Assembly (NCBI GenBank): GCA_030753675.1
Contig: JASMBU010000011.1
Span: 1-49,560 of the forward strand
DNA length: 49,560 nt
Source: Methylococcales bacterium
GTDB taxonomy: Bacteria; Pseudomonadota; Gammaproteobacteria; Methylococcales; Methylomonadaceae
Direction: 5' to 3'
Positions 1 to 49,560 of the stretch are shown here, piece after piece. A program made the translations under genes and the position numbers. Each line of letters starts with the position of its first letter. The stretch's first letter is position 1. Below the pieces are notes generated by a model. The model worked only from the letters and a program-made list of their open reading frames with translations, was not told where the DNA came from and searched no databases.

Positions 1-120
1 CGCCTCAATAAAACGTGAATAAGACAATGTTGAATCATTACGGTCTTTGGGGGCAAAACCATTAAATACCGACATTAATGCAAAACCGATAACAACCCAC
101 AGTAGAAAATTCTTTAACAT
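1..120 (-). CDS. ftsH: FtsH membrane AAA+ zinc protease, N-terminal fragment
   Basis: Only the first 40 codons are inside the window; the gene runs off the left edge. The reverse strand encodes MLKNFLLWVVIGFALMSVF followed by a polar stretch containing TLSYSRFIEA. That is the typical FtsH start: a first transmembrane helix, then the beginning of the periplasmic domain. A good ribosome site (AGAGGTGA on the minus strand, about 126-133) precedes the ATG at 120. FtsH is a membrane-anchored ATP-dependent protease that degrades misfolded membrane proteins and, in enterobacteria, LpxC and sigma-32. The ATPase and protease domains are outside the window, so identity rests on this N-terminus alone. 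Confidence 0.85.
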   Translation of the reverse strand, partial: MLKNFLLWVVIGFALMSVFNGFAPKDRNDSTLSYSRFIEA

Positions 121-399
121 TGCTATCACCTCTAGTGACTATGACTGTCTTAGTTCTTATGAAGTTTCGTTAAAAGATACTGAATCAGTGGATTTATGTT
201 TCTTGGGTAGACCTTACCTCGGAGTGATTAAGGTAAGTTGGAATGGCCTTTATTGATACTGAGTTATAGGCTTTACATCGCATTAGTAAACAATTACTAT
301 TGCACTGTTTTTATTAGGGTTTAGAGATACCTTAAAGGCTGGCGCATTAGGTGGTTTTTTTATGTTCAGTAAAAAGGATGTATTGGAAAATGCATTGAG

Positions 400-585
400 A
401 TGATGAGATATGTTAGAGAACAAATGAAACAAATAGAAGAACAAAAAGACACGATGGACTTCAACATGAGTGTACCGTCACGTTCACCGAGTTTTAAAGA
501 GATTAAGCTTATTCTTTGGGTCAATGCGGGAGTAACGGTATTGGCGGTATTAGGGATTGTCTTTGTGATGGCGGTTATTTTCTAA
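400..585 (+). CDS. possible small single-pass membrane protein
   Basis: A 61-residue ORF with no recognised family. The first about 30 residues are charged and helix-prone (REQMKQIEEQKDTMDF). The last about 25 residues form one strong hydrophobic helix ending at the stop (ILWVNAGVTVLAVLGIVFV). Its ATG overlaps by four bases (ATGA) the stop of a short upstream frame, the layout of translational coupling. That upstream frame has no clear start, so it may be the tail of a decayed gene. No good ribosome site of its own is seen. It could be a real membrane microprotein or a chance ORF. Confidence 0.35.
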   Translation: MMRYVREQMKQIEEQKDTMDFNMSVPSRSPSFKEIKLILWVNAGVTVLAVLGIVFVMAVIF

Positions 586-671
586 ATTGGTCTGGAAATT
601 AGGGTCAAGTACTTATTGAGCGCGGGGGGGATGAAAAATCTTAGATCATTCGGGCTGGACAGATTAAAATT

Positions 672-702
672 TGCTCCTTCGGTCGTAATGGCCAAAGGAG
701 CA
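672..702. repeat. hairpin, 8-bp perfect arms
   Basis: TGCTCCTT (672-679) and AAGGAGCA (695-702) are perfect inverted arms. Inside them, after one mismatch, a further short GGT/GCC pairing is possible. Neither strand has a long T run directly after it, so a standard intrinsic terminator is not well supported. Confidence 0.4.
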
Positions 703-1067
703 GAAAAAAGTATCGGTATAACCATCTCCGAAAATACCCATACTGACCTCTTAAGATAAACAAGAGGTGTGATGACTTGAAGGGGGAGCCTTAAAAACGG
801 CTTTTACCTTCTGCAATTGTTGACATTATGGATTCTTAAAAGTTTCACCCAAAAAAAGAATTCTTTTTAGCGGGTTAAAGTCGAAGGCACAAGGGGGTTG
901 TGAGTGAATGCTTACAAAAAGTGATGGTTTTTTCCGTCTTGTGAGTTTAGTGGGTAATGGATACAATAGAATCGTCGCTAGGAAAGGAGATGGATCTCTT
1001 TTTCAGATAGCAAAAGGAATTGCCAATGGAATGAGCCCTCAATGTATATCATCAAGGCGACATCATT

Positions 1068-1092
1068 GCTCTGCCACAGGATGTGGCAGAGC
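1068..1092. repeat. hairpin, 10-bp perfect arms
   Basis: GCTCTGCCAC (1068-1077) and GTGGCAGAGC (1083-1092) are perfect inverted arms around a five-base loop. It is GC-rich against an AT-rich background. No T tract follows on either strand. It falls inside the end of a doubtful 63-codon ORF, which argues that this ORF is not coding. Confidence 0.5.
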
Positions 1093-1150
1093 CACTTAAA
1101 AGACCTTATCCTACGTAGTTGTAGGTTGCAACAGTTTACTGATAGGGGTT

Positions 1151-1180
1151 AAAAACAACCCTGAGAACACTCAAGGTTGT
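1151..1180 (-). terminator. intrinsic terminator of the cold-shock gene
   Basis: On the minus strand ACAACCTTGAG and CTCAGGGTTGT form an 11-bp stem (one T-G wobble) with a four-base loop, directly followed by TTTTT. It begins 15 bases past the cold-shock stop codon, which is ideal placement. Confidence 0.85.
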
Positions 1181-1194
1181 TCCCATTAATCTAT

Positions 1195-1398
1195 TTATTG
1201 CCCGGTAACTTCAGTAGCTTGTAGTCCTTTAGGGCCATTTTCTACTTCAAAGTTAACTTTTTGACCCTCGTCAAGGCTACGAAAGCCATCATCATTAATT
1301 GCTGAGAAGTGAACGAATACATCTTCTCCACCGTCGTCTGGAGAAATAAACCCAAAACCTTTGGATGCGTTAAACCACTTTACTGTGCCTGTTGCCAT
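1195..1398 (-). CDS. CspA-family cold-shock protein
   Basis: A 67-residue single cold-shock domain, the normal length for the family. It shows the opening [21 protein letters not shown]1 (KGFGFI), RNP2 (VFVHFS), and the closing [10 protein letters not shown]. These proteins bind single-stranded RNA and DNA and act as RNA chaperones in the cytoplasm. A ribosome site (AGAGGTAA) lies before the ATG. A strong promoter at 1555-1584 would give a leader of about 150 bases, as is typical for cold-inducible csp genes, and an intrinsic terminator follows. The gene therefore looks monocistronic. Which paralogue it is (CspA, CspC, CspD) cannot be decided from one copy. Confidence 0.95.
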
Positions 1399-1515
1399 CG
1401 AAATTACCTCTGTAAAAAATCAAAAATAGTTGCAAATTATTGGGGACAATTTTTTAAAAAAAGGTTGGTTTGTCCTGAAAAAATGCTTAATAAAATGCAT
1501 TGTAATTATTTGAAA

Positions 1516-1534
1516 ATAAATGATAATCATTTTC
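1516..1534. promoter_or_regulatory. Fur-box-like palindrome in the cold-shock leader
   Basis: The core ATGATAATCATTTTC (1520-1534) matches 14 of 15 positions of the corresponding part of the classic 19-bp Fur box; over all 19 positions I count about 15 matches. The inner AAATGAT-A-ATCATTT is a perfect dyad. It sits roughly 14-32 bases after the inferred start of the cold-shock transcript. The same dyad would also form an RNA hairpin near the 5' end of the leader, so a structural role is an alternative to Fur binding. Confidence 0.45.
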
Positions 1535-1554
1535 TTATTTTCAATAACAGTACC

Positions 1555-1584
1555 ATTATAGAGTTAATGCTTTTTTGTAGTCAA
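1555..1584 (-). promoter_or_regulatory. sigma-70 promoter of the cold-shock gene
   Basis: Read on the minus strand: TTGACT (1584-1579), an 18-base spacer, TATAAT (1560-1555). The predicted transcript start is near 1548, giving a leader of about 150 bases before the cold-shock ATG at 1398. The promoter lies just past the stop of the AraC-type regulator gene, so the cold-shock gene is likely transcribed independently of it. Confidence 0.7.
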
Positions 1585-1601
1585 AAAAAAATTCAAATAA
1601 T

Positions 1602-2612
1602 TCATTTTTTTAAATGATTTTTAGCTGGATTTAGTGTTGAAAATCGTTTTCGGTAGGTTTGGGCTGTCATTCCTGTTTTACGTTTGAATAGACGGCGAAA
1701 ATAACTGCCATCGGTATAGTTGATATCCTCAGAAATGGTTTGGATGTTCTTTTGTGTGTTTTCTAGCTGTTTTTTGGCGTGTTCAATTCGAATATTTTGT
1801 ATATATTCAAGGGGCGATAACCCCGTCGCCTGTTTGAAGCGGCGTTTATAGGTTCGTTCTGTTAAAGCAGATAATTGAATTGAAGTACGGAGCAAGTCAG
1901 GGCTATTTAGATTGTTATTGATCCAATCGCATGTTTTTTGAATAACTAAATCATTAGCAAAAGAAATATTTAATAGGTCTGTAAAGGGGGTTTGGCCGTC
2001 TTCATGTGAGTTTAATAAGAAAAAGTTATTAATTTCACGGGCTTTTTCTGCATTTGTGAATTTTTTTAGTAAGTAAGAAGTCAGGTCTTGCCAAGATGTT
2101 GCTCCTCCTGAACAAATTAAATTGTTTTGTTCGGTAATGATTTTGTCGCTATGTATTTCAAGGGTGGGAAATGTGGTTTGCATCCTTTGTGTAAAAGCCC
2201 AATGAGTCGTACAGATTTTATGGTCGAGCAATCCGGTTTCAGCTAATAAAAATGAGCCCAAGCAAATGCAGGCAATGGTTGTGCCCTGACGGTAATGATT
2301 TATAAGCCAATTTTTGAGTTCGGGGTATTTGTGGAGTATTGGTTCATCGGGTAATTCTAAGGAAGGAATAATAATTAAATCGGTATGATTAACCTCCTCA
2401 AGACTTTTCTGGCAGTTTATCGCTAAGCCGTTATAACAAGTAATTAATCCTTTTTGAGGACCAACAATATGGGGTGAACTGGTAAAGTAATTTTTATCGA
2501 CTTGGGATGATTGATTAAAAAGGTGGATGGAAGAAAAAATATCATGGGGTCCGGCTAAGGTATAGACCATGGTTTCTTCCAGAGCGAGAATGGAGATTGA
2601 TAGCGATTTCAT
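1602..2612 (-). CDS. GlxA-family transcriptional regulator (DJ-1/PfpI plus AraC HTH)
   Basis: A 336-residue protein, typical length for GlxA-type regulators. Residues about 1-190 form a DJ-1/PfpI-like (class I amidotransferase-like) domain with the elbow CICLGSFLLAETGLLD and the following TTHW. The C-terminal about 100 residues are a double AraC helix-turn-helix (ALTERTYKRRFKQATGLSP, then YFRRLFKRKTGMTAQTYRKRF). Such proteins bind DNA as activators or repressors; the amidotransferase-like domain senses an unknown signal. It is divergent from mtoX across a 225-bp gap, so control of the methanethiol-oxidase locus is plausible but only inferred. The ligand is unknown. Confidence 0.9.
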   Translation of the reverse strand: MKSLSISILALEETMVYTLAGPHDIFSSIHLFNQSSQVDKNYFTSSPHIVGPQKGLITCYNGLAINCQKSLEEVNHTDLIIIPSLELPDEPILHKYPELKNWLINHYRQGTTIACICLGSFLLAETGLLDHKICTTHWAFTQRMQTTFPTLEIHSDKIITEQNNLICSGGATSWQDLTSYLLKKFTNAEKAREINNFFLLNSHEDGQTPFTDLLNISFANDLVIQKTCDWINNNLNSPDLLRTSIQLSALTERTYKRRFKQATGLSPLEYIQNIRIEHAKKQLENTQKNIQTISEDINYTDGSYFRRLFKRKTGMTAQTYRKRFSTLNPAKNHLKK

Positions 2613-2655
2613 AATATACTCAAATATTTGGCATAAATAGCACTAAATTGGCTTT

Positions 2656-2684
2656 TTAAGACCTTACGTGTTTTGTTCTATTAT
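2656..2684 (+). promoter_or_regulatory. possible mtoX promoter
   Basis: TTAAGA (2656-2661), a 17-base spacer, then TATTAT (2679-2684), pointing toward mtoX. The match to consensus is moderate, and the leader would be about 150 bases. The gap also carries the regulator's own promoter, which I cannot place. Confidence 0.3.
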
Positions 2685-2837
2685 GACAAGATGTTGTTAT
2701 TGAGAGAAATAGGGTTTGCGTGATTTTAATGACTGCACGGGAGCGATAGCTCAGGGCAGCCCATTAGAGGTGATCTGAAATGATTAATGTTGAATAATGA
2801 AGCGTTGTTTTTTAGTTAATTAGGTGCGAGGTAAGCA

Positions 2838-4175
2838 ATGAAAGTCTTTTCTAAGAAAAATAGTATGAGAAGGTTGGGTGTATTTTCAGCCAGTATTAGC
2901 ATTTTTTTGTTATTAGGGGTGTTACCCAGTGTTACGCAGGCGGATGAAACCTGTCAGTCACCGTATATGGCAAAAATTTCAGGACAAGAAGATTTTGTGT
3001 ATGTATGGACCCTAGGGGTTAAAGGGGTTGGTGATGAACAGGATAAATTAGTGACGGTTGATGTGAGACCGAGTTCAGATAATTACGGCAAAGTGATTCA
3101 TACGCGCTCGGTTGGGGGGCGCAATGAAGCCCATCACTCGGGTTTTACCGATGACCGTCGTTATCTCTGGGCCGCAGGCTTAGATACCAGTAAGATCTTT
3201 ATTTTTGACGTGTACTCTAATCCGGCCAAGCCTAAGTTACACAAAGTCATTACTGATTTTGTGGTTAAAAGTGGTGGAGCAGTTGGGCCGCATACCACTT
3301 ATGCGTTACCGGGTCGGATGATGATGACGGCGTTATCTAATAATAAGGATCATGGTGGTCGTGGTGCGTTAGTTGAATATACAAATAGTGGTGACTATAT
3401 TGCAACGCATTGGATGCCAACCGATAAGCAATTGAATGATGCAGTGAAAACCGGTCAGTATGCGGATGGATATAATTACGACGTACGGGTACTGCCTCGG
3501 CATAATCTAATGCTGACCTCATCGTTTACCGGATGGTCAAATTATATGATGGATTTTGGCAAGATGTTAAGTGACCAAGCGGCGATGAAACAGTTTGGTA
3601 CCACTATGGTGCAATGGAACTTGAAGACACGTCAGCCTGTTAAAGTTTTTGATGTTCCAGGAGCTCCCTTGGAAATTCGTTGTGCTTTAAAACCTGAACA
3701 TAATTATTGTTTTACCTCAACAGCGTTAACATCAAAAATATGGTTAATTTATGAAGATGCTAAGGGTCAGTGGCAAAGCAAAGAAGTTGCTGATATCGGT
3801 GATCCTTCCAAAATACCATTGCCGGTGGATATTTCAATTCAGAGTGATGATCAACTGTTATGGGTTAATACCTTTATGGATGGCAAGACTCGAGGTTTTG
3901 ATATTTCGGACCCTTTTAATCCTAAGCAAATTTATGAAAAGAAGATTGGTGCACAAGTCAATATGGTGTCATCAAGTTGGGATGGAAAACGTCTTTATTA
4001 TACTTCCTCATTGCTCGCAAATTGGGATAAAAAAGGGCAAGATAATGAACAGTTTCTAAAGCTTTATCATTGGGATGGCAGCGCGTTAAAACAACAGTTT
4101 GCTATTGATTTTACGCAAGAAAAATTAGGTCGCCCACACCAGATGCGGTTTGGGGCTTTTTCATTGTATCGTTAG
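2838..4175 (+). CDS. mtoX: methanethiol oxidase, SBP56/selenium-binding-protein family, periplasmic
   Basis: A 445-residue protein of the SBP56/SELENBP1 family. Bacterial MtoX oxidises methanethiol to formaldehyde, hydrogen sulfide and hydrogen peroxide and needs copper. A signal peptide is clear: basic start, hydrophobic residues about 13-30, likely cut after TQA near residue 35. This puts the enzyme in the periplasm. Family signatures include LVTVDVRPSS, the paired histidines H99-H100 in NEAHHSGF, WAAGLDTSKIFIFD, and GRPHQMRFGAF near the end. GAGG lies before the ATG. The next gene fuses the two accessory functions known from mtoX loci (SCO and MauG), which strongly supports the assignment. 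Substrate use is inferred from family and context. Confidence 0.9.
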   Translation: MKVFSKKNSMRRLGVFSASISIFLLLGVLPSVTQADETCQSPYMAKISGQEDFVYVWTLGVKGVGDEQDKLVTVDVRPSSDNYGKVIHTRSVGGRNEAHHSGFTDDRRYLWAAGLDTSKIFIFDVYSNPAKPKLHKVITDFVVKSGGAVGPHTTYALPGRMMMTALSNNKDHGGRGALVEYTNSGDYIATHWMPTDKQLNDAVKTGQYADGYNYDVRVLPRHNLMLTSSFTGWSNYMMDFGKMLSDQAAMKQFGTTMVQWNLKTRQPVKVFDVPGAPLEIRCALKPEHNYCFTSTALTSKIWLIYEDAKGQWQSKEVADIGDPSKIPLPVDISIQSDDQLLWVNTFMDGKTRGFDISDPFNPKQIYEKKIGAQVNMVSSSWDGKRLYYTSSLLANWDKKGQDNEQFLKLYHWDGSALKQQFAIDFTQEKLGRPHQMRFGAFSLYR

Positions 4176-4245
4176 AGTCCGTGCGGTTGCATCGTACATC
4201 CAGAACTAAGATGCTTAAGTTAACCATGAGTCTGTATAAGAAAAA

Positions 4246-6147
4246 ATGAGAAAAGTTCAGCTCTGGGGGCTGGTACTCACAGCTTGTGTGTTGAGTGGCC
4301 CGGTACAAGGTGATTCGGGCCGTTCTGAAGTACTGGCCCCGGGTTATCGGGCCTTACATTACCCAGCGCCGGCACCGGGGAGCTATCGTTTACCTGCTTT
4401 GGGGCGTGCTACTGACGGCTCCATCCTCAATAGCCAAGGGGATGCGTTGTCATTGTATCAACTCATGGGGGATAAAATTGTTTTACTGAGTTTTATTTAT
4501 TCGACTTGTGGCGATGTTAATGGTTGCCCATTAGCCACAGCTGTTTTTCATAAAATAAAACGCCAATTGGCAAAAGCGCCGGAAATTAGCCAACAGCTAC
4601 GGTTATTAACATTGAGTTTTAATCCGCAGTACGATACGCCGGAGAAAATGCAGCAGTATAGTCAGGGGTTTCAGGGGCAGGGGATTGATTGGCAGTTTTT
4701 AACGACAAGATCTGATGATCAGTTAGCCCCTATACTGGATGGCTATGGGCAGTCGGTTAAAAAAAATTATGATCAACAGGGGCTGTTCACGGGAACATTT
4801 TCTCATCAATTACGCGTTTTTTTAATTGACCGAACCAAACGGATCAGAAATATCTATAGTGTTGCCTTTTTACATCCAGAAACCGTCATCAATGATGTTA
4901 AAACGGTGCTTAGCGCCGTTGCGAATGGAAGCAAGCGTTTGGGTAGTCCTCTAAAGCGTGAGGCGTTATGGCGCCAGACAAGACTTCAGACATTTGCTGA
5001 CAATGAAAAAATACCTTTTCAACAAGAAGATGATGCTTTGATTGACGGTATGGGGCAACCGTTTGACTTACTCAGTACCGTCAAACAGCCACCGCTAGGG
5101 TTACCGGCTATTCCGGTACCCGCTAATAATCCGCTAACTAAAGACAAAGTACAGTTAGGACGGAAGTTGTTTTATGATCGACGTCTATCGTTAAATAATA
5201 CTTTTTCATGTGCCATGTGTCATATTCCTGAGCAGGGCTTCACTAATAATCAGCTAAAAACAGCAGTTGGTTTTGAAGGTCGTACTGTCAGGCGTAATGC
5301 ACCGAGTCTTTTTAATGTTGCCTTTAATGTCACGTTATTTCATGACGGGCGGGAAACCAGTTTGGAAAATCAGGTTTGGGGGCCGTTGTTAGCGGCTAAT
5401 GAAATGGCGAATCCTTCCATTGGTTATGTGGTTGAAAAAATAAAGGTAAGTGCTGATTATGCGGGTTTATTTCAACGCGCTTTTAAGCGCGGTGTCAGCA
5501 TGGAAACGGTCGCTATGGCGATTGCCAGTTATGAGCGTACCTTGAACGCGGCTGATTCTCGCTTTGATCGTTGGTTTTTTGACGACCAGAAGGATGCTTT
5601 AACCCCTTTAGCGCAACAAGGGTATCGATTGTTTGTAGGAAAGGCGCGCTGTGCAAATTGTCACCGGCTGACCGACCAAACGGCATTATTTACCGATGAG
5701 CAGTGGCATAATACCGGTTTGGGTTATCAAGAGGCTCATGAGCCTAAACCCAGTCAGCAACGGGTTCAGTTAGCGCCAGGACAGTTTGTCTCGGTAGACA
5801 GTACTTTGATTGAAGCGGTAAGCGGGCAAAAGGTAAGCGATTTAGGGCGTTATGAAGTCACCCAAAATCCGAAAGATAAATGGCGTTATCGAACACCGTC
5901 GTTAAGAAACATTTCGCTGACAGCCCCTTATATGCATAATGGTCAGTTTTCCACCTTGCAACAAGTGGTAAATTTTTATGATCAGGGAGGGGTTGAAAAC
6001 CCAGGTCTAGATCCGCTTATTGTGCCTTTGCATTTAACCAAACAGGAGAAGAAGGCGTTGGTACATTTTTTAGAAGTATTAACGGGTTCTACTGTCGCAT
6101 CGCTCGTTTTAGATGGTATTTCGGCACCGGTGGCAGATGCACAATAA
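4246..6147 (+). CDS. SCO1/SenC copper chaperone fused to a MauG/cytochrome c peroxidase
   Basis: A 633-residue exported two-domain protein. After an N-terminal signal peptide, residues about 30-225 form a SCO-type thioredoxin-fold domain. It has a cysteine pair C88 and C94 (CGDVNGCP, five residues apart rather than the usual three) and a histidine H187 before VFLID, the ligands expected to bind copper. Residues about 265-615 form a di-haem MauG/CCP domain with two CxxCH sites, C322-H326 and C469-H473. SCO and MauG genes are known partners of mtoX, probably for copper delivery and enzyme maturation; here they are one polypeptide. It starts 70 bases after mtoX, probably as one operon. Confidence 0.88.
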   Translation: MRKVQLWGLVLTACVLSGPVQGDSGRSEVLAPGYRALHYPAPAPGSYRLPALGRATDGSILNSQGDALSLYQLMGDKIVLLSFIYSTCGDVNGCPLATAVFHKIKRQLAKAPEISQQLRLLTLSFNPQYDTPEKMQQYSQGFQGQGIDWQFLTTRSDDQLAPILDGYGQSVKKNYDQQGLFTGTFSHQLRVFLIDRTKRIRNIYSVAFLHPETVINDVKTVLSAVANGSKRLGSPLKREALWRQTRLQTFADNEKIPFQQEDDALIDGMGQPFDLLSTVKQPPLGLPAIPVPANNPLTKDKVQLGRKLFYDRRLSLNNTFSCAMCHIPEQGFTNNQLKTAVGFEGRTVRRNAPSLFNVAFNVTLFHDGRETSLENQVWGPLLAANEMANPSIGYVVEKIKVSADYAGLFQRAFKRGVSMETVAMAIASYERTLNAADSRFDRWFFDDQKDALTPLAQQGYRLFVGKARCANCHRLTDQTALFTDEQWHNTGLGYQEAHEPKPSQQRVQLAPGQFVSVDSTLIEAVSGQKVSDLGRYEVTQNPKDKWRYRTPSLRNISLTAPYMHNGQFSTLQQVVNFYDQGGVENPGLDPLIVPLHLTKQEKKALVHFLEVLTGSTVASLVLDGISAPVADAQ

Positions 6148-6162
6148 TAATTAGGTATTTTT

Positions 6163-7434
6163 TTGGAAACGATAATAAAGCAAGATCGTCAGGTGCTTTG
6201 GCACCCCTACAGTGCCATTGGGACAGCGGCATCTATTTATCCCGTTGCCTCTGCTGCGGGTGTTAGGTTGAAGTTGATGGACGGCTCTGAATTGATCGAT
6301 GGGATGTCGTCGTGGTGGAGTGCGATTCATGGCTACAATCATCCTAAGATTAATGCCGCATTAAATAAACAGATTCAAACGGTGTCGCATGTCATGTTTG
6401 GCGGCCTAACACATCAACCGGCTGTTGATTTAGCCACACAGTTAGTAGCGATAACACCGGCGTCTTTAACGACCGTGTTTTTTTCAGATTCCGGTTCTGT
6501 GGCGGTTGAAGTTGCTATGAAAATGGCTATTCAATATTGGTACGCACAAGGGCAACCGAATAAAAGTAAGATGTTAACTATTCGTAATGGCTACCACGGT
6601 GATACTTTTGGGGCGATGTCGGTGAGTGATCCGGTCAATGGGATGCATGGCTTGTTTGCGCAGGGATTAGTCTCACAATTTTTTGCTGATGCGCCTCAAT
6701 GTGGTTTTGATGACACTTATTCAGACCAAGACACAGCATCGGTTGAAGCGATCTTGGAAAAGCATCACGCACAGATTGCCGCTTTTATTTTGGAACCTAT
6801 TGTTCAGGGGGCAGGTGGCATGCGCTTCTATTCGCCCCGTTATTTATCGGCAGTACGTGCACTGTGTGATCGTTATGATGTGTTGTTAATATTCGATGAA
6901 ATTGCTACAGGATTTGGGCGGACCGGTAAATTATTTGCACTTGAACATGGGCCGGTTATTCCAGATATTTTGTGTCTTGGGAAGGCGCTGACAGGTGGTT
7001 ATTTGACTTTGGCAGCGACGCTTGTCGATCAAAAAGTAGCCACAACAATCAGTGCGGGTGACCCCGGTGTGTTTATGCACGGACCCACTTTTATGGCTAA
7101 CCCCTTAGCGTGTTGTGCCGGCTTAGCGAGCTTGCAATTATTGTTGGATTCGCCTTGGCAGCAGCGTATAAAGAGGATTTCAGCAGGATTAGCCGTAGGC
7201 TTAGCGCCGTGTAGGCAGTTGCCGCAGGTTAAAGACGTGCGGGTTCTAGGGGCTATTGGCGTGGTGGAAATGCATGAACCTATAGTCATGGAAACATTAC
7301 AGCCGTTATTCGTTGAAAACGGTGTTTGGTTGCGACCCTTTAATCGTCTTGTTTATTTAATGCCGCCTTATATTATTAGCGATACTGATTTAAAAACATT
7401 AACGAATGCAGTCGTTACGGTTTTATCATCCTAG
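6163..7434 (+). CDS. bioA: adenosylmethionine-8-amino-7-oxononanoate aminotransferase
   Basis: A 423-residue class-III PLP aminotransferase. BioA moves an amino group from S-adenosylmethionine to KAPA to make DAPA, the antepenultimate step of biotin synthesis, in the cytoplasm. Signatures: the opening DRQVLWHPYSAIG, MDGMSSWWSAIHGYNHP-like text, FSDSGSVAVEVAMKMAIQYW, the aspartate motif IFDEIATGFGRTGKLFA, and the PLP lysine K274 in LCLGKALTGGYL. The start is TTG with a weak AGGT site before it. It begins 15 bases after the SCO-MauG stop with no visible terminator, so it is probably co-transcribed with the mto genes, an odd position since bio genes usually cluster together. Confidence 0.93.
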   Translation: METIIKQDRQVLWHPYSAIGTAASIYPVASAAGVRLKLMDGSELIDGMSSWWSAIHGYNHPKINAALNKQIQTVSHVMFGGLTHQPAVDLATQLVAITPASLTTVFFSDSGSVAVEVAMKMAIQYWYAQGQPNKSKMLTIRNGYHGDTFGAMSVSDPVNGMHGLFAQGLVSQFFADAPQCGFDDTYSDQDTASVEAILEKHHAQIAAFILEPIVQGAGGMRFYSPRYLSAVRALCDRYDVLLIFDEIATGFGRTGKLFALEHGPVIPDILCLGKALTGGYLTLAATLVDQKVATTISAGDPGVFMHGPTFMANPLACCAGLASLQLLLDSPWQQRIKRISAGLAVGLAPCRQLPQVKDVRVLGAIGVVEMHEPIVMETLQPLFVENGVWLRPFNRLVYLMPPYIISDTDLKTLTNAVVTVLSS

Positions 7435-7554
7435 TTTTGTGGGTGCATGGTTAAGTGCAGTGGGTTTGTATTTCATTGATTGTGGTAGGCAAATGTGTTG
7501 ATTGGCTGTCATGATTAGATTAAGGCACGGCGTTTGAAGGATGAAATAAGTTAA

Positions 7555-8457
7555 ATGAGAAAAAATATCTGGGTTAAAGGGGGGGTGACGGCGATGTTAT
7601 GGGTTGCGGTCATTTTTAATCACAGTGATACGATTGATACTATGGGTCAGCACCACATTAATAATTCTTTTAATGTGGCCTCAACCACCTTTGTTGCAGC
7701 CCGTGCTTTGAATGCGGTTATTTCAGTAGTGCAAGGGACTGAACTGGCGATGGTGCCATTAGGTGTAGGAATGACATTGACACCCGGGCAAATTTTGGAC
7801 CCAGTCAATGATTTGATTGAACAGTTTTCTTGGGTGATGTTGGCAAGTACAACGGCCATTGGTATCGAAAAAGTAGCTATGGCGATAAGTGTCTGGCCCA
7901 TTAGCAAGGTGATTTATAGCGGTTTTCTGGTATTAACGATTTTGTTAATGTGGTCGGGGAAAGTTTCGATAAAGTGTAGAGTTTTTTGGCTGAAGGCTTC
8001 TATTATTGTGGTTTTTTTGCGGTTTAGTATTCCTGTCGTCTTCATAATGAATGCGCAGGTTTATGAACGATTTTTGGGGCCGCAATATAATCAGTCTATT
8101 TTAGTTATTAAACAGACCCATAAAAATATTGAGCACTTAGGACAAGACTATCAGTCGATAGCTCTTGAAATGCAAAAGCAACAGCAACCCAGTGATGAAT
8201 CAACCTTGTGGAGCCGTGTTAAGAACACATTAGATATTAAGGCTTATGTGCAACTGCAGTTGGCGAAATTAAAAACACAGATAGAACAACGGTTGATACA
8301 GTTAAAGACAGCAGCTAATAATGTAGTGGAACATTTATTAGAACTCATCGTGGTGTTTATTTTACATGCGGTTATTTTTCCAGTGGTATTTTTATATGGG
8401 TTATATCGATTGACACACTATTTATTGTCACTGAAACTGTCCAATTTATTTGATTGA
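7555..8457 (+). CDS. multi-pass membrane protein of unknown function
   Basis: A 300-residue protein I do not recognise. It starts with a signal-anchor-like helix (about 10-22). Hydrophobic segments follow near residues 92-115, 118-138 and 147-168. Next is a long helical, probably coiled-coil region (about 170-260, rich in Q, K, E and L). A final membrane hairpin lies near 262-290. The coiled coil between membrane segments suggests a structural or assembly role, but no function can be assigned. It lies between bioA (120 bp upstream) and a NUDIX gene on the same strand. Length and codon use look like a genuine gene. Confidence 0.75.
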   Translation: MRKNIWVKGGVTAMLWVAVIFNHSDTIDTMGQHHINNSFNVASTTFVAARALNAVISVVQGTELAMVPLGVGMTLTPGQILDPVNDLIEQFSWVMLASTTAIGIEKVAMAISVWPISKVIYSGFLVLTILLMWSGKVSIKCRVFWLKASIIVVFLRFSIPVVFIMNAQVYERFLGPQYNQSILVIKQTHKNIEHLGQDYQSIALEMQKQQQPSDESTLWSRVKNTLDIKAYVQLQLAKLKTQIEQRLIQLKTAANNVVEHLLELIVVFILHAVIFPVVFLYGLYRLTHYLLSLKLSNLFD

Positions 8458-8532
8458 TAGAAGGCTGTTTTTTGATTAAGGCGTGTGTTTCTTGGTCGAA
8501 GAGCAGTCGCTAATAGCATAGAGGAGCTAACG

Positions 8533-8967
8533 ATGGCAAAACCGGTAACACCCTTAGTCGCTGCAGATACCATCATTGAATTGATTGACCGCCCCGGCCG
8601 ACCTTTTGTGCTGATCGAACGTGCTTTTGAGCCGTTAGGGTGGGCTATCCCGGGTGGTTTTGTTGATTTAGGCGAGACCATGGAGGCCGCAGCCACACGT
8701 GAGGCCGCAGAAGAAACAGGGTTGACTGTAAGATTAATGGCTTTGTTAGGGCTGTATTCAGACCCCAGTCGAGATCCAAGGAATCATACCGTAACCGCAG
8801 TCTACGTGGCCGAGGCAGTAGGGTTGCCGGTAGCGGCGGATGATGCAAAAGAATGTGGGGTGTTTACTTTCGAGACCATACCAAAAATATTAGCCTTTGA
8901 TCATAACAAGGTACTTGCCGACTATCATGATTTTGTTACTTCTGGGCAGGTTACACCCTTACGTTAA
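8533..8967 (+). CDS. NUDIX hydrolase
   Basis: A 144-residue protein with a perfect Nudix box: GGFVDLGETMEAAATREAAE then ETGL, matching G-x5-E-x7-R-E-U-x-E-E-x-G-U. These enzymes hydrolyse a nucleoside diphosphate linked to another group (for example ADP-ribose or oxidised nucleotides) using Mg2+ held by the box glutamates. The ATG at 8533 is chosen because GAGGAG lies just before it. A GTG at 8485 would add 16 residues with no homology to the family. The fold opens with TPLVAADTIIEL as in ADP-ribose-type members, but substrate cannot be fixed from sequence. Confidence 0.9.
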   Translation: MAKPVTPLVAADTIIELIDRPGRPFVLIERAFEPLGWAIPGGFVDLGETMEAAATREAAEETGLTVRLMALLGLYSDPSRDPRNHTVTAVYVAEAVGLPVAADDAKECGVFTFETIPKILAFDHNKVLADYHDFVTSGQVTPLR

Positions 8968-8975
8968 ATACCGGG

Positions 8976-9785
8976 TTAAGGTGAAGTGCGAACATCGCTC
9001 GTTAGTTTAATCAAGTAAAGCTGAGACCAGTTTTTCCCGGTGACCCAAAAGGCATCATCTGATGGGCTGTAGGCAATACCATTTAAAACCTCATTATGAT
9101 TACGGGCAGTCAGATCATAGAGGGCGAACAAGTCAATGAAACTCACAACTTTCCCATTGCTGGGGTCGATGATGACAATGATGTCTTGCCCCCAAATGTT
9201 GGCATAAATCAGACCCTGAGTGCATTCTAGTTCATTAATAAGTGGCAAGGGTTGGTCATCGAGCATAATAGTGAGGGTGCTGGTTATTCGAAAATTGTCA
9301 GGATTACGAAAAGTGAGTTGCTCACTGCCATTAGAGGTCACTAAAGACGTTCCGTCATAACAAATGCCCCAGCCTTCTCCGGTATAACTGTGCGAGCCCA
9401 TTATTTTAAAATCGTTGGTATCTAGTCGGAGCGCTGTTTCAGCTTTCCAGGTTAACAGAATTAGCGTGTTGTTAATGTGAGTGAGGCCCTCAGCAAAAAG
9501 GGTAGTATCCAGTTTCAATTGTTGACTAATAGCGCCCGTGGAAAGATTGATTTTATTGAGCGTAGAATGACCGTAGCGGCCAGCAGATTCATATAAGGTG
9601 CCCGCTTTAATCTCTAAACCTTGGGTAAACAGTTCTTTATTATGCGGTAGTACTTTAATGATTTTATAAGAGGTTTCAGGTGTGGCGGCGAGGAGTATTG
9701 TGCTCGGTATGACAGCCCCAAATAAAACGATAAGAAGGTTTTGAAAGAGTCGCTTTGAGCTTTGGTGATAGATCCGGTTCATCAT
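8976..9785 (-). CDS. glutaminyl-peptide cyclotransferase (glutamine cyclotransferase family)
   Basis: A 269-residue exported protein of the plant/bacterial glutamine cyclotransferase family, a five-bladed beta-propeller that converts N-terminal glutamine to pyroglutamate. An N-terminal hydrophobic segment (about 14-33) predicts export. Family signatures: LPHNKELFTQGLEIKAGTLYES, GRYGHSTLNKI, LFAEGLTHINNTLILLTWK, GEGWGICYDG, TSNGSEQLTF, INELECTQGLIYANIW, and HNEVLNGIAY. Its stop lies 8 bases from the NUDIX stop (convergent). It is divergent from elyC across 72 bp. The physiological substrate in bacteria is not known. Confidence 0.9.
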   Translation of the reverse strand: MMNRIYHQSSKRLFQNLLIVLFGAVIPSTILLAATPETSYKIIKVLPHNKELFTQGLEIKAGTLYESAGRYGHSTLNKINLSTGAISQQLKLDTTLFAEGLTHINNTLILLTWKAETALRLDTNDFKIMGSHSYTGEGWGICYDGTSLVTSNGSEQLTFRNPDNFRITSTLTIMLDDQPLPLINELECTQGLIYANIWGQDIIVIIDPSNGKVVSFIDLFALYDLTARNHNEVLNGIAYSPSDDAFWVTGKNWSQLYLIKLTSDVRTSP

Positions 9786-9857
9786 GGGTTTGTGTTAGTG
9801 AATAACCTTTGTTTTAATGAATATTTCAAGGTACAAAATAACAGAGGTTAAGGGCGG

Positions 9858-10637
9858 ATGGCAGATATATTTTTTTGGTGTTCTAAATTGTTATGGGGGA
9901 TCGTTTCGCCAGATGGTTTGCTAGTCGTTGCTTTTGGTTTAGGGATGGGGTTGTGGGCTTTTGGGCGCATTAAGACAGCGAGACTATTATTAACGGTTTT
10001 GTTTGGCGGTATGGTTTTTATTACGCTATTTCCAGTAGGCAGTTGGTTGTTGTACCCTCTGGAAAGTCGTTATCCAGCGCATCCTGAATTGGTTGATATT
10101 GATGGTATTGTCATTTTGAGTGGTGCAGAGCAGAGCTTAAAAACAGCGTTATGGGATAGTGTTAATTTAGGAGGAGCTGCAGAGAGAGATTTGGCATTTA
10201 TGGCCTTGGCGCGAAAGTTTCCAAAGGCTAAGTTAGTGTTTACAGGAGGGTCTGGAAGCTTGTTTACTCAGGATTTTAAGGCGACAGATGTGGCTCGAAG
10301 ACTGTTCAGGGAACAAGGTTTGGATTTGAACAGAATCATTTTTGAGTCTAAGTCGCGTAACACATGGGAGAATGCCTATTTTAGCGTGCAGCAGGTCAAG
10401 CCCATGGCGACTGAAAGGTGGGTGCTAATTACTACCGGTTGGCATATGCCACGAGCAGTAGGTGTTTTTTGTCAGGTTGGATGGGATGTTATTCCCTACC
10501 CGGTTGATTTTGCAACTTTGCCCGGGTACTTAGGGACTATTGAATGGGATTTTGCAAAGCATCTTCAGTTGTTAAAAATAGCAATTAAAGAATGGGTTGG
10601 GCTTAGCGCTTACCGGTTTACGGGGAAAAGCTGTTGA
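9858..10637 (+). CDS. elyC: ElyC/YdcF-family DUF218 envelope protein
   Basis: A 259-residue inner-membrane protein. Two hydrophobic helices at about 15-33 and 38-60 are followed by LLYPLESRYP and a DUF218 domain. DUF218 motifs: DGIVILSGAEQ, KAKLVFTGGSGSL, IIFESKSRNTWENA, and TTGWHMPRAVGVF. E. coli ElyC has the same length and layout and is needed for envelope integrity and peptidoglycan/undecaprenyl-carrier homeostasis at low temperature. It lies 38 bases upstream of the Cache-REC gene, likely with shared transcription. The family is clear; the exact orthologue assignment is reasonable rather than certain. Confidence 0.82.
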   Translation: MADIFFWCSKLLWGIVSPDGLLVVAFGLGMGLWAFGRIKTARLLLTVLFGGMVFITLFPVGSWLLYPLESRYPAHPELVDIDGIVILSGAEQSLKTALWDSVNLGGAAERDLAFMALARKFPKAKLVFTGGSGSLFTQDFKATDVARRLFREQGLDLNRIIFESKSRNTWENAYFSVQQVKPMATERWVLITTGWHMPRAVGVFCQVGWDVIPYPVDFATLPGYLGTIEWDFAKHLQLLKIAIKEWVGLSAYRFTGKSC

Positions 10638-10674
10638 CTTTTTTTATCGTTAAGGCGAGGGTTAAGTTTTAGGC

Positions 10675-12993
10675 GTGGGTAAGGGTATTTTGGGTGGTAT
10701 ATTTTTTATGGTAAAAATAGCGTTATCTTTTTTGGTTTTCATAATGGTGGCCGGTTTGCTGTTTGTATTGGCTATGATATTTGGGATCAAACCTGAGTCG
10801 GAGGTAGAATTAAGAGAAAGTGCTGATAAAGATTTTGAACGGATCACTTTGGCCATTCACCAGCATTTAGAGCATGCAATATCAACAGCCCAAGCACTTG
10901 CTAATTCAGCTAAATTAATGCCGGGTATGCCTGAACATTCTCAGCTTATTAAGCCGCTTTTTAAATCAATAATTGCAACGCCCGGATACGAATATTTAAT
11001 TGCCGGCGGTGGCATTTGGCCGGAGCCGTTCCAGTTTAATCCTGAAAAAGAACGGGATAGCTTTTTTTGGGGCCGAAATGAAGATAATCGACTGGTTTTT
11101 TATGATGACTATAATTTATTGGCAGGGCCAGGCTATCACCATCAAGAATGGTATGTGCCGGCACGTTTTTTAGCACCAGGGGAAGTTTATTGGTCTAAAT
11201 CTTACATAGACCCCTACTCGTTACAACCCATGGTTACAGTGACAATACCGATTATTAATCATGGGAACTTTCTTGGAGTTTCTACTGTTGATATCAAACT
11301 TGAAGGCTTGGGGGTATTATTACAATTAATCAAGGATCGCCACCATAAGAACGTGTTTTTAGTAGATAGGAATTTGCAACTCATTGCTAAGCCTCATGTT
11401 CAATCTTTGGAAAATGAAGTGTTAGAACAGGATGACTTCTTGAGTAACGCATCTGATTTCCAACAGGTTAAATCGGTGTTGAAACAGCGTCGTGAACAGC
11501 GGATTGTTCAAGCACAAAATAATTTACGTGTTACCCAATTGGCAAAAGAAATAAGTCCTGTTAATGGCGCGATCGATTTTGATGAGGGTCTGATAATTGC
11601 AAGTGGGTTCTACCGCCAAAAGGGTAAGGATTCATCTTTGCTTTCTAAAAATGCGGACATGATAGTTACAAATTTGTCCAAACAAAGAATCGCCTTTTCT
11701 CAATTAATTCCGTCTTTGCAATGGACAATTGTTATAGTTGAAGACCGTGTTGATGTTCCTATATCACAAATCATAGCTGATAATTTTAACCCATTTAAAT
11801 TTTCTTTTCTGATCATATGTTTGCTATTTATTTATTGGCAAATGCACCGTTATTTTATTAAGCCATTAAGTGTTATAGACCATCAACTTGCTGAATATGA
11901 GATATTTGATGATGAGTGGGTACAGCATGTAGAAAATAAAAATCTTGAAAATCAAGGCAAGAAAGAAAGAGCGAATAATGTGATTTCGCGCATATCGCAA
12001 GAGTTAGTTAAGCGAGATAAATATCTAAAACATGCAATGGAATTATTGCACGACGGACCCTTAGAAGAAATAAAAATAGAATATGAACCCAATGAGGCAG
12101 GTATAACTAGGGAAGAGCAAAGGGTATTACCCATAAGAGACCAAGGAGTGGCTCCTTTTGGGAGTGACAAGGATATCAATACGGTAAGCGGAAAACTCCG
12201 TGGTTGTAATTTATTACTGGTTGAGGATGATAAGGTTAGCCGTCAGTTATTGCATGCTTTTTGTCTGAGTCATAGATTATCACTAATGAGTGTGGAGACG
12301 GGTGAGGACATGTTGCCGGCATTACAAGGGAATCATTTTGATGCGGTTCTGTTAGATTTGAATCTACCGAAAATGAGTGGGGTAAGGGTAAAGCAACTTA
12401 TTAGAAACCAAAAAGAGTTTAAGCAATTACCAGTAATTATGCTCTCAGCAACTAAAATAAAAGCGCAAGAAGAATTCTTAGAAGGCGATGATTTTTGTGA
12501 CTTTTTTCATAAAACCCTACCTTTGGAACAGCTACTGTTTAAACTAGCGACATGGCTTCCTAACCAGTCAGAATCAACGGCAATTTATTATCCCGGTGAC
12601 ACTGAGTTATCAGAGTCTTCAATATTTGGGCTAACGGAACAGCAGGCGCTAAACGTTAAGGTGGGTTTGCATTACTGTGGTGAGGACATAGAGGCTTATA
12701 GATCGTTATTGAATTCATTTAGAGATCAATTTAAAGGCTTTGCTCTTTTGAGTAAGACTTATTGGGGTGAGGGTGATCAGAGTCAGTGGCAGAAACTTTT
12801 ACGAAGTATGCGAAAAAGTGCCGTTATTATCGGCGCTGAAAAGTTGACTGACCAAGTCGATGCTTTGGTTGTTATTTGTCGACAAGAACCGGTTAAAAAA
12901 GCCGAAATAGAATCGGGTATCAGCGCTGTAAAGAAAGAATTAGAGGGCGTGTTAATAGCCATCAATACGATGGTAACAACGGCCAGAAGATAG
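10675..12993 (+). CDS. membrane Cache-domain receptor with REC domain and degenerate HPt
   Basis: A 772-residue membrane signalling protein with no kinase domain. A TM helix at 13-38 is followed by a periplasmic dCache-like sensor (about 45-370, with GGIWPEP, FFWGRNEDN, HHQEWYVPAR and VYWSKSYIDPYS). TM2 is near 375-395. A cytoplasmic linker leads to a REC domain (about 513-630) with acid pair D518-D519, phospho-acceptor D561 and the lysine in HKTLPLE. The tail (about 660-765) resembles HPt around LRSMRKSAVIIGAEKL, but R710 stands where HPt proteins carry the phosphorylated His. The start is GTG; an ATG at 10708 is an alternative. The next gene encodes a hybrid kinase that probably phosphorylates it. 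The ligand is unknown. Confidence 0.85.
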   Translation: MGKGILGGIFFMVKIALSFLVFIMVAGLLFVLAMIFGIKPESEVELRESADKDFERITLAIHQHLEHAISTAQALANSAKLMPGMPEHSQLIKPLFKSIIATPGYEYLIAGGGIWPEPFQFNPEKERDSFFWGRNEDNRLVFYDDYNLLAGPGYHHQEWYVPARFLAPGEVYWSKSYIDPYSLQPMVTVTIPIINHGNFLGVSTVDIKLEGLGVLLQLIKDRHHKNVFLVDRNLQLIAKPHVQSLENEVLEQDDFLSNASDFQQVKSVLKQRREQRIVQAQNNLRVTQLAKEISPVNGAIDFDEGLIIASGFYRQKGKDSSLLSKNADMIVTNLSKQRIAFSQLIPSLQWTIVIVEDRVDVPISQIIADNFNPFKFSFLIICLLFIYWQMHRYFIKPLSVIDHQLAEYEIFDDEWVQHVENKNLENQGKKERANNVISRISQELVKRDKYLKHAMELLHDGPLEEIKIEYEPNEAGITREEQRVLPIRDQGVAPFGSDKDINTVSGKLRGCNLLLVEDDKVSRQLLHAFCLSHRLSLMSVETGEDMLPALQGNHFDAVLLDLNLPKMSGVRVKQLIRNQKEFKQLPVIMLSATKIKAQEEFLEGDDFCDFFHKTLPLEQLLFKLATWLPNQSESTAIYYPGDTELSESSIFGLTEQQALNVKVGLHYCGEDIEAYRSLLNSFRDQFKGFALLSKTYWGEGDQSQWQKLLRSMRKSAVIIGAEKLTDQVDALVVICRQEPVKKAEIESGISAVKKELEGVLIAINTMVTTARR

Positions 12994-13095
12994 TTTTTTT
13001 GTATGGTGTGTATTTAGGGTGAGCTAACAGTAGTAAAAAATTGCCAGCATGAGTGAGTTACTGGCGATGATACATTTTTAAGTAGCGGGTGAATT

Positions 13096-15483
13096 ATGCT
13101 AGCATTTTTCCAATCAATTTTAGACACTAAATATGTCATTCCACAGGGTATGAGTTTTCAATCGCAAAGTGATATTTCACCTATGCTCTTGATGACAGAT
13201 TTTGTGATCATTTTGGCTAAAATATCGATTTCAGCCTGGTTGCTAATGTTTTATAAAAGGTATAAAGAACAGCAACTTAGTGGCGTAATATTCTTATTGG
13301 GTGTTTTGATGAGTGTAGATGTTCTGGGGCAGTTGACTCATATGGTGAGGGCTGTGGGTGAGCATCAGGTTTCTATTTTATTTGTTATTGTTAAGGGTGT
13401 TATCTGTATTTTGGCCGTGATAATGGTTATTTATATTTGGTTAAATAGAATGGTGTTGAATAAGGATAAGGGGCATATTTGGGATTCTTATCAGGAGATG
13501 ATTGCTACGGCTAATGCACCTGTTTTTGGTGTTGATCTAGACGGTCGTGTAACGGAATGGAATGCGAGTGCAGAAAGGCTAACAGGCTATTTAAAGCAAG
13601 AAGTCTTAGGTAAAAAAATGGTTGAAAATTTTGTAGATGAAGATGATAAACCATTAGTCCAGTGTGTTCATGATAAAACATTAAAGGGTGATGAAACAAT
13701 TTTATATGAGTTGCCACTGATAACCCAGAAAGGTAATCGTGTCGAAGTGTTATTAAGTTCTTCTTCGCAGTGTAATAGACGAGGAGAAATTATAGGGTGT
13801 ATTGGTTTTGGTCAGAATATTACAGAACTGAAAAATAAGAGTAATGATCTGCTTAAAGTCAATGAACGCTTACAACAAGAGGTGCTTATTCATGAAGAAA
13901 CGAAAGAAAAATTGCTCGAATTGACGGCTAATTTAGATCAAGTAGTAGAACAAAGAACCAAAAAGTTAAAAAGGTCAGACCGAGTTAAAAGTGAGTTTAT
14001 TACGCATGTTAGCCATGAGCTTAGGACGCCTTTACATGGCTTGTTAGGGTTCTCACAACTCTTACAAGCTGACGAAGGGTTAACTGCTGAGCATCAAGAA
14101 AAATTAACGATTATTAATGAATGTGGGGAAACATTGTTATTGATGATTAATGATTTGTTGGAAGTGGGTATACATGATAGAGAGATTATTGATTCTGTTC
14201 TTGAATCATTTAATTTGTTTGAGTGGTTGAAGGGCATAAGGAAAATAGCAGAACAACAATGCGATGAAAAACAAATTGAATTCCAGTTTCAGATTGTCAA
14301 TGACAATTTACCCCAATATGTCATCGGTGACGCTAAGTTAATGAGGCAGTTGTTGCTCAATTTAATTACTAATGCGATTAAATATACCGAGAAAGGATCG
14401 GTTTGCTTACGAGTCTATTGTGAAGATAATAGATTTCATTTTCAAGTGGAAGATACTGGCCGTGGTATTTTGGACCATGAAATAGAAAATATTTTTGATC
14501 CTTATTATCGGTCATTGTCAGCGGAAACCACACAAGGAATGGGCTTAGGGCTGGCTATTTGTAAGAAAATAGCGGGGATACTAGGTTCAGATATTGTTGT
14601 TAATTCTGTTGTTAATGAAGGCAGTGTCTTTGAATTTACAGTTGAACTTGAGCTGGCTCCGATAACCCAATTAAGTCCTTTAGATTCGATGATCTCAATG
14701 AGGTATGAGGGGGTAGAAAAAATAATCATGGTGGTTGACGATAACGTAACGAATCGACTTTATATGGAAGAGCTTTTGTTGGGGAAAGGGTTTAATGTTT
14801 TTCTAGTAGAAAGTGGCGAAGAATGCTTGGAGTCAGTCAATAGTATTAAGCCGGATTTGATATTAATGGATTTAAAGATGCCGGGGTTGAGCGGTGTTGA
14901 GACCACAAAGCGATTAAGAAAGCAGAGCGTGAATTGGCCTGTTGTTGCCATGACGGCCAGTCCTTTAGAGCAAGATAAAGTGGATTTTTTTGCGGCAGGC
15001 GGGGTAGATTTTTTAGAGAAGCCATTGAACATGGAGGATTTCTACTATTGCCTGCAACAATGTTTGGGTGTTAATTTGCTTGATGGTAATGAGTATCAAT
15101 CAGAACCGAAAAGAAGCGCTAACAGCGCACATAGAATTCTGATTGTTGATGATGTGGTAGTAAATACGCAATGGTTGAGCGGTGTATTACAAAACAAGGG
15201 TTATTGTGTTGATGTTGTGGAGACCGGTTTGTTGGCAATCGAAAGATTAAACATAACAGAGTACGACTTTTTGTTAATAGATTTGGCAATCTATCAGAGC
15301 GATCAACAAGACCAACTTAAAGCAGTTTTAAATACTAAGAAGCTTAAGATGTTAGTCATTGCTTTAGAAAATGAGAGCCAGAAAGTACCGTCATCACAAC
15401 GGTTAAAATGGGGTGAGTTTAGCCATTGTTTAGATTTGCCGATAGAGTGGAAGAAACTTGATGGTATTATAGCGACGATTTAA
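13096..15483 (+). CDS. hybrid sensor histidine kinase (3 TM, PAS, HisKA, HATPase, REC, REC-like)
   Basis: A 795-residue inner-membrane protein. Three helices near 30-55, 60-83 and 92-118 leave little outside the membrane. A PAS domain (about 130-245) follows, then a coiled coil. HisKA carries H307 in FITHVSHELRTPLHGLLGFS. The HATPase domain shows the N box NLITNAIKYTEKG, DTGRGI, and MGLGLAICKKIAG. REC1 (about 540-660) has D592 in ILMDLKMPGLSG. A second receiver (about 675-793) keeps D729 but lacks the usual Thr/Ser and Lys positions, so it looks degenerate. It lies 102 bp after the Cache-REC gene and probably acts with it. No HPt is present. Confidence 0.9.
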   Translation: MLAFFQSILDTKYVIPQGMSFQSQSDISPMLLMTDFVIILAKISISAWLLMFYKRYKEQQLSGVIFLLGVLMSVDVLGQLTHMVRAVGEHQVSILFVIVKGVICILAVIMVIYIWLNRMVLNKDKGHIWDSYQEMIATANAPVFGVDLDGRVTEWNASAERLTGYLKQEVLGKKMVENFVDEDDKPLVQCVHDKTLKGDETILYELPLITQKGNRVEVLLSSSSQCNRRGEIIGCIGFGQNITELKNKSNDLLKVNERLQQEVLIHEETKEKLLELTANLDQVVEQRTKKLKRSDRVKSEFITHVSHELRTPLHGLLGFSQLLQADEGLTAEHQEKLTIINECGETLLLMINDLLEVGIHDREIIDSVLESFNLFEWLKGIRKIAEQQCDEKQIEFQFQIVNDNLPQYVIGDAKLMRQLLLNLITNAIKYTEKGSVCLRVYCEDNRFHFQVEDTGRGILDHEIENIFDPYYRSLSAETTQGMGLGLAICKKIAGILGSDIVVNSVVNEGSVFEFTVELELAPITQLSPLDSMISMRYEGVEKIIMVVDDNVTNRLYMEELLLGKGFNVFLVESGEECLESVNSIKPDLILMDLKMPGLSGVETTKRLRKQSVNWPVVAMTASPLEQDKVDFFAAGGVDFLEKPLNMEDFYYCLQQCLGVNLLDGNEYQSEPKRSANSAHRILIVDDVVVNTQWLSGVLQNKGYCVDVVETGLLAIERLNITEYDFLLIDLAIYQSDQQDQLKAVLNTKKLKMLVIALENESQKVPSSQRLKWGEFSHCLDLPIEWKKLDGIIATI

Positions 15484-15564
15484 ATCGTGTCTCATTTCTG
15501 ATCTTTTGGCTGGTACGTGGAAGAGCCTTTTTAGTTAACCGTATTTATTCAAGGGTAGATGGGT

Positions 15565-16098
15565 TTAAGGTTTTTTATTTTCAATGGCTGGATTGCTAGC
15601 GTTGAGGCTGTGAAGAAATCGGCTGAATTTGTCAGCTAACAAAGGTAAAACGGTCATGAGTCGGTGATCAGCATTACAAATGGTTAGATTGGCATGGTAT
15701 TGTTGGCAAAATCTCCAACTATTTTCAGGAGGGACAATGACGTCTTGCCAACCGTGAACGACTTCGAGGGTACACACAGGGAATGTAAAGGTAGTTTGCT
15801 GGTAGCCCGGTAAGTAAAAAGCTGGGGCTAGCAAGAAAAGCCCTTTGGGTTTTAAGGTTTCAGCAGCAACGGCACAGACATAAGCGCCCATGCTCGACCC
15901 GACTAAGATAATTTCATCAAATTCAGACCAATCATTGGCCAGTAATTGTAAGACGCGTGCGTCAGGGTCGTTCTGGTTACGGTAATCAATACTTTGGGTT
16001 TCATAGCCATGTTGTTGGGCGACTTGAGTAAACACCTGCGTTTTTTCGGTATAGGGTTGGCTGTCTTTGCCATGGTTATAAAGCATTAATTTGCGCAT
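15565..16098 (-). CDS. small alpha/beta hydrolase
   Basis: A 177-residue cytoplasmic alpha/beta hydrolase. The opening LMLYNHGKDSQPYTEK, the nucleophile elbow GSSMGAYVC, the acid-bearing VVHGWQDVIVPPENS and the histidine in NADHRLM give a plausible Ser-Asp-His triad. The short length and SSMGAY elbow resemble YqiA/UPF0227-type esterases. Substrate is unknown. It converges with the hybrid kinase gene (81 bp between stops) and is divergent from nhaD. The C-terminal tail after about residue 163 is polar and probably disordered. Confidence 0.85.
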   Translation of the reverse strand: MRKLMLYNHGKDSQPYTEKTQVFTQVAQQHGYETQSIDYRNQNDPDARVLQLLANDWSEFDEIILVGSSMGAYVCAVAAETLKPKGLFLLAPAFYLPGYQQTTFTFPVCTLEVVHGWQDVIVPPENSWRFCQQYHANLTICNADHRLMTVLPLLADKFSRFLHSLNASNPAIENKKP

Positions 16099-16203
16099 AG
16101 GGTGAATACTTAGCCGGTAATGGATATGAGTTTGAGTTAGAACGGGTCTTTGTTGGTCTGGGTATGATTAATTTGATTGCAGAATGATTGGATGATTTTT
16201 TGA

Positions 16204-16365
16204 TATAATACGCCTAGTTTTTTGTACAGTGGCCTCATTTGAATGATTTAATTCAAGGTTTTAGGGCAATTGTGCCTAGCAGATGATCTTTCTGTTTTAT
16301 TTTTTATATAACGAGCACATTTTAAATGTATGTTTATACTGTAGTCTGTGTTGATTTGAGGAGTT
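16204..16365 (+). promoter_or_regulatory. structured leader of nhaD
   Basis: A perfect TATAAT (16204-16209) marks a likely -10 element; no good -35 at normal spacing is seen. Downstream are two hairpins: TTGAAT/ATTCAA (16239-16256) and TAGGGCA/TGCCTA with one bulge (16262-16278). A second copy of GCCTAG at 16212-16217 could compete for the TAGG arm. The leader would be about 150 bases. The nhaD ribosome site GAGGAG is at its end. Confidence 0.4.
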
Positions 16366-17754
16366 TTGAAGTTGGTTAAATCGTATTATAGTGCTTGGGT
16401 GTTAGGGTTGATGTCTGTTATGTTTTCATTGCCGATAGCAGCCTCTGAGTCGTCGTTAACAAATTTGCATTCAACAGACTCATCTTTGGGTATGGTAGCG
16501 ATTGTTATTTTCATTGTTGCTTATGGGTTGGTTATTGCTGAAGAGTTTATTCATCTAAGAAAATCCAAGCCGGTTTTGTTCGCAGCAGGTGCCATTTGGG
16601 TGTTGGTTGCATTATTGGGTAAGCAGGTTGAATACGGTCATGAAATTGTAGAGGCAGCGCTTAATCATAACCTTTTAGAGTATTCCGCATTATTGCTGTT
16701 TTTATTAACAGCCATGATATATGTCAATGCGATGACCGACCGGGGTATTTTTGAAGCGCTACGGAGTTGGTTAATTAAGAAAGGCTACAGTTACCGAAAA
16801 TTATTTTGGATTACCGGTTTTCTAGCCTTTTTTATCTCACCGATTGCCGATAACTTAACCACAGCCCTTTTGATGGGCTCAGTGGTGCTGGTAGTAGGTT
16901 CTGATAAGCCTAAGTTCGTCTCCCTTTCGTTTATTAATATTGTTGTTGCAGCTAATGCAGGGGGTGCGTTTAGTCCTTTTGGTGATATTACAACCTTAAT
17001 GGTCTGGCAGTCAGGTCACGTAGATTTTTTTGGTTTTTTTGCGCTTTTTATTCCTAGTGTGGTCAATTTCTTGGTGCCTGCTTTGATTATGGTTTTTGCG
17101 ATTCCTACCGGTTTACCTGAGACCAGTGGTGCAGCGGTATCGGTTAAGAAAGGCGGTTTTATTGTTTGTGCTTTATTTGTTGTGACAATTGCCACGGCGG
17201 TTTGTTTTGAGCAGTTATTACATCTACCGCCATTTTTAGGCATGATGACTGGCCTGTCTTATTTATTTTTCTTTTCTTATTATCTTAAATTACACGAAAA
17301 AAAAGAGAATCCTGATATTAGTGAATTCAATATTTTTAATAAAGTGGCTCAGGCCGAGTGGGATACGTTGTTTTTCTTTTTTGGGGTGATTTTTTGTGTC
17401 GGTGGTTTAGGCACAATGGGTTATTTAGCCGAAGTGTCTGAAATGGTTTATGGTGGCTGGGGGCCGACGGTAGCCAATATTGTGGCCGGTTTATTTTCTG
17501 CTGTGGTCGATAATATTCCGGTGATGTTCGCTATCTTATCGATGTCGCCTGAGATGGATGTTTCACAATGGTTATTGGTGACTTTAACGGCTGGAGTGGG
17601 TGGTAGTTTATTGTCAGTAGGGTCTGCAGCAGGTGTAGCCTTAATGGGACAATCTAAAGGAAACTATACTTTCTTTGGTCATATGCGCTGGAGTTGGGCA
17701 ATTGCTTTAGGGTACATTGCCAGTATTTATACTCATCTTTTGATCAACGGATAA
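16366..17754 (+). CDS. nhaD: NhaD-type Na+/H+ antiporter
   Basis: A 462-residue polytopic inner-membrane protein of the NhaD/ion-transporter superfamily. It exchanges Na+ (or Li+) for protons and supports growth at high salt or pH. Signatures: FISPIADNLTTALLMGSVVL, NIVVAANAGGAFSPFGDITTLM, a repeat of the acidic motif in FSAVVDNIPVMFAILSM, and GVGGSLLSVGSAAGVALMG. The N-terminus has a cleavable-looking segment ending near AAS, as seen in other NhaD proteins. The TTG start is supported by GAGGAG nine bases upstream; no nearby ATG fits. The long leader with two hairpins may carry regulation. It converges with the HemF-like gene (25 bp between stops). Confidence 0.93.
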   Translation: MKLVKSYYSAWVLGLMSVMFSLPIAASESSLTNLHSTDSSLGMVAIVIFIVAYGLVIAEEFIHLRKSKPVLFAAGAIWVLVALLGKQVEYGHEIVEAALNHNLLEYSALLLFLLTAMIYVNAMTDRGIFEALRSWLIKKGYSYRKLFWITGFLAFFISPIADNLTTALLMGSVVLVVGSDKPKFVSLSFINIVVAANAGGAFSPFGDITTLMVWQSGHVDFFGFFALFIPSVVNFLVPALIMVFAIPTGLPETSGAAVSVKKGGFIVCALFVVTIATAVCFEQLLHLPPFLGMMTGLSYLFFFSYYLKLHEKKENPDISEFNIFNKVAQAEWDTLFFFFGVIFCVGGLGTMGYLAEVSEMVYGGWGPTVANIVAGLFSAVVDNIPVMFAILSMSPEMDVSQWLLVTLTAGVGGSLLSVGSAAGVALMGQSKGNYTFFGHMRWSWAIALGYIASIYTHLLING

Positions 17755-17779
17755 AGTACACGGTGATTTAAACCGAGGG

Positions 17780-18820
17780 TTAACCGCGGTGATTGGCAAC
17801 AGTCTGTGTTGCTTTTGCAGCGTTAGCCTGAAGATCAATAGCTTCCGGGTTGTTTTGATAATGATAACGGACAGTCGTAGCAATCATCTTTTTAGTGTGA
17901 TCGTCTATAGGGCAGAGGCTCTGTTCGGGTAAAACGGCAAGAATGTTGGCTAATAGCTGGTTTTGGGGCGGTGGTAATTTTTTCTGCCATATTGTCAGTA
18001 AGGGTTTATTAATGTTGGCAGGCAATGACGCTAAAATGCCAATATCGTTTTGATCATGGATGAGTAGTCCCGAGGTTGTGCCGCGATCCAGTGTTAAGAC
18101 TTGCAGAAAATATAAAGTGTGATAATCCAGTTGTTGTTGGTAGTGTGCTTTGGTAATAACCGCCGATTGTGTGACGGCTTGTTTCAGTAGCGTTAAGTAA
18201 CAGTGAATGACCGCTTGCCCGAAAGCACCGGCAAATTGGCTATCCGCTTCGGGGCGTTCTGTTTGATAACCTTCAAGGTAAAAATGCGCAACGCCGCGGT
18301 GGCGTTTGAGTACCGGAATATAAAAATACTGGTCACCTTGTAAGCTAGCCTCTAAATAACTTTTGGAAGCGACGGTTTTAAGGCAGTTATTAAAGGTCTG
18401 TGTCGCGTGGTTGTCTTCAATCGTGGGATTTAAATCGGCCATTAATCGCCAAAACCCCGTTTTGTTTTTAAATTCAGTCCAACTAATGTGTAAATGAAAA
18501 GAAGGGGCCAGTGGATTGGTGGGGTGAATAATCGTTGAAAGGGCTGTTGCTGAACCGAGCTTTTTGCCGGGTAAATCATCATAATGCACTTGTGAAATAT
18601 TCACTGAACTTCGATTAAAAAGCGGACCGGTTAAACCAAAGCGGTTGCCACCGCCGTGGCTACCATGGTCACGAAACCATTCAGCGTTATGCGTTTCACA
18701 CGGCATTCCAACGGACCGAGCAATAGTTTCAAGACCGTTTACAAAAGTTAATTGTAGCCGTGAAACGAGACGATAAGCATCGCCTGCAGCGCGAGAATTT
18801 GAGTTGACTAGTTTAGACAT
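17780..18820 (-). CDS. divergent coproporphyrinogen III oxidase (HemF) homologue
   Basis: A 346-residue protein colinear with oxygen-dependent HemF but divergent. Matches run the whole length: GGGNRFGLTGPLFNRSSVNI with SQVH, IIHPTNPLAPSFHLHISW (98-115), MADLNP (127-132), RHRGVAHF (173-180), and LTLDRGTTSGLL (242-253). Standard HemF makes protoporphyrinogen IX from coproporphyrinogen III. Two active-site motifs are changed: the usual GGG before ADLTP is RLM, and the conserved FDDL after the RGxGG motif reads YLEG, losing the aspartate held to be catalytic. It is longer than E. coli HemF (299). It may be a HemF relative with another substrate, so I withhold the symbol. It is divergent from the radical SAM gene. 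Confidence 0.72.
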   Translation of the reverse strand: MSKLVNSNSRAAGDAYRLVSRLQLTFVNGLETIARSVGMPCETHNAEWFRDHGSHGGGNRFGLTGPLFNRSSVNISQVHYDDLPGKKLGSATALSTIIHPTNPLAPSFHLHISWTEFKNKTGFWRLMADLNPTIEDNHATQTFNNCLKTVASKSYLEASLQGDQYFYIPVLKRHRGVAHFYLEGYQTERPEADSQFAGAFGQAVIHCYLTLLKQAVTQSAVITKAHYQQQLDYHTLYFLQVLTLDRGTTSGLLIHDQNDIGILASLPANINKPLLTIWQKKLPPPQNQLLANILAVLPEQSLCPIDDHTKKMIATTVRYHYQNNPEAIDLQANAAKATQTVANHRG

Positions 18821-18992
18821 AAGTCAGGCCGAAATTATTTCCTGTCAGAGTGATGAATTATTTTATCAGTGATTGATAGTGTGCGGGTTAATAAATCAAA
18901 CGCGCCTTGAGTTTGCTCGTTAAGTTTTAGCAGCGATAATAAAATCAGGTTAGGTAACGATTATTTGTCACGTGACCCTTTTAGGTCTTATT

Positions 18993-20933
18993 ATGGCGGT
19001 CATGAAATTGTTATTAATAACACCGCCCATGACCCAATTGAATACGCCATACCCGGCAACGGCGTATTTAACTGGTTTTTTAAAGGCACAGAACTATCAA
19101 GTCGCCCAGCGTGATGTAGCCATTGAGTTATTATTAAAGGTATTAACGCGATCCGGGTTATTGACAATTTATGAACTTATTGAGCAGCGTTTTGAAGCGA
19201 TTGATGATGAACAATTGCCAGATGCTATTTATGGTTTTTTGGTTGATTTTCAGCGTTATGTGAATTGTGTTGAGCCCGTTGTTCATTTTTTACAAGGCCA
19301 AGACCCGAGTTTAGCGATACGTATTGCATCCAGAACCTTTTTACCCGAAGGGTCTCGATTCGAGGTAATAGGGGATATGGAGTCTACGCAAGGAGACGTT
19401 TTGGGGGCCGCGTTTGGTCAACTAGGTGTTCAAGATAGAGCAAAGTTCTTAGCAACGTTATTTATTGATGATTTATGTGCCGTTATTCAAGAGGGGGTAG
19501 ATCCTTTTTTTGAGGTAACGCGTTACGGTGAGCAACTTGCCGCCTCTAATCCGCAGTTCGATGATCTTTATTGCGAGTTGCAGAATTGTTCCGGTTATTT
19601 AGACGGTCTCATGAAAGGAATAGTTAATGAGGCCCTAGAGCAAGAGCAGCCCACTGTAGTGGGTATTACCGTACCCTTTCCGGGAAATATGTTGGGGGCA
19701 TTAAAAATCGCTCATTTTTGTCGATTAAGAGACCCCACTATTAAAATTATTTTAGGCGGTGGTTTTGTCAATACGGAACTGCGGCAACTTAAGGAGCCGC
19801 GGCTTTTTGAGTATGTCGATTATATTTGTTTAGATGACGGGGAGCGGCCGTTATTAACTTTGTTAGAGTATCTACAAGGTGATCGTCAGGAATCTGAGTT
19901 AGTACGCACTTTCTATTTAAAAAACGCACAAGTCTATTTTAATCAGAACCTAAGTTTGCATGACATTCCCCATAAATCAGTCGGGACGCCGAGTTATGAG
20001 GGCTTACCCTTAAATCGTTATTTATCCTTGTGTGAAATGTTAAATCCGATGCACAGGATCTGGAGTGATGGACGTTGGAATAAACTAACCCTAGCGCATG
20101 GCTGTTATTGGGCACAATGTAGTTTTTGTGATGTTAGTTTAAATTATATTGGCCAATATGATGAAGCCGGTGCCGATATTATTATTGAGCGTATTGAGGC
20201 CTTAATGGCTGAAACCGGGGTAACGGGGTTTCATTTTGTCGATGAAGCCGCTCCGCCTAAAGTTATGTTTGCTTTAGCCAAGCGGTTGATTGAGAAGAAT
20301 TTAGTGATTAGTTGGTGGGGTAATATTCGATTTGAAAAAACATTTACGCCGGAAAAATGTCAGTTATTAGCAGACTCGGGGTGTATTGCGATTAGTGGTG
20401 GTCTTGAAGTTGCTTCAGATCGTTTATTAACCTTAATGAAAAAAGGCGTCACCGTAGAGCAGGTTGCAAGGGTGACCAAAGGTTTTGCTAATGCCGGCAT
20501 TTTAGTTCATGCGTATTTGATGTATGGCTTTCCAACACAAACAGAACAAGAAACCGTAGACGCATTGGAGCGCGTTAGGCAATTAATGGCGCAAAATTGT
20601 ATTCATTCTGCTTATTGGCATCGTTTTGCTGCAACGATTCACAGCCCTGTGGGGCAGCAACCAGAAGACTATCAAATCACCTTAATCCCTAATGAGGATG
20701 TTTTGTTCGCAGAAAATGATATTCAGTACCAGGATTCTGTTAATACTGATCACTCACGTTTAGGCCTCGGTTTGAAAAAAGCCCTTTATAATTTTATGCA
20801 CGGAATAGGCTTTGATTATCCGGTAGAAACGTGGTTTGAAACACCGGTCAATAAGACAACGGTACCATCTGATTTGATAGAGCAGGCAATTGCATTGATT
20901 GAACCGATACAAAATTCATATGAACATGATTAA
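18993..20933 (+). CDS. B12-binding-type radical SAM protein
   Basis: A 646-residue protein. The N-terminal half opens with MKLLLITPPMTQLNTPYPA and carries GITVPFPGNMLGALKIAHFC and KIILGGGFVNTE, features of cobalamin-binding-domain radical SAM enzymes. The radical SAM core starts near residue 365 with the cluster motif HGCYWAQCSFC (C371, C376, C379; C-x4-C-x2-C as in other CYWxxC members). It continues with FHFVDEAAPPKVM, ISGGLEVASDRLL and LMYGFPTQTEQETVD. It should cleave S-adenosylmethionine with a [4Fe-4S] cluster. The substrate is unknown. The ATG at 18993 is preferred because AGGT precedes it; ATG 19002 is close. It is divergent from the HemF-like gene. Confidence 0.88.
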   Translation: MAVMKLLLITPPMTQLNTPYPATAYLTGFLKAQNYQVAQRDVAIELLLKVLTRSGLLTIYELIEQRFEAIDDEQLPDAIYGFLVDFQRYVNCVEPVVHFLQGQDPSLAIRIASRTFLPEGSRFEVIGDMESTQGDVLGAAFGQLGVQDRAKFLATLFIDDLCAVIQEGVDPFFEVTRYGEQLAASNPQFDDLYCELQNCSGYLDGLMKGIVNEALEQEQPTVVGITVPFPGNMLGALKIAHFCRLRDPTIKIILGGGFVNTELRQLKEPRLFEYVDYICLDDGERPLLTLLEYLQGDRQESELVRTFYLKNAQVYFNQNLSLHDIPHKSVGTPSYEGLPLNRYLSLCEMLNPMHRIWSDGRWNKLTLAHGCYWAQCSFCDVSLNYIGQYDEAGADIIIERIEALMAETGVTGFHFVDEAAPPKVMFALAKRLIEKNLVISWWGNIRFEKTFTPEKCQLLADSGCIAISGGLEVASDRLLTLMKKGVTVEQVARVTKGFANAGILVHAYLMYGFPTQTEQETVDALERVRQLMAQNCIHSAYWHRFAATIHSPVGQQPEDYQITLIPNEDVLFAENDIQYQDSVNTDHSRLGLGLKKALYNFMHGIGFDYPVETWFETPVNKTTVPSDLIEQAIALIEPIQNSYEHD

Positions 20934-20940
20934 AACCTTT

Positions 20941-21345
20941 ATGGAAAATGATGCCAAGGCGGTACTGTCAGTTGGATGGGTATTCGTCCTGGTAAAAAGA
21001 AACCGGTGCAAAGTTGTTCGATGGTTCAGGTTAATCCTGAGCCGAACATTTTGCTACACTCAATTTTTTTTAGATCGTGATATTACCGCAGAACAATTAC
21101 GTAGGAATATTGTTGTTGAAGGCTTTAATTTATTGTCCTTAGCTAAAAAGCACTTTGAAATTGATGGAGTGGTTTTACAAATGACAGGCTTGTGCCATCC
21201 TTGTTCGCTTATGAAAGAAGTCCTAGGATACGGTGGTTATAATGCTATGCGCGGTCACAGTGGAATCACCGCCACTGTGATAACGGCTGGTGAGATAAGG
21301 CGTGGCGCGTCAATCAGAGCCTTGCTAACGGATAGTGAAGAGTAA
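20941..21345 (+). pseudogene. MOSC-domain protein remnant
   Basis: Two pieces of a MOSC-type (YiiM-like) protein lie in different frames. Frame 1 (about 20958-21064) reads GGTVSWMGIRPGKKKPVQ, the usual N-terminus. Another frame (from about 21065) reads DITAEQLRRNIVVEGFNLL, then MTGLCHPCSLMKEVLGYGGY and AMRGHSGITATVITAGEIRRG, the conserved C-terminal half with the cysteine motif. About 40-50 residues of the middle are missing and no start codon serves the first piece. So there is both a frameshift and an internal deletion. Intact MOSC proteins bind molybdenum cofactor or act on N-hydroxylated compounds. It lies directly after the radical SAM gene. Confidence 0.8.
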
Positions 21346-21387
21346 AGAAGATTGTAATAGCAGCAATACCCTGTACATCATTTAAGT

Positions 21388-21651
21388 CTGTTTTTTATTC
21401 GCCGGATAATTGTAACGCCACAAGAGTCATCTAGACTAACAATAGAGTTGAGAGGGTGGCTTTACCGTTTTAAAGGCCGTACAAATATTCAGCATTCATT
21501 AGGGATAGACACTACCGTTAGCGATTATTCCGGGAATGGTTGCAACGGTGGATATTATTACTGGCAAGAAAACCATTATGGACTATTTATTGAAACCGGT
21601 ATTAAGGGCAAAACAACGGGCATTAAGAGAACGATAGCGATTCTAGCTTAA
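21388..21651 (+). pseudogene. unrecognised short reading frame, possible papain-like fragment
   Basis: An open frame with no convincing start codon (a TTG at 21448 gives 67 residues). It includes the block SGNGCNGGYYYWQENHYGL followed by FIETGI. This resembles the GCNGG region that follows the active site in C1A (papain) peptidases. The catalytic cysteine region is not visible upstream, and the cysteine usually found before this block is a tyrosine. It may be a fragment of a lost peptidase gene or a chance resemblance. It sits in the decayed stretch before the transketolase-like gene. Confidence 0.25.
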
Positions 21652-21896
21652 ACAGTTAAAACGGTCAAAGGTATTAAAATCACCTTATTAGTGCATTGCG
21701 GGTGTGGACATGTTTTTTATGTTGTGTACGAGAATTCTTCCCTTTGGGTAATTTAAAAGAGTAGTCTAAACAATTGTCTTGATTGAAAAAAGTTGGCAGT
21801 TAAAGCCTTGGAGGCGTTATATATTTACCACAATGGAGAAAACTAACTTTACTGCTGTAAATTTAAATTAACCCTTAATTTGTGAGGAAAGTAACG
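21652..21896 (+). promoter_or_regulatory. upstream region of the transketolase-like gene
   Basis: 245 bases with no coding content. TTGGCA near 21793 and TATATA near 21818 are promoter-like but about 19 bases apart. A strong ribosome site (GAGGAAAG, 21885-21892) ends the region and fixes the ATG at 21897. Confidence 0.35.
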
Positions 21897-23795
21897 ATGA
21901 TTGAATTTCCGATTGATCTTGATGCCTATCAACCCATAGCGCTGGATGTTAATAATCCGGTACTGTCTGATGACCAACGAACGGCTTTAACAGCGAATAT
22001 ACAACTTTGCCGCGACGCGTTAGTGTTTTTCACCGCCACAGGGGCGGCTCGAGGCGTTGGCGGTCATTCTGGAGGGCCGTTTGATACCGTGCCGGAAGTT
22101 ATGATTATGGATGCGCTGTTTCGCGGTGCAAGCGACCAGTACGTGCCTATCTTTTTTGATGAAGCAGGGCACCGTGTGGGTACCCAGTATTTAATGGCGG
22201 CACTGCACGGTGAACTTCCGGTAGAGAACTTAATGCAGTATCGTGCAGCTCATTCACATTTACCCGGACATCCGGAATTAGGCTTTACCCCAGGAGTTAA
22301 ATTCAGTTCGGGTCGGTTAGGGCATATGTGGCCTTATGTTAATGGGGTGGCTATGGCGAACCCGCGTAAAGTGCTTTTTTGTTTAGGTTCAGACGGCTCA
22401 CAACAAGAGGGCAACGATGCAGAAGCGGCGCGTTTGGCTGTGGCGCAAAATTTAAATGTAAAATTAATTATTGATGACAACGATGTCACGATTGCCGGTC
22501 ACCCTTCTGATTATTTAACCGGGTGTACTGTCGCACAAACCTTGAGAGGGCATGGGGTGACCGTTTTAGAAGGCGACGGTGAAGATATTGACGATTTATA
22601 TCAACGGATTTGTACGGCGGTGACCACCGATGGACCGGTCGCCGTGGTTAATAAACGGCCGATGTGTCCGGGTATTGAAGGTCTTGAGGGTTCGACCCAT
22701 GGGCATGATGTGATTTCGGTTAAATTGGCGGTAGATTATTTAGAAGCCAATAATCAGCAAGCCTCAGCGGATCTGTTAAAAACTATAGAGGCGCCAAAAC
22801 AAGAGAAAGACTTTTTAGGCTCGGGGGATATTTGGGATGCGAACCGGGGCGTTTTTGGCGATGCAGTGGTCGATATTTTAGACCGCATGACAGAGTCTGA
22901 AAGATTAGATTCGGTGCGGGTGATTGACAGTGACCTTGAAGGTTCGTGTGGGCTGATTAAGATTCATAATGCGTTCCCTGAAGTTTTTGTGTCTTCAGGT
23001 ATTATGGAGCGGGGTAATTTTTCTGCAGCGGCAGGCTTTGGTATGGAACCTGGAAGGCAAGGTATTTTTGGCACCTTTAGTGCCTTTTTGGAAATGTGTA
23101 TTTCGGAAATCACCATGGCACGACTCAATCGTTCGAATGTGTTGAGTCATTATTCCCATTCGGGGATTGACGATATGGCCGATAACACCTGTCATTTTGG
23201 GTTAAACAATATGTTTGCAGATAATGGGTTGAGTGATGCGTATGATACCGGTTTGTATTTTCCGGCTGACCCGAATCAGATGCGTGCTTGTATTGAAACG
23301 ATTTTCTTTCAACCCGGCGTTCGTTTTGTTTTTTCAACTCGCTCAAAGGTACCTAATATTTTAGATACCGAAGGCAATGATTATTTTGGCTCAGGATATC
23401 GTTTTGTTGTCGGGCAAGACGAAGTCATTCGTGAAGGCACCCAAGGCTATGTGGTCAGTTTTGGAGAAGCCTTATACCGTTCTTTAGATGCGGTTGAGCG
23501 TTTAAAAGCCGAAGGCATTGATGTCGGGTTAATCAACAAGCCCACGTTGAATATGATCGATGAAGAAATGATGGCTAAAATTGGCCAGTCGCCCATGGTG
23601 TTAGTGGTTGAATCATTTAACCGTAAAACCGGCTTAGGCAGTCGTTTCGGGTCGTGGTTGTTAGAACGTGGCCATGCACCGGCTTATGCGTACTTAGGCA
23701 CGCATCAGGAAGGCTGTGGTGGCCTGTGGGAGCAGTTCCCGCATCAGGGCATTGATCCGCAAGGGATTATCGCTAAGGTGAAAGAATTGCTATAA
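21897..23795 (+). CDS. transketolase-family thiamine-diphosphate enzyme, atypical
   Basis: A 632-residue protein with the transketolase architecture: TPP-binding domain, pyrimidine domain, C-terminal domain. It has GGHSGGPFDTVPEVMIMDAL (in place of SGHPGAPMG), SSGRLGHMWPYVNGVAMA, and a TPP/Mg2+ motif CLGSDGSQQEGNDAEAARLA near residue 166 with VKLIIDDNDVT. The C-terminal half has FGTFSAFLEMCISEI and VVSFGEALYRSLDAVERL. It differs enough from standard transketolase (Tkt) that the sugar substrate should not be assumed; pentose or formaldehyde-related ketol transfer are options. The ATG at 21897 is set by its ribosome site. A terminator follows directly, so it is probably transcribed alone. Confidence 0.8.
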   Translation: MIEFPIDLDAYQPIALDVNNPVLSDDQRTALTANIQLCRDALVFFTATGAARGVGGHSGGPFDTVPEVMIMDALFRGASDQYVPIFFDEAGHRVGTQYLMAALHGELPVENLMQYRAAHSHLPGHPELGFTPGVKFSSGRLGHMWPYVNGVAMANPRKVLFCLGSDGSQQEGNDAEAARLAVAQNLNVKLIIDDNDVTIAGHPSDYLTGCTVAQTLRGHGVTVLEGDGEDIDDLYQRICTAVTTDGPVAVVNKRPMCPGIEGLEGSTHGHDVISVKLAVDYLEANNQQASADLLKTIEAPKQEKDFLGSGDIWDANRGVFGDAVVDILDRMTESERLDSVRVIDSDLEGSCGLIKIHNAFPEVFVSSGIMERGNFSAAAGFGMEPGRQGIFGTFSAFLEMCISEITMARLNRSNVLSHYSHSGIDDMADNTCHFGLNNMFADNGLSDAYDTGLYFPADPNQMRACIETIFFQPGVRFVFSTRSKVPNILDTEGNDYFGSGYRFVVGQDEVIREGTQGYVVSFGEALYRSLDAVERLKAEGIDVGLINKPTLNMIDEEMMAKIGQSPMVLVVESFNRKTGLGSRFGSWLLERGHAPAYAYLGTHQEGCGGLWEQFPHQGIDPQGIIAKVKELL

Positions 23796-23814
23796 AGCGC
23801 CTTTCGTTTAACGT

Positions 23815-23845
23815 TAAAAAAGGGCACGGACAGTGCCTTTTTTTA
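23815..23845 (+). terminator. intrinsic terminator after the transketolase-like gene
   Basis: GGCAC (23823-23827) and GTGCC (23833-23837) form the stem core, extended by an A run before and seven T after (23838-23844). It lies 20 bases past the stop codon. Confidence 0.85.
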
Positions 23846-23899
23846 TACCTGATAATAAGTGACAAGAATGTGCTGGGTTAATAAAGAAAATTATTTGGG

Positions 23900-24322
23900 G
23901 TGATAGCCGGCATTGATTATGTTGCTGCGGAATTAGGTGCTTATTTTGCTCTGGCCGCAAGTAACAGTGGAGGAGATGCAAAAAATCATTCACTTGCGCG
24001 TGTAGGGGGATATTTCCGGTGAGGATAATATTTTACTATTGCTAATAATGATTCTACTGTGGTTGGTGAAACAGGTTGGATGCCTTCGTGGTCTAATTAT
24101 GGTCAAGATGTGGAATATGCATCGCCGGGTGTAAGGATTTTCTCACTGTGGAAAGATGGCGGTACGAAAACTCTTTCGGGTACGTCAATGGCAGCCCCAT
24201 ATGCCTGTGCAGTTCTATTGTCGACAGGGGCTGGCAGTAATGATTCTCTTGCCTTTAATCATCTTGATAATGTTGATGAAGGAGAACACCCAATTATTCA
24301 CATATCCGGTGAGGAGTTTTAG
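23900..24322 (+). pseudogene. subtilisin-family (S8) serine protease remnant
   Basis: The C-terminal part of a subtilase, split over three frames. The first piece reads VIAGIDYVAAELGAYFALAA and SNSGGDAKNHS, matching the oxyanion-asparagine region (AAGNSG, here AASNSG). An extra base near 23,999-24,010 shifts to GDISGEDNI, and a missing T in the run near 24,033 shifts again into FTIANNDSTVVGE. The last piece has WSNYGQDVEYASPGV and the serine motif GTSMAAP. The N-terminal Asp and His regions are absent. Thus two frameshifts and a 5' truncation. Subtilases of this kind are usually secreted. Confidence 0.82.
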
Positions 24323-24330
24323 AAGAAACT

Positions 24331-24763
24331 GAGTTACTTAAATTGGTTCTTCGTACTGCGGGGTTTTCTATTAGACAATCAGCCCTGTAGGCGGTGGCCT
24401 GGGTTTGGAAATCGCTTTCGATATCCCCCTGCCAGCATTTTTTTATCACCTGTAGTGCAATTTCTGCAGTCCAGAGTGTACTGGCTTCCGAGCCTTTTAA
24501 TTGGGCACTAAAACGATTTCCTTGTTGGTTTTTAACTTCGCCTCAGACAAGGGTTTGTGTTTTCTGACAATCTTCTAGCGTTGGTGGCGGCGTTACCAAC
24601 AATTTTTTAGCTAACTGGCGGACCGGTGCAAATTGAAAGAAGGGTCTGGCGTAATGGCATCGGCCCAAGTGATTCTAAAACTGGGTTTTGGCTCGTACCC
24701 TAAATCAATTGTTTTTCGTTTAAAGCGGCGTTGGGGTTCAATGAGTTGCCCCTGATAGCGGTA
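24331..24763 (-). pseudogene. broken partial copy of the saccharopine-dehydrogenase-like gene
   Basis: This stretch aligns, at roughly 80-85 percent identity by eye, with 27303-27823, the part encoding the C-terminal half of the intact gene at 27296-28363. The length difference is 88 bases, explained by one deletion: bases equivalent to 27631-27718 are missing, with GGC at both ends of the lost piece. The 88-base loss breaks the frame. Upstream coding sequence (Rossmann domain) is absent. Recognisable translation includes RYQGQLIEPQRRFKRKTIDL. The two copies face the same way on either side of the isocitrate dehydrogenase gene. Confidence 0.9.
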
Positions 24764-24925
24764 GCTAGCCACTGACCCATAAATGATCTGATTTCTGATT
24801 AACAGGATAATGTGTAATTTCTTGAGCTTTACTGCGCCTGTTAAATAACTAACAAAAACCAATCGATTAGTGTATTTCGAATGAACTAATTGTTGTTTCG
24901 AAATATAATAAATATTACTTTCTGA

Positions 24926-27163
<2,238 letters not shown>

Positions 27164-27295
27164 AAACAGTCGTGCGACCCGTTTGAGCGAGTAGATCAAG
27201 AAAATAATGAGAATTTTTCCGTTTACACAGCTAATCACATTAACTAGTGTTTTTACCTTCGCGTAATTCGATGTATAAGCCTGTGTGTTTCCAGA

Positions 27296-28363
27296 TTAAA
27301 CCGAGTTGCTTAAATCGGTTCTTCGTACTGCGGGATTTTCTATAATAAAATCAGCCCCGTAGGCGGTGGCAGGAGTTTGGAAACCGCTTTCGATATTCCC
27401 TGCCAGCACTTTTTTTATTATTTGGATTGCAATGTCTGCGGTCCAGAGGCTGCCGGCTTCTGGGCCTTTTAATTGAGCCCTAAAATGCTCTCCTTGTTGG
27501 TTTTTAACTTCACCCCAAACGGTGGTTTGTGTTTTCTGACAATCTTCTAATGTTGGCGGCGGCATTACCAACAATTTTTTCGCTAACTGCCGGATCGGTG
27601 CGAATTGAAACAGGGGGCTGGCGTAATGGCTTAAACGAACTAATTGTTGTTGGCGCAAGGGGAGAGATAAGTAATTTTCAATGGTTGGTATTTGAGTGCT
27701 GTGAAAGGCTGTTACGGCATCACCCCAAGTGATTCTCAAACAGGGTTTTGGCCCGGACCCTAAATCAATTGTTTTTTGTTTAAAGCGGCGTTGGGGTTCA
27801 AGGAGTTGCCCCTGATAACGGATGCGGTCACCGTAGTTTAATAATTCAATAGCTGTGCGTTGGGTGCCGGGCGGCAGTGTTGCCGGGCCTTGGCTTTCAA
27901 AAGCTGATGTTAAATGGGTCGGTTGCCCGATCTTAGTGCTTAAATAAAGCGCTAAGCAATCGGTTGCGGCGACATCAAAACCGGCACCGGGGAGTAGCAT
28001 CACCTTGTTATTTTTAGCCGCTGTGTCATACCTCAGTAGGGTTTCAAAAACCGATAATTCACCGGTAATATCAAGATAATGTGTTTGCGTGTTCAGGCAC
28101 GCTGTGACCAGTGGCTGTGCGGTCGATTGAAAAGGCCCTGCGCAATTAAAAACAAAGGTGGTTTGTTTAAGGCTTTGTTCAAGCCGATAGGGGTTGTCTA
28201 GCGGCACCACCGTTACGTTAAGATTAAGTGCCTCTCCAAGGGCGGTGAGTGCGGCTTTATTCCTACCAGCCAAAAGTGGCTTTAAGCCGTGTTGTACGGC
28301 AAGATGCGCGATTTGTGCGCCTAAGTAACCGTTAGCACCGTAGAGAAGAAAAGAGGAGGGCAT
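27296..28363 (-). CDS. saccharopine-dehydrogenase-like NAD(P)-binding oxidoreductase
   Basis: A 355-residue cytoplasmic protein. A Rossmann domain opens with LLYGANGYLGAQIAHLAVQHG (GxxGYxG nucleotide loop), followed by LLAGRNKAAL and FVFNCAGPFQSTAQPLVTAC. The fold matches the saccharopine dehydrogenase / trans-acting enoyl reductase family; true lysine-pathway saccharopine dehydrogenase is not implied. The second half holds the substrate domain. Substrate is unknown. It converges with icd (132 bp between stops) and is divergent from the TPR lipoprotein gene. A degenerate copy of its 3' half lies on the other side of icd. Confidence 0.82.
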   Translation of the reverse strand: MPSSFLLYGANGYLGAQIAHLAVQHGLKPLLAGRNKAALTALGEALNLNVTVVPLDNPYRLEQSLKQTTFVFNCAGPFQSTAQPLVTACLNTQTHYLDITGELSVFETLLRYDTAAKNNKVMLLPGAGFDVAATDCLALYLSTKIGQPTHLTSAFESQGPATLPPGTQRTAIELLNYGDRIRYQGQLLEPQRRFKQKTIDLGSGPKPCLRITWGDAVTAFHSTQIPTIENYLSLPLRQQQLVRLSHYASPLFQFAPIRQLAKKLLVMPPPTLEDCQKTQTTVWGEVKNQQGEHFRAQLKGPEAGSLWTADIAIQIIKKVLAGNIESGFQTPATAYGADFIIENPAVRRTDLSNSV

Positions 28364-28475
28364 GAATTTTGTGCGTTAGTATTTAACAGGATATGTTCAT
28401 CGTCGTACCATACCTTAAATTCAACTAAACAGGGCTTAATGAGATCTTTAGATGAGCGTTTATAGGTAAAATAGA

Positions 28476-28487
28476 TCACTATAGTGA
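28476..28487. promoter_or_regulatory. perfect 12-bp palindrome, operator-like
   Basis: TCACTATAGTGA is a perfect dyad in the divergent gap between the saccharopine-dehydrogenase-like gene and the TPR lipoprotein gene, about 90 bases before the latter. A near-copy, TCACTAAAGTGA, lies at 32504-32515. The bound protein is unknown. Confidence 0.35.
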
Positions 28488-28575
28488 CGTTTTCTCTCTG
28501 AGGTTAACACCGTAAAAAGGTCATATAAACTAACGTTTCACTGTACACTACGTTGGTTCATTCTTTTTAGGTGCT

Positions 28576-29178
28576 ATGCTATTGGTTATGACAGCATTAT
28601 TAAAATATTCCTCAAGGGTTAGTTACCGAGTCTTAAACCTCGTTTTATTATTGTCTTTAAGTGGGTGCGATGTTTTGTATAAAAACCAATCACCTGCACC
28701 GGTGTCAGGGTCATTAGGCGGTCGTGGTTTAGGTACGGTATCTGAAACGTATAACGAACCTGAAAAGAAACGGTCTTTTTTTTGGTCGCGTAAAGAGGGT
28801 GTCGATGTCGATAGCAGTCAGAATGCTCTTGTGGGTCATTCATTAACCTTTAAAGAGGCCTCGGCACCGGTAGTTGCACTCATTAGCGAAGCACAGCGAA
28901 ATATTAATCTCGGGTCTTTAGATATTGCAGCAGCCACAGTTGAAAGAGCTATACGGCTCGAACCCAGAAACGCTCATGTCATGATCAAATTGGCAGAAAT
29001 CAGAATTAAACAAGGAAAAACCGTTATGGCTGAACAGTTGGCAGAGAAAACACTGTCGTTGTCGCAAGGTAAAAATGCCTTAAAGAAGCGTTGTTGGTTG
29101 CTTATTGCCAAAGCTCGGCACTTACAAGGGAACCAACAAGGCGCTGCGGAAGCAGAACAACGCGCTCGCCAGTATTAA
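28576..29178 (+). CDS. TPR-containing lipoprotein
   Basis: A 200-residue protein. An N-terminal signal ends in the lipobox LLSLSGC, so cysteine 30 should be lipidated and the protein anchored to a membrane facing the periplasm. A low-complexity, proline/glycine-rich linker follows. The C-terminal half has tetratricopeptide-type helices (LGSLDIAAATVERAIRLEPR, then NAHVMIKLAEIRIKQGKTVM and the AEQLAEKTL helix). TPR proteins mediate protein contacts; no partner is evident. AGGTG lies before the ATG. It is upstream of prmB by 129 bp on the same strand. Confidence 0.82.
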   Translation: MLLVMTALLKYSSRVSYRVLNLVLLLSLSGCDVLYKNQSPAPVSGSLGGRGLGTVSETYNEPEKKRSFFWSRKEGVDVDSSQNALVGHSLTFKEASAPVVALISEAQRNINLGSLDIAAATVERAIRLEPRNAHVMIKLAEIRIKQGKTVMAEQLAEKTLSLSQGKNALKKRCWLLIAKARHLQGNQQGAAEAEQRARQY

Positions 29179-29307
29179 CATCAGTGCTCATTTGAGTTCC
29201 AAATGGAGTTAAAAGCGTCTCGGCAAACACAATTTTATGCGTTGTCGGGGCTGTTTTAGTTTAAAATTAGTCGCTATTTACCCTCTCACCGTTATGAAAG
29301 GCTCGTT

Positions 29308-30237
29308 ATGACATTCAATTCTGAGGAAGTTACTTCGGAATTAACCACAATTCTGGATTATATTCGCTTTACTACCAGCCAGTTTAATCAGGCTGACTTG
29401 TTTTTTGGGCACGGTACAGAGAGTGCGCACGATGAATCGGTGGCCTTGGTCTTGCATACCCTCCATCAACCTTATGACTTGTCAAAAGAATACTTGTCAG
29501 CGGTATTGACGGTGCGTGAGCGCCAAACTGTGGTCGAGAAAATGCAACAACGAATCACAACGCGAAAGCCGTTAGCGTATTTGACACATGAGGCGATATT
29601 TGCGGGCTTGTCTTTTTTTGTTGATGAGCGTGTTTTAATACCGCGTTCACCTATTGCAGAGCTTATTGAACAACAGTTTATGCCTTGGGTTGAAGCCGAG
29701 CATGTCGGTCGTATTTTAGACCTGTGTACGGGAAGTGGTTGTATTGCATTGGCGTGTGCGCATGCTTTTCCAGAAGCTCAGGTCGATGCTATTGACTTGT
29801 CGCCGGATGCTTTAGCGGTTGCTGAAATTAATATAGAACGCCACGGTCTTCAAGACCGTGTTGTTGCCATTGAGTCTGATTTGTTTTTAGCAGTTGATCA
29901 ACGATATGATCTGATCGTCAGTAACCCACCTTACGTTAACCAAGAAGAATTATGCGGCTTGCCACAAGAGTATCATGCTGAACCGGCAATGGGCTTTGAT
30001 GGCGGTGTATCAGGGTTAGATATTGTTATACGAATGTTAGCAGAAGCCGAAAATTTTCTAACTTCTCAGGGCGTTTTAGTGGTGGAAGTGGGGAGTAGTG
30101 CAGAGCCGTTACAAGAAGCTTTTCCCAACGTGCCTTTTTACTGGTTAGAATTTGAGCGTGGTGGTGATGGGGTATTTTTATTAACCGCTGAGCAAGTGAG
30201 CCAATTTACCGATTTATTTAAAACAGCATTAAAATAA
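29308..30237 (+). CDS. prmB: ribosomal protein L3 N5-glutamine methyltransferase
   Basis: A 309-residue SAM-dependent methyltransferase that modifies a glutamine of ribosomal protein L3 during 50S assembly. PrmB-type features distinguish it from PrmC: an N-terminal helical domain with [20 protein letters not shown] and [20 protein letters not shown], then [15 protein letters not shown]. The catalytic domain has [14 protein letters not shown] (SAM binding) and the glutamine-binding VSNPPYVN. It lies 10 bases before aroC, an arrangement common in gammaproteobacteria, so the two are cotranscribed. Confidence 0.95.
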
Positions 30238-30247
30238 CGAGCCGATT

Positions 30248-31336
30248 ATGTCAGGAAATTCGATAGGAAAATTATTTACAGTGACCACCTTTGGGGAAAG
30301 CCATGGCTTAGCCCTGGGCGGTACGGTCGATGGGTGTCCGCCCAATTTAGCCTTAACTGAGGCAGATTTACAGTTTGATTTAGACCGGCGTAAACCCGGT
30401 AAATCACGGCATACCACACAACGACGTGAACCGGATCAGGTGAAGATTTTATCTGGTGTTTTTGAGGGTAAAACTACCGGTACACCGATTGGTTTAATTA
30501 TTGAAAATACCGATCAACGCTCTAAAGATTATTCTAAAATTGCTGACCGTTTTCGCCCAGGGCACGCCGACTACAGTTATCAACATAAATATGGTTTTAG
30601 AGATTATCGCGGCGGCGGCCGTTCGTCAGCACGGGAAACAGCTATCCGTGTGGCTGCAGGGGCTATTGCCAAAAAATTCCTTAAAGAACAATTGGGTATC
30701 GAAGTAAAAGGCTATTTGGCGCAATTGGGGCCGATTAAAATCAGCCCAGTGGATTGGAGTATTGTCGACGATAACCCTTTTTTTTGCCCTGACCCTGATA
30801 AGGTTGAGGAAATTGAAACCTATATGGATGCACTACGAAAAAAGGGCGATTCTATCGGTGCGAGAGTTAATGTGATTGCAACTTATATTCCTCCAGGATT
30901 GGGTGAGCCAATTTTTGATCGATTGGATGCAGAATTGGCTCATGCCTTAATGAGTATTAATGCGGTTAAAGGCGTTGAGATTGGTGGCGGTTTTGATTGT
31001 GTTGAGAGTTTAGGCACTGAATTTCGAGACGAAATAACACCGGAAGGTTTTTTAAGTAATCATGCTGGTGGTATTTTAGGGGGTATTTCAACCGGGCAGG
31101 ATATTGTGGCCAGTATTGCGCTTAAACCAACCTCAAGTTTGCATTTACCGGGGCGTAGTATCAATACCGCAGGTGAAGCGGTGGAAGTGATCACTACGGG
31201 CCGTCACGACCCTTGTGTGGGGATCAGAGCCACTCCTATCGCTGAAGCGATGATGGCGATTACCTTGATGGATCATTTTCTGAGACACCGGGCGCAAAAT
31301 GCCCAAGTCGATTCAGAATTGCCGGTTTTACGTTAG
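30248..31336 (+). CDS. aroC: chorismate synthase
   Basis: A 362-residue enzyme converting 5-enolpyruvylshikimate-3-phosphate to chorismate with reduced FMN, the last step of the shikimate pathway. All three signatures are present: [38 protein letters not shown] with [12 protein letters not shown], and [16 protein letters not shown]. Length fits the bacterial family. It sits in a tight cluster: 10 bases after prmB and 3 bases before the MFS gene. Confidence 0.98.
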
Positions 31337-31339
31337 TCG

Positions 31340-32515
31340 ATGGCCCCCAGTTTTCCTTATTGGCGGCTGTCGGGGTTTTATTTCTTTTATTTTGCCTCAT
31401 TAGGCAGCCTATTACCTTTTTGGAGCCTTTATCTGGATTTTTCAGGCTTTGATGCGGTTGCTATTGGTCAATTGACCGCTCTGTTGGTCGGGACAAAAGT
31501 TATTGCCCCTAATCTTTGTGGTTGGCTGGCCGATCATACCGGTAAAAGTATGAGCATTATTCGCTGGGCCTCATTTTTAGCAGCGGTTATTTTTAGCGGC
31601 TTTTTATTCGATCCGCTTTATTTTGGATTCGCCATTTTAACGTTGGGTTTTAGTTTTTTTTGGAACGCGGTGTTACCGCAGTTTGAGGCCGTTACTTTAT
31701 TTCATTTATCCTCTGATTCACATCGCTATAGCCAGATTCGGTTGTGGGGGTCAGTGGGCTTTATTGTCACGGTTCTGGCAATGGGGTATTGCTTAGAACT
31801 GGTTACTTTAGCGGTATTGCCGGTAATCGTTTTAGGGTTGTTAGTCGCTATCTGGGTGATTGCCGCTATGACGCCTGAAGTGAGTCTTTCAACGGATGAC
31901 AAAACCACAGTTCGACTCAGGCCTATCTTAAAACAACCGGAAGTCTTAGCCTTCTTGATGGTGTGCTTATTACTGCAAGCCGGTCATGGGCCGTATTATG
32001 TTTTTTATTCGATCTATTTGGCAGAGCATCAGTATTCGACAACCCTCACCGGCATGTTATGGGCTTTGGGGGTCTTTGCTGAAATTATCTTATTTATTTT
32101 TATGCGGCAAATACTTCAAAAGGTATCTTTACGGCATATCTTACTGACAAGTCTTGCCTTGGCGGCCATTCGGTGGTTGATGATCGGCTGGGGTGTAACT
32201 CAGTTGCCGGTTTTAATCGCCGCACAAGTGTTACACGCGGCCACATTTGGTGCGACCCATGTGGTGGCAATTCATTTAGTGCATCGCTATTTTGGCGACC
32301 AACATTTAGGTAAAGGACAGGCGTTATACAGTAGTTTAGGCTTTGGATTAGGAGGTATGATTGGCAGTCTTTATAGTGGTTTTTATTGGGAGCAATATGG
32401 GGCCGAGGCCGTTTATTCGATAGCTGCCGTATTGTCATTGGTCGCTTTCTTTGTAGCCTATTTTTGGGTGGGTCGTAATACGAAAAGCCGAAGGGATTTA
32501 AATTCACTAAAGTGA
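31340..32515 (+). CDS. MFS transporter, HcaT/LacY-like
   Basis: A 391-residue protein with about 12 hydrophobic helices, of the MFS_1-like group that includes HcaT. It opens with YWRLSGFYFFYFASLGSLLP and WSLYLDFSGFD. It contains the loop motif GWLADHTGKS between helices 2 and 3, and RLWGSVGFIV. The second half has GMLWALGVFAEIILF and GKGQALYSSLGFGLGGMIGS. It sits three bases after aroC and is probably in the same operon. Substrate is not predictable; the aroC link does not prove an aromatic substrate. Confidence 0.88.
   Translation: MAPSFPYWRLSGFYFFYFASLGSLLPFWSLYLDFSGFDAVAIGQLTALLVGTKVIAPNLCGWLADHTGKSMSIIRWASFLAAVIFSGFLFDPLYFGFAILTLGFSFFWNAVLPQFEAVTLFHLSSDSHRYSQIRLWGSVGFIVTVLAMGYCLELVTLAVLPVIVLGLLVAIWVIAAMTPEVSLSTDDKTTVRLRPILKQPEVLAFLMVCLLLQAGHGPYYVFYSIYLAEHQYSTTLTGMLWALGVFAEIILFIFMRQILQKVSLRHILLTSLALAAIRWLMIGWGVTQLPVLIAAQVLHAATFGATHVVAIHLVHRYFGDQHLGKGQALYSSLGFGLGGMIGSLYSGFYWEQYGAEAVYSIAAVLSLVAFFVAYFWVGRNTKSRRDLNSLK
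32504..32515. promoter_or_regulatory. 12-bp dyad over the MFS stop codon
   Basis: TCACTAAAGTGA has perfect 5-bp arms around AA and differs at one base from the palindrome at 28476-28487. Placement at the end of one operon and ahead of the exbB region could be operator-like or coincidental. Confidence 0.25.
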
Positions 32516-32530
32516 TTCTTTATATTTTAT

Positions 32531-32735
32531 AGGAGAGGTGCTGCCATATTTATGATCACAGGTATGGCGAAATACAAGCCGTAATTATTTAAGTTTATTA
32601 GTTTACTGAAATGAATACGAAGCACCTTAAATGTTTGATGAACTAATGATTTGTTGAGTAGGCTGATTTTATAGCTTTATAATGTAAGACCTAAAAATTA
32701 GAAATATTAAACCTATTGTAGAGGTGCTTTTTTTG
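32531..32735 (+). promoter_or_regulatory. possible three-strand RNA switch before exbB
   Basis: Three related segments occur in one gap: AGAGGTGCT (32534-32542), AAGCACCT (32620-32627), and AGAGGTGCT again (32720-32728) running into seven T. The middle segment can pair with either flank; pairing with the third would form a long-range terminator-like stem. The first copy overlaps a purine-rich ribosome-site sequence ahead of a 10-codon ORF (32552-32584, MITGMAKYKP). This is the outline of an attenuator, but the loops are long and chance is not excluded. A competing reading is a plain promoter, TTGAGT-18-TATAAT (32654-32683), for exbB. Confidence 0.35.
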
Positions 32736-32836
32736 GGTGTTGGGTTTATAAAGAAAGTTATGTTGTTGTTTATGGCTTTTGATATCTTGTGAAAGAAGAA
32801 GTAATCTAAATGTATTTTTAACTTTTAGGGTGAACA

Positions 32837-33457
32837 ATGTTCGAATTCTTTGAAAAAGGCGGTTTGATGTTACTGCCGATTGTTTTATGTTCGATAGTCG
32901 CCTTGGGGATTATTGTTGAGCGTTTTTGGTCGCTTAAGCGAAACAAGATCTTACCCCCTGATTTAGTGCCTCAGGTGTGGAAGTTGTCGCGAGAAGAAAA
33001 GCTAGATGCTATGGCCATACGACATTTAAAAGTAGGCTCGCCTTTAGGGGCTATTTTGGCCGCAGGCTTATCCAATAGCCGTTTTGGTCGAGAGATCATG
33101 AAAGAAAGTATCGAAGAAGTCGGGCGTCAAGTTGCACATGATTTAGAACGTTATTTAACGACACTAGGAACAATCTCTGCCATTACACCGCTATTAGGAT
33201 TGTTAGGTACGGTTGTTGGGATGATTAAAGTATTTGCTGCCATTATGAGCCAGGGGGTCGGTGATCCTAGTGTTCTTGCGGGCGGTATTTCAGAAGCATT
33301 GATTACCACTGCAGCGGGTTTAGCTGTTGCTATTCCTAGTTTAATGTTTCACCGTTATTTTGAGGGGCGGGTCGATGATTTGGTGCTTAATATGGAAGAG
33401 GAGTCTTTAAAGCTCATTGAAATGATTCATGGTGAGCGTGAGGATTCATCACTATGA
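32837..33457 (+). CDS. exbB: ExbB/TolQ-type proton channel subunit
   Basis: A 206-residue inner-membrane protein of the MotA/TolQ/ExbB family with three predicted helices (about 12-32, 112-138, 152-175). Signatures: MLLPIVLCSIVALGIIVERF, LERYLTTLGTISAITPLLGL, LGTVVGMIKVFAAI, and GGISEALITTAAGLAVAIPS. With ExbD it forms a channel that uses the proton gradient to drive TonB-dependent uptake or related envelope work. Its stop overlaps the exbD start by four bases (ATGA). The order exbB-exbD-lpxK is common in gammaproteobacteria. AGGGTG precedes the ATG. Confidence 0.93.
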   Translation: MFEFFEKGGLMLLPIVLCSIVALGIIVERFWSLKRNKILPPDLVPQVWKLSREEKLDAMAIRHLKVGSPLGAILAAGLSNSRFGREIMKESIEEVGRQVAHDLERYLTTLGTISAITPLLGLLGTVVGMIKVFAAIMSQGVGDPSVLAGGISEALITTAAGLAVAIPSLMFHRYFEGRVDDLVLNMEEESLKLIEMIHGEREDSSL

Positions 33458-33867
33458 ATTTTCGCCATAGGAAGAAAAGAAATCTGGAGATTTCTATTAC
33501 GCCTATGATTGATGTGGTGTTTTTATTACTTATCTTTTTTATGGTCACCACAACATTTAATAAAAATACCGCCTTGCAAATCACCTTGCCAGAGTCGGGT
33601 TCCAAAGAACTAGCCGCACGAAAGTTATTGGTTTTGTCGATTGATTCAAAGAGTCAATACTACCTTAATGAACAGTCCTTAGCGGATAATAAACTGTCAA
33701 CTTTAACTCGCTCGTTAGCATCAGTTTTTAAGGATAAAGAGCAAGCGCTTGTTATTAATGCCGATGCTTTAGCACCTTATCAGGCTGTGGTTAATGCGCT
33801 TGATATTGCTGGGCGTGTAGGTTTTGTACAAATTACATTTGCGACCCAGCAAGCGACTGAAAAATAG
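33454..33867 (+). CDS. exbD: ExbD/TolR-type channel subunit
   Basis: A 137-residue protein with a basic N-terminus (NFRHRKKRNLEISI), one membrane helix (TPMIDVVFLLLIFFMVTTTF) carrying the essential aspartate, and a small periplasmic domain. It is the partner of ExbB; the aspartate in PMIDV is the proton-translocating residue in this family. It is translationally coupled to exbB by a four-base overlap, and its stop shares one base with the GTG of lpxK. TonB is not in the window, so the energised receptor system is unknown. Confidence 0.93.
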   Translation: MNFRHRKKRNLEISITPMIDVVFLLLIFFMVTTTFNKNTALQITLPESGSKELAARKLLVLSIDSKSQYYLNEQSLADNKLSTLTRSLASVFKDKEQALVINADALAPYQAVVNALDIAGRVGFVQITFATQQATEK

Positions 33868-34865
33868 TGATTAAGACTCGTTTTATACAATGGCTGGAAA
33901 CACGATGGTATGAAGAGAGTGTCATTTTTTGGTTGGTTCCTTTAGGGTTTATTTATCAACGTATTATTAAAATTCGGCAATTACTCTATCAGCACCAGTT
34001 CTTGAAAACTGAGGTGTTACCCGTTCCGGTTATTGTGGTCGGTAATATTACCGTGGGGGGTACGGGGAAAACACCACTTATTATTTGGATGGTGCAGTTT
34101 CTTCAGCAACGCGGTTTTAATCCTGGGGTCATTAGCCGTGGTTACGGTGGACAGGCAAAAACATGGCCGCAGGTCGTAACCGCTTACAGCGATTGTGAAA
34201 TGGTGGGTGATGAACCTGTTGTTATTGCACGGCAAGTGAGTTGCCCTATAGCGGTGGGTCCTTCTCGGGTTGAAGACGCACAGCTTTTAATCACTGATTT
34301 TCATTGTGATATTATTTTGTCTGATGATGGGTTGCAGCATTATCGTTTAGGGCGAACCATTGAAATTGCGATAATTGATGGTGGGCGAGGGTTGGGCAAT
34401 GGTTTTTGTTTGCCGGCAGGGCCTCTTCGGGAGCCACGTTGTCGTTTAGATCAGGTTGATGCTGTTATTATTAATGGTTCGGCTTCGCATGAGAGTCATA
34501 CCATGCAATTGGTGGGAGGTAATGCCATTAACTTACTCACAGGTGAAAAGAAGCCGTTAAAAGAATTCAGCGGTATACGTTTTCACTTGGTGGCAGGGAT
34601 TGGTCATCCACAACGTTTTTTTAATACGTTGGCGAAGTACAGTATTGAGGGAGAACAACATGCTTTCCCAGACCATCATTCTTTTCAAGTAGAAGACTTA
34701 AATTTCACTGACCAACGTCCGGTGTTGATGACAGAAAAAGATGCGGTGAAGTGCAATGCTTTTGCCCACAAATCAATGTGGTATATGCCGGTTGTGGCGA
34801 AGCCTAGTGAATCTTTTATTAGCGTATTTCAAACTTTAATTTCTAAAAAAACTCATAACTCTTGA
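33867..34865 (+). CDS. lpxK: tetraacyldisaccharide 4'-kinase
   Basis: A 332-residue enzyme that phosphorylates the 4' position of the lipid A disaccharide, at the inner face of the inner membrane. Signatures: an N-terminal hydrophobic anchor ([20 protein letters not shown]), the Walker-type loop [49 protein letters not shown]-like text ([14 protein letters not shown]), LPAGPLREP, and FPDHHSF. The GTG start overlaps the exbD stop by one base, so the exbB-exbD-lpxK operon is tightly coupled. Confidence 0.96.
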
Positions 34866-34905
34866 GTCTTGTTGTATTGCTTTGCGCTTATTTGTAAAAG
34901 TAGCT

Positions 34906-35244
34906 AGACAATTATTATTGCATTATGCGTGGCCGGGTAATGTCAGTGAATTACAGAATGTGATTAGAAATTTGGTAGTTTTAAATATTGGCGAGGAAGT
35001 CACCGAGGCGATGTTACCCAAAGCACTGCAAGGGTAACATAATTCCTTTAATTCTTCTGGCGTCGAAGTGCAATTAGTAAATCACATAGCTGAACTAAGC
35101 TCGCCTTCGGGTGTGATTCCGTTATGGTTAGTTGAAAAGAAAGCCATTGAAGCGGTCACTGTGTTTTGTGACGGCAATATTCCTAAGGCGGCGGCGCTTC
35201 TTGATGTGAGTCTTTCAACAATTTACCGAAAAAAACAAATTTAG
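34906..35244 (+). pseudogene. sigma-54-dependent regulator remnant (C-terminal end)
   Basis: One frame, interrupted by a TAA at 35035, encodes the end of an NtrC-family activator. Before the stop: [20 protein letters not shown], matching the conserved WPGNVRELxN region of the AAA+ domain, and then [10 protein letters not shown]. After it: AIEAVTVFCDGNIPKAAALL and DVSLSTIYRKKQI, a Fis-type helix-turn-helix. The receiver domain and most of the ATPase (GAFTGA, Walker motifs) are missing, and no start codon fits. It is inserted between lpxK and the Trm112 gene, interrupting a common gene order. Confidence 0.88.
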
Positions 35245-35332
35245 TATGAACTGACGGAGGCTCATAGTAAGTAGCCGTGTCAGCAGGAGTCTACTGATGA
35301 CAAGACGTACTAATATTTTGTCTTAAATAGCG

Positions 35333-35338
35333 TATAAT
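35333..35338 (+). promoter_or_regulatory. -10 element before the Trm112-kdsB pair
   Basis: A perfect TATAAT 27 bases before the ATG at 35365. No good -35 at standard spacing is visible. It would let Trm112-kdsB be transcribed separately from exbB-exbD-lpxK, useful given the dead regulator gene between them. Confidence 0.4.
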
Positions 35339-35364
35339 TTATTCCTTTTTCTTAAGGAAGGAAT

Positions 35365-35553
35365 ATGGACAGTAAATTACTTGAGATATTGGCCTGCCCG
35401 TTGTGTAAAAGTTCTTTGCGTTATAATAAGGAAGCACAAGAATTAATTTGTAAAGCGGATCGTTTAGCTTTTCCTATTCAGGATGGTATTCCAGTGATGT
35501 TGGAAGATTCAGCCAGAACTATTTCAGATGAAGAGTATCAGGCGTTGTCCTGA
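35365..35553 (+). CDS. Trm112/YcaR family small protein
   Basis: A 62-residue protein of the UPF0434/Trm112 family: [20 protein letters not shown], then [19 protein letters not shown]. The CPLC pair and a later cysteine suggest a zinc-binding-type fold. Eukaryotic and archaeal Trm112 activates methyltransferases; the bacterial role is unclear. It is conserved next to kdsB in gammaproteobacteria, as here, with kdsB starting seven bases after its stop. AAGGAAGGA gives a strong ribosome site. Confidence 0.92.
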
Positions 35554-35560
35554 TTTTTTT

Positions 35561-36340
35561 ATGGGCATAAAGTTTAAGGTTGTTATTCCGGCGCGGTATG
35601 GGTCTACGCGATTACCAGGTAAACCGCTGCAGCTTCTTGCGGGAAAGCCAATGATCAGTTATGTTTGCGAGCAAGCTTTAAAAGCTAAGGCCGAAGAAGT
35701 CGTGGTTGCAACGGATGATCAGCGAATCATCGACCGTGTGGCGCAAAGGGGTGTTGATGTCATGATGACCCGAGAAGATCATAATAGCGGCACTGAAAGG
35801 CTGTTTGAAGTTGCAGAATCTTATGGTTGGAGTGATGAGACTATTGTTGTCAATCTTCAAGGCGATGAGCCTTTGATTCCACCGGATTATATTCGTTTGG
35901 TGGCGGAGCAATTGGCATCTCAAACCAGGGCGAGTGTTGCCACGTTAGCCGCACCTGTAACCCATGTAGAAGAGTTATTTAATCCCAATGCAGTTAAAGT
36001 GGTCCTTAATAAAGGAGGCTACGCCCTTTATTTTAGTCGTGCCCCAATTCCTTGGGATCGAGATAAATTCCCTAATCACCACGATAATGAGTTATTACCC
36101 GAATCATCTTTTAGGCATATTGGTCTTTATGCGTATTCGGTTGGTTTTTTGAGGCGTTATATGGCGTGGGATAGCTCACCACTTGAAGGCATCGAAAATT
36201 TGGAACAGTTACGTATTCTATGGCAAGGCGAGGCAATTAAGGTAGGCGCGGTTGCGCAAATGCCCGATGCTGGTATTGATACCTTGGAAGACTTACAGCG
36301 CGTTGAACAACTGTTATTACACGGTGGTTTGAAACCGTAA
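35561..36340 (+). CDS. kdsB: 3-deoxy-manno-octulosonate cytidylyltransferase
   Basis: A 259-residue enzyme that activates KDO with CTP to CMP-KDO for lipopolysaccharide inner-core synthesis. Signatures: FKVVIPARYGSTRLPGKPLQ, EVVVATDDQRI, HNSGTERLFEV, VVNLQGDEPLIPP, YFSRAPIPWDRD, HIGLYAYSVGFL, and LEGIENLEQLRILW. The ATG at 35561 places the nucleotide-binding loop at the usual position; an in-frame ATG at 35528 inside the Trm112 gene would add 11 unrelated residues. The product is used by WaaA, encoded near the right end of the window. Confidence 0.97.
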   Translation: MGIKFKVVIPARYGSTRLPGKPLQLLAGKPMISYVCEQALKAKAEEVVVATDDQRIIDRVAQRGVDVMMTREDHNSGTERLFEVAESYGWSDETIVVNLQGDEPLIPPDYIRLVAEQLASQTRASVATLAAPVTHVEELFNPNAVKVVLNKGGYALYFSRAPIPWDRDKFPNHHDNELLPESSFRHIGLYAYSVGFLRRYMAWDSSPLEGIENLEQLRILWQGEAIKVGAVAQMPDAGIDTLEDLQRVEQLLLHGGLKP

Positions 36341-36739
36341 CCAAGAGGTGTAGACCTAAACAGTAGAGATAAAAAGTGTTTCTATAAGAGAGATGCTTGT
36401 GTTGATAGTCTTAAAACAGCGTTATGGTTTATTGGTTTAAATCGTTGTTAGCCTATGTTGCGAATAATCGTGGTTTTGCTTTATTTCATTAATTTTTTTA
36501 TCACCATTGCTGGATTGTTACGATTGTAGTTCCGGGATCGGGTTGACGATAATTGGGATCAATTCATTGTCGAACATCATTGCTAAGTCGTTAAAAGTAA
36601 TGGTGGCAATAATATCCAGAGTAATTGGCTTTGTGATGATGGAAACGAATATTATCGCTGGCGCCAACAGCGATAATAGTAACCTAATTATTTATCCCTT
36701 TAATGTGGGGTGTTACCTAACGTTTTGTGTTGCATCCGC
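36341..36739. other. non-coding gap between kdsB and proS with a strong hairpin
   Basis: 399 bases between convergent genes. A 78-codon frame (36507-36743) resembles nothing known and is crossed by a strong hairpin, so I do not call it a gene. An imperfect hairpin is also possible at 36541-36571 (AATT arms around GGGATC). I see no T-rich intrinsic terminator for either flanking gene. Confidence 0.5.
36650..36678. repeat. 11-bp perfect hairpin between convergent kdsB and proS
   Basis: TATTATCGCTG (36650-36660) and CAGCGATAATA (36668-36678) are perfect arms around a seven-base loop (GCGCCAA). It lies about 60 bases past the proS stop. No T run follows on either strand. It could protect the 3' ends of transcripts or act as a bidirectional, non-canonical terminator. 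Confidence 0.65.
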
Positions 36740-38461
36740 TTAATTGGGTTTGGTACATGTAGAAACCAGAAATGGAACAATTTCATCCAAATCGATAAAA
36801 CGGTTTTCTGAGTCAGTGCGGGCTCGATATTCAATCTGATTAGCATCTAGGCTCTTATCACCAATTACAATTCGGTGTGGAATACCAATCAGTTCCATAT
36901 CAGAGAACATAAACCCGGCACGTACTTTTCGATCATCAAAGAGCACGTCGATACCGGCGTCCAGTAGCGTGTGATAAAGTTTTTCGGCAGCTTCCTTAAG
37001 GCGGATTGATTTATGCATATTCATCGGGCATAAAGCCACTTGGAATGGTGCTAATTGTTCAGACCACAGTATGCCCTTGTCGTCGTGAGCTTGTTCGATA
37101 GCAGCAGCGACAATACGAGAAATACCAATGCCATAACAGCCCATGGTCATGACTTGGTTTTTACCCGCTTCATTGCTGACACTTGCTTTCATGGCTTCAC
37201 TGTATTTAGTGCCCAGTTGGAAAATATGGCCGACTTCAATGCCGCGTGCTAATGTTAAAGTTCCTTGTCCATCTGGACTCGGGTCACCTTCAACAACGGT
37301 TCTTAGATCTTCTATTTGTTCAGGTAGTGGCAGGTCGCGATCCCAATTGACATGACAAAAATGCTTTCCGGTTTCATTAGTGCCACAAACAAAGTCTGAC
37401 AGGACTGTGACACTGTGGTCAGCAATGGTGAGCATATTTAGGTTAAGCGGGCCAATAGAGCCAGGCTCGGCGCCGGTAGCCTGTTTGATTTCTTCTGCTG
37501 TGGCAAAGGTGAATGGGCTGGCAATGCCAGCAATTTTTTCTGCTTTGATAGGATTGAGGTCATGGTCGCCGCGTAAAAGTAGGGCTACTAAGCTGTCGTC
37601 ATCACCTTTGACGATCAGTGTTTTTAGGCATTTTTTGGGAGAAATCTCAAAGAAAGTACTGATTTCTTCAATGGTTTGTTGATTGGGAGTATTAATCAGG
37701 CTAATTTCTGAAAATTTTGGGGTGGGGCGTGTTGATGAAGGGGCAATGGCTTCGGCTAACTCCACGTTAGCGGCAAAATCACTTTCAGTAGAAAAGGCAA
37801 TTGCATCTTCACCTGAATCAGCTAACACATGAAATTCATGGGAAAGATTACCACCAATGGATCCGGAGTCTGCTAGCACGGCGCGAAATTTAAGACCTAG
37901 ACGGGTGAAGATATTACTGTATGCATGATACATAAGGTCGTAGGTTTCCTGTAACGAATCATCGCTTAGATGGAAAGAATAGGCATCTTTCATGATGAAT
38001 TCGCGCGAGCGCATAATACCAAAACGGGGCCTGATTTCGTCACGAAATTTAGTTTGAATCTGGTAATAACTGATAGGGAGTTGTTTGTAACTTTTTATTT
38101 CGTTACGTGCAAGGTCAGTGATGATCTCTTCATGGGTGGGACCTAAGCAAAAATCTCGACCGTGTCGGTCTTGTAGGCGTGCAAGTTCAGGGCCGTAATG
38201 CTCCCAGCGCCCCGATTCTTGCCATAATTCGGCCGGTTGTAAGGCGGGCATAAGGACTTCAAGGGCACCGGCTTTTTCCATTTCTTCCCGAGTGATTTGC
38301 TCAACTTTACGAAGGACTCTGATGCCTAGTGGAAGCCAAGTATAAAGGCCTGCCGCTAATTTTCGTATTAGCCCAGCACGAATCATGAGTTTATGGCTGG
38401 CAATCTCAGCATCTGCCGGAGTTTCTTTAACCGTATTTAAAGGGAATTGGGAAGTACGCAT
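36740..38461 (-). CDS. proS: prolyl-tRNA synthetase, bacterial type
   Basis: A 573-residue class II synthetase that charges tRNA-Pro. It has the bacterial layout: catalytic core, an inserted editing domain (about 225-400, YbaK-like, hydrolysing Ala-tRNA-Pro) and a C-terminal anticodon-binding domain. Signatures: the opening [70 protein letters not shown], and [16 protein letters not shown]. It lies 83 bases downstream of the symporter gene on the same strand and may be read through from the H4MPT operon or have its own promoter. Confidence 0.97.
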
Positions 38462-38544
38462 GTTATGTTTGGTTTTAAGTGAATAAAAATAAAGGCACTA
38501 GTTTACCGATTACCGGCAACAATAGTCACGGATTAATCTTGCTA

Positions 38545-39834
38545 TTAGTTGCCTTTAGGGAGAGTAGACTCTGGCGTATCAGCTCCATTATAGATAGATA
38601 AATCAATTTCATCTTCGCCACGCGCGACAATAACCGTTACAGTAGCATCGCCAGTAACATTCACGGCCGTACGAACCATATCTAAAAGTCGATCGACACC
38701 AAGGATAAGACCTATGCCTTCGACGGGTAAGCCGACTTGATTAAATACCATAGCAAGCATGATCAGTCCGACACCCGGGACACCGGCGGTACCAATGGAT
38801 GCTAGAATAGACATAGCAATAATGGTTAGGTATTGCACTAGGGAAAGGTCAATGCCGTATACGTTGGCGATAAAAACTGTAGCAACCCCTTGCATAATGG
38901 CAGTGCCATCCATGTTAACCGTAGCGCCGAGTGGAACGGTAAAAGCTGCCGTTGAACGGTTAACACCGAGTTGTTGCTCAACGGTTTTTAAGGTGACAGG
39001 AATGGTGGCGTTTGAGCTGGCTGTACTAAAGGCGAAAATTTGTGCAGAACGCATTTTTTTGAAGAATATCAACGGGTTAACACGTGCAAATAGCAATAGT
39101 AAGGCGCTATAAATACCTAAGCTATGAATTAATAGGCAGCTCACAACAACAACAAAATAACCAATCATAGGTATGATTAAGCCTATCCCTTGTTCAGCAA
39201 AGGTTTTACCCATTAGGCAGAAGACACCGATTGGTGCAAATCGCATGATTAGCATGACCACTTGCATCATCACTTCATTGAGTTTCTCTGCGCCTTTTGC
39301 TAACTGTTTGCCAATTTCCCCAGTCATCAGCATAGCAATAGAAAATAAAATAACAAAAAAGATGATTTGCAACATATTGCCTTCGGCAAAGGCTTGTATT
39401 GGATTGCTGGGAATAATGTTTATAAACACGTCAGTAAGTGGTGGTGACGGTTTTGGGGTGAATTCTGAGAGCAGTGCTGTGTTTTGTTGAAACCCCTGGC
39501 CAGGATTGATCAAGATGGCCATAATCAGTGCTAAAGAAACAGCCAGTCCTGTGGTCATTAGGTATAAGCCAAAGGCTTTAAATCCAACTCGTCCTAATAA
39601 GGCAATATCTCCCATGCCGCAGACGCCACAAATCAGTGAAAAAGTTACGAGCGGGACAACTAACATTTTAAGGGCGTTGACAAACCCTGAGCCGATAACA
39701 TGAAAAATGCCTTGTACAATAAATGATTTGATCCATTCGTTAGCGTCAGCAAAGGTGTTGATTAAGCTACCGATAATAAGACCTATTGCCATCGCAATTA
39801 GGATTTGTTGGGTGATCGTTGTGTTTTTATTCAT
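38545..39834 (-). CDS. dicarboxylate/amino acid:cation symporter (DAACS family)
   Basis: A 429-residue polytopic membrane protein of the GltP/DctA/glutamate transporter family, which couples uptake of acidic amino acids or C4 dicarboxylates to H+ or Na+. Signatures: STASSNATIPVTLKTVEQQL (the serine-rich hairpin motif), VPLGATVNMDGTAIMQGVAT (NMDGT cation site), and GIGLILGVDRLLDMVRTAVN with VTGDA. Its ATG overlaps the mfnB stop by four bases, so it is translationally coupled to H4MPT biosynthesis genes. Substrate (glutamate, aspartate, succinate or other) cannot be fixed from sequence. Confidence 0.9.
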   Translation of the reverse strand: MNKNTTITQQILIAMAIGLIIGSLINTFADANEWIKSFIVQGIFHVIGSGFVNALKMLVVPLVTFSLICGVCGMGDIALLGRVGFKAFGLYLMTTGLAVSLALIMAILINPGQGFQQNTALLSEFTPKPSPPLTDVFINIIPSNPIQAFAEGNMLQIIFFVILFSIAMLMTGEIGKQLAKGAEKLNEVMMQVVMLIMRFAPIGVFCLMGKTFAEQGIGLIIPMIGYFVVVVSCLLIHSLGIYSALLLLFARVNPLIFFKKMRSAQIFAFSTASSNATIPVTLKTVEQQLGVNRSTAAFTVPLGATVNMDGTAIMQGVATVFIANVYGIDLSLVQYLTIIAMSILASIGTAGVPGVGLIMLAMVFNQVGLPVEGIGLILGVDRLLDMVRTAVNVTGDATVTVIVARGEDEIDLSIYNGADTPESTLPKGN

Positions 39835-40514
39835 GAGTTCTTAGCGAGTTGTTCTTTTACGGCTTTGAAGGCAAAGGGGTCGAGTTTTTCAGTGCGTTGG
39901 TGAGCATGACACAGAGCGCCTCTAAACCCTAAGTAATCTGGGTTTAATGTTGTTAAATAAGGGATGTCAGTTAACGACAGAGAACCGGCAAGACCGCAGA
40001 ATAATTGTTGTTGCTGGCATTCATTAATAAAGGAGCGTAGTAATTCTTCGCGGCTAATGTGGCAAAGTGATCCTGATTTTTTATCGGCAGTATCGATCAT
40101 CGCACCGTAAAATCCATATTTTTTAAGTACGGGAAGAAGAGAAAGATCTATGTTATGGTCGGCAAAAAATACCGCGATAAGATGAACATTTTGTTGTGTG
40201 GTGGGCACTAAACTTTGTAGGGTAGCTAGTGGATCACCCTCTGGAAAGAACCCTATTTTGATGTAGTCAACACCGGTCGTAGCCATGCGATTAACGGCCG
40301 AGGTAATGGCTTCAGGGTGTAGGGGTAAGTCGCCAATGGTGGCACTAACTGGGCGATTGCCATTAATGTATTTGACAATCGAGGTAATGGTTTCAGGCTC
40401 TAAAGCACCTAAGGCGCCGTTCGCAGGTTCTTTAAGATCAATAATATCCACGCCGGCATTTAATACCCATAGTGCTTCATCTACTGTATTGACGCTGGCC
40501 AGCATTTCGGTCAT
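39831..40514 (-). CDS. mfnB: (5-formylfuran-3-yl)methyl phosphate synthase
   Basis: A 227-residue DUF556/MfnB-family TIM-barrel protein. In methanogens MfnB condenses two glyceraldehyde-3-phosphate molecules to the furan precursor of methanofuran; methylotrophic bacteria carry the gene for the methanofuran-like cofactor used with tetrahydromethanopterin. Signatures: MLASVNTVDEALWVLNAGVD, IIDLKEPANGALGAL (lysine expected to form the Schiff base), SATIGDLP, VDYIKIGFFPEGD, GAMIDTADKKSGSL, and FCGLAGSLSLTDIPYL. It overlaps both neighbours by four bases. This and the next two genes are the main evidence for H4MPT-linked C1 metabolism. Confidence 0.93.
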   Translation of the reverse strand: MTEMLASVNTVDEALWVLNAGVDIIDLKEPANGALGALEPETITSIVKYINGNRPVSATIGDLPLHPEAITSAVNRMATTGVDYIKIGFFPEGDPLATLQSLVPTTQQNVHLIAVFFADHNIDLSLLPVLKKYGFYGAMIDTADKKSGSLCHISREELLRSFINECQQQQLFCGLAGSLSLTDIPYLTTLNPDYLGFRGALCHAHQRTEKLDPFAFKAVKEQLAKNS

Positions 40515-41086
40515 TTTTTAATTTCCTTAGTGATTTTTTTTCGGAAAAGGGTGATATCTGTCATTAGCCATTCCCAGGCTTCTTGTTCGCGTACACCGGC
40601 GGCTTTTTCATAGCCAATAGTTAGGTATTCTAATTCAGCATTAATTTTTTCTGCTGATAGCATGGTTAATCGGCTAACCAGTATAGCGGCCTCGAGTACA
40701 GCATATTGGGCACGGTTAAAGCCTAGAAAGGGTGCGTGATTACCTCGATGGATTATCTTACACAATAATTTAGGACGTAGTGCATCTTCTTCAACGTCGA
40801 TTAATTCCACTTCATCGTGGGCTAATGCATTTTTGAGATAATGACCTTGAATATGCGCGCAAGGAATGACAGGCCAGTCGCGTCTGCCGGTTAAGCAACC
40901 GGCAAATACTCTGACATCGTCTGTATAATTAATGGTTGCAGACCTGGTTGCGATTAAATTGCTCAGGGTTGTTGATGGTTTAAACGGCAAAATCAGTAAA
41001 CCTTCAGGAACCACATGAATACCCATAGGGGCAATATGAACGGATTGTTGTGCGTCTTGTGTAATGACAATGCTTTCTTGAATCAT
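40511..41086 (-). CDS. DUF447 family protein, H4MPT gene cluster
   Basis: A 191-residue protein of the DUF447 family, found in archaea and in bacteria with tetrahydromethanopterin-linked C1 transfer. It resembles flavin-reductase-like split-barrel proteins: HIAPMGIHVVPEGLLILPFK, VRVFAGCLTGRRDWPVIPCA, then RGNHAPFLGFNRAQYAVLEA and AILVSRLTML. The biochemical role is not established; genes of this group in methylotrophs are tied to H4MPT or methanofuran synthesis. It overlaps the gene on each side by four bases, so expression is tightly linked. Confidence 0.85.
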   Translation of the reverse strand: MIQESIVITQDAQQSVHIAPMGIHVVPEGLLILPFKPSTTLSNLIATRSATINYTDDVRVFAGCLTGRRDWPVIPCAHIQGHYLKNALAHDEVELIDVEEDALRPKLLCKIIHRGNHAPFLGFNRAQYAVLEAAILVSRLTMLSAEKINAELEYLTIGYEKAAGVREQEAWEWLMTDITLFRKKITKEIKK

Positions 41087-42480
41087 GATTTTTTAGGCTT
41101 TTCTAAGGTACTTCCGGCAGGTTTAAAGTTATGTAAATCAATGGTTAGGCTGTTAATCTCAGTTGCACATCCCCAGGCAAGGGGCTGATCTTGGTTAAAA
41201 CGTTTTCCTAATTGCCAAGCAATTTCAGCCCTTGCTAGTTCTACGCCTAAATAAAAAGCATGACCGCTGTCGTTTTGGATATCGAGTTTAGGATACAGGT
41301 CAAAAGGGTCCGTTGCCGAATGGAGGCCGTCGCGGTTGTATATGTGGAGACCTTCTGTGCTGATTTGAATGCGATAGCTTGGATCCGTAATTTGATTAGC
41401 CAGTTCTGTTATTTCAGAAATAGTATAGGGGAATGGGGCTGTTTCGTGTAATGCTATTAAGTTATTGTCGATATGTTTAGGTAAGGTCTCTGCTTGTTTG
41501 GCTGCGTGCATGATCCGACGAGCGTAGTCGGCCTCTTTCACAGCACGATGTGCATGTTGACTGACTTCGGTGGTTAAAATAGCATCAATATTAAGTTCAG
41601 AGCATAGACCTAGTAGTAAGGTATTGATGCCGAGGGTATCGGCATGGGTGAGTTCTGTTAAATTCCCGATGCCTAGCATCATATTAATATCAGGGTGTCG
41701 TTGTCTGACCTGATGGTATCTGACGAGTGAGTCGGCAAAACCAAAATGGATAGGGTCAAGGATAGGGTCAACAATAAAGTCTCGGTTTTTTTCTTGCAGG
41801 GTATGAATGCTTTGATAGAGTCCGTCTAGGTTGCCGTGTTCTTTAGGAATTAAAATCGGTGTGCTACTGACCTCATCAGCGATCCAGAGTGTATCTTCAT
41901 GCAGGCTCAGCATGTAGTCAGCACCGGCTTGGCCGCCACGTAATAAATCATCAGGTTCTAAGGAGTCGATACTGACTTGATAGTCTTCATCTTTGAGTGC
42001 CTTAATGACAGTTTCTAAATGCGGGAAAGGCGTGTCGGGTAAGCAGCCAATATCAATAACATTAGCGCCTTGTTGGCGGTAATAGGCCGCACGAGCCAAT
42101 GTGGTTTCTACAGAATTGTTTGGTGCATCAACGATTTCAGCAAAAATTTGTAAGGTATAGTGATTTAAATCGTGTTTGATCGAAGACTTTCCGAAATAGA
42201 GCGGTAAGTCTTTGAGTTCTTCGGGCCCGCGTTCAAAAGGAATATTGAATTTTTTAGAGAGTGTAGTCAGGTCGCCCCGGCATCGTCCGGGTATAATGAT
42301 GCGGTCAGCATTAAAGGTATCGGTTAAACGCCGGATAATCATTTCAGCGGTGATAAACGCTGCAACTTTTACACCCAAGGAGTGGACGGTATAGGTGAAT
42401 TCCGGTTGCATTTGGGCCAGAATTTTATGCAGTTGCTTTTCGGCCAGTCTGCCAGTTATAAATAACAAATGTTCGGGCAT
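41083..42480 (-). CDS. DUF6513 / dihydropteroate-synthase-like protein, H4MPT gene cluster
   Basis: A 465-residue protein. An N-terminal DUF6513 domain (about 1-100: HLLFITGRLAEKQLHKIL, DRIIIPGRCRGDL) is followed by a dihydropteroate-synthase-like pterin-binding barrel (about 110-350). This has FAEIVDAPNNSVETTLARAA, GANVIDIGCLPDTPF, FIVDPILDPIHFGFADSL, and LGIGNLTELTHADTLG. A C-terminal domain (about 370-450) contains GLHIYNRDG and FYLGVELARAEIAWQLGKRF. In methylotrophs this family belongs to the H4MPT gene set and may act on a pterin during cofactor synthesis. It is the first gene of a four-gene coupled series and is divergent from folP across 45 bases. Confidence 0.88.
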   Translation of the reverse strand: MPEHLLFITGRLAEKQLHKILAQMQPEFTYTVHSLGVKVAAFITAEMIIRRLTDTFNADRIIIPGRCRGDLTTLSKKFNIPFERGPEELKDLPLYFGKSSIKHDLNHYTLQIFAEIVDAPNNSVETTLARAAYYRQQGANVIDIGCLPDTPFPHLETVIKALKDEDYQVSIDSLEPDDLLRGGQAGADYMLSLHEDTLWIADEVSSTPILIPKEHGNLDGLYQSIHTLQEKNRDFIVDPILDPIHFGFADSLVRYHQVRQRHPDINMMLGIGNLTELTHADTLGINTLLLGLCSELNIDAILTTEVSQHAHRAVKEADYARRIMHAAKQAETLPKHIDNNLIALHETAPFPYTISEITELANQITDPSYRIQISTEGLHIYNRDGLHSATDPFDLYPKLDIQNDSGHAFYLGVELARAEIAWQLGKRFNQDQPLAWGCATEINSLTIDLHNFKPAGSTLEKPKKS

Positions 42481-42525
42481 GGTGGATTTTTTAGCGATGA
42501 GTTATAGGGCGTTAGTAAGGAATGA

Positions 42526-43476
42526 ATGTTGTTTTTGGAACTATTAAAACAGTTACATATTGACAAGAGTGTTGATTATAGCAAAATCAGACTATTCAGC
42601 AGTGATAAGGGAGCAATAATTTTGAATTTAGCAGCGGTTAAAAAGCCACTTTTGATGGGTATTTTGAATGTTACCCCCGATAGTTTTTCTGATGGCGGGC
42701 GTTATAGTTCGAAAAATCAGGCCCTAGAGCATGCGGAACAAATGATAACAGAAGGGGTTGATTGGATTGATATTGGAGGTGAATCTACTCGGCCTGGTTC
42801 AGAGTCAGTGACGCCTGAGGTGCAAATTGAGCGCGTAGTTCCGATTATCAAAGCCATTAGGGAAAACTTGTCTAAGGTCGTTCTGATTAGTATTGATACT
42901 ACCCAAGCAACAGTCGCTGAAGCGGCGATTGAGGCCGGTGCAACGGTTATTAATGATATTTCGGCGGCACGTGATGATAAAGCAATGTTGGCCTGTGCGG
43001 TCGCGCATCAAACGCCCATTATCTTAATGCATATGCAAGGCCAACCTAAAAATATGCAAGAAAATCCGTCCTATAGTTATGTTATCGACGAGGTGTTTGC
43101 TTTCTTGCTACAACGAGCAGAAGCGGCGCAGCAAGCTGGGGTTCCCACCAAGAATATTATTCTTGACCCTGGGATAGGTTTTGGTAAGCGTAAGCAAGAT
43201 AATCTGTTATTAATGGCCCATTTAGGGGCTTTAGTTGATTTAGGCTATCCCGTGTTGTTAGGGGCGAGTCGGAAGCGTTTTATGGGTTCGGTGTGTCAGG
43301 TGACAGAACCCAGTGAGTTAGCGGTGGCGACAGCGGTAACGACGGCATTGGGGGTTATGGCCGGTGTTAAGTTATTTCGGGTTCATGATGTGGCCGAAAA
43401 TCGTCAGGCTTTGGATGTCAGTTGGGCGATTAGAATGGCGAAAATAGATGATGCAGGAACCAGAATTGCTGGATAA
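42526..43476 (+). CDS. folP: dihydropteroate synthase
   Basis: A 316-residue enzyme joining 6-hydroxymethyl-dihydropterin diphosphate to p-aminobenzoate in folate synthesis. Signatures: LMGILNVTPDSFSDGGRY, GVDWIDIGGESTRPGSESVT, ISIDTTQATVAEAAIEAGA, ILMHMQGQPKNMQENPSY, IILDPGIGFGKRKQDN, and LLGASRKRFMG. The ATG at 42526 has TAAGGA before it, but gives about 32 residues more than usual at the N-terminus. A TTG at 42622 with AAGGGA before it would give the standard length, so the start is uncertain. Its end overlaps the next gene by 29 bases. Confidence 0.95.
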   Translation: MLFLELLKQLHIDKSVDYSKIRLFSSDKGAIILNLAAVKKPLLMGILNVTPDSFSDGGRYSSKNQALEHAEQMITEGVDWIDIGGESTRPGSESVTPEVQIERVVPIIKAIRENLSKVVLISIDTTQATVAEAAIEAGATVINDISAARDDKAMLACAVAHQTPIILMHMQGQPKNMQENPSYSYVIDEVFAFLLQRAEAAQQAGVPTKNIILDPGIGFGKRKQDNLLLMAHLGALVDLGYPVLLGASRKRFMGSVCQVTEPSELAVATAVTTALGVMAGVKLFRVHDVAENRQALDVSWAIRMAKIDDAGTRIAG

Positions 43477-44377
43477 ATCACTTTTAGTCATCGAAAATCA
43501 GTTAGAAAAATCAACGTTAGAAAAGGTTAATGATCCTTTTTTAAAGACCGCCGGTGTTCATTTGTGGATGAAGCGTGATGACCGGTTACACCCGATTATT
43601 TCAGGGAATAAATGGCGTAAATTAAAATATATTGTAGAACATGCTTTATCCGTACAGGCGTGCATGTTAATCAGTATGGGGGGCCAGTATTCTAATCATT
43701 TACATGCCTTAGCTTTTGTGGGGAAACAGTTGGGGTTACCAACAAAGGCCTTGATACGGGGTGAGCCGCCTCTTGAATTTAATAGGACACTCAAGGATCT
43801 TGTTGATTGGGGGATGGAACTGGATTTTATTTCTCGCACTGAATACCGAGAATTACGGAAGATTAAAGATTATGACGGTCTGCCTGAGAAATATGGTACG
43901 GGATACTGGCTTAGTGAAGGGGGAGCCAATCCTTTGGCGCTGCGGGGTGTTGCTGAATTAGTTTTGGAAATTAATGAGTCCTGTGATTATTTTTGTCTTC
44001 CTTGCGGGACGGGAACGACATTGGCCGGTATTGCCTCAATAGGAACGGGTCGTTTTTCTATTTTGGGTTTTGTTGTCTTTAAAGGCGGGGCATACCTTGA
44101 GCATGAAATTTCAGCGTTATTACCGCATCAAATCGCACCAGAATCATGGCAATTGAATTTAGATTATCATTTTGGAGGATTTGCTAAAACCTCGCCTCAG
44201 TTGCTTGCCTTTGTCGATACTTTTATGGCGACCACAGGTATTATGATTGAGCCAACTTATACTGGGAAAATGCTTTATGGGATTTATGACTTGGTGAAAC
44301 AAAGACATTTTAAAAAGGGGCAGAATATTATTGCTTTACACACCGGAGGCTTGCAATCGATAAGGGCGCCGATATGA
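43448..44377 (+). CDS. PLP-dependent D-cysteine desulfhydrase / ACC deaminase family
   Basis: A 309-residue fold-type II PLP enzyme. The PLP lysine lies in HPIISGNKWRKLKYIVEHAL. The phosphate/substrate region follows as ISMGGQYSNHLHALAFVGKQ, then LSEGGANPLALRGVAELVLE and FCLPCGTGTTLAGIASIGTG, and GGLQS near the end. Members degrade D-cysteine to pyruvate, ammonia and sulfide, or open 1-aminocyclopropane-1-carboxylate; the residues that separate the two are not clear to me. It overlaps folP by 29 bases and the methyltransferase by four bases, so it is part of one operon. Confidence 0.87.
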   Translation: MMQEPELLDKSLLVIENQLEKSTLEKVNDPFLKTAGVHLWMKRDDRLHPIISGNKWRKLKYIVEHALSVQACMLISMGGQYSNHLHALAFVGKQLGLPTKALIRGEPPLEFNRTLKDLVDWGMELDFISRTEYRELRKIKDYDGLPEKYGTGYWLSEGGANPLALRGVAELVLEINESCDYFCLPCGTGTTLAGIASIGTGRFSILGFVVFKGGAYLEHEISALLPHQIAPESWQLNLDYHFGGFAKTSPQLLAFVDTFMATTGIMIEPTYTGKMLYGIYDLVKQRHFKKGQNIIALHTGGLQSIRAPI

Positions 44378-45030
44378 AACGCATCACTGAACCTGAGTTG
44401 ATGGAGGATGAAACGCAGGTGTTAGCGTATGCTAATGCGGATTTTTCTGAGGCACACAACCACTTTATAGCGTTAATTCAGAAGCAGATTGTCACCGATC
44501 AAATGTCTGAAATTGTGTTGGAGTTAGGGTGTGGTTCTGGGGATATAACGCAGCGGTTTGCAGAAACCTTCCCACAGTGTGTTGTTGATGCCGTTGATGG
44601 TTCTCAGACCATGTTGAATTTTGCAGCGCATAGGTTGCCGTTACATTTACAGCAACGGGTCAACTTTTATTCGTTGTTATTGCCGGCAATACACTTTCCA
44701 AAGCCGCGCTATCAGGCAGTTTTTAGTAATAGCCTGTTACATCATTTACACAATCCTAATACACTATGGGAGAGCCTTAAACAGGTCGTTAACCCGGGAG
44801 GAATGGTTTTTATTATGGATTTAATCAGACCGGATTCCATTTCTGAGGCAAAACAGTTAGTCTATGACTATGCTTCTGGGGAACCAGAGATTTTACAAAC
44901 GGATTTTTACAATTCGTTACTGGCGGCATTTTCTATTCCAGAAATACGTCAGCAATTGAACAGGGTAGGACTGGAGTTGTCGGTCGAACAAGTAACCGAT
45001 CGACATGTTTTTATAGCAGGCAAAATATAA
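44374..45030 (+). CDS. class I SAM-dependent methyltransferase
   Basis: A 218-residue protein with the Rossmann-type SAM site VLELGCGSGDITQRFAETFP, acidic motif II (VDAVDGSQTMLNFA), and motif IV/V (YQAVFSNSLLHHLHNP), then NPGGMVFIMDLIRPDS. The length and layout resemble small-molecule methyltransferases of the UbiE/BioC-like group. Substrate is unknown. The ATG overlaps the stop of the PLP gene by four bases; ppk1 starts 10 bases after it. Confidence 0.87.
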   Translation: MKRITEPELMEDETQVLAYANADFSEAHNHFIALIQKQIVTDQMSEIVLELGCGSGDITQRFAETFPQCVVDAVDGSQTMLNFAAHRLPLHLQQRVNFYSLLLPAIHFPKPRYQAVFSNSLLHHLHNPNTLWESLKQVVNPGGMVFIMDLIRPDSISEAKQLVYDYASGEPEILQTDFYNSLLAAFSIPEIRQQLNRVGLELSVEQVTDRHVFIAGKI

Positions 45031-45040
45031 TTGATGAATC

Positions 45041-47113
45041 ATGAGTGAGCAACAAGAAGATCAATCGTTATTGTATTTTAATCGGGAGATTAGTCTTCTA
45101 GAGTTTACCAGTCGCGTTTTGAGTCAGGCCACCTTTGATTCAATTCCATTATTAGAGCGACTAAACTATTTGTGTATTTCATGCTCAAATTTAGATGAGT
45201 TTTATGAGATTAGGGTGGCGGGTTTATTACAACTAGCTAAGGTTGATTCAACTATTATGAGTAGTGAGGGATTGACGGTTACTCAACAATTGGCGCTCAT
45301 TAAAGTAAGGGCGCATGAAATGGTTGCAGAGCAATACCGAGTTTTAAATGAGGTATTGTTGCCACAGTTAGCCAGTGAAAATATCAATTTTCTTAAACGG
45401 GTCGATTGGTCAGAAAAACAACATCAATGGCTGTCCGACTATTTTTTCCAACATTTACGTCCCATCCTCACGCCAGTCGGATTAGATTCTGCACACCCTT
45501 TTCCTCGGATATTAAATAAAAGTTTGAATTTTATTATTTCCTTGTCGGGTAAAGATGCTTTTGGCAGAAATAGTGAGCGCGCAATTTTACAGGCGCCCCG
45601 GTCATTGCCACGGATTATTCAACTCCCTAAAGATGAGACTGATAGTGGGGAGTATGACTTTGTCTTCTTGACCTCTATTATTCATGAGTTTGTTAATGAT
45701 TTATTTCATGGGATGACTGTTGTCGGTTGTCATCAGTTTAGGGTGACCAGAAACAGTGATTTCTTTGTTGATGAAGAAGCCACCGATGACTTAATGAATG
45801 CCATGAAGGGCGAGTTGGCACTGCGTAATTATGGTGATGAGGTGCGTCTTGAAATTGATACTAATTGTCCGGAGGTAACGGTTGATTTCTTAATGGCGCG
45901 CTTTGAATTAACGGCTGATCGGTTGTTCTTAGCCGAGGGCCCAGTGAATATTGTCAGATTGCAGCAGATTTATAAATTAATAGATCGCCCCGATTTAAAA
46001 TTCCCAAAATATATCCCGAAGGTTCCTGCTAAGTTATCAATCAAAAAAAATTATTTCGATGTAATCAGGAAGAATGATGTTTTATTACATCATCCCTTTG
46101 ATTCTTTTGCACCGGTGGTTGAGTTTTTGCGACAAGCCGCAAAAGATCCTGATGTCGTTGCGATCAAACAAACCCTATACCGAACCGGTGCTAAATCACC
46201 CATAGTAGAGGCTTTAGTGAATGCAGCTAGAACGGGTAAAGAAGTCACCGTGGTTATTGAATTACGGGCGCGGTTTGATGAGCAGGATAATATTGATTTA
46301 GCCAATCGGTTACAAAAAAAAGCGGTGCACGTTGTTTATGGTGTTGTGGGCTATAAAACACATGCAAAAATGTGTTTGGTACTTCGACGAGAGGAAAAAA
46401 CATTTCGCTATTATATGCATATGGGAACGGGTAATTATCATCCTCAAACGGCTTGCCTTTATACCGATTACAGTTTGTTTACCAGCGACCCTAAATTAGG
46501 CGAAGATATTCAACGAGTGTTTGTTCAACTGACTAGCCTGGGTAAAGTAGCTAAATTAAATAAGTTATTGCAATCGCCTTTTACCCTGCATAAGGGGGTT
46601 TTAGATCGGATCGACAAGGAAATTGGTTATGCTGAATCAGGCCGTAAAGGGCACATCATTTTTAAGGTCAATTCATTGGTTGAAGAGAAGGTGATTCAGG
46701 CACTCTATAAAGCTTCTCAGGCGGGTGTGAAAGTTCAGCTCATTGTTCGTGGGGTATGTTGTTTAAAACCGGGTGTTCCGGGTATTTCAGATAATATTGA
46801 AGTGCGCTCAATTATCGGCCGATTTTTAGAACATACACGGGTTTATGCGTTTAGAAATAAAGGCGAGTATGAGGTGTTGGCTTCCAGTGCCGATTTTATG
46901 GTACGTAATATGTTTAGCCGTGTTGAGATTAGTTTTCCGATTACCAGTAAAGTGCTGCACGATAGGGTCTTAAAAGATCTAGATTGTTATTTGAATGATG
47001 ATACTCAAGCGTGGTTATTACAAAATGATGGGCGTTATCAACAAGCCGTACCGGTTGATGCTTCTAAACCGCGCAGCGCACAATTAGAGTTAATGAACAA
47101 ATTAACTAAATAG
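45041..47113 (+). CDS. ppk1: polyphosphate kinase 1
   Basis: A 690-residue enzyme of the usual PPK1 length that reversibly moves the gamma phosphate of ATP onto polyphosphate. Four-domain layout: N-terminal helical domain (YFNREISLLEFTSRVLSQA), H domain, and two phospholipase-D-like catalytic domains. The phosphorylated histidine is expected at H441 in YKTHAKMCLVLRRE. Other signatures: ELRARFDEQDNIDLANRLQ, MHMGTGNYHPQTACLYTDYS, IGRFLEHTRVYAF, and ASSADFMVRN. It is membrane-associated in most bacteria. It ends the folP-started operon. Confidence 0.97.
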   Translation: MSEQQEDQSLLYFNREISLLEFTSRVLSQATFDSIPLLERLNYLCISCSNLDEFYEIRVAGLLQLAKVDSTIMSSEGLTVTQQLALIKVRAHEMVAEQYRVLNEVLLPQLASENINFLKRVDWSEKQHQWLSDYFFQHLRPILTPVGLDSAHPFPRILNKSLNFIISLSGKDAFGRNSERAILQAPRSLPRIIQLPKDETDSGEYDFVFLTSIIHEFVNDLFHGMTVVGCHQFRVTRNSDFFVDEEATDDLMNAMKGELALRNYGDEVRLEIDTNCPEVTVDFLMARFELTADRLFLAEGPVNIVRLQQIYKLIDRPDLKFPKYIPKVPAKLSIKKNYFDVIRKNDVLLHHPFDSFAPVVEFLRQAAKDPDVVAIKQTLYRTGAKSPIVEALVNAARTGKEVTVVIELRARFDEQDNIDLANRLQKKAVHVVYGVVGYKTHAKMCLVLRREEKTFRYYMHMGTGNYHPQTACLYTDYSLFTSDPKLGEDIQRVFVQLTSLGKVAKLNKLLQSPFTLHKGVLDRIDKEIGYAESGRKGHIIFKVNSLVEEKVIQALYKASQAGVKVQLIVRGVCCLKPGVPGISDNIEVRSIIGRFLEHTRVYAFRNKGEYEVLASSADFMVRNMFSRVEISFPITSKVLHDRVLKDLDCYLNDDTQAWLLQNDGRYQQAVPVDASKPRSAQLELMNKLTK

Positions 47114-47191
47114 TCTGTGTGGTTAATGACTTGCTGTAAATCAAACAATCAGAGTTAATCGCAGTCACTACTTTTACAAGGTGGATTTATT

Positions 47192-47728
47192 ATTTTTTCA
47201 AAATTATTTAGAGTGATAAGCGTAGTGATCGTATTCGGGCCAGGTGCTGTCTTTGCGCATGGCAATGGGCCTGGAGAGCCTGATCCGCATTGTTCTTTTA
47301 AATTGACCGAAACGATTTTTTATTTAAATGCGCATCTGAACGATGAGGCTACCCAGAATCGCCATTTTTGCCATTTTTATCCACGCTTAGGAGGCGTGGT
47401 CTTTTCAGTGACTGATAAGTCCGGGGCTGCAGTACCTGTGCAGTTGCAATTATTATCTTTTACGGATGCTTTAGCGGGAATTATTTTAAATGAAACAGTA
47501 GCAAACCGATCGACAGCATCGCAGGCGCAATTGAGTCAAGTTTTTACGGCGCGTGGGCTTTATATGTTGCGTGTTAATGCGCAACAAAACAAGGGGGAAA
47601 AAACTTTTATTTGGTTGGTTGTTGGACTCCCGATAGCGGAAGTTTTTCTCGGCATAGCGGGATTTTTTCTGATAATGTTAATTTATTACGCCATTATGCC
47701 AACTAAGAATAAGCCTGAAGATTTATGA
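47192..47728 (+). CDS. small exported, C-terminally anchored protein of unknown function
   Basis: About 178 residues if initiated at an ATT at 47192; a GTG at 47213 gives 171. The ATT is favoured because AAGGTGG lies seven bases before it and because the resulting N-terminus (IFSKLFRVISVVIVFGP) has the basic residues of a signal peptide, with cleavage near AVFAHG. The GTG has no ribosome site. A beta-rich domain with DPHCSF and HFCHFYPR (possible metal or disulfide cysteines) follows. A membrane helix lies near the end (PIAEVFLGIAGFFLIMLIYY). The His-rich mature start HGNGPGEPDPH could bind metal. No family recognised. Confidence 0.65.
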   Translation: MFSKLFRVISVVIVFGPGAVFAHGNGPGEPDPHCSFKLTETIFYLNAHLNDEATQNRHFCHFYPRLGGVVFSVTDKSGAAVPVQLQLLSFTDALAGIILNETVANRSTASQAQLSQVFTARGLYMLRVNAQQNKGEKTFIWLVVGLPIAEVFLGIAGFFLIMLIYYAIMPTKNKPEDL

Positions 47729-47791
47729 TGAATCAGAAGTCATATGTGTTGAGCCGGGTTTTGATCTCATCTATTGAGCAGAGTGTCTAAG

Positions 47792-49069
47792 ATGCATATT
47801 TTATATACTTTTTTATTCACGTTAGCGGTGCCATTTATATTGTTGCGGTTATATTGGCGTAGTTTTAAGGCCCCTGATTATCGGCGCCGTTGGCATGAGC
47901 GTTTGGGTTTTTACCACGCTAGTGCGCCAACATCCGTGTTGTGGTTTCATGCTGTTTCCGTGGGTGAAGTGGAAGCCGTTGCACCGTTGGTGCATCATTT
48001 TCTAGATCAACCTAATCAAGAAAATATTTTAATAACCACCACAACACCGACAGGCTCAGCTCGGGTGACAGCCTTGTTTAAGGGGCGCGTTGAACACGTT
48101 TATTTACCGTATGATTTACCGAATGTGGTCAATCGTTTTATCAAACATTTTAAACCGCAAATAGGGGTTATTGTTGAAACAGAGATTTGGCCTAATTTAT
48201 ATGCGGGGTGCGGTAAAAATAATATTCCATTGGCTATTATTAATGGTCGATTAAGTGATTCTTCGGTAGCGGATTATCGAAAAATACGATCGTTAGTTAA
48301 CAGGACGTTGTCGAATGTTTCTGTGATTGCAACACAATCGGAACAAGACAGTACTCGGTTTAAACAAATAGGTGCGAGTGCCGATCAAGTCCAGACAGTC
48401 GGCAATATTAAATTTGATTTAACGATTTCAGTAACGATTCTTTTGGAAGGTGAATTGTTGAAAGAAGTGACTTTTGCCAATCGTTTTGTTTTTTTAGCGG
48501 CCAGTACGCACAATGGAGAGGAAGAGACTTTACTTAAAATCTATCAACGTGTTAAAAAGCAGCACCCTAATTTATTGTTAGTTCTGGTCCCGCGTCATCC
48601 GGAACGATTTCAGGCTGTGACAGCCTTAGCACAAAAGTATAAGCTTAAGACAATCATGCGTTCGAGTGGGCAACTCTGTGATCAACGTACAGATGTTTAT
48701 GTCGCTGACACGATGGGTGAATTAAGGATGATTTATGCCGGGGCAGATATTGCTTTCGTTGGCGGGAGTTTAGTGCCGCACGGTGGCCAAAATGCTTTAG
48801 AGGCTGCAGCCGTTGGCGTGCCGATAATGTTTGGGCCATATATGATGAATTTTAAGGAAATTACCCGAGGTCTGTTAGCGGTTGAGGGCGCTTGTCAGTG
48901 TTCCGATGAAACAGCTGTTGAGCAACAACTGTATCGTTTGATTAATGATGCAGAAAAACGCCAGCAGATGGTGAAACAGGCCAAGCAATTTGTGACAAAA
49001 AACCAAGGTGCACTGGCTTTAATCACTACGATAATCACGGGGCTGCTGTCGTCTAAAGGGCAACGCTAA
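47792..49069 (+). CDS. waaA: 3-deoxy-D-manno-octulosonic acid transferase
   Basis: A 425-residue glycosyltransferase (GT30) that adds KDO from CMP-KDO to lipid IVA at the inner membrane. A hydrophobic N-terminal anchor (MHILYTFLFTLAVPFILLRL) precedes RRRWHERLGF. The catalytic-base region is WFHAVSVGEVEAVAPLV. Other signatures: TTTTPTGSARV, GVIVETEIWPNLYAGC, NGRLSDSSVADYRKI, and FVGGSLVPHGGQNALEAAAV. The ATG at 47792 fits the family; an in-frame TTG at 47774 has no ribosome site. Its 3' end overlaps the opposing gene by about 50 bases. It uses the product of KdsB. Confidence 0.95.
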   Translation: MHILYTFLFTLAVPFILLRLYWRSFKAPDYRRRWHERLGFYHASAPTSVLWFHAVSVGEVEAVAPLVHHFLDQPNQENILITTTTPTGSARVTALFKGRVEHVYLPYDLPNVVNRFIKHFKPQIGVIVETEIWPNLYAGCGKNNIPLAIINGRLSDSSVADYRKIRSLVNRTLSNVSVIATQSEQDSTRFKQIGASADQVQTVGNIKFDLTISVTILLEGELLKEVTFANRFVFLAASTHNGEEETLLKIYQRVKKQHPNLLLVLVPRHPERFQAVTALAQKYKLKTIMRSSGQLCDQRTDVYVADTMGELRMIYAGADIAFVGGSLVPHGGQNALEAAAVGVPIMFGPYMMNFKEITRGLLAVEGACQCSDETAVEQQLYRLINDAEKRQQMVKQAKQFVTKNQGALALITTIITGLLSSKGQR

Positions 49070-49560
49070 TAAATGGCCCCAGCCTAGTTTTTTAGGCGTT
49101 CTAAAATCAGGGAGTCCAAGGGGCAGTTGCGCTAAGAGGCGTGTGGCTGTGGTCGTTGTGTAGGTTCGGCATAACTTGTCCCAGCAACAAATAGAAAAGC
49201 CATAATTACTGTCTGCTTCTATGCGTCTGAGAGAGTGATGAATACGGTGTAAGTCAGGGGTAATAAGTACCCGGCGTAAACCAGATTCAATGCTACCAGG
49301 GATAGCAATATTGCTGTGGTTAAACAGAGCGCAACCGTTAAGAATGATTTCAAATATGAAGACCGTCAAGGCGCTTGGGCCAATCAGAAAGATGCACAGA
49401 CTTTTGTAAATCATGGAGATTATAATTTCTCCAGGGTGAAAGCGCACAGCCGTGCTGGCATCAATTTCTAGATCAGAATGGTGAACGCAATGAAAGCGCC
49501 AGAGCCAATGCCATTTATGACTGGCAATATGTTGTAAATAAATGGCAAAATCAAGCAACA
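49019..49560 (-). CDS. sterol desaturase / fatty acid hydroxylase family protein (partial)
   Basis: The C-terminal about 180 residues of a membrane di-iron enzyme; the 5' end is beyond the right edge. Histidine boxes of the family are visible: WRFHCVHHSDLEID (HxxHH), a lone histidine in FNHSNIAIP, and DLHRIHHSL (HxxHH). Between them lie hydrophobic helices (IYKSLCIFLIGPSALTVFIF). The family includes C-4 sterol methyl oxidases, carotenoid and lipid hydroxylases; which one cannot be told. The stop lies inside the 3' end of waaA on the other strand, a convergent overlap of about 50 bases. Confidence 0.88.
   Translation of the reverse strand, partial: LLDFAIYLQHIASHKWHWLWRFHCVHHSDLEIDASTAVRFHPGEIIISMIYKSLCIFLIGPSALTVFIFEIILNGCALFNHSNIAIPGSIESGLRRVLITPDLHRIHHSLRRIEADSNYGFSICCWDKLCRTYTTTTATRLLAQLPLGLPDFRTPKKLGWGHLLALPFRRQQPRDYRSD

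Follow-up and report, generated by a model that had tools for sequence, protein, structure and literature searches.

An ethylene-receptor-type hybrid kinase and a kinase-less Cache receptor with an HPt-derived tail encoded side by side in a genus of marine methanotrophs

Two neighbouring genes of a marine methane-eating bacterium, a member of an OPU3-type genus of Methylococcales, appear, by the relationships of their domains, to encode proteins from separate sources that have come to lie next to each other: P1, a membrane receptor that joins a Cache sensor to a receiver (REC) and an HPt-derived tail and has no kinase, and P2, a hybrid histidine kinase with a degenerate sensor domain of the ethylene-receptor type. 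The pair lies in the window, by which we mean the whole analysed stretch of 49,560 nucleotides (contig JASMBU010000011.1 of assembly GCA_030753675.1; the genome, 1.72 Mb and 99.5% complete, is referred to as G000), with both genes on the + strand and 102 bases apart (Table 1), and it arranges the parts of a hybrid phosphorelay in a variant form that has so far been found only in this genus. So what could the two proteins do together? We tentatively favor, at somewhat less than an even chance, the reading that they form one signalling unit of mixed origin in which P1 would be a ligand-responsive acceptor or brake for P2.

Table 1. Features of the P1-P2 gene pair (positions are those of the window)
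Feature	Positions	Strand	Evidence
P1: kinase-less receptor, TM-dCache-TM-linker-REC-HPt-like tail	10675..12993	+	intact ORF, Pfam, alignment
P1 membrane-distal dCache module with CqsR-type (predicted amino-alcohol) pocket	10999..11310	+	Pfam, phmmer, residue mapping
P1 receiver (REC), complete acidic site D518, D519, D561, K613	12208..12552	+	
P1 HPt-derived tail, Arg710 (codon 12802-12804) replacing phospho-His	12637..12969	+	HMM, orthologue alignment
P2: hybrid histidine kinase, degenerate ETR1-type 3TM-PAS-HisKA-HATPase-REC1-REC2 (795 aa)	13096..15483	+	intact ORF, Pfam
P2 degenerate ethylene-binding-type TM domain; D35 and K100 kept, Tyr replaced by K42, copper Cys lost	13096..13461	+	
P2 PAS domain	13489..13821	+	Pfam
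P2 HisKA, phospho-acceptor H307	13987..14166	+	Pfam
P2 HATPase_c catalytic domain	14326..14652	+	Pfam
P2 REC1, complete: D548, D549, D592, T620, K642	14725..15042	+	
P2 REC2, degenerate; D685, D686, D729 kept, switch Thr and Lys lost	15121..15474	+	

Counted from the GTG at position 10675, P1 has 772 residues; the ATG at 10708 (M12) is the likelier start, given that homology with the orthologues begins there. An earlier note on this DNA had described the protein as an external sensor with a complete receiver and no kinase, and this description holds: Pfam detects MCP-like_PDC_1 and dCache_1 (the latter with a score under its cut-off) and Response_reg at 2.9e-16, with no match to HisKA or HATPase, and in the alignment of orthologues E517, D518, D519, D561, S591, K613 and R710 all stand at these numbered positions, S591 and K613 completing the receiver site. 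The first TM segment was flagged by a hydropathy scan with a strict cut and the second was read by eye. No DNA-binding domain is shown by Pfam in P1 or P2, as the note had also stated. From the receiver into the HPt end, P1 aligns with the NCBIfam family BarA at 42.7 bits, the cut-off of that family being 890, and its relatives among named records are three Methylococcales MAGs, including OPU3_GD_OMZ. The AlphaFold model of P1, made from a four-sequence alignment, has a mean pLDDT of 43, only the receiver coming near 80 and the tail helices being of low to medium confidence; of 50 listed Foldseek matches to P1, those that superpose well are to single receivers, and the long alignments deviate with an rmsd of 11-13 A. 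The N-terminus of P2, likewise modelled from four sequences, has a pLDDT of 48. Models this poor support no claim about a dimer interface, the TM2 register or a contact between Lys42 and Asp75.

P2 combines a HisKA His, an ATP-binding domain (HATPase_c at 9.6e-24 in Pfam) and an intact receiver, as befits a hybrid histidine kinase, and, going by where the receiver and HATPase matches lie and in which frames, it is the sole kinase in G000 that also bears receivers. It supplies the kinase (HisKA with H307, HATPase_c) and the two RECs that the earlier note had assigned to it and has no Hpt match, again as described there. Its sensor was underrated in being called minimal: the ETR1_N match and profile comparison reveal a three-helix, degenerate ethylene-receptor domain followed by a PAS domain, which disposes of the idea that P2 has no real sensor. 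Orthologues are available from five genomes of the genus, namely G000 with the window, G087 (locus L005), G047, G021 (L006) and G069 (L007). The window domain scores 20.6 bits against ETR1_N, and those of the window, L005, G047 and L006 together 20-25 bits, all under the cut-off of 27, whereas L007 reaches 106.6 bits and carries ACGATH; the L007 protein lacks the PAS domain and has Asn at the phospho-Asp position of REC2. A single hhalign comparison of the four degenerate domains with 31 canonical ones, some of them near-identical, gave probabilities of 98.7-98.9 and E-values of about 2-3e-16, and the degenerate domains match a purpose-built ethylene-domain HMM with 23.6-44 bits, so that we regard them as homologous 3-TM domains. 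A search for a solved structure with the L007 domain gave no match at E<=1.

The copper-site Cys and His are kept in one P2 orthologue, L007, and the Cys is absent from the window and the three others. All four degenerate domains retain the positions of D25, I35 and K91 of ETR1 and have Lys at that of Y32; at the Cys position they have Gly or Leu when a gap is placed in TM2 and Asp or Glu in the ungapped register (G78 or D75 in the window, depending on the register), and the His is kept in two of the four with the gap and is Gln in all four without it. With regard to the seven ethylene-binding residues (D25, Y32, I35, P36, I62, C65 and H69, a list to which Y32 presumably belongs), the window has two or three, depending on the TM2 register, and L007 has six. 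Across the best-scoring 30 loci of other genera, taken from a longer list by HMM without a sequence pattern and including L083, D25, Y32, I35, C65, H69 and K91 are invariant, that is, the copper Cys and His are kept in all 30, and P36 and I62 are each found in 29; in an earlier domain set, chosen by the CGxTH pattern and without L083, the presence of Cys and His in 29 of 29 is true by construction. C65 of ETR1 coordinates copper, and its mutation, like that of the matching Cys of SynEtr1, eliminates ethylene binding (PMC11819568, PMC6586836). Having lost this Cys, the P2 protein of the window is not to be filed as an ethylene receptor.

The loss of the copper site need not have occurred in the ancestor of the whole genus, given that P2 of L006 seems to be a mosaic. 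Compared with the window, its N-terminal third differs at 52 of 243 third codon positions and its core at 204 of 442 (p=8.6e-11), and the core is nearer to that of L007 (94 differences at 441 third positions). With the N-terminus close to the window and the core close to L007, the segment comprising the ethylene-binding-type domain and PAS was probably moved between the clades by recombination, in either direction.

Beyond the genus, 88 of the 151 sampled genomes of the family encode ETR1_N domains scoring above the Pfam cut-off, with up to six matches per genome, and these many ethylene-receptor-type domains of a methanotroph family merit attention. Ethylene-binding-type domains of proteobacteria are already in print (PMC7700396). 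By titles and abstract starts, we found no paper on ethylene receptors in methanotrophs in the open-licence literature; PMC10452086, which contains both ethylene and methanotroph words, names only Methylobacterium, in a reference, and the word 'receptor' does not occur in PMC11507031, a paper on ethylene in methanotrophs. Since methane monooxygenase co-oxidises ethylene to the toxic epoxyethane (PMC11507031), the ethylene-type domains of the family deserve testing as ethylene sensors.

The sensor of P1 has a different affinity. In a phmmer search of the PDB, its Cache domain matches the periplasmic domain of CqsR (9NIA and related entries) at E=6.5e-22, the other Cache chains scoring 0.01 or worse. 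The ethanolamine contacts of CqsR, W105, F123, W138, W151, Y169, D171, T196 and D198 (PMC12410723), map to W115, F131, Y146, W159, Y177, D179, T204 and D206 in the window, seven of the eight being identical and the remaining one, W138, being replaced by Tyr. This set is kept in all four whole-region Cache homologues of other genera (a fifth, partial one agrees where it can be compared); within the genus, the window, L005 and L007 retain the pocket, and in L006 the platform residue is changed from Asp to Asn, the change that abolishes ethanolamine binding in CqsR (PMC12410723). From the match to CqsR and the retained contacts, the predicted ligand of P1 is a 2-amino alcohol or a small amine. 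The Arg with which the amino-acid motif of dCache domains binds the carboxylate is missing, which makes a ligand of the amino-acid type unlikely: the position that we take to be that of this Arg in the Cache alignment holds Gln in the genus and Glu in CqsR and the other genera. The amine motif is the subject of PMC10104139.

Could the pair then be a sensor kinase split in two, as the earlier note proposed? The Cache domain of P1 is related to those of Cache-kinases from other genera of the family and the N-terminus of P2 to those of ethylene-receptor kinases, and two N-terminal sensors with different relatives point to two proteins of different origin turned neighbours, so that the split appears unlikely. 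The proteins that bear the homologous Cache in G104, G086 and G035 also contain HisKA and HATPase; in G008 it belongs to a HisKA gene that an IS66-type insertion has disrupted, and the G045 copy is cut by the contig end. At the G008 locus (L064:7522-10920), the interrupting element is an opposite-strand ORF of 571 aa with a Pfam match to IS66 transposase. G035, G008 and the window all have an NhaD-type gene in the vicinity of the Cache gene. A further ORF of the window (4246-6147) unites two domains, SCO1/SenC and a di-haem peroxidase of the MauG type.

The co-occurrence of the two genes, on which the earlier note had made its proposal depend, is complete: P1 and P2 are neighbours in all five genomes of the genus (P1 of G047, cut by a contig end, aligns over its remaining 155 residues), and in the window, L005, L006 and L007 a gene of the DUF218 type lies upstream of P1. 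Among the matches listed for 201 sampled genomes of the family, full-length P1 alignments were confined to three genus relatives besides G000. When residues 301-772 of P1 were used as the query against 151 genomes of the order, four genomes outside the genus matched at E<=1e-20, each with REC-HPt in a frame of at least 1020 aa and none reaching the Cache domain. Thus, neither the family sample (among the matches listed) nor the order sample, searched at a cut that would miss more divergent kinase-less proteins, yielded a kinase-less P1-type protein outside the genus, and a search of the open-licence literature listed no paper with kinase-less Cache-REC-HPt receptors in its title.

The HPt-like tail of P1 has no match to Pfam Hpt at E<=1 in the window; among the orthologues, hmmscan reports one only in L007 (14.4 bits), and the genome search gave 19.9 bits in G069 and 15.4 bits in G021, the cut-off being 24.6. 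An HMM of 16 HPt tails, drawn from kinases and HPt proteins and selected for the HxL[KNR]G motif (23 loci were tried and the seven without it left out), recognises the tail of every one of the five orthologues, with 43-54 bits (50.6 in the window), and puts R710 on the phospho-His column with no gap; comparison of the tail with the HPt profile gives an hhalign value of 98.7, as expected of a homologous, helical HPt domain. Position 710 is Arg in the window, L005 and G047 and His in L006 and L007. Accordingly, the earlier note's pseudo-HPt stands for the first three proteins and fails for the other two, and Arg-for-His as a steady trait of homologues, for which retention of His had been named beforehand as the refuting observation, has to be given up: the pseudo-HPt is the state of one sublineage and not a fixed feature of the architecture. 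The textbook HPt motif is HxLKG. In the window its phospho-accepting His is replaced by R710, and even the His-bearing tails are atypical, reading HNLE[IT]SA, which suggests that the relay may already have worked poorly when the His disappeared and that the L006 and L007 tails may be weak phosphotransferases. After the loss of the His, the tail continued to be constrained, with dN/dS of 0.37 for the window against L005 (p 0.003) and 0.37 against G047 (p 0.005), and the values for the three pairs of the Arg clade (0.37, 0.37 and 0.53) are similar to that of the His pair (0.43).

Under the hypothesis of a single unit, an ethylene-receptor-type hybrid kinase would be partnered by a Cache receptor whose REC-HPt takes the place of the kinase of related Cache proteins; in the lineage of the window, the copper Cys is gone, a PAS domain stands between the ethylene domain and the kinase, and the HPt of P1 is without its phospho-His. 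P2 would autophosphorylate at H307 and pass the phosphate to REC1. P1 would be gated by its ligand, a small amine or 2-amino alcohol bound in the Cache pocket, would receive phosphate on D561 and/or bind a receiver through its pseudo-HPt, and would thereby serve as an acceptor or a brake and not as a relay. Constant adjacency, the seven shared CqsR contacts, the position of P2 as the only receiver-bearing kinase, the failure of the REC-HPt matches outside the genus (four of 151 genomes) to reach the Cache domain, and the constraint on the HPt tail are all in favor of this hypothesis, and so is the constraint on the parts that would exchange phosphate. Between the window and L005, dN/dS in P1 is 0.35 for Cache, 0.61 for the linker, 0.15 for REC and 0.37 for the tail, and in P2 it is 0.58 for the ethylene-like domain, 0.57 for PAS, 0.19 for the coil with HisKA, 0.24 for HATPase, 0.41 for REC1 and 0.24 for REC2; purifying selection is significant for the P1 receiver (p 1.1e-10) and the P2 coil with HisKA (p 3.0e-5) in Fisher tests that use approximate site counts (25% synonymous).

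The atypical His-bearing HPts speak against a working unit, and several further observations do so as well while supporting a competing account, which we regard as unlikely although deserving serious consideration: that small genomes are losing the relay piecemeal, first the copper site, the HPt His and REC2 and then the kinase, the window representing a late and possibly silent stage. The genomes of the genus are of 1.0-2.3 Mb (the smallest is only 65% complete). Protein change is faster in the pair than around it, dN between the window and L005 being 0.13 for P1 and 0.10 for P2 against 0.017-0.075 for six neighbours, with whole-protein dN/dS of 0.37 and 0.41 against 0.08-0.29 (NhaD over 69 codons only), and the window is 48% identical to L006 and L007 in P1 and 57-64% in P2, compared with 74-95% in eight flanking genes. 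The ethylene-like domain is weakly constrained in the window clade (dN/dS 0.58-0.66; p=0.037 for the window against L005 and 0.33 for L005 against G047). P2 is damaged in two of the five assemblies: in G047 (L039, contig C69), an in-frame deletion of 21 bases removes seven residues including the phospho-His, and in G021 (L006:9130-11507), where P1 is intact, there is an in-frame TAA in PAS and a frameshift within REC2. The pocket change of L006, the Asp-to-Asn change in REC2 of L007 and, in G000, an isolated HPt left over from a different hybrid kinase fit piecemeal loss, too. On the other side, both ORFs of the window are intact, the P1 receiver and the P2 HisKA are strongly constrained, the Cache pocket is conserved in three genomes, and the lesions in G047 and G021, which are metagenome-assembled genomes, may be assembly errors. 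Be that as it may, with the phospho-His of the sensor gone beside a kinase that has lost its copper Cys, the old relay appears to be mid-way through rewiring or loss.

Two other arrangements have to be weighed against the one-unit hypothesis. In the first, which we consider improbable, ligand-sensing P1 would switch the P2 kinase by contact, through the linker, the REC or the pseudo-HPt, with no need of its own phosphorylation; the only periplasmic sensor of the pair is that of P1 and the pseudo-HPt is still constrained without its His, but the receiver site of P1 is complete and strongly constrained, which pure gating would not require. In the second, the two proteins would not be partners at all, and the P1 REC and P2 REC1 would each reach an orphan GacA-like regulator via free HPt proteins. 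G000 does have the parts. Its nine receiver matches include three within the pair, and it encodes two further HPt proteins, L097 and L101, as well as an intact response regulator with a receiver and a LuxR-type DNA-binding domain (L110:983-1633, - strand, contig C32; best NCBIfam match UvrY/SirA/GacA at 197.5 bits, family cut-off 280), with no kinase gene seen on its 3.6 kb contig, so that a route from P2 through an HPt protein to L110 is possible by elimination. Such elimination is weak evidence for a pairing, however, and the L110 contig is short; moreover, constant adjacency and the joint acceleration of the two genes argue against independence, and L101 has no match in G047, all of which makes this arrangement quite doubtful. 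L101 itself (1414-1839, - strand, contig C20) is a stand-alone protein of 142 aa with HAHTLKG that shares 76% identity with the HPt end of a frame for a hybrid kinase in G021 and is probably a remnant of a lost hybrid kinase. Elsewhere in G000 (C22:160940-161074), a receiver fragment with an internal TAG lies beside an ORF that looks HD-GYP-like by eye, apparently a broken gene.

Taking the one-unit hypothesis a step further, one may picture a gas-sensing relay turned into a ligand-gated brake, with the Arg-HPt as a tethered decoy in the receiver of the kinase, a 2-amino-alcohol sensor, and the copper site converted to a buried Lys42-Asp75 charge pair; the Asp75 position is acidic in all four degenerate domains in the ungapped register, and we hold this elaboration to be a long shot. 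More generally, the interest of the system lies in the stepwise differences in sensor and relay chemistry between close relatives, together with the CqsR-like pocket. The five genomes display several states of one phosphorelay, a canonical ethylene-type sensor with a His-HPt in L007, a degenerate sensor with a His-HPt in L006, and a degenerate sensor with an Arg-HPt in the window, L005 and G047, so that loss or rewiring can be tested step by step.

How does the pair compare with known systems? The 3-TM domains of AzoEtr1 (Azospirillum), SynEtr1 and plant ETR1 are homologous to the N-terminus of P2, in which D35 and K100 correspond to the retained D25 and K91, and the TM-PAS-kinase order of AzoEtr1 is that of P2 (PMC11819568); unlike the ethylene receptors, P2 of the window has lost the copper Cys, has Lys in place of Tyr and carries two RECs. 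CqsR, the ethanolamine receptor kinase of V. cholerae, is the nearest solved relative of the P1 Cache by sequence but is itself a kinase, whereas P1 has REC-HPt instead; likewise, the Cache-histidine kinases of G035, G104 and G086, which share the P1 pocket residues, contain HisKA and HATPase domains but match neither receiver nor Hpt. AHP6-type plant pseudo-HPts are HPt homologues without the phospho-His (His to Asn) and are proposed relay inhibitors; AHP6 is free-standing and eukaryotic, whereas the P1 tail is part of a membrane-tethered bacterial REC-HPt and has Arg. Finally, RcsD is a membrane protein with a periplasmic sensor that works with the hybrid kinase RcsC; it keeps a kinase-like remnant, and its HPt is functional. 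P1 shows neither a HATPase or HisKA match nor the HPt His and, unlike RcsD, carries a REC, but both RcsD/RcsC and P1/P2 pair a second membrane protein bearing a periplasmic sensor with a hybrid kinase.
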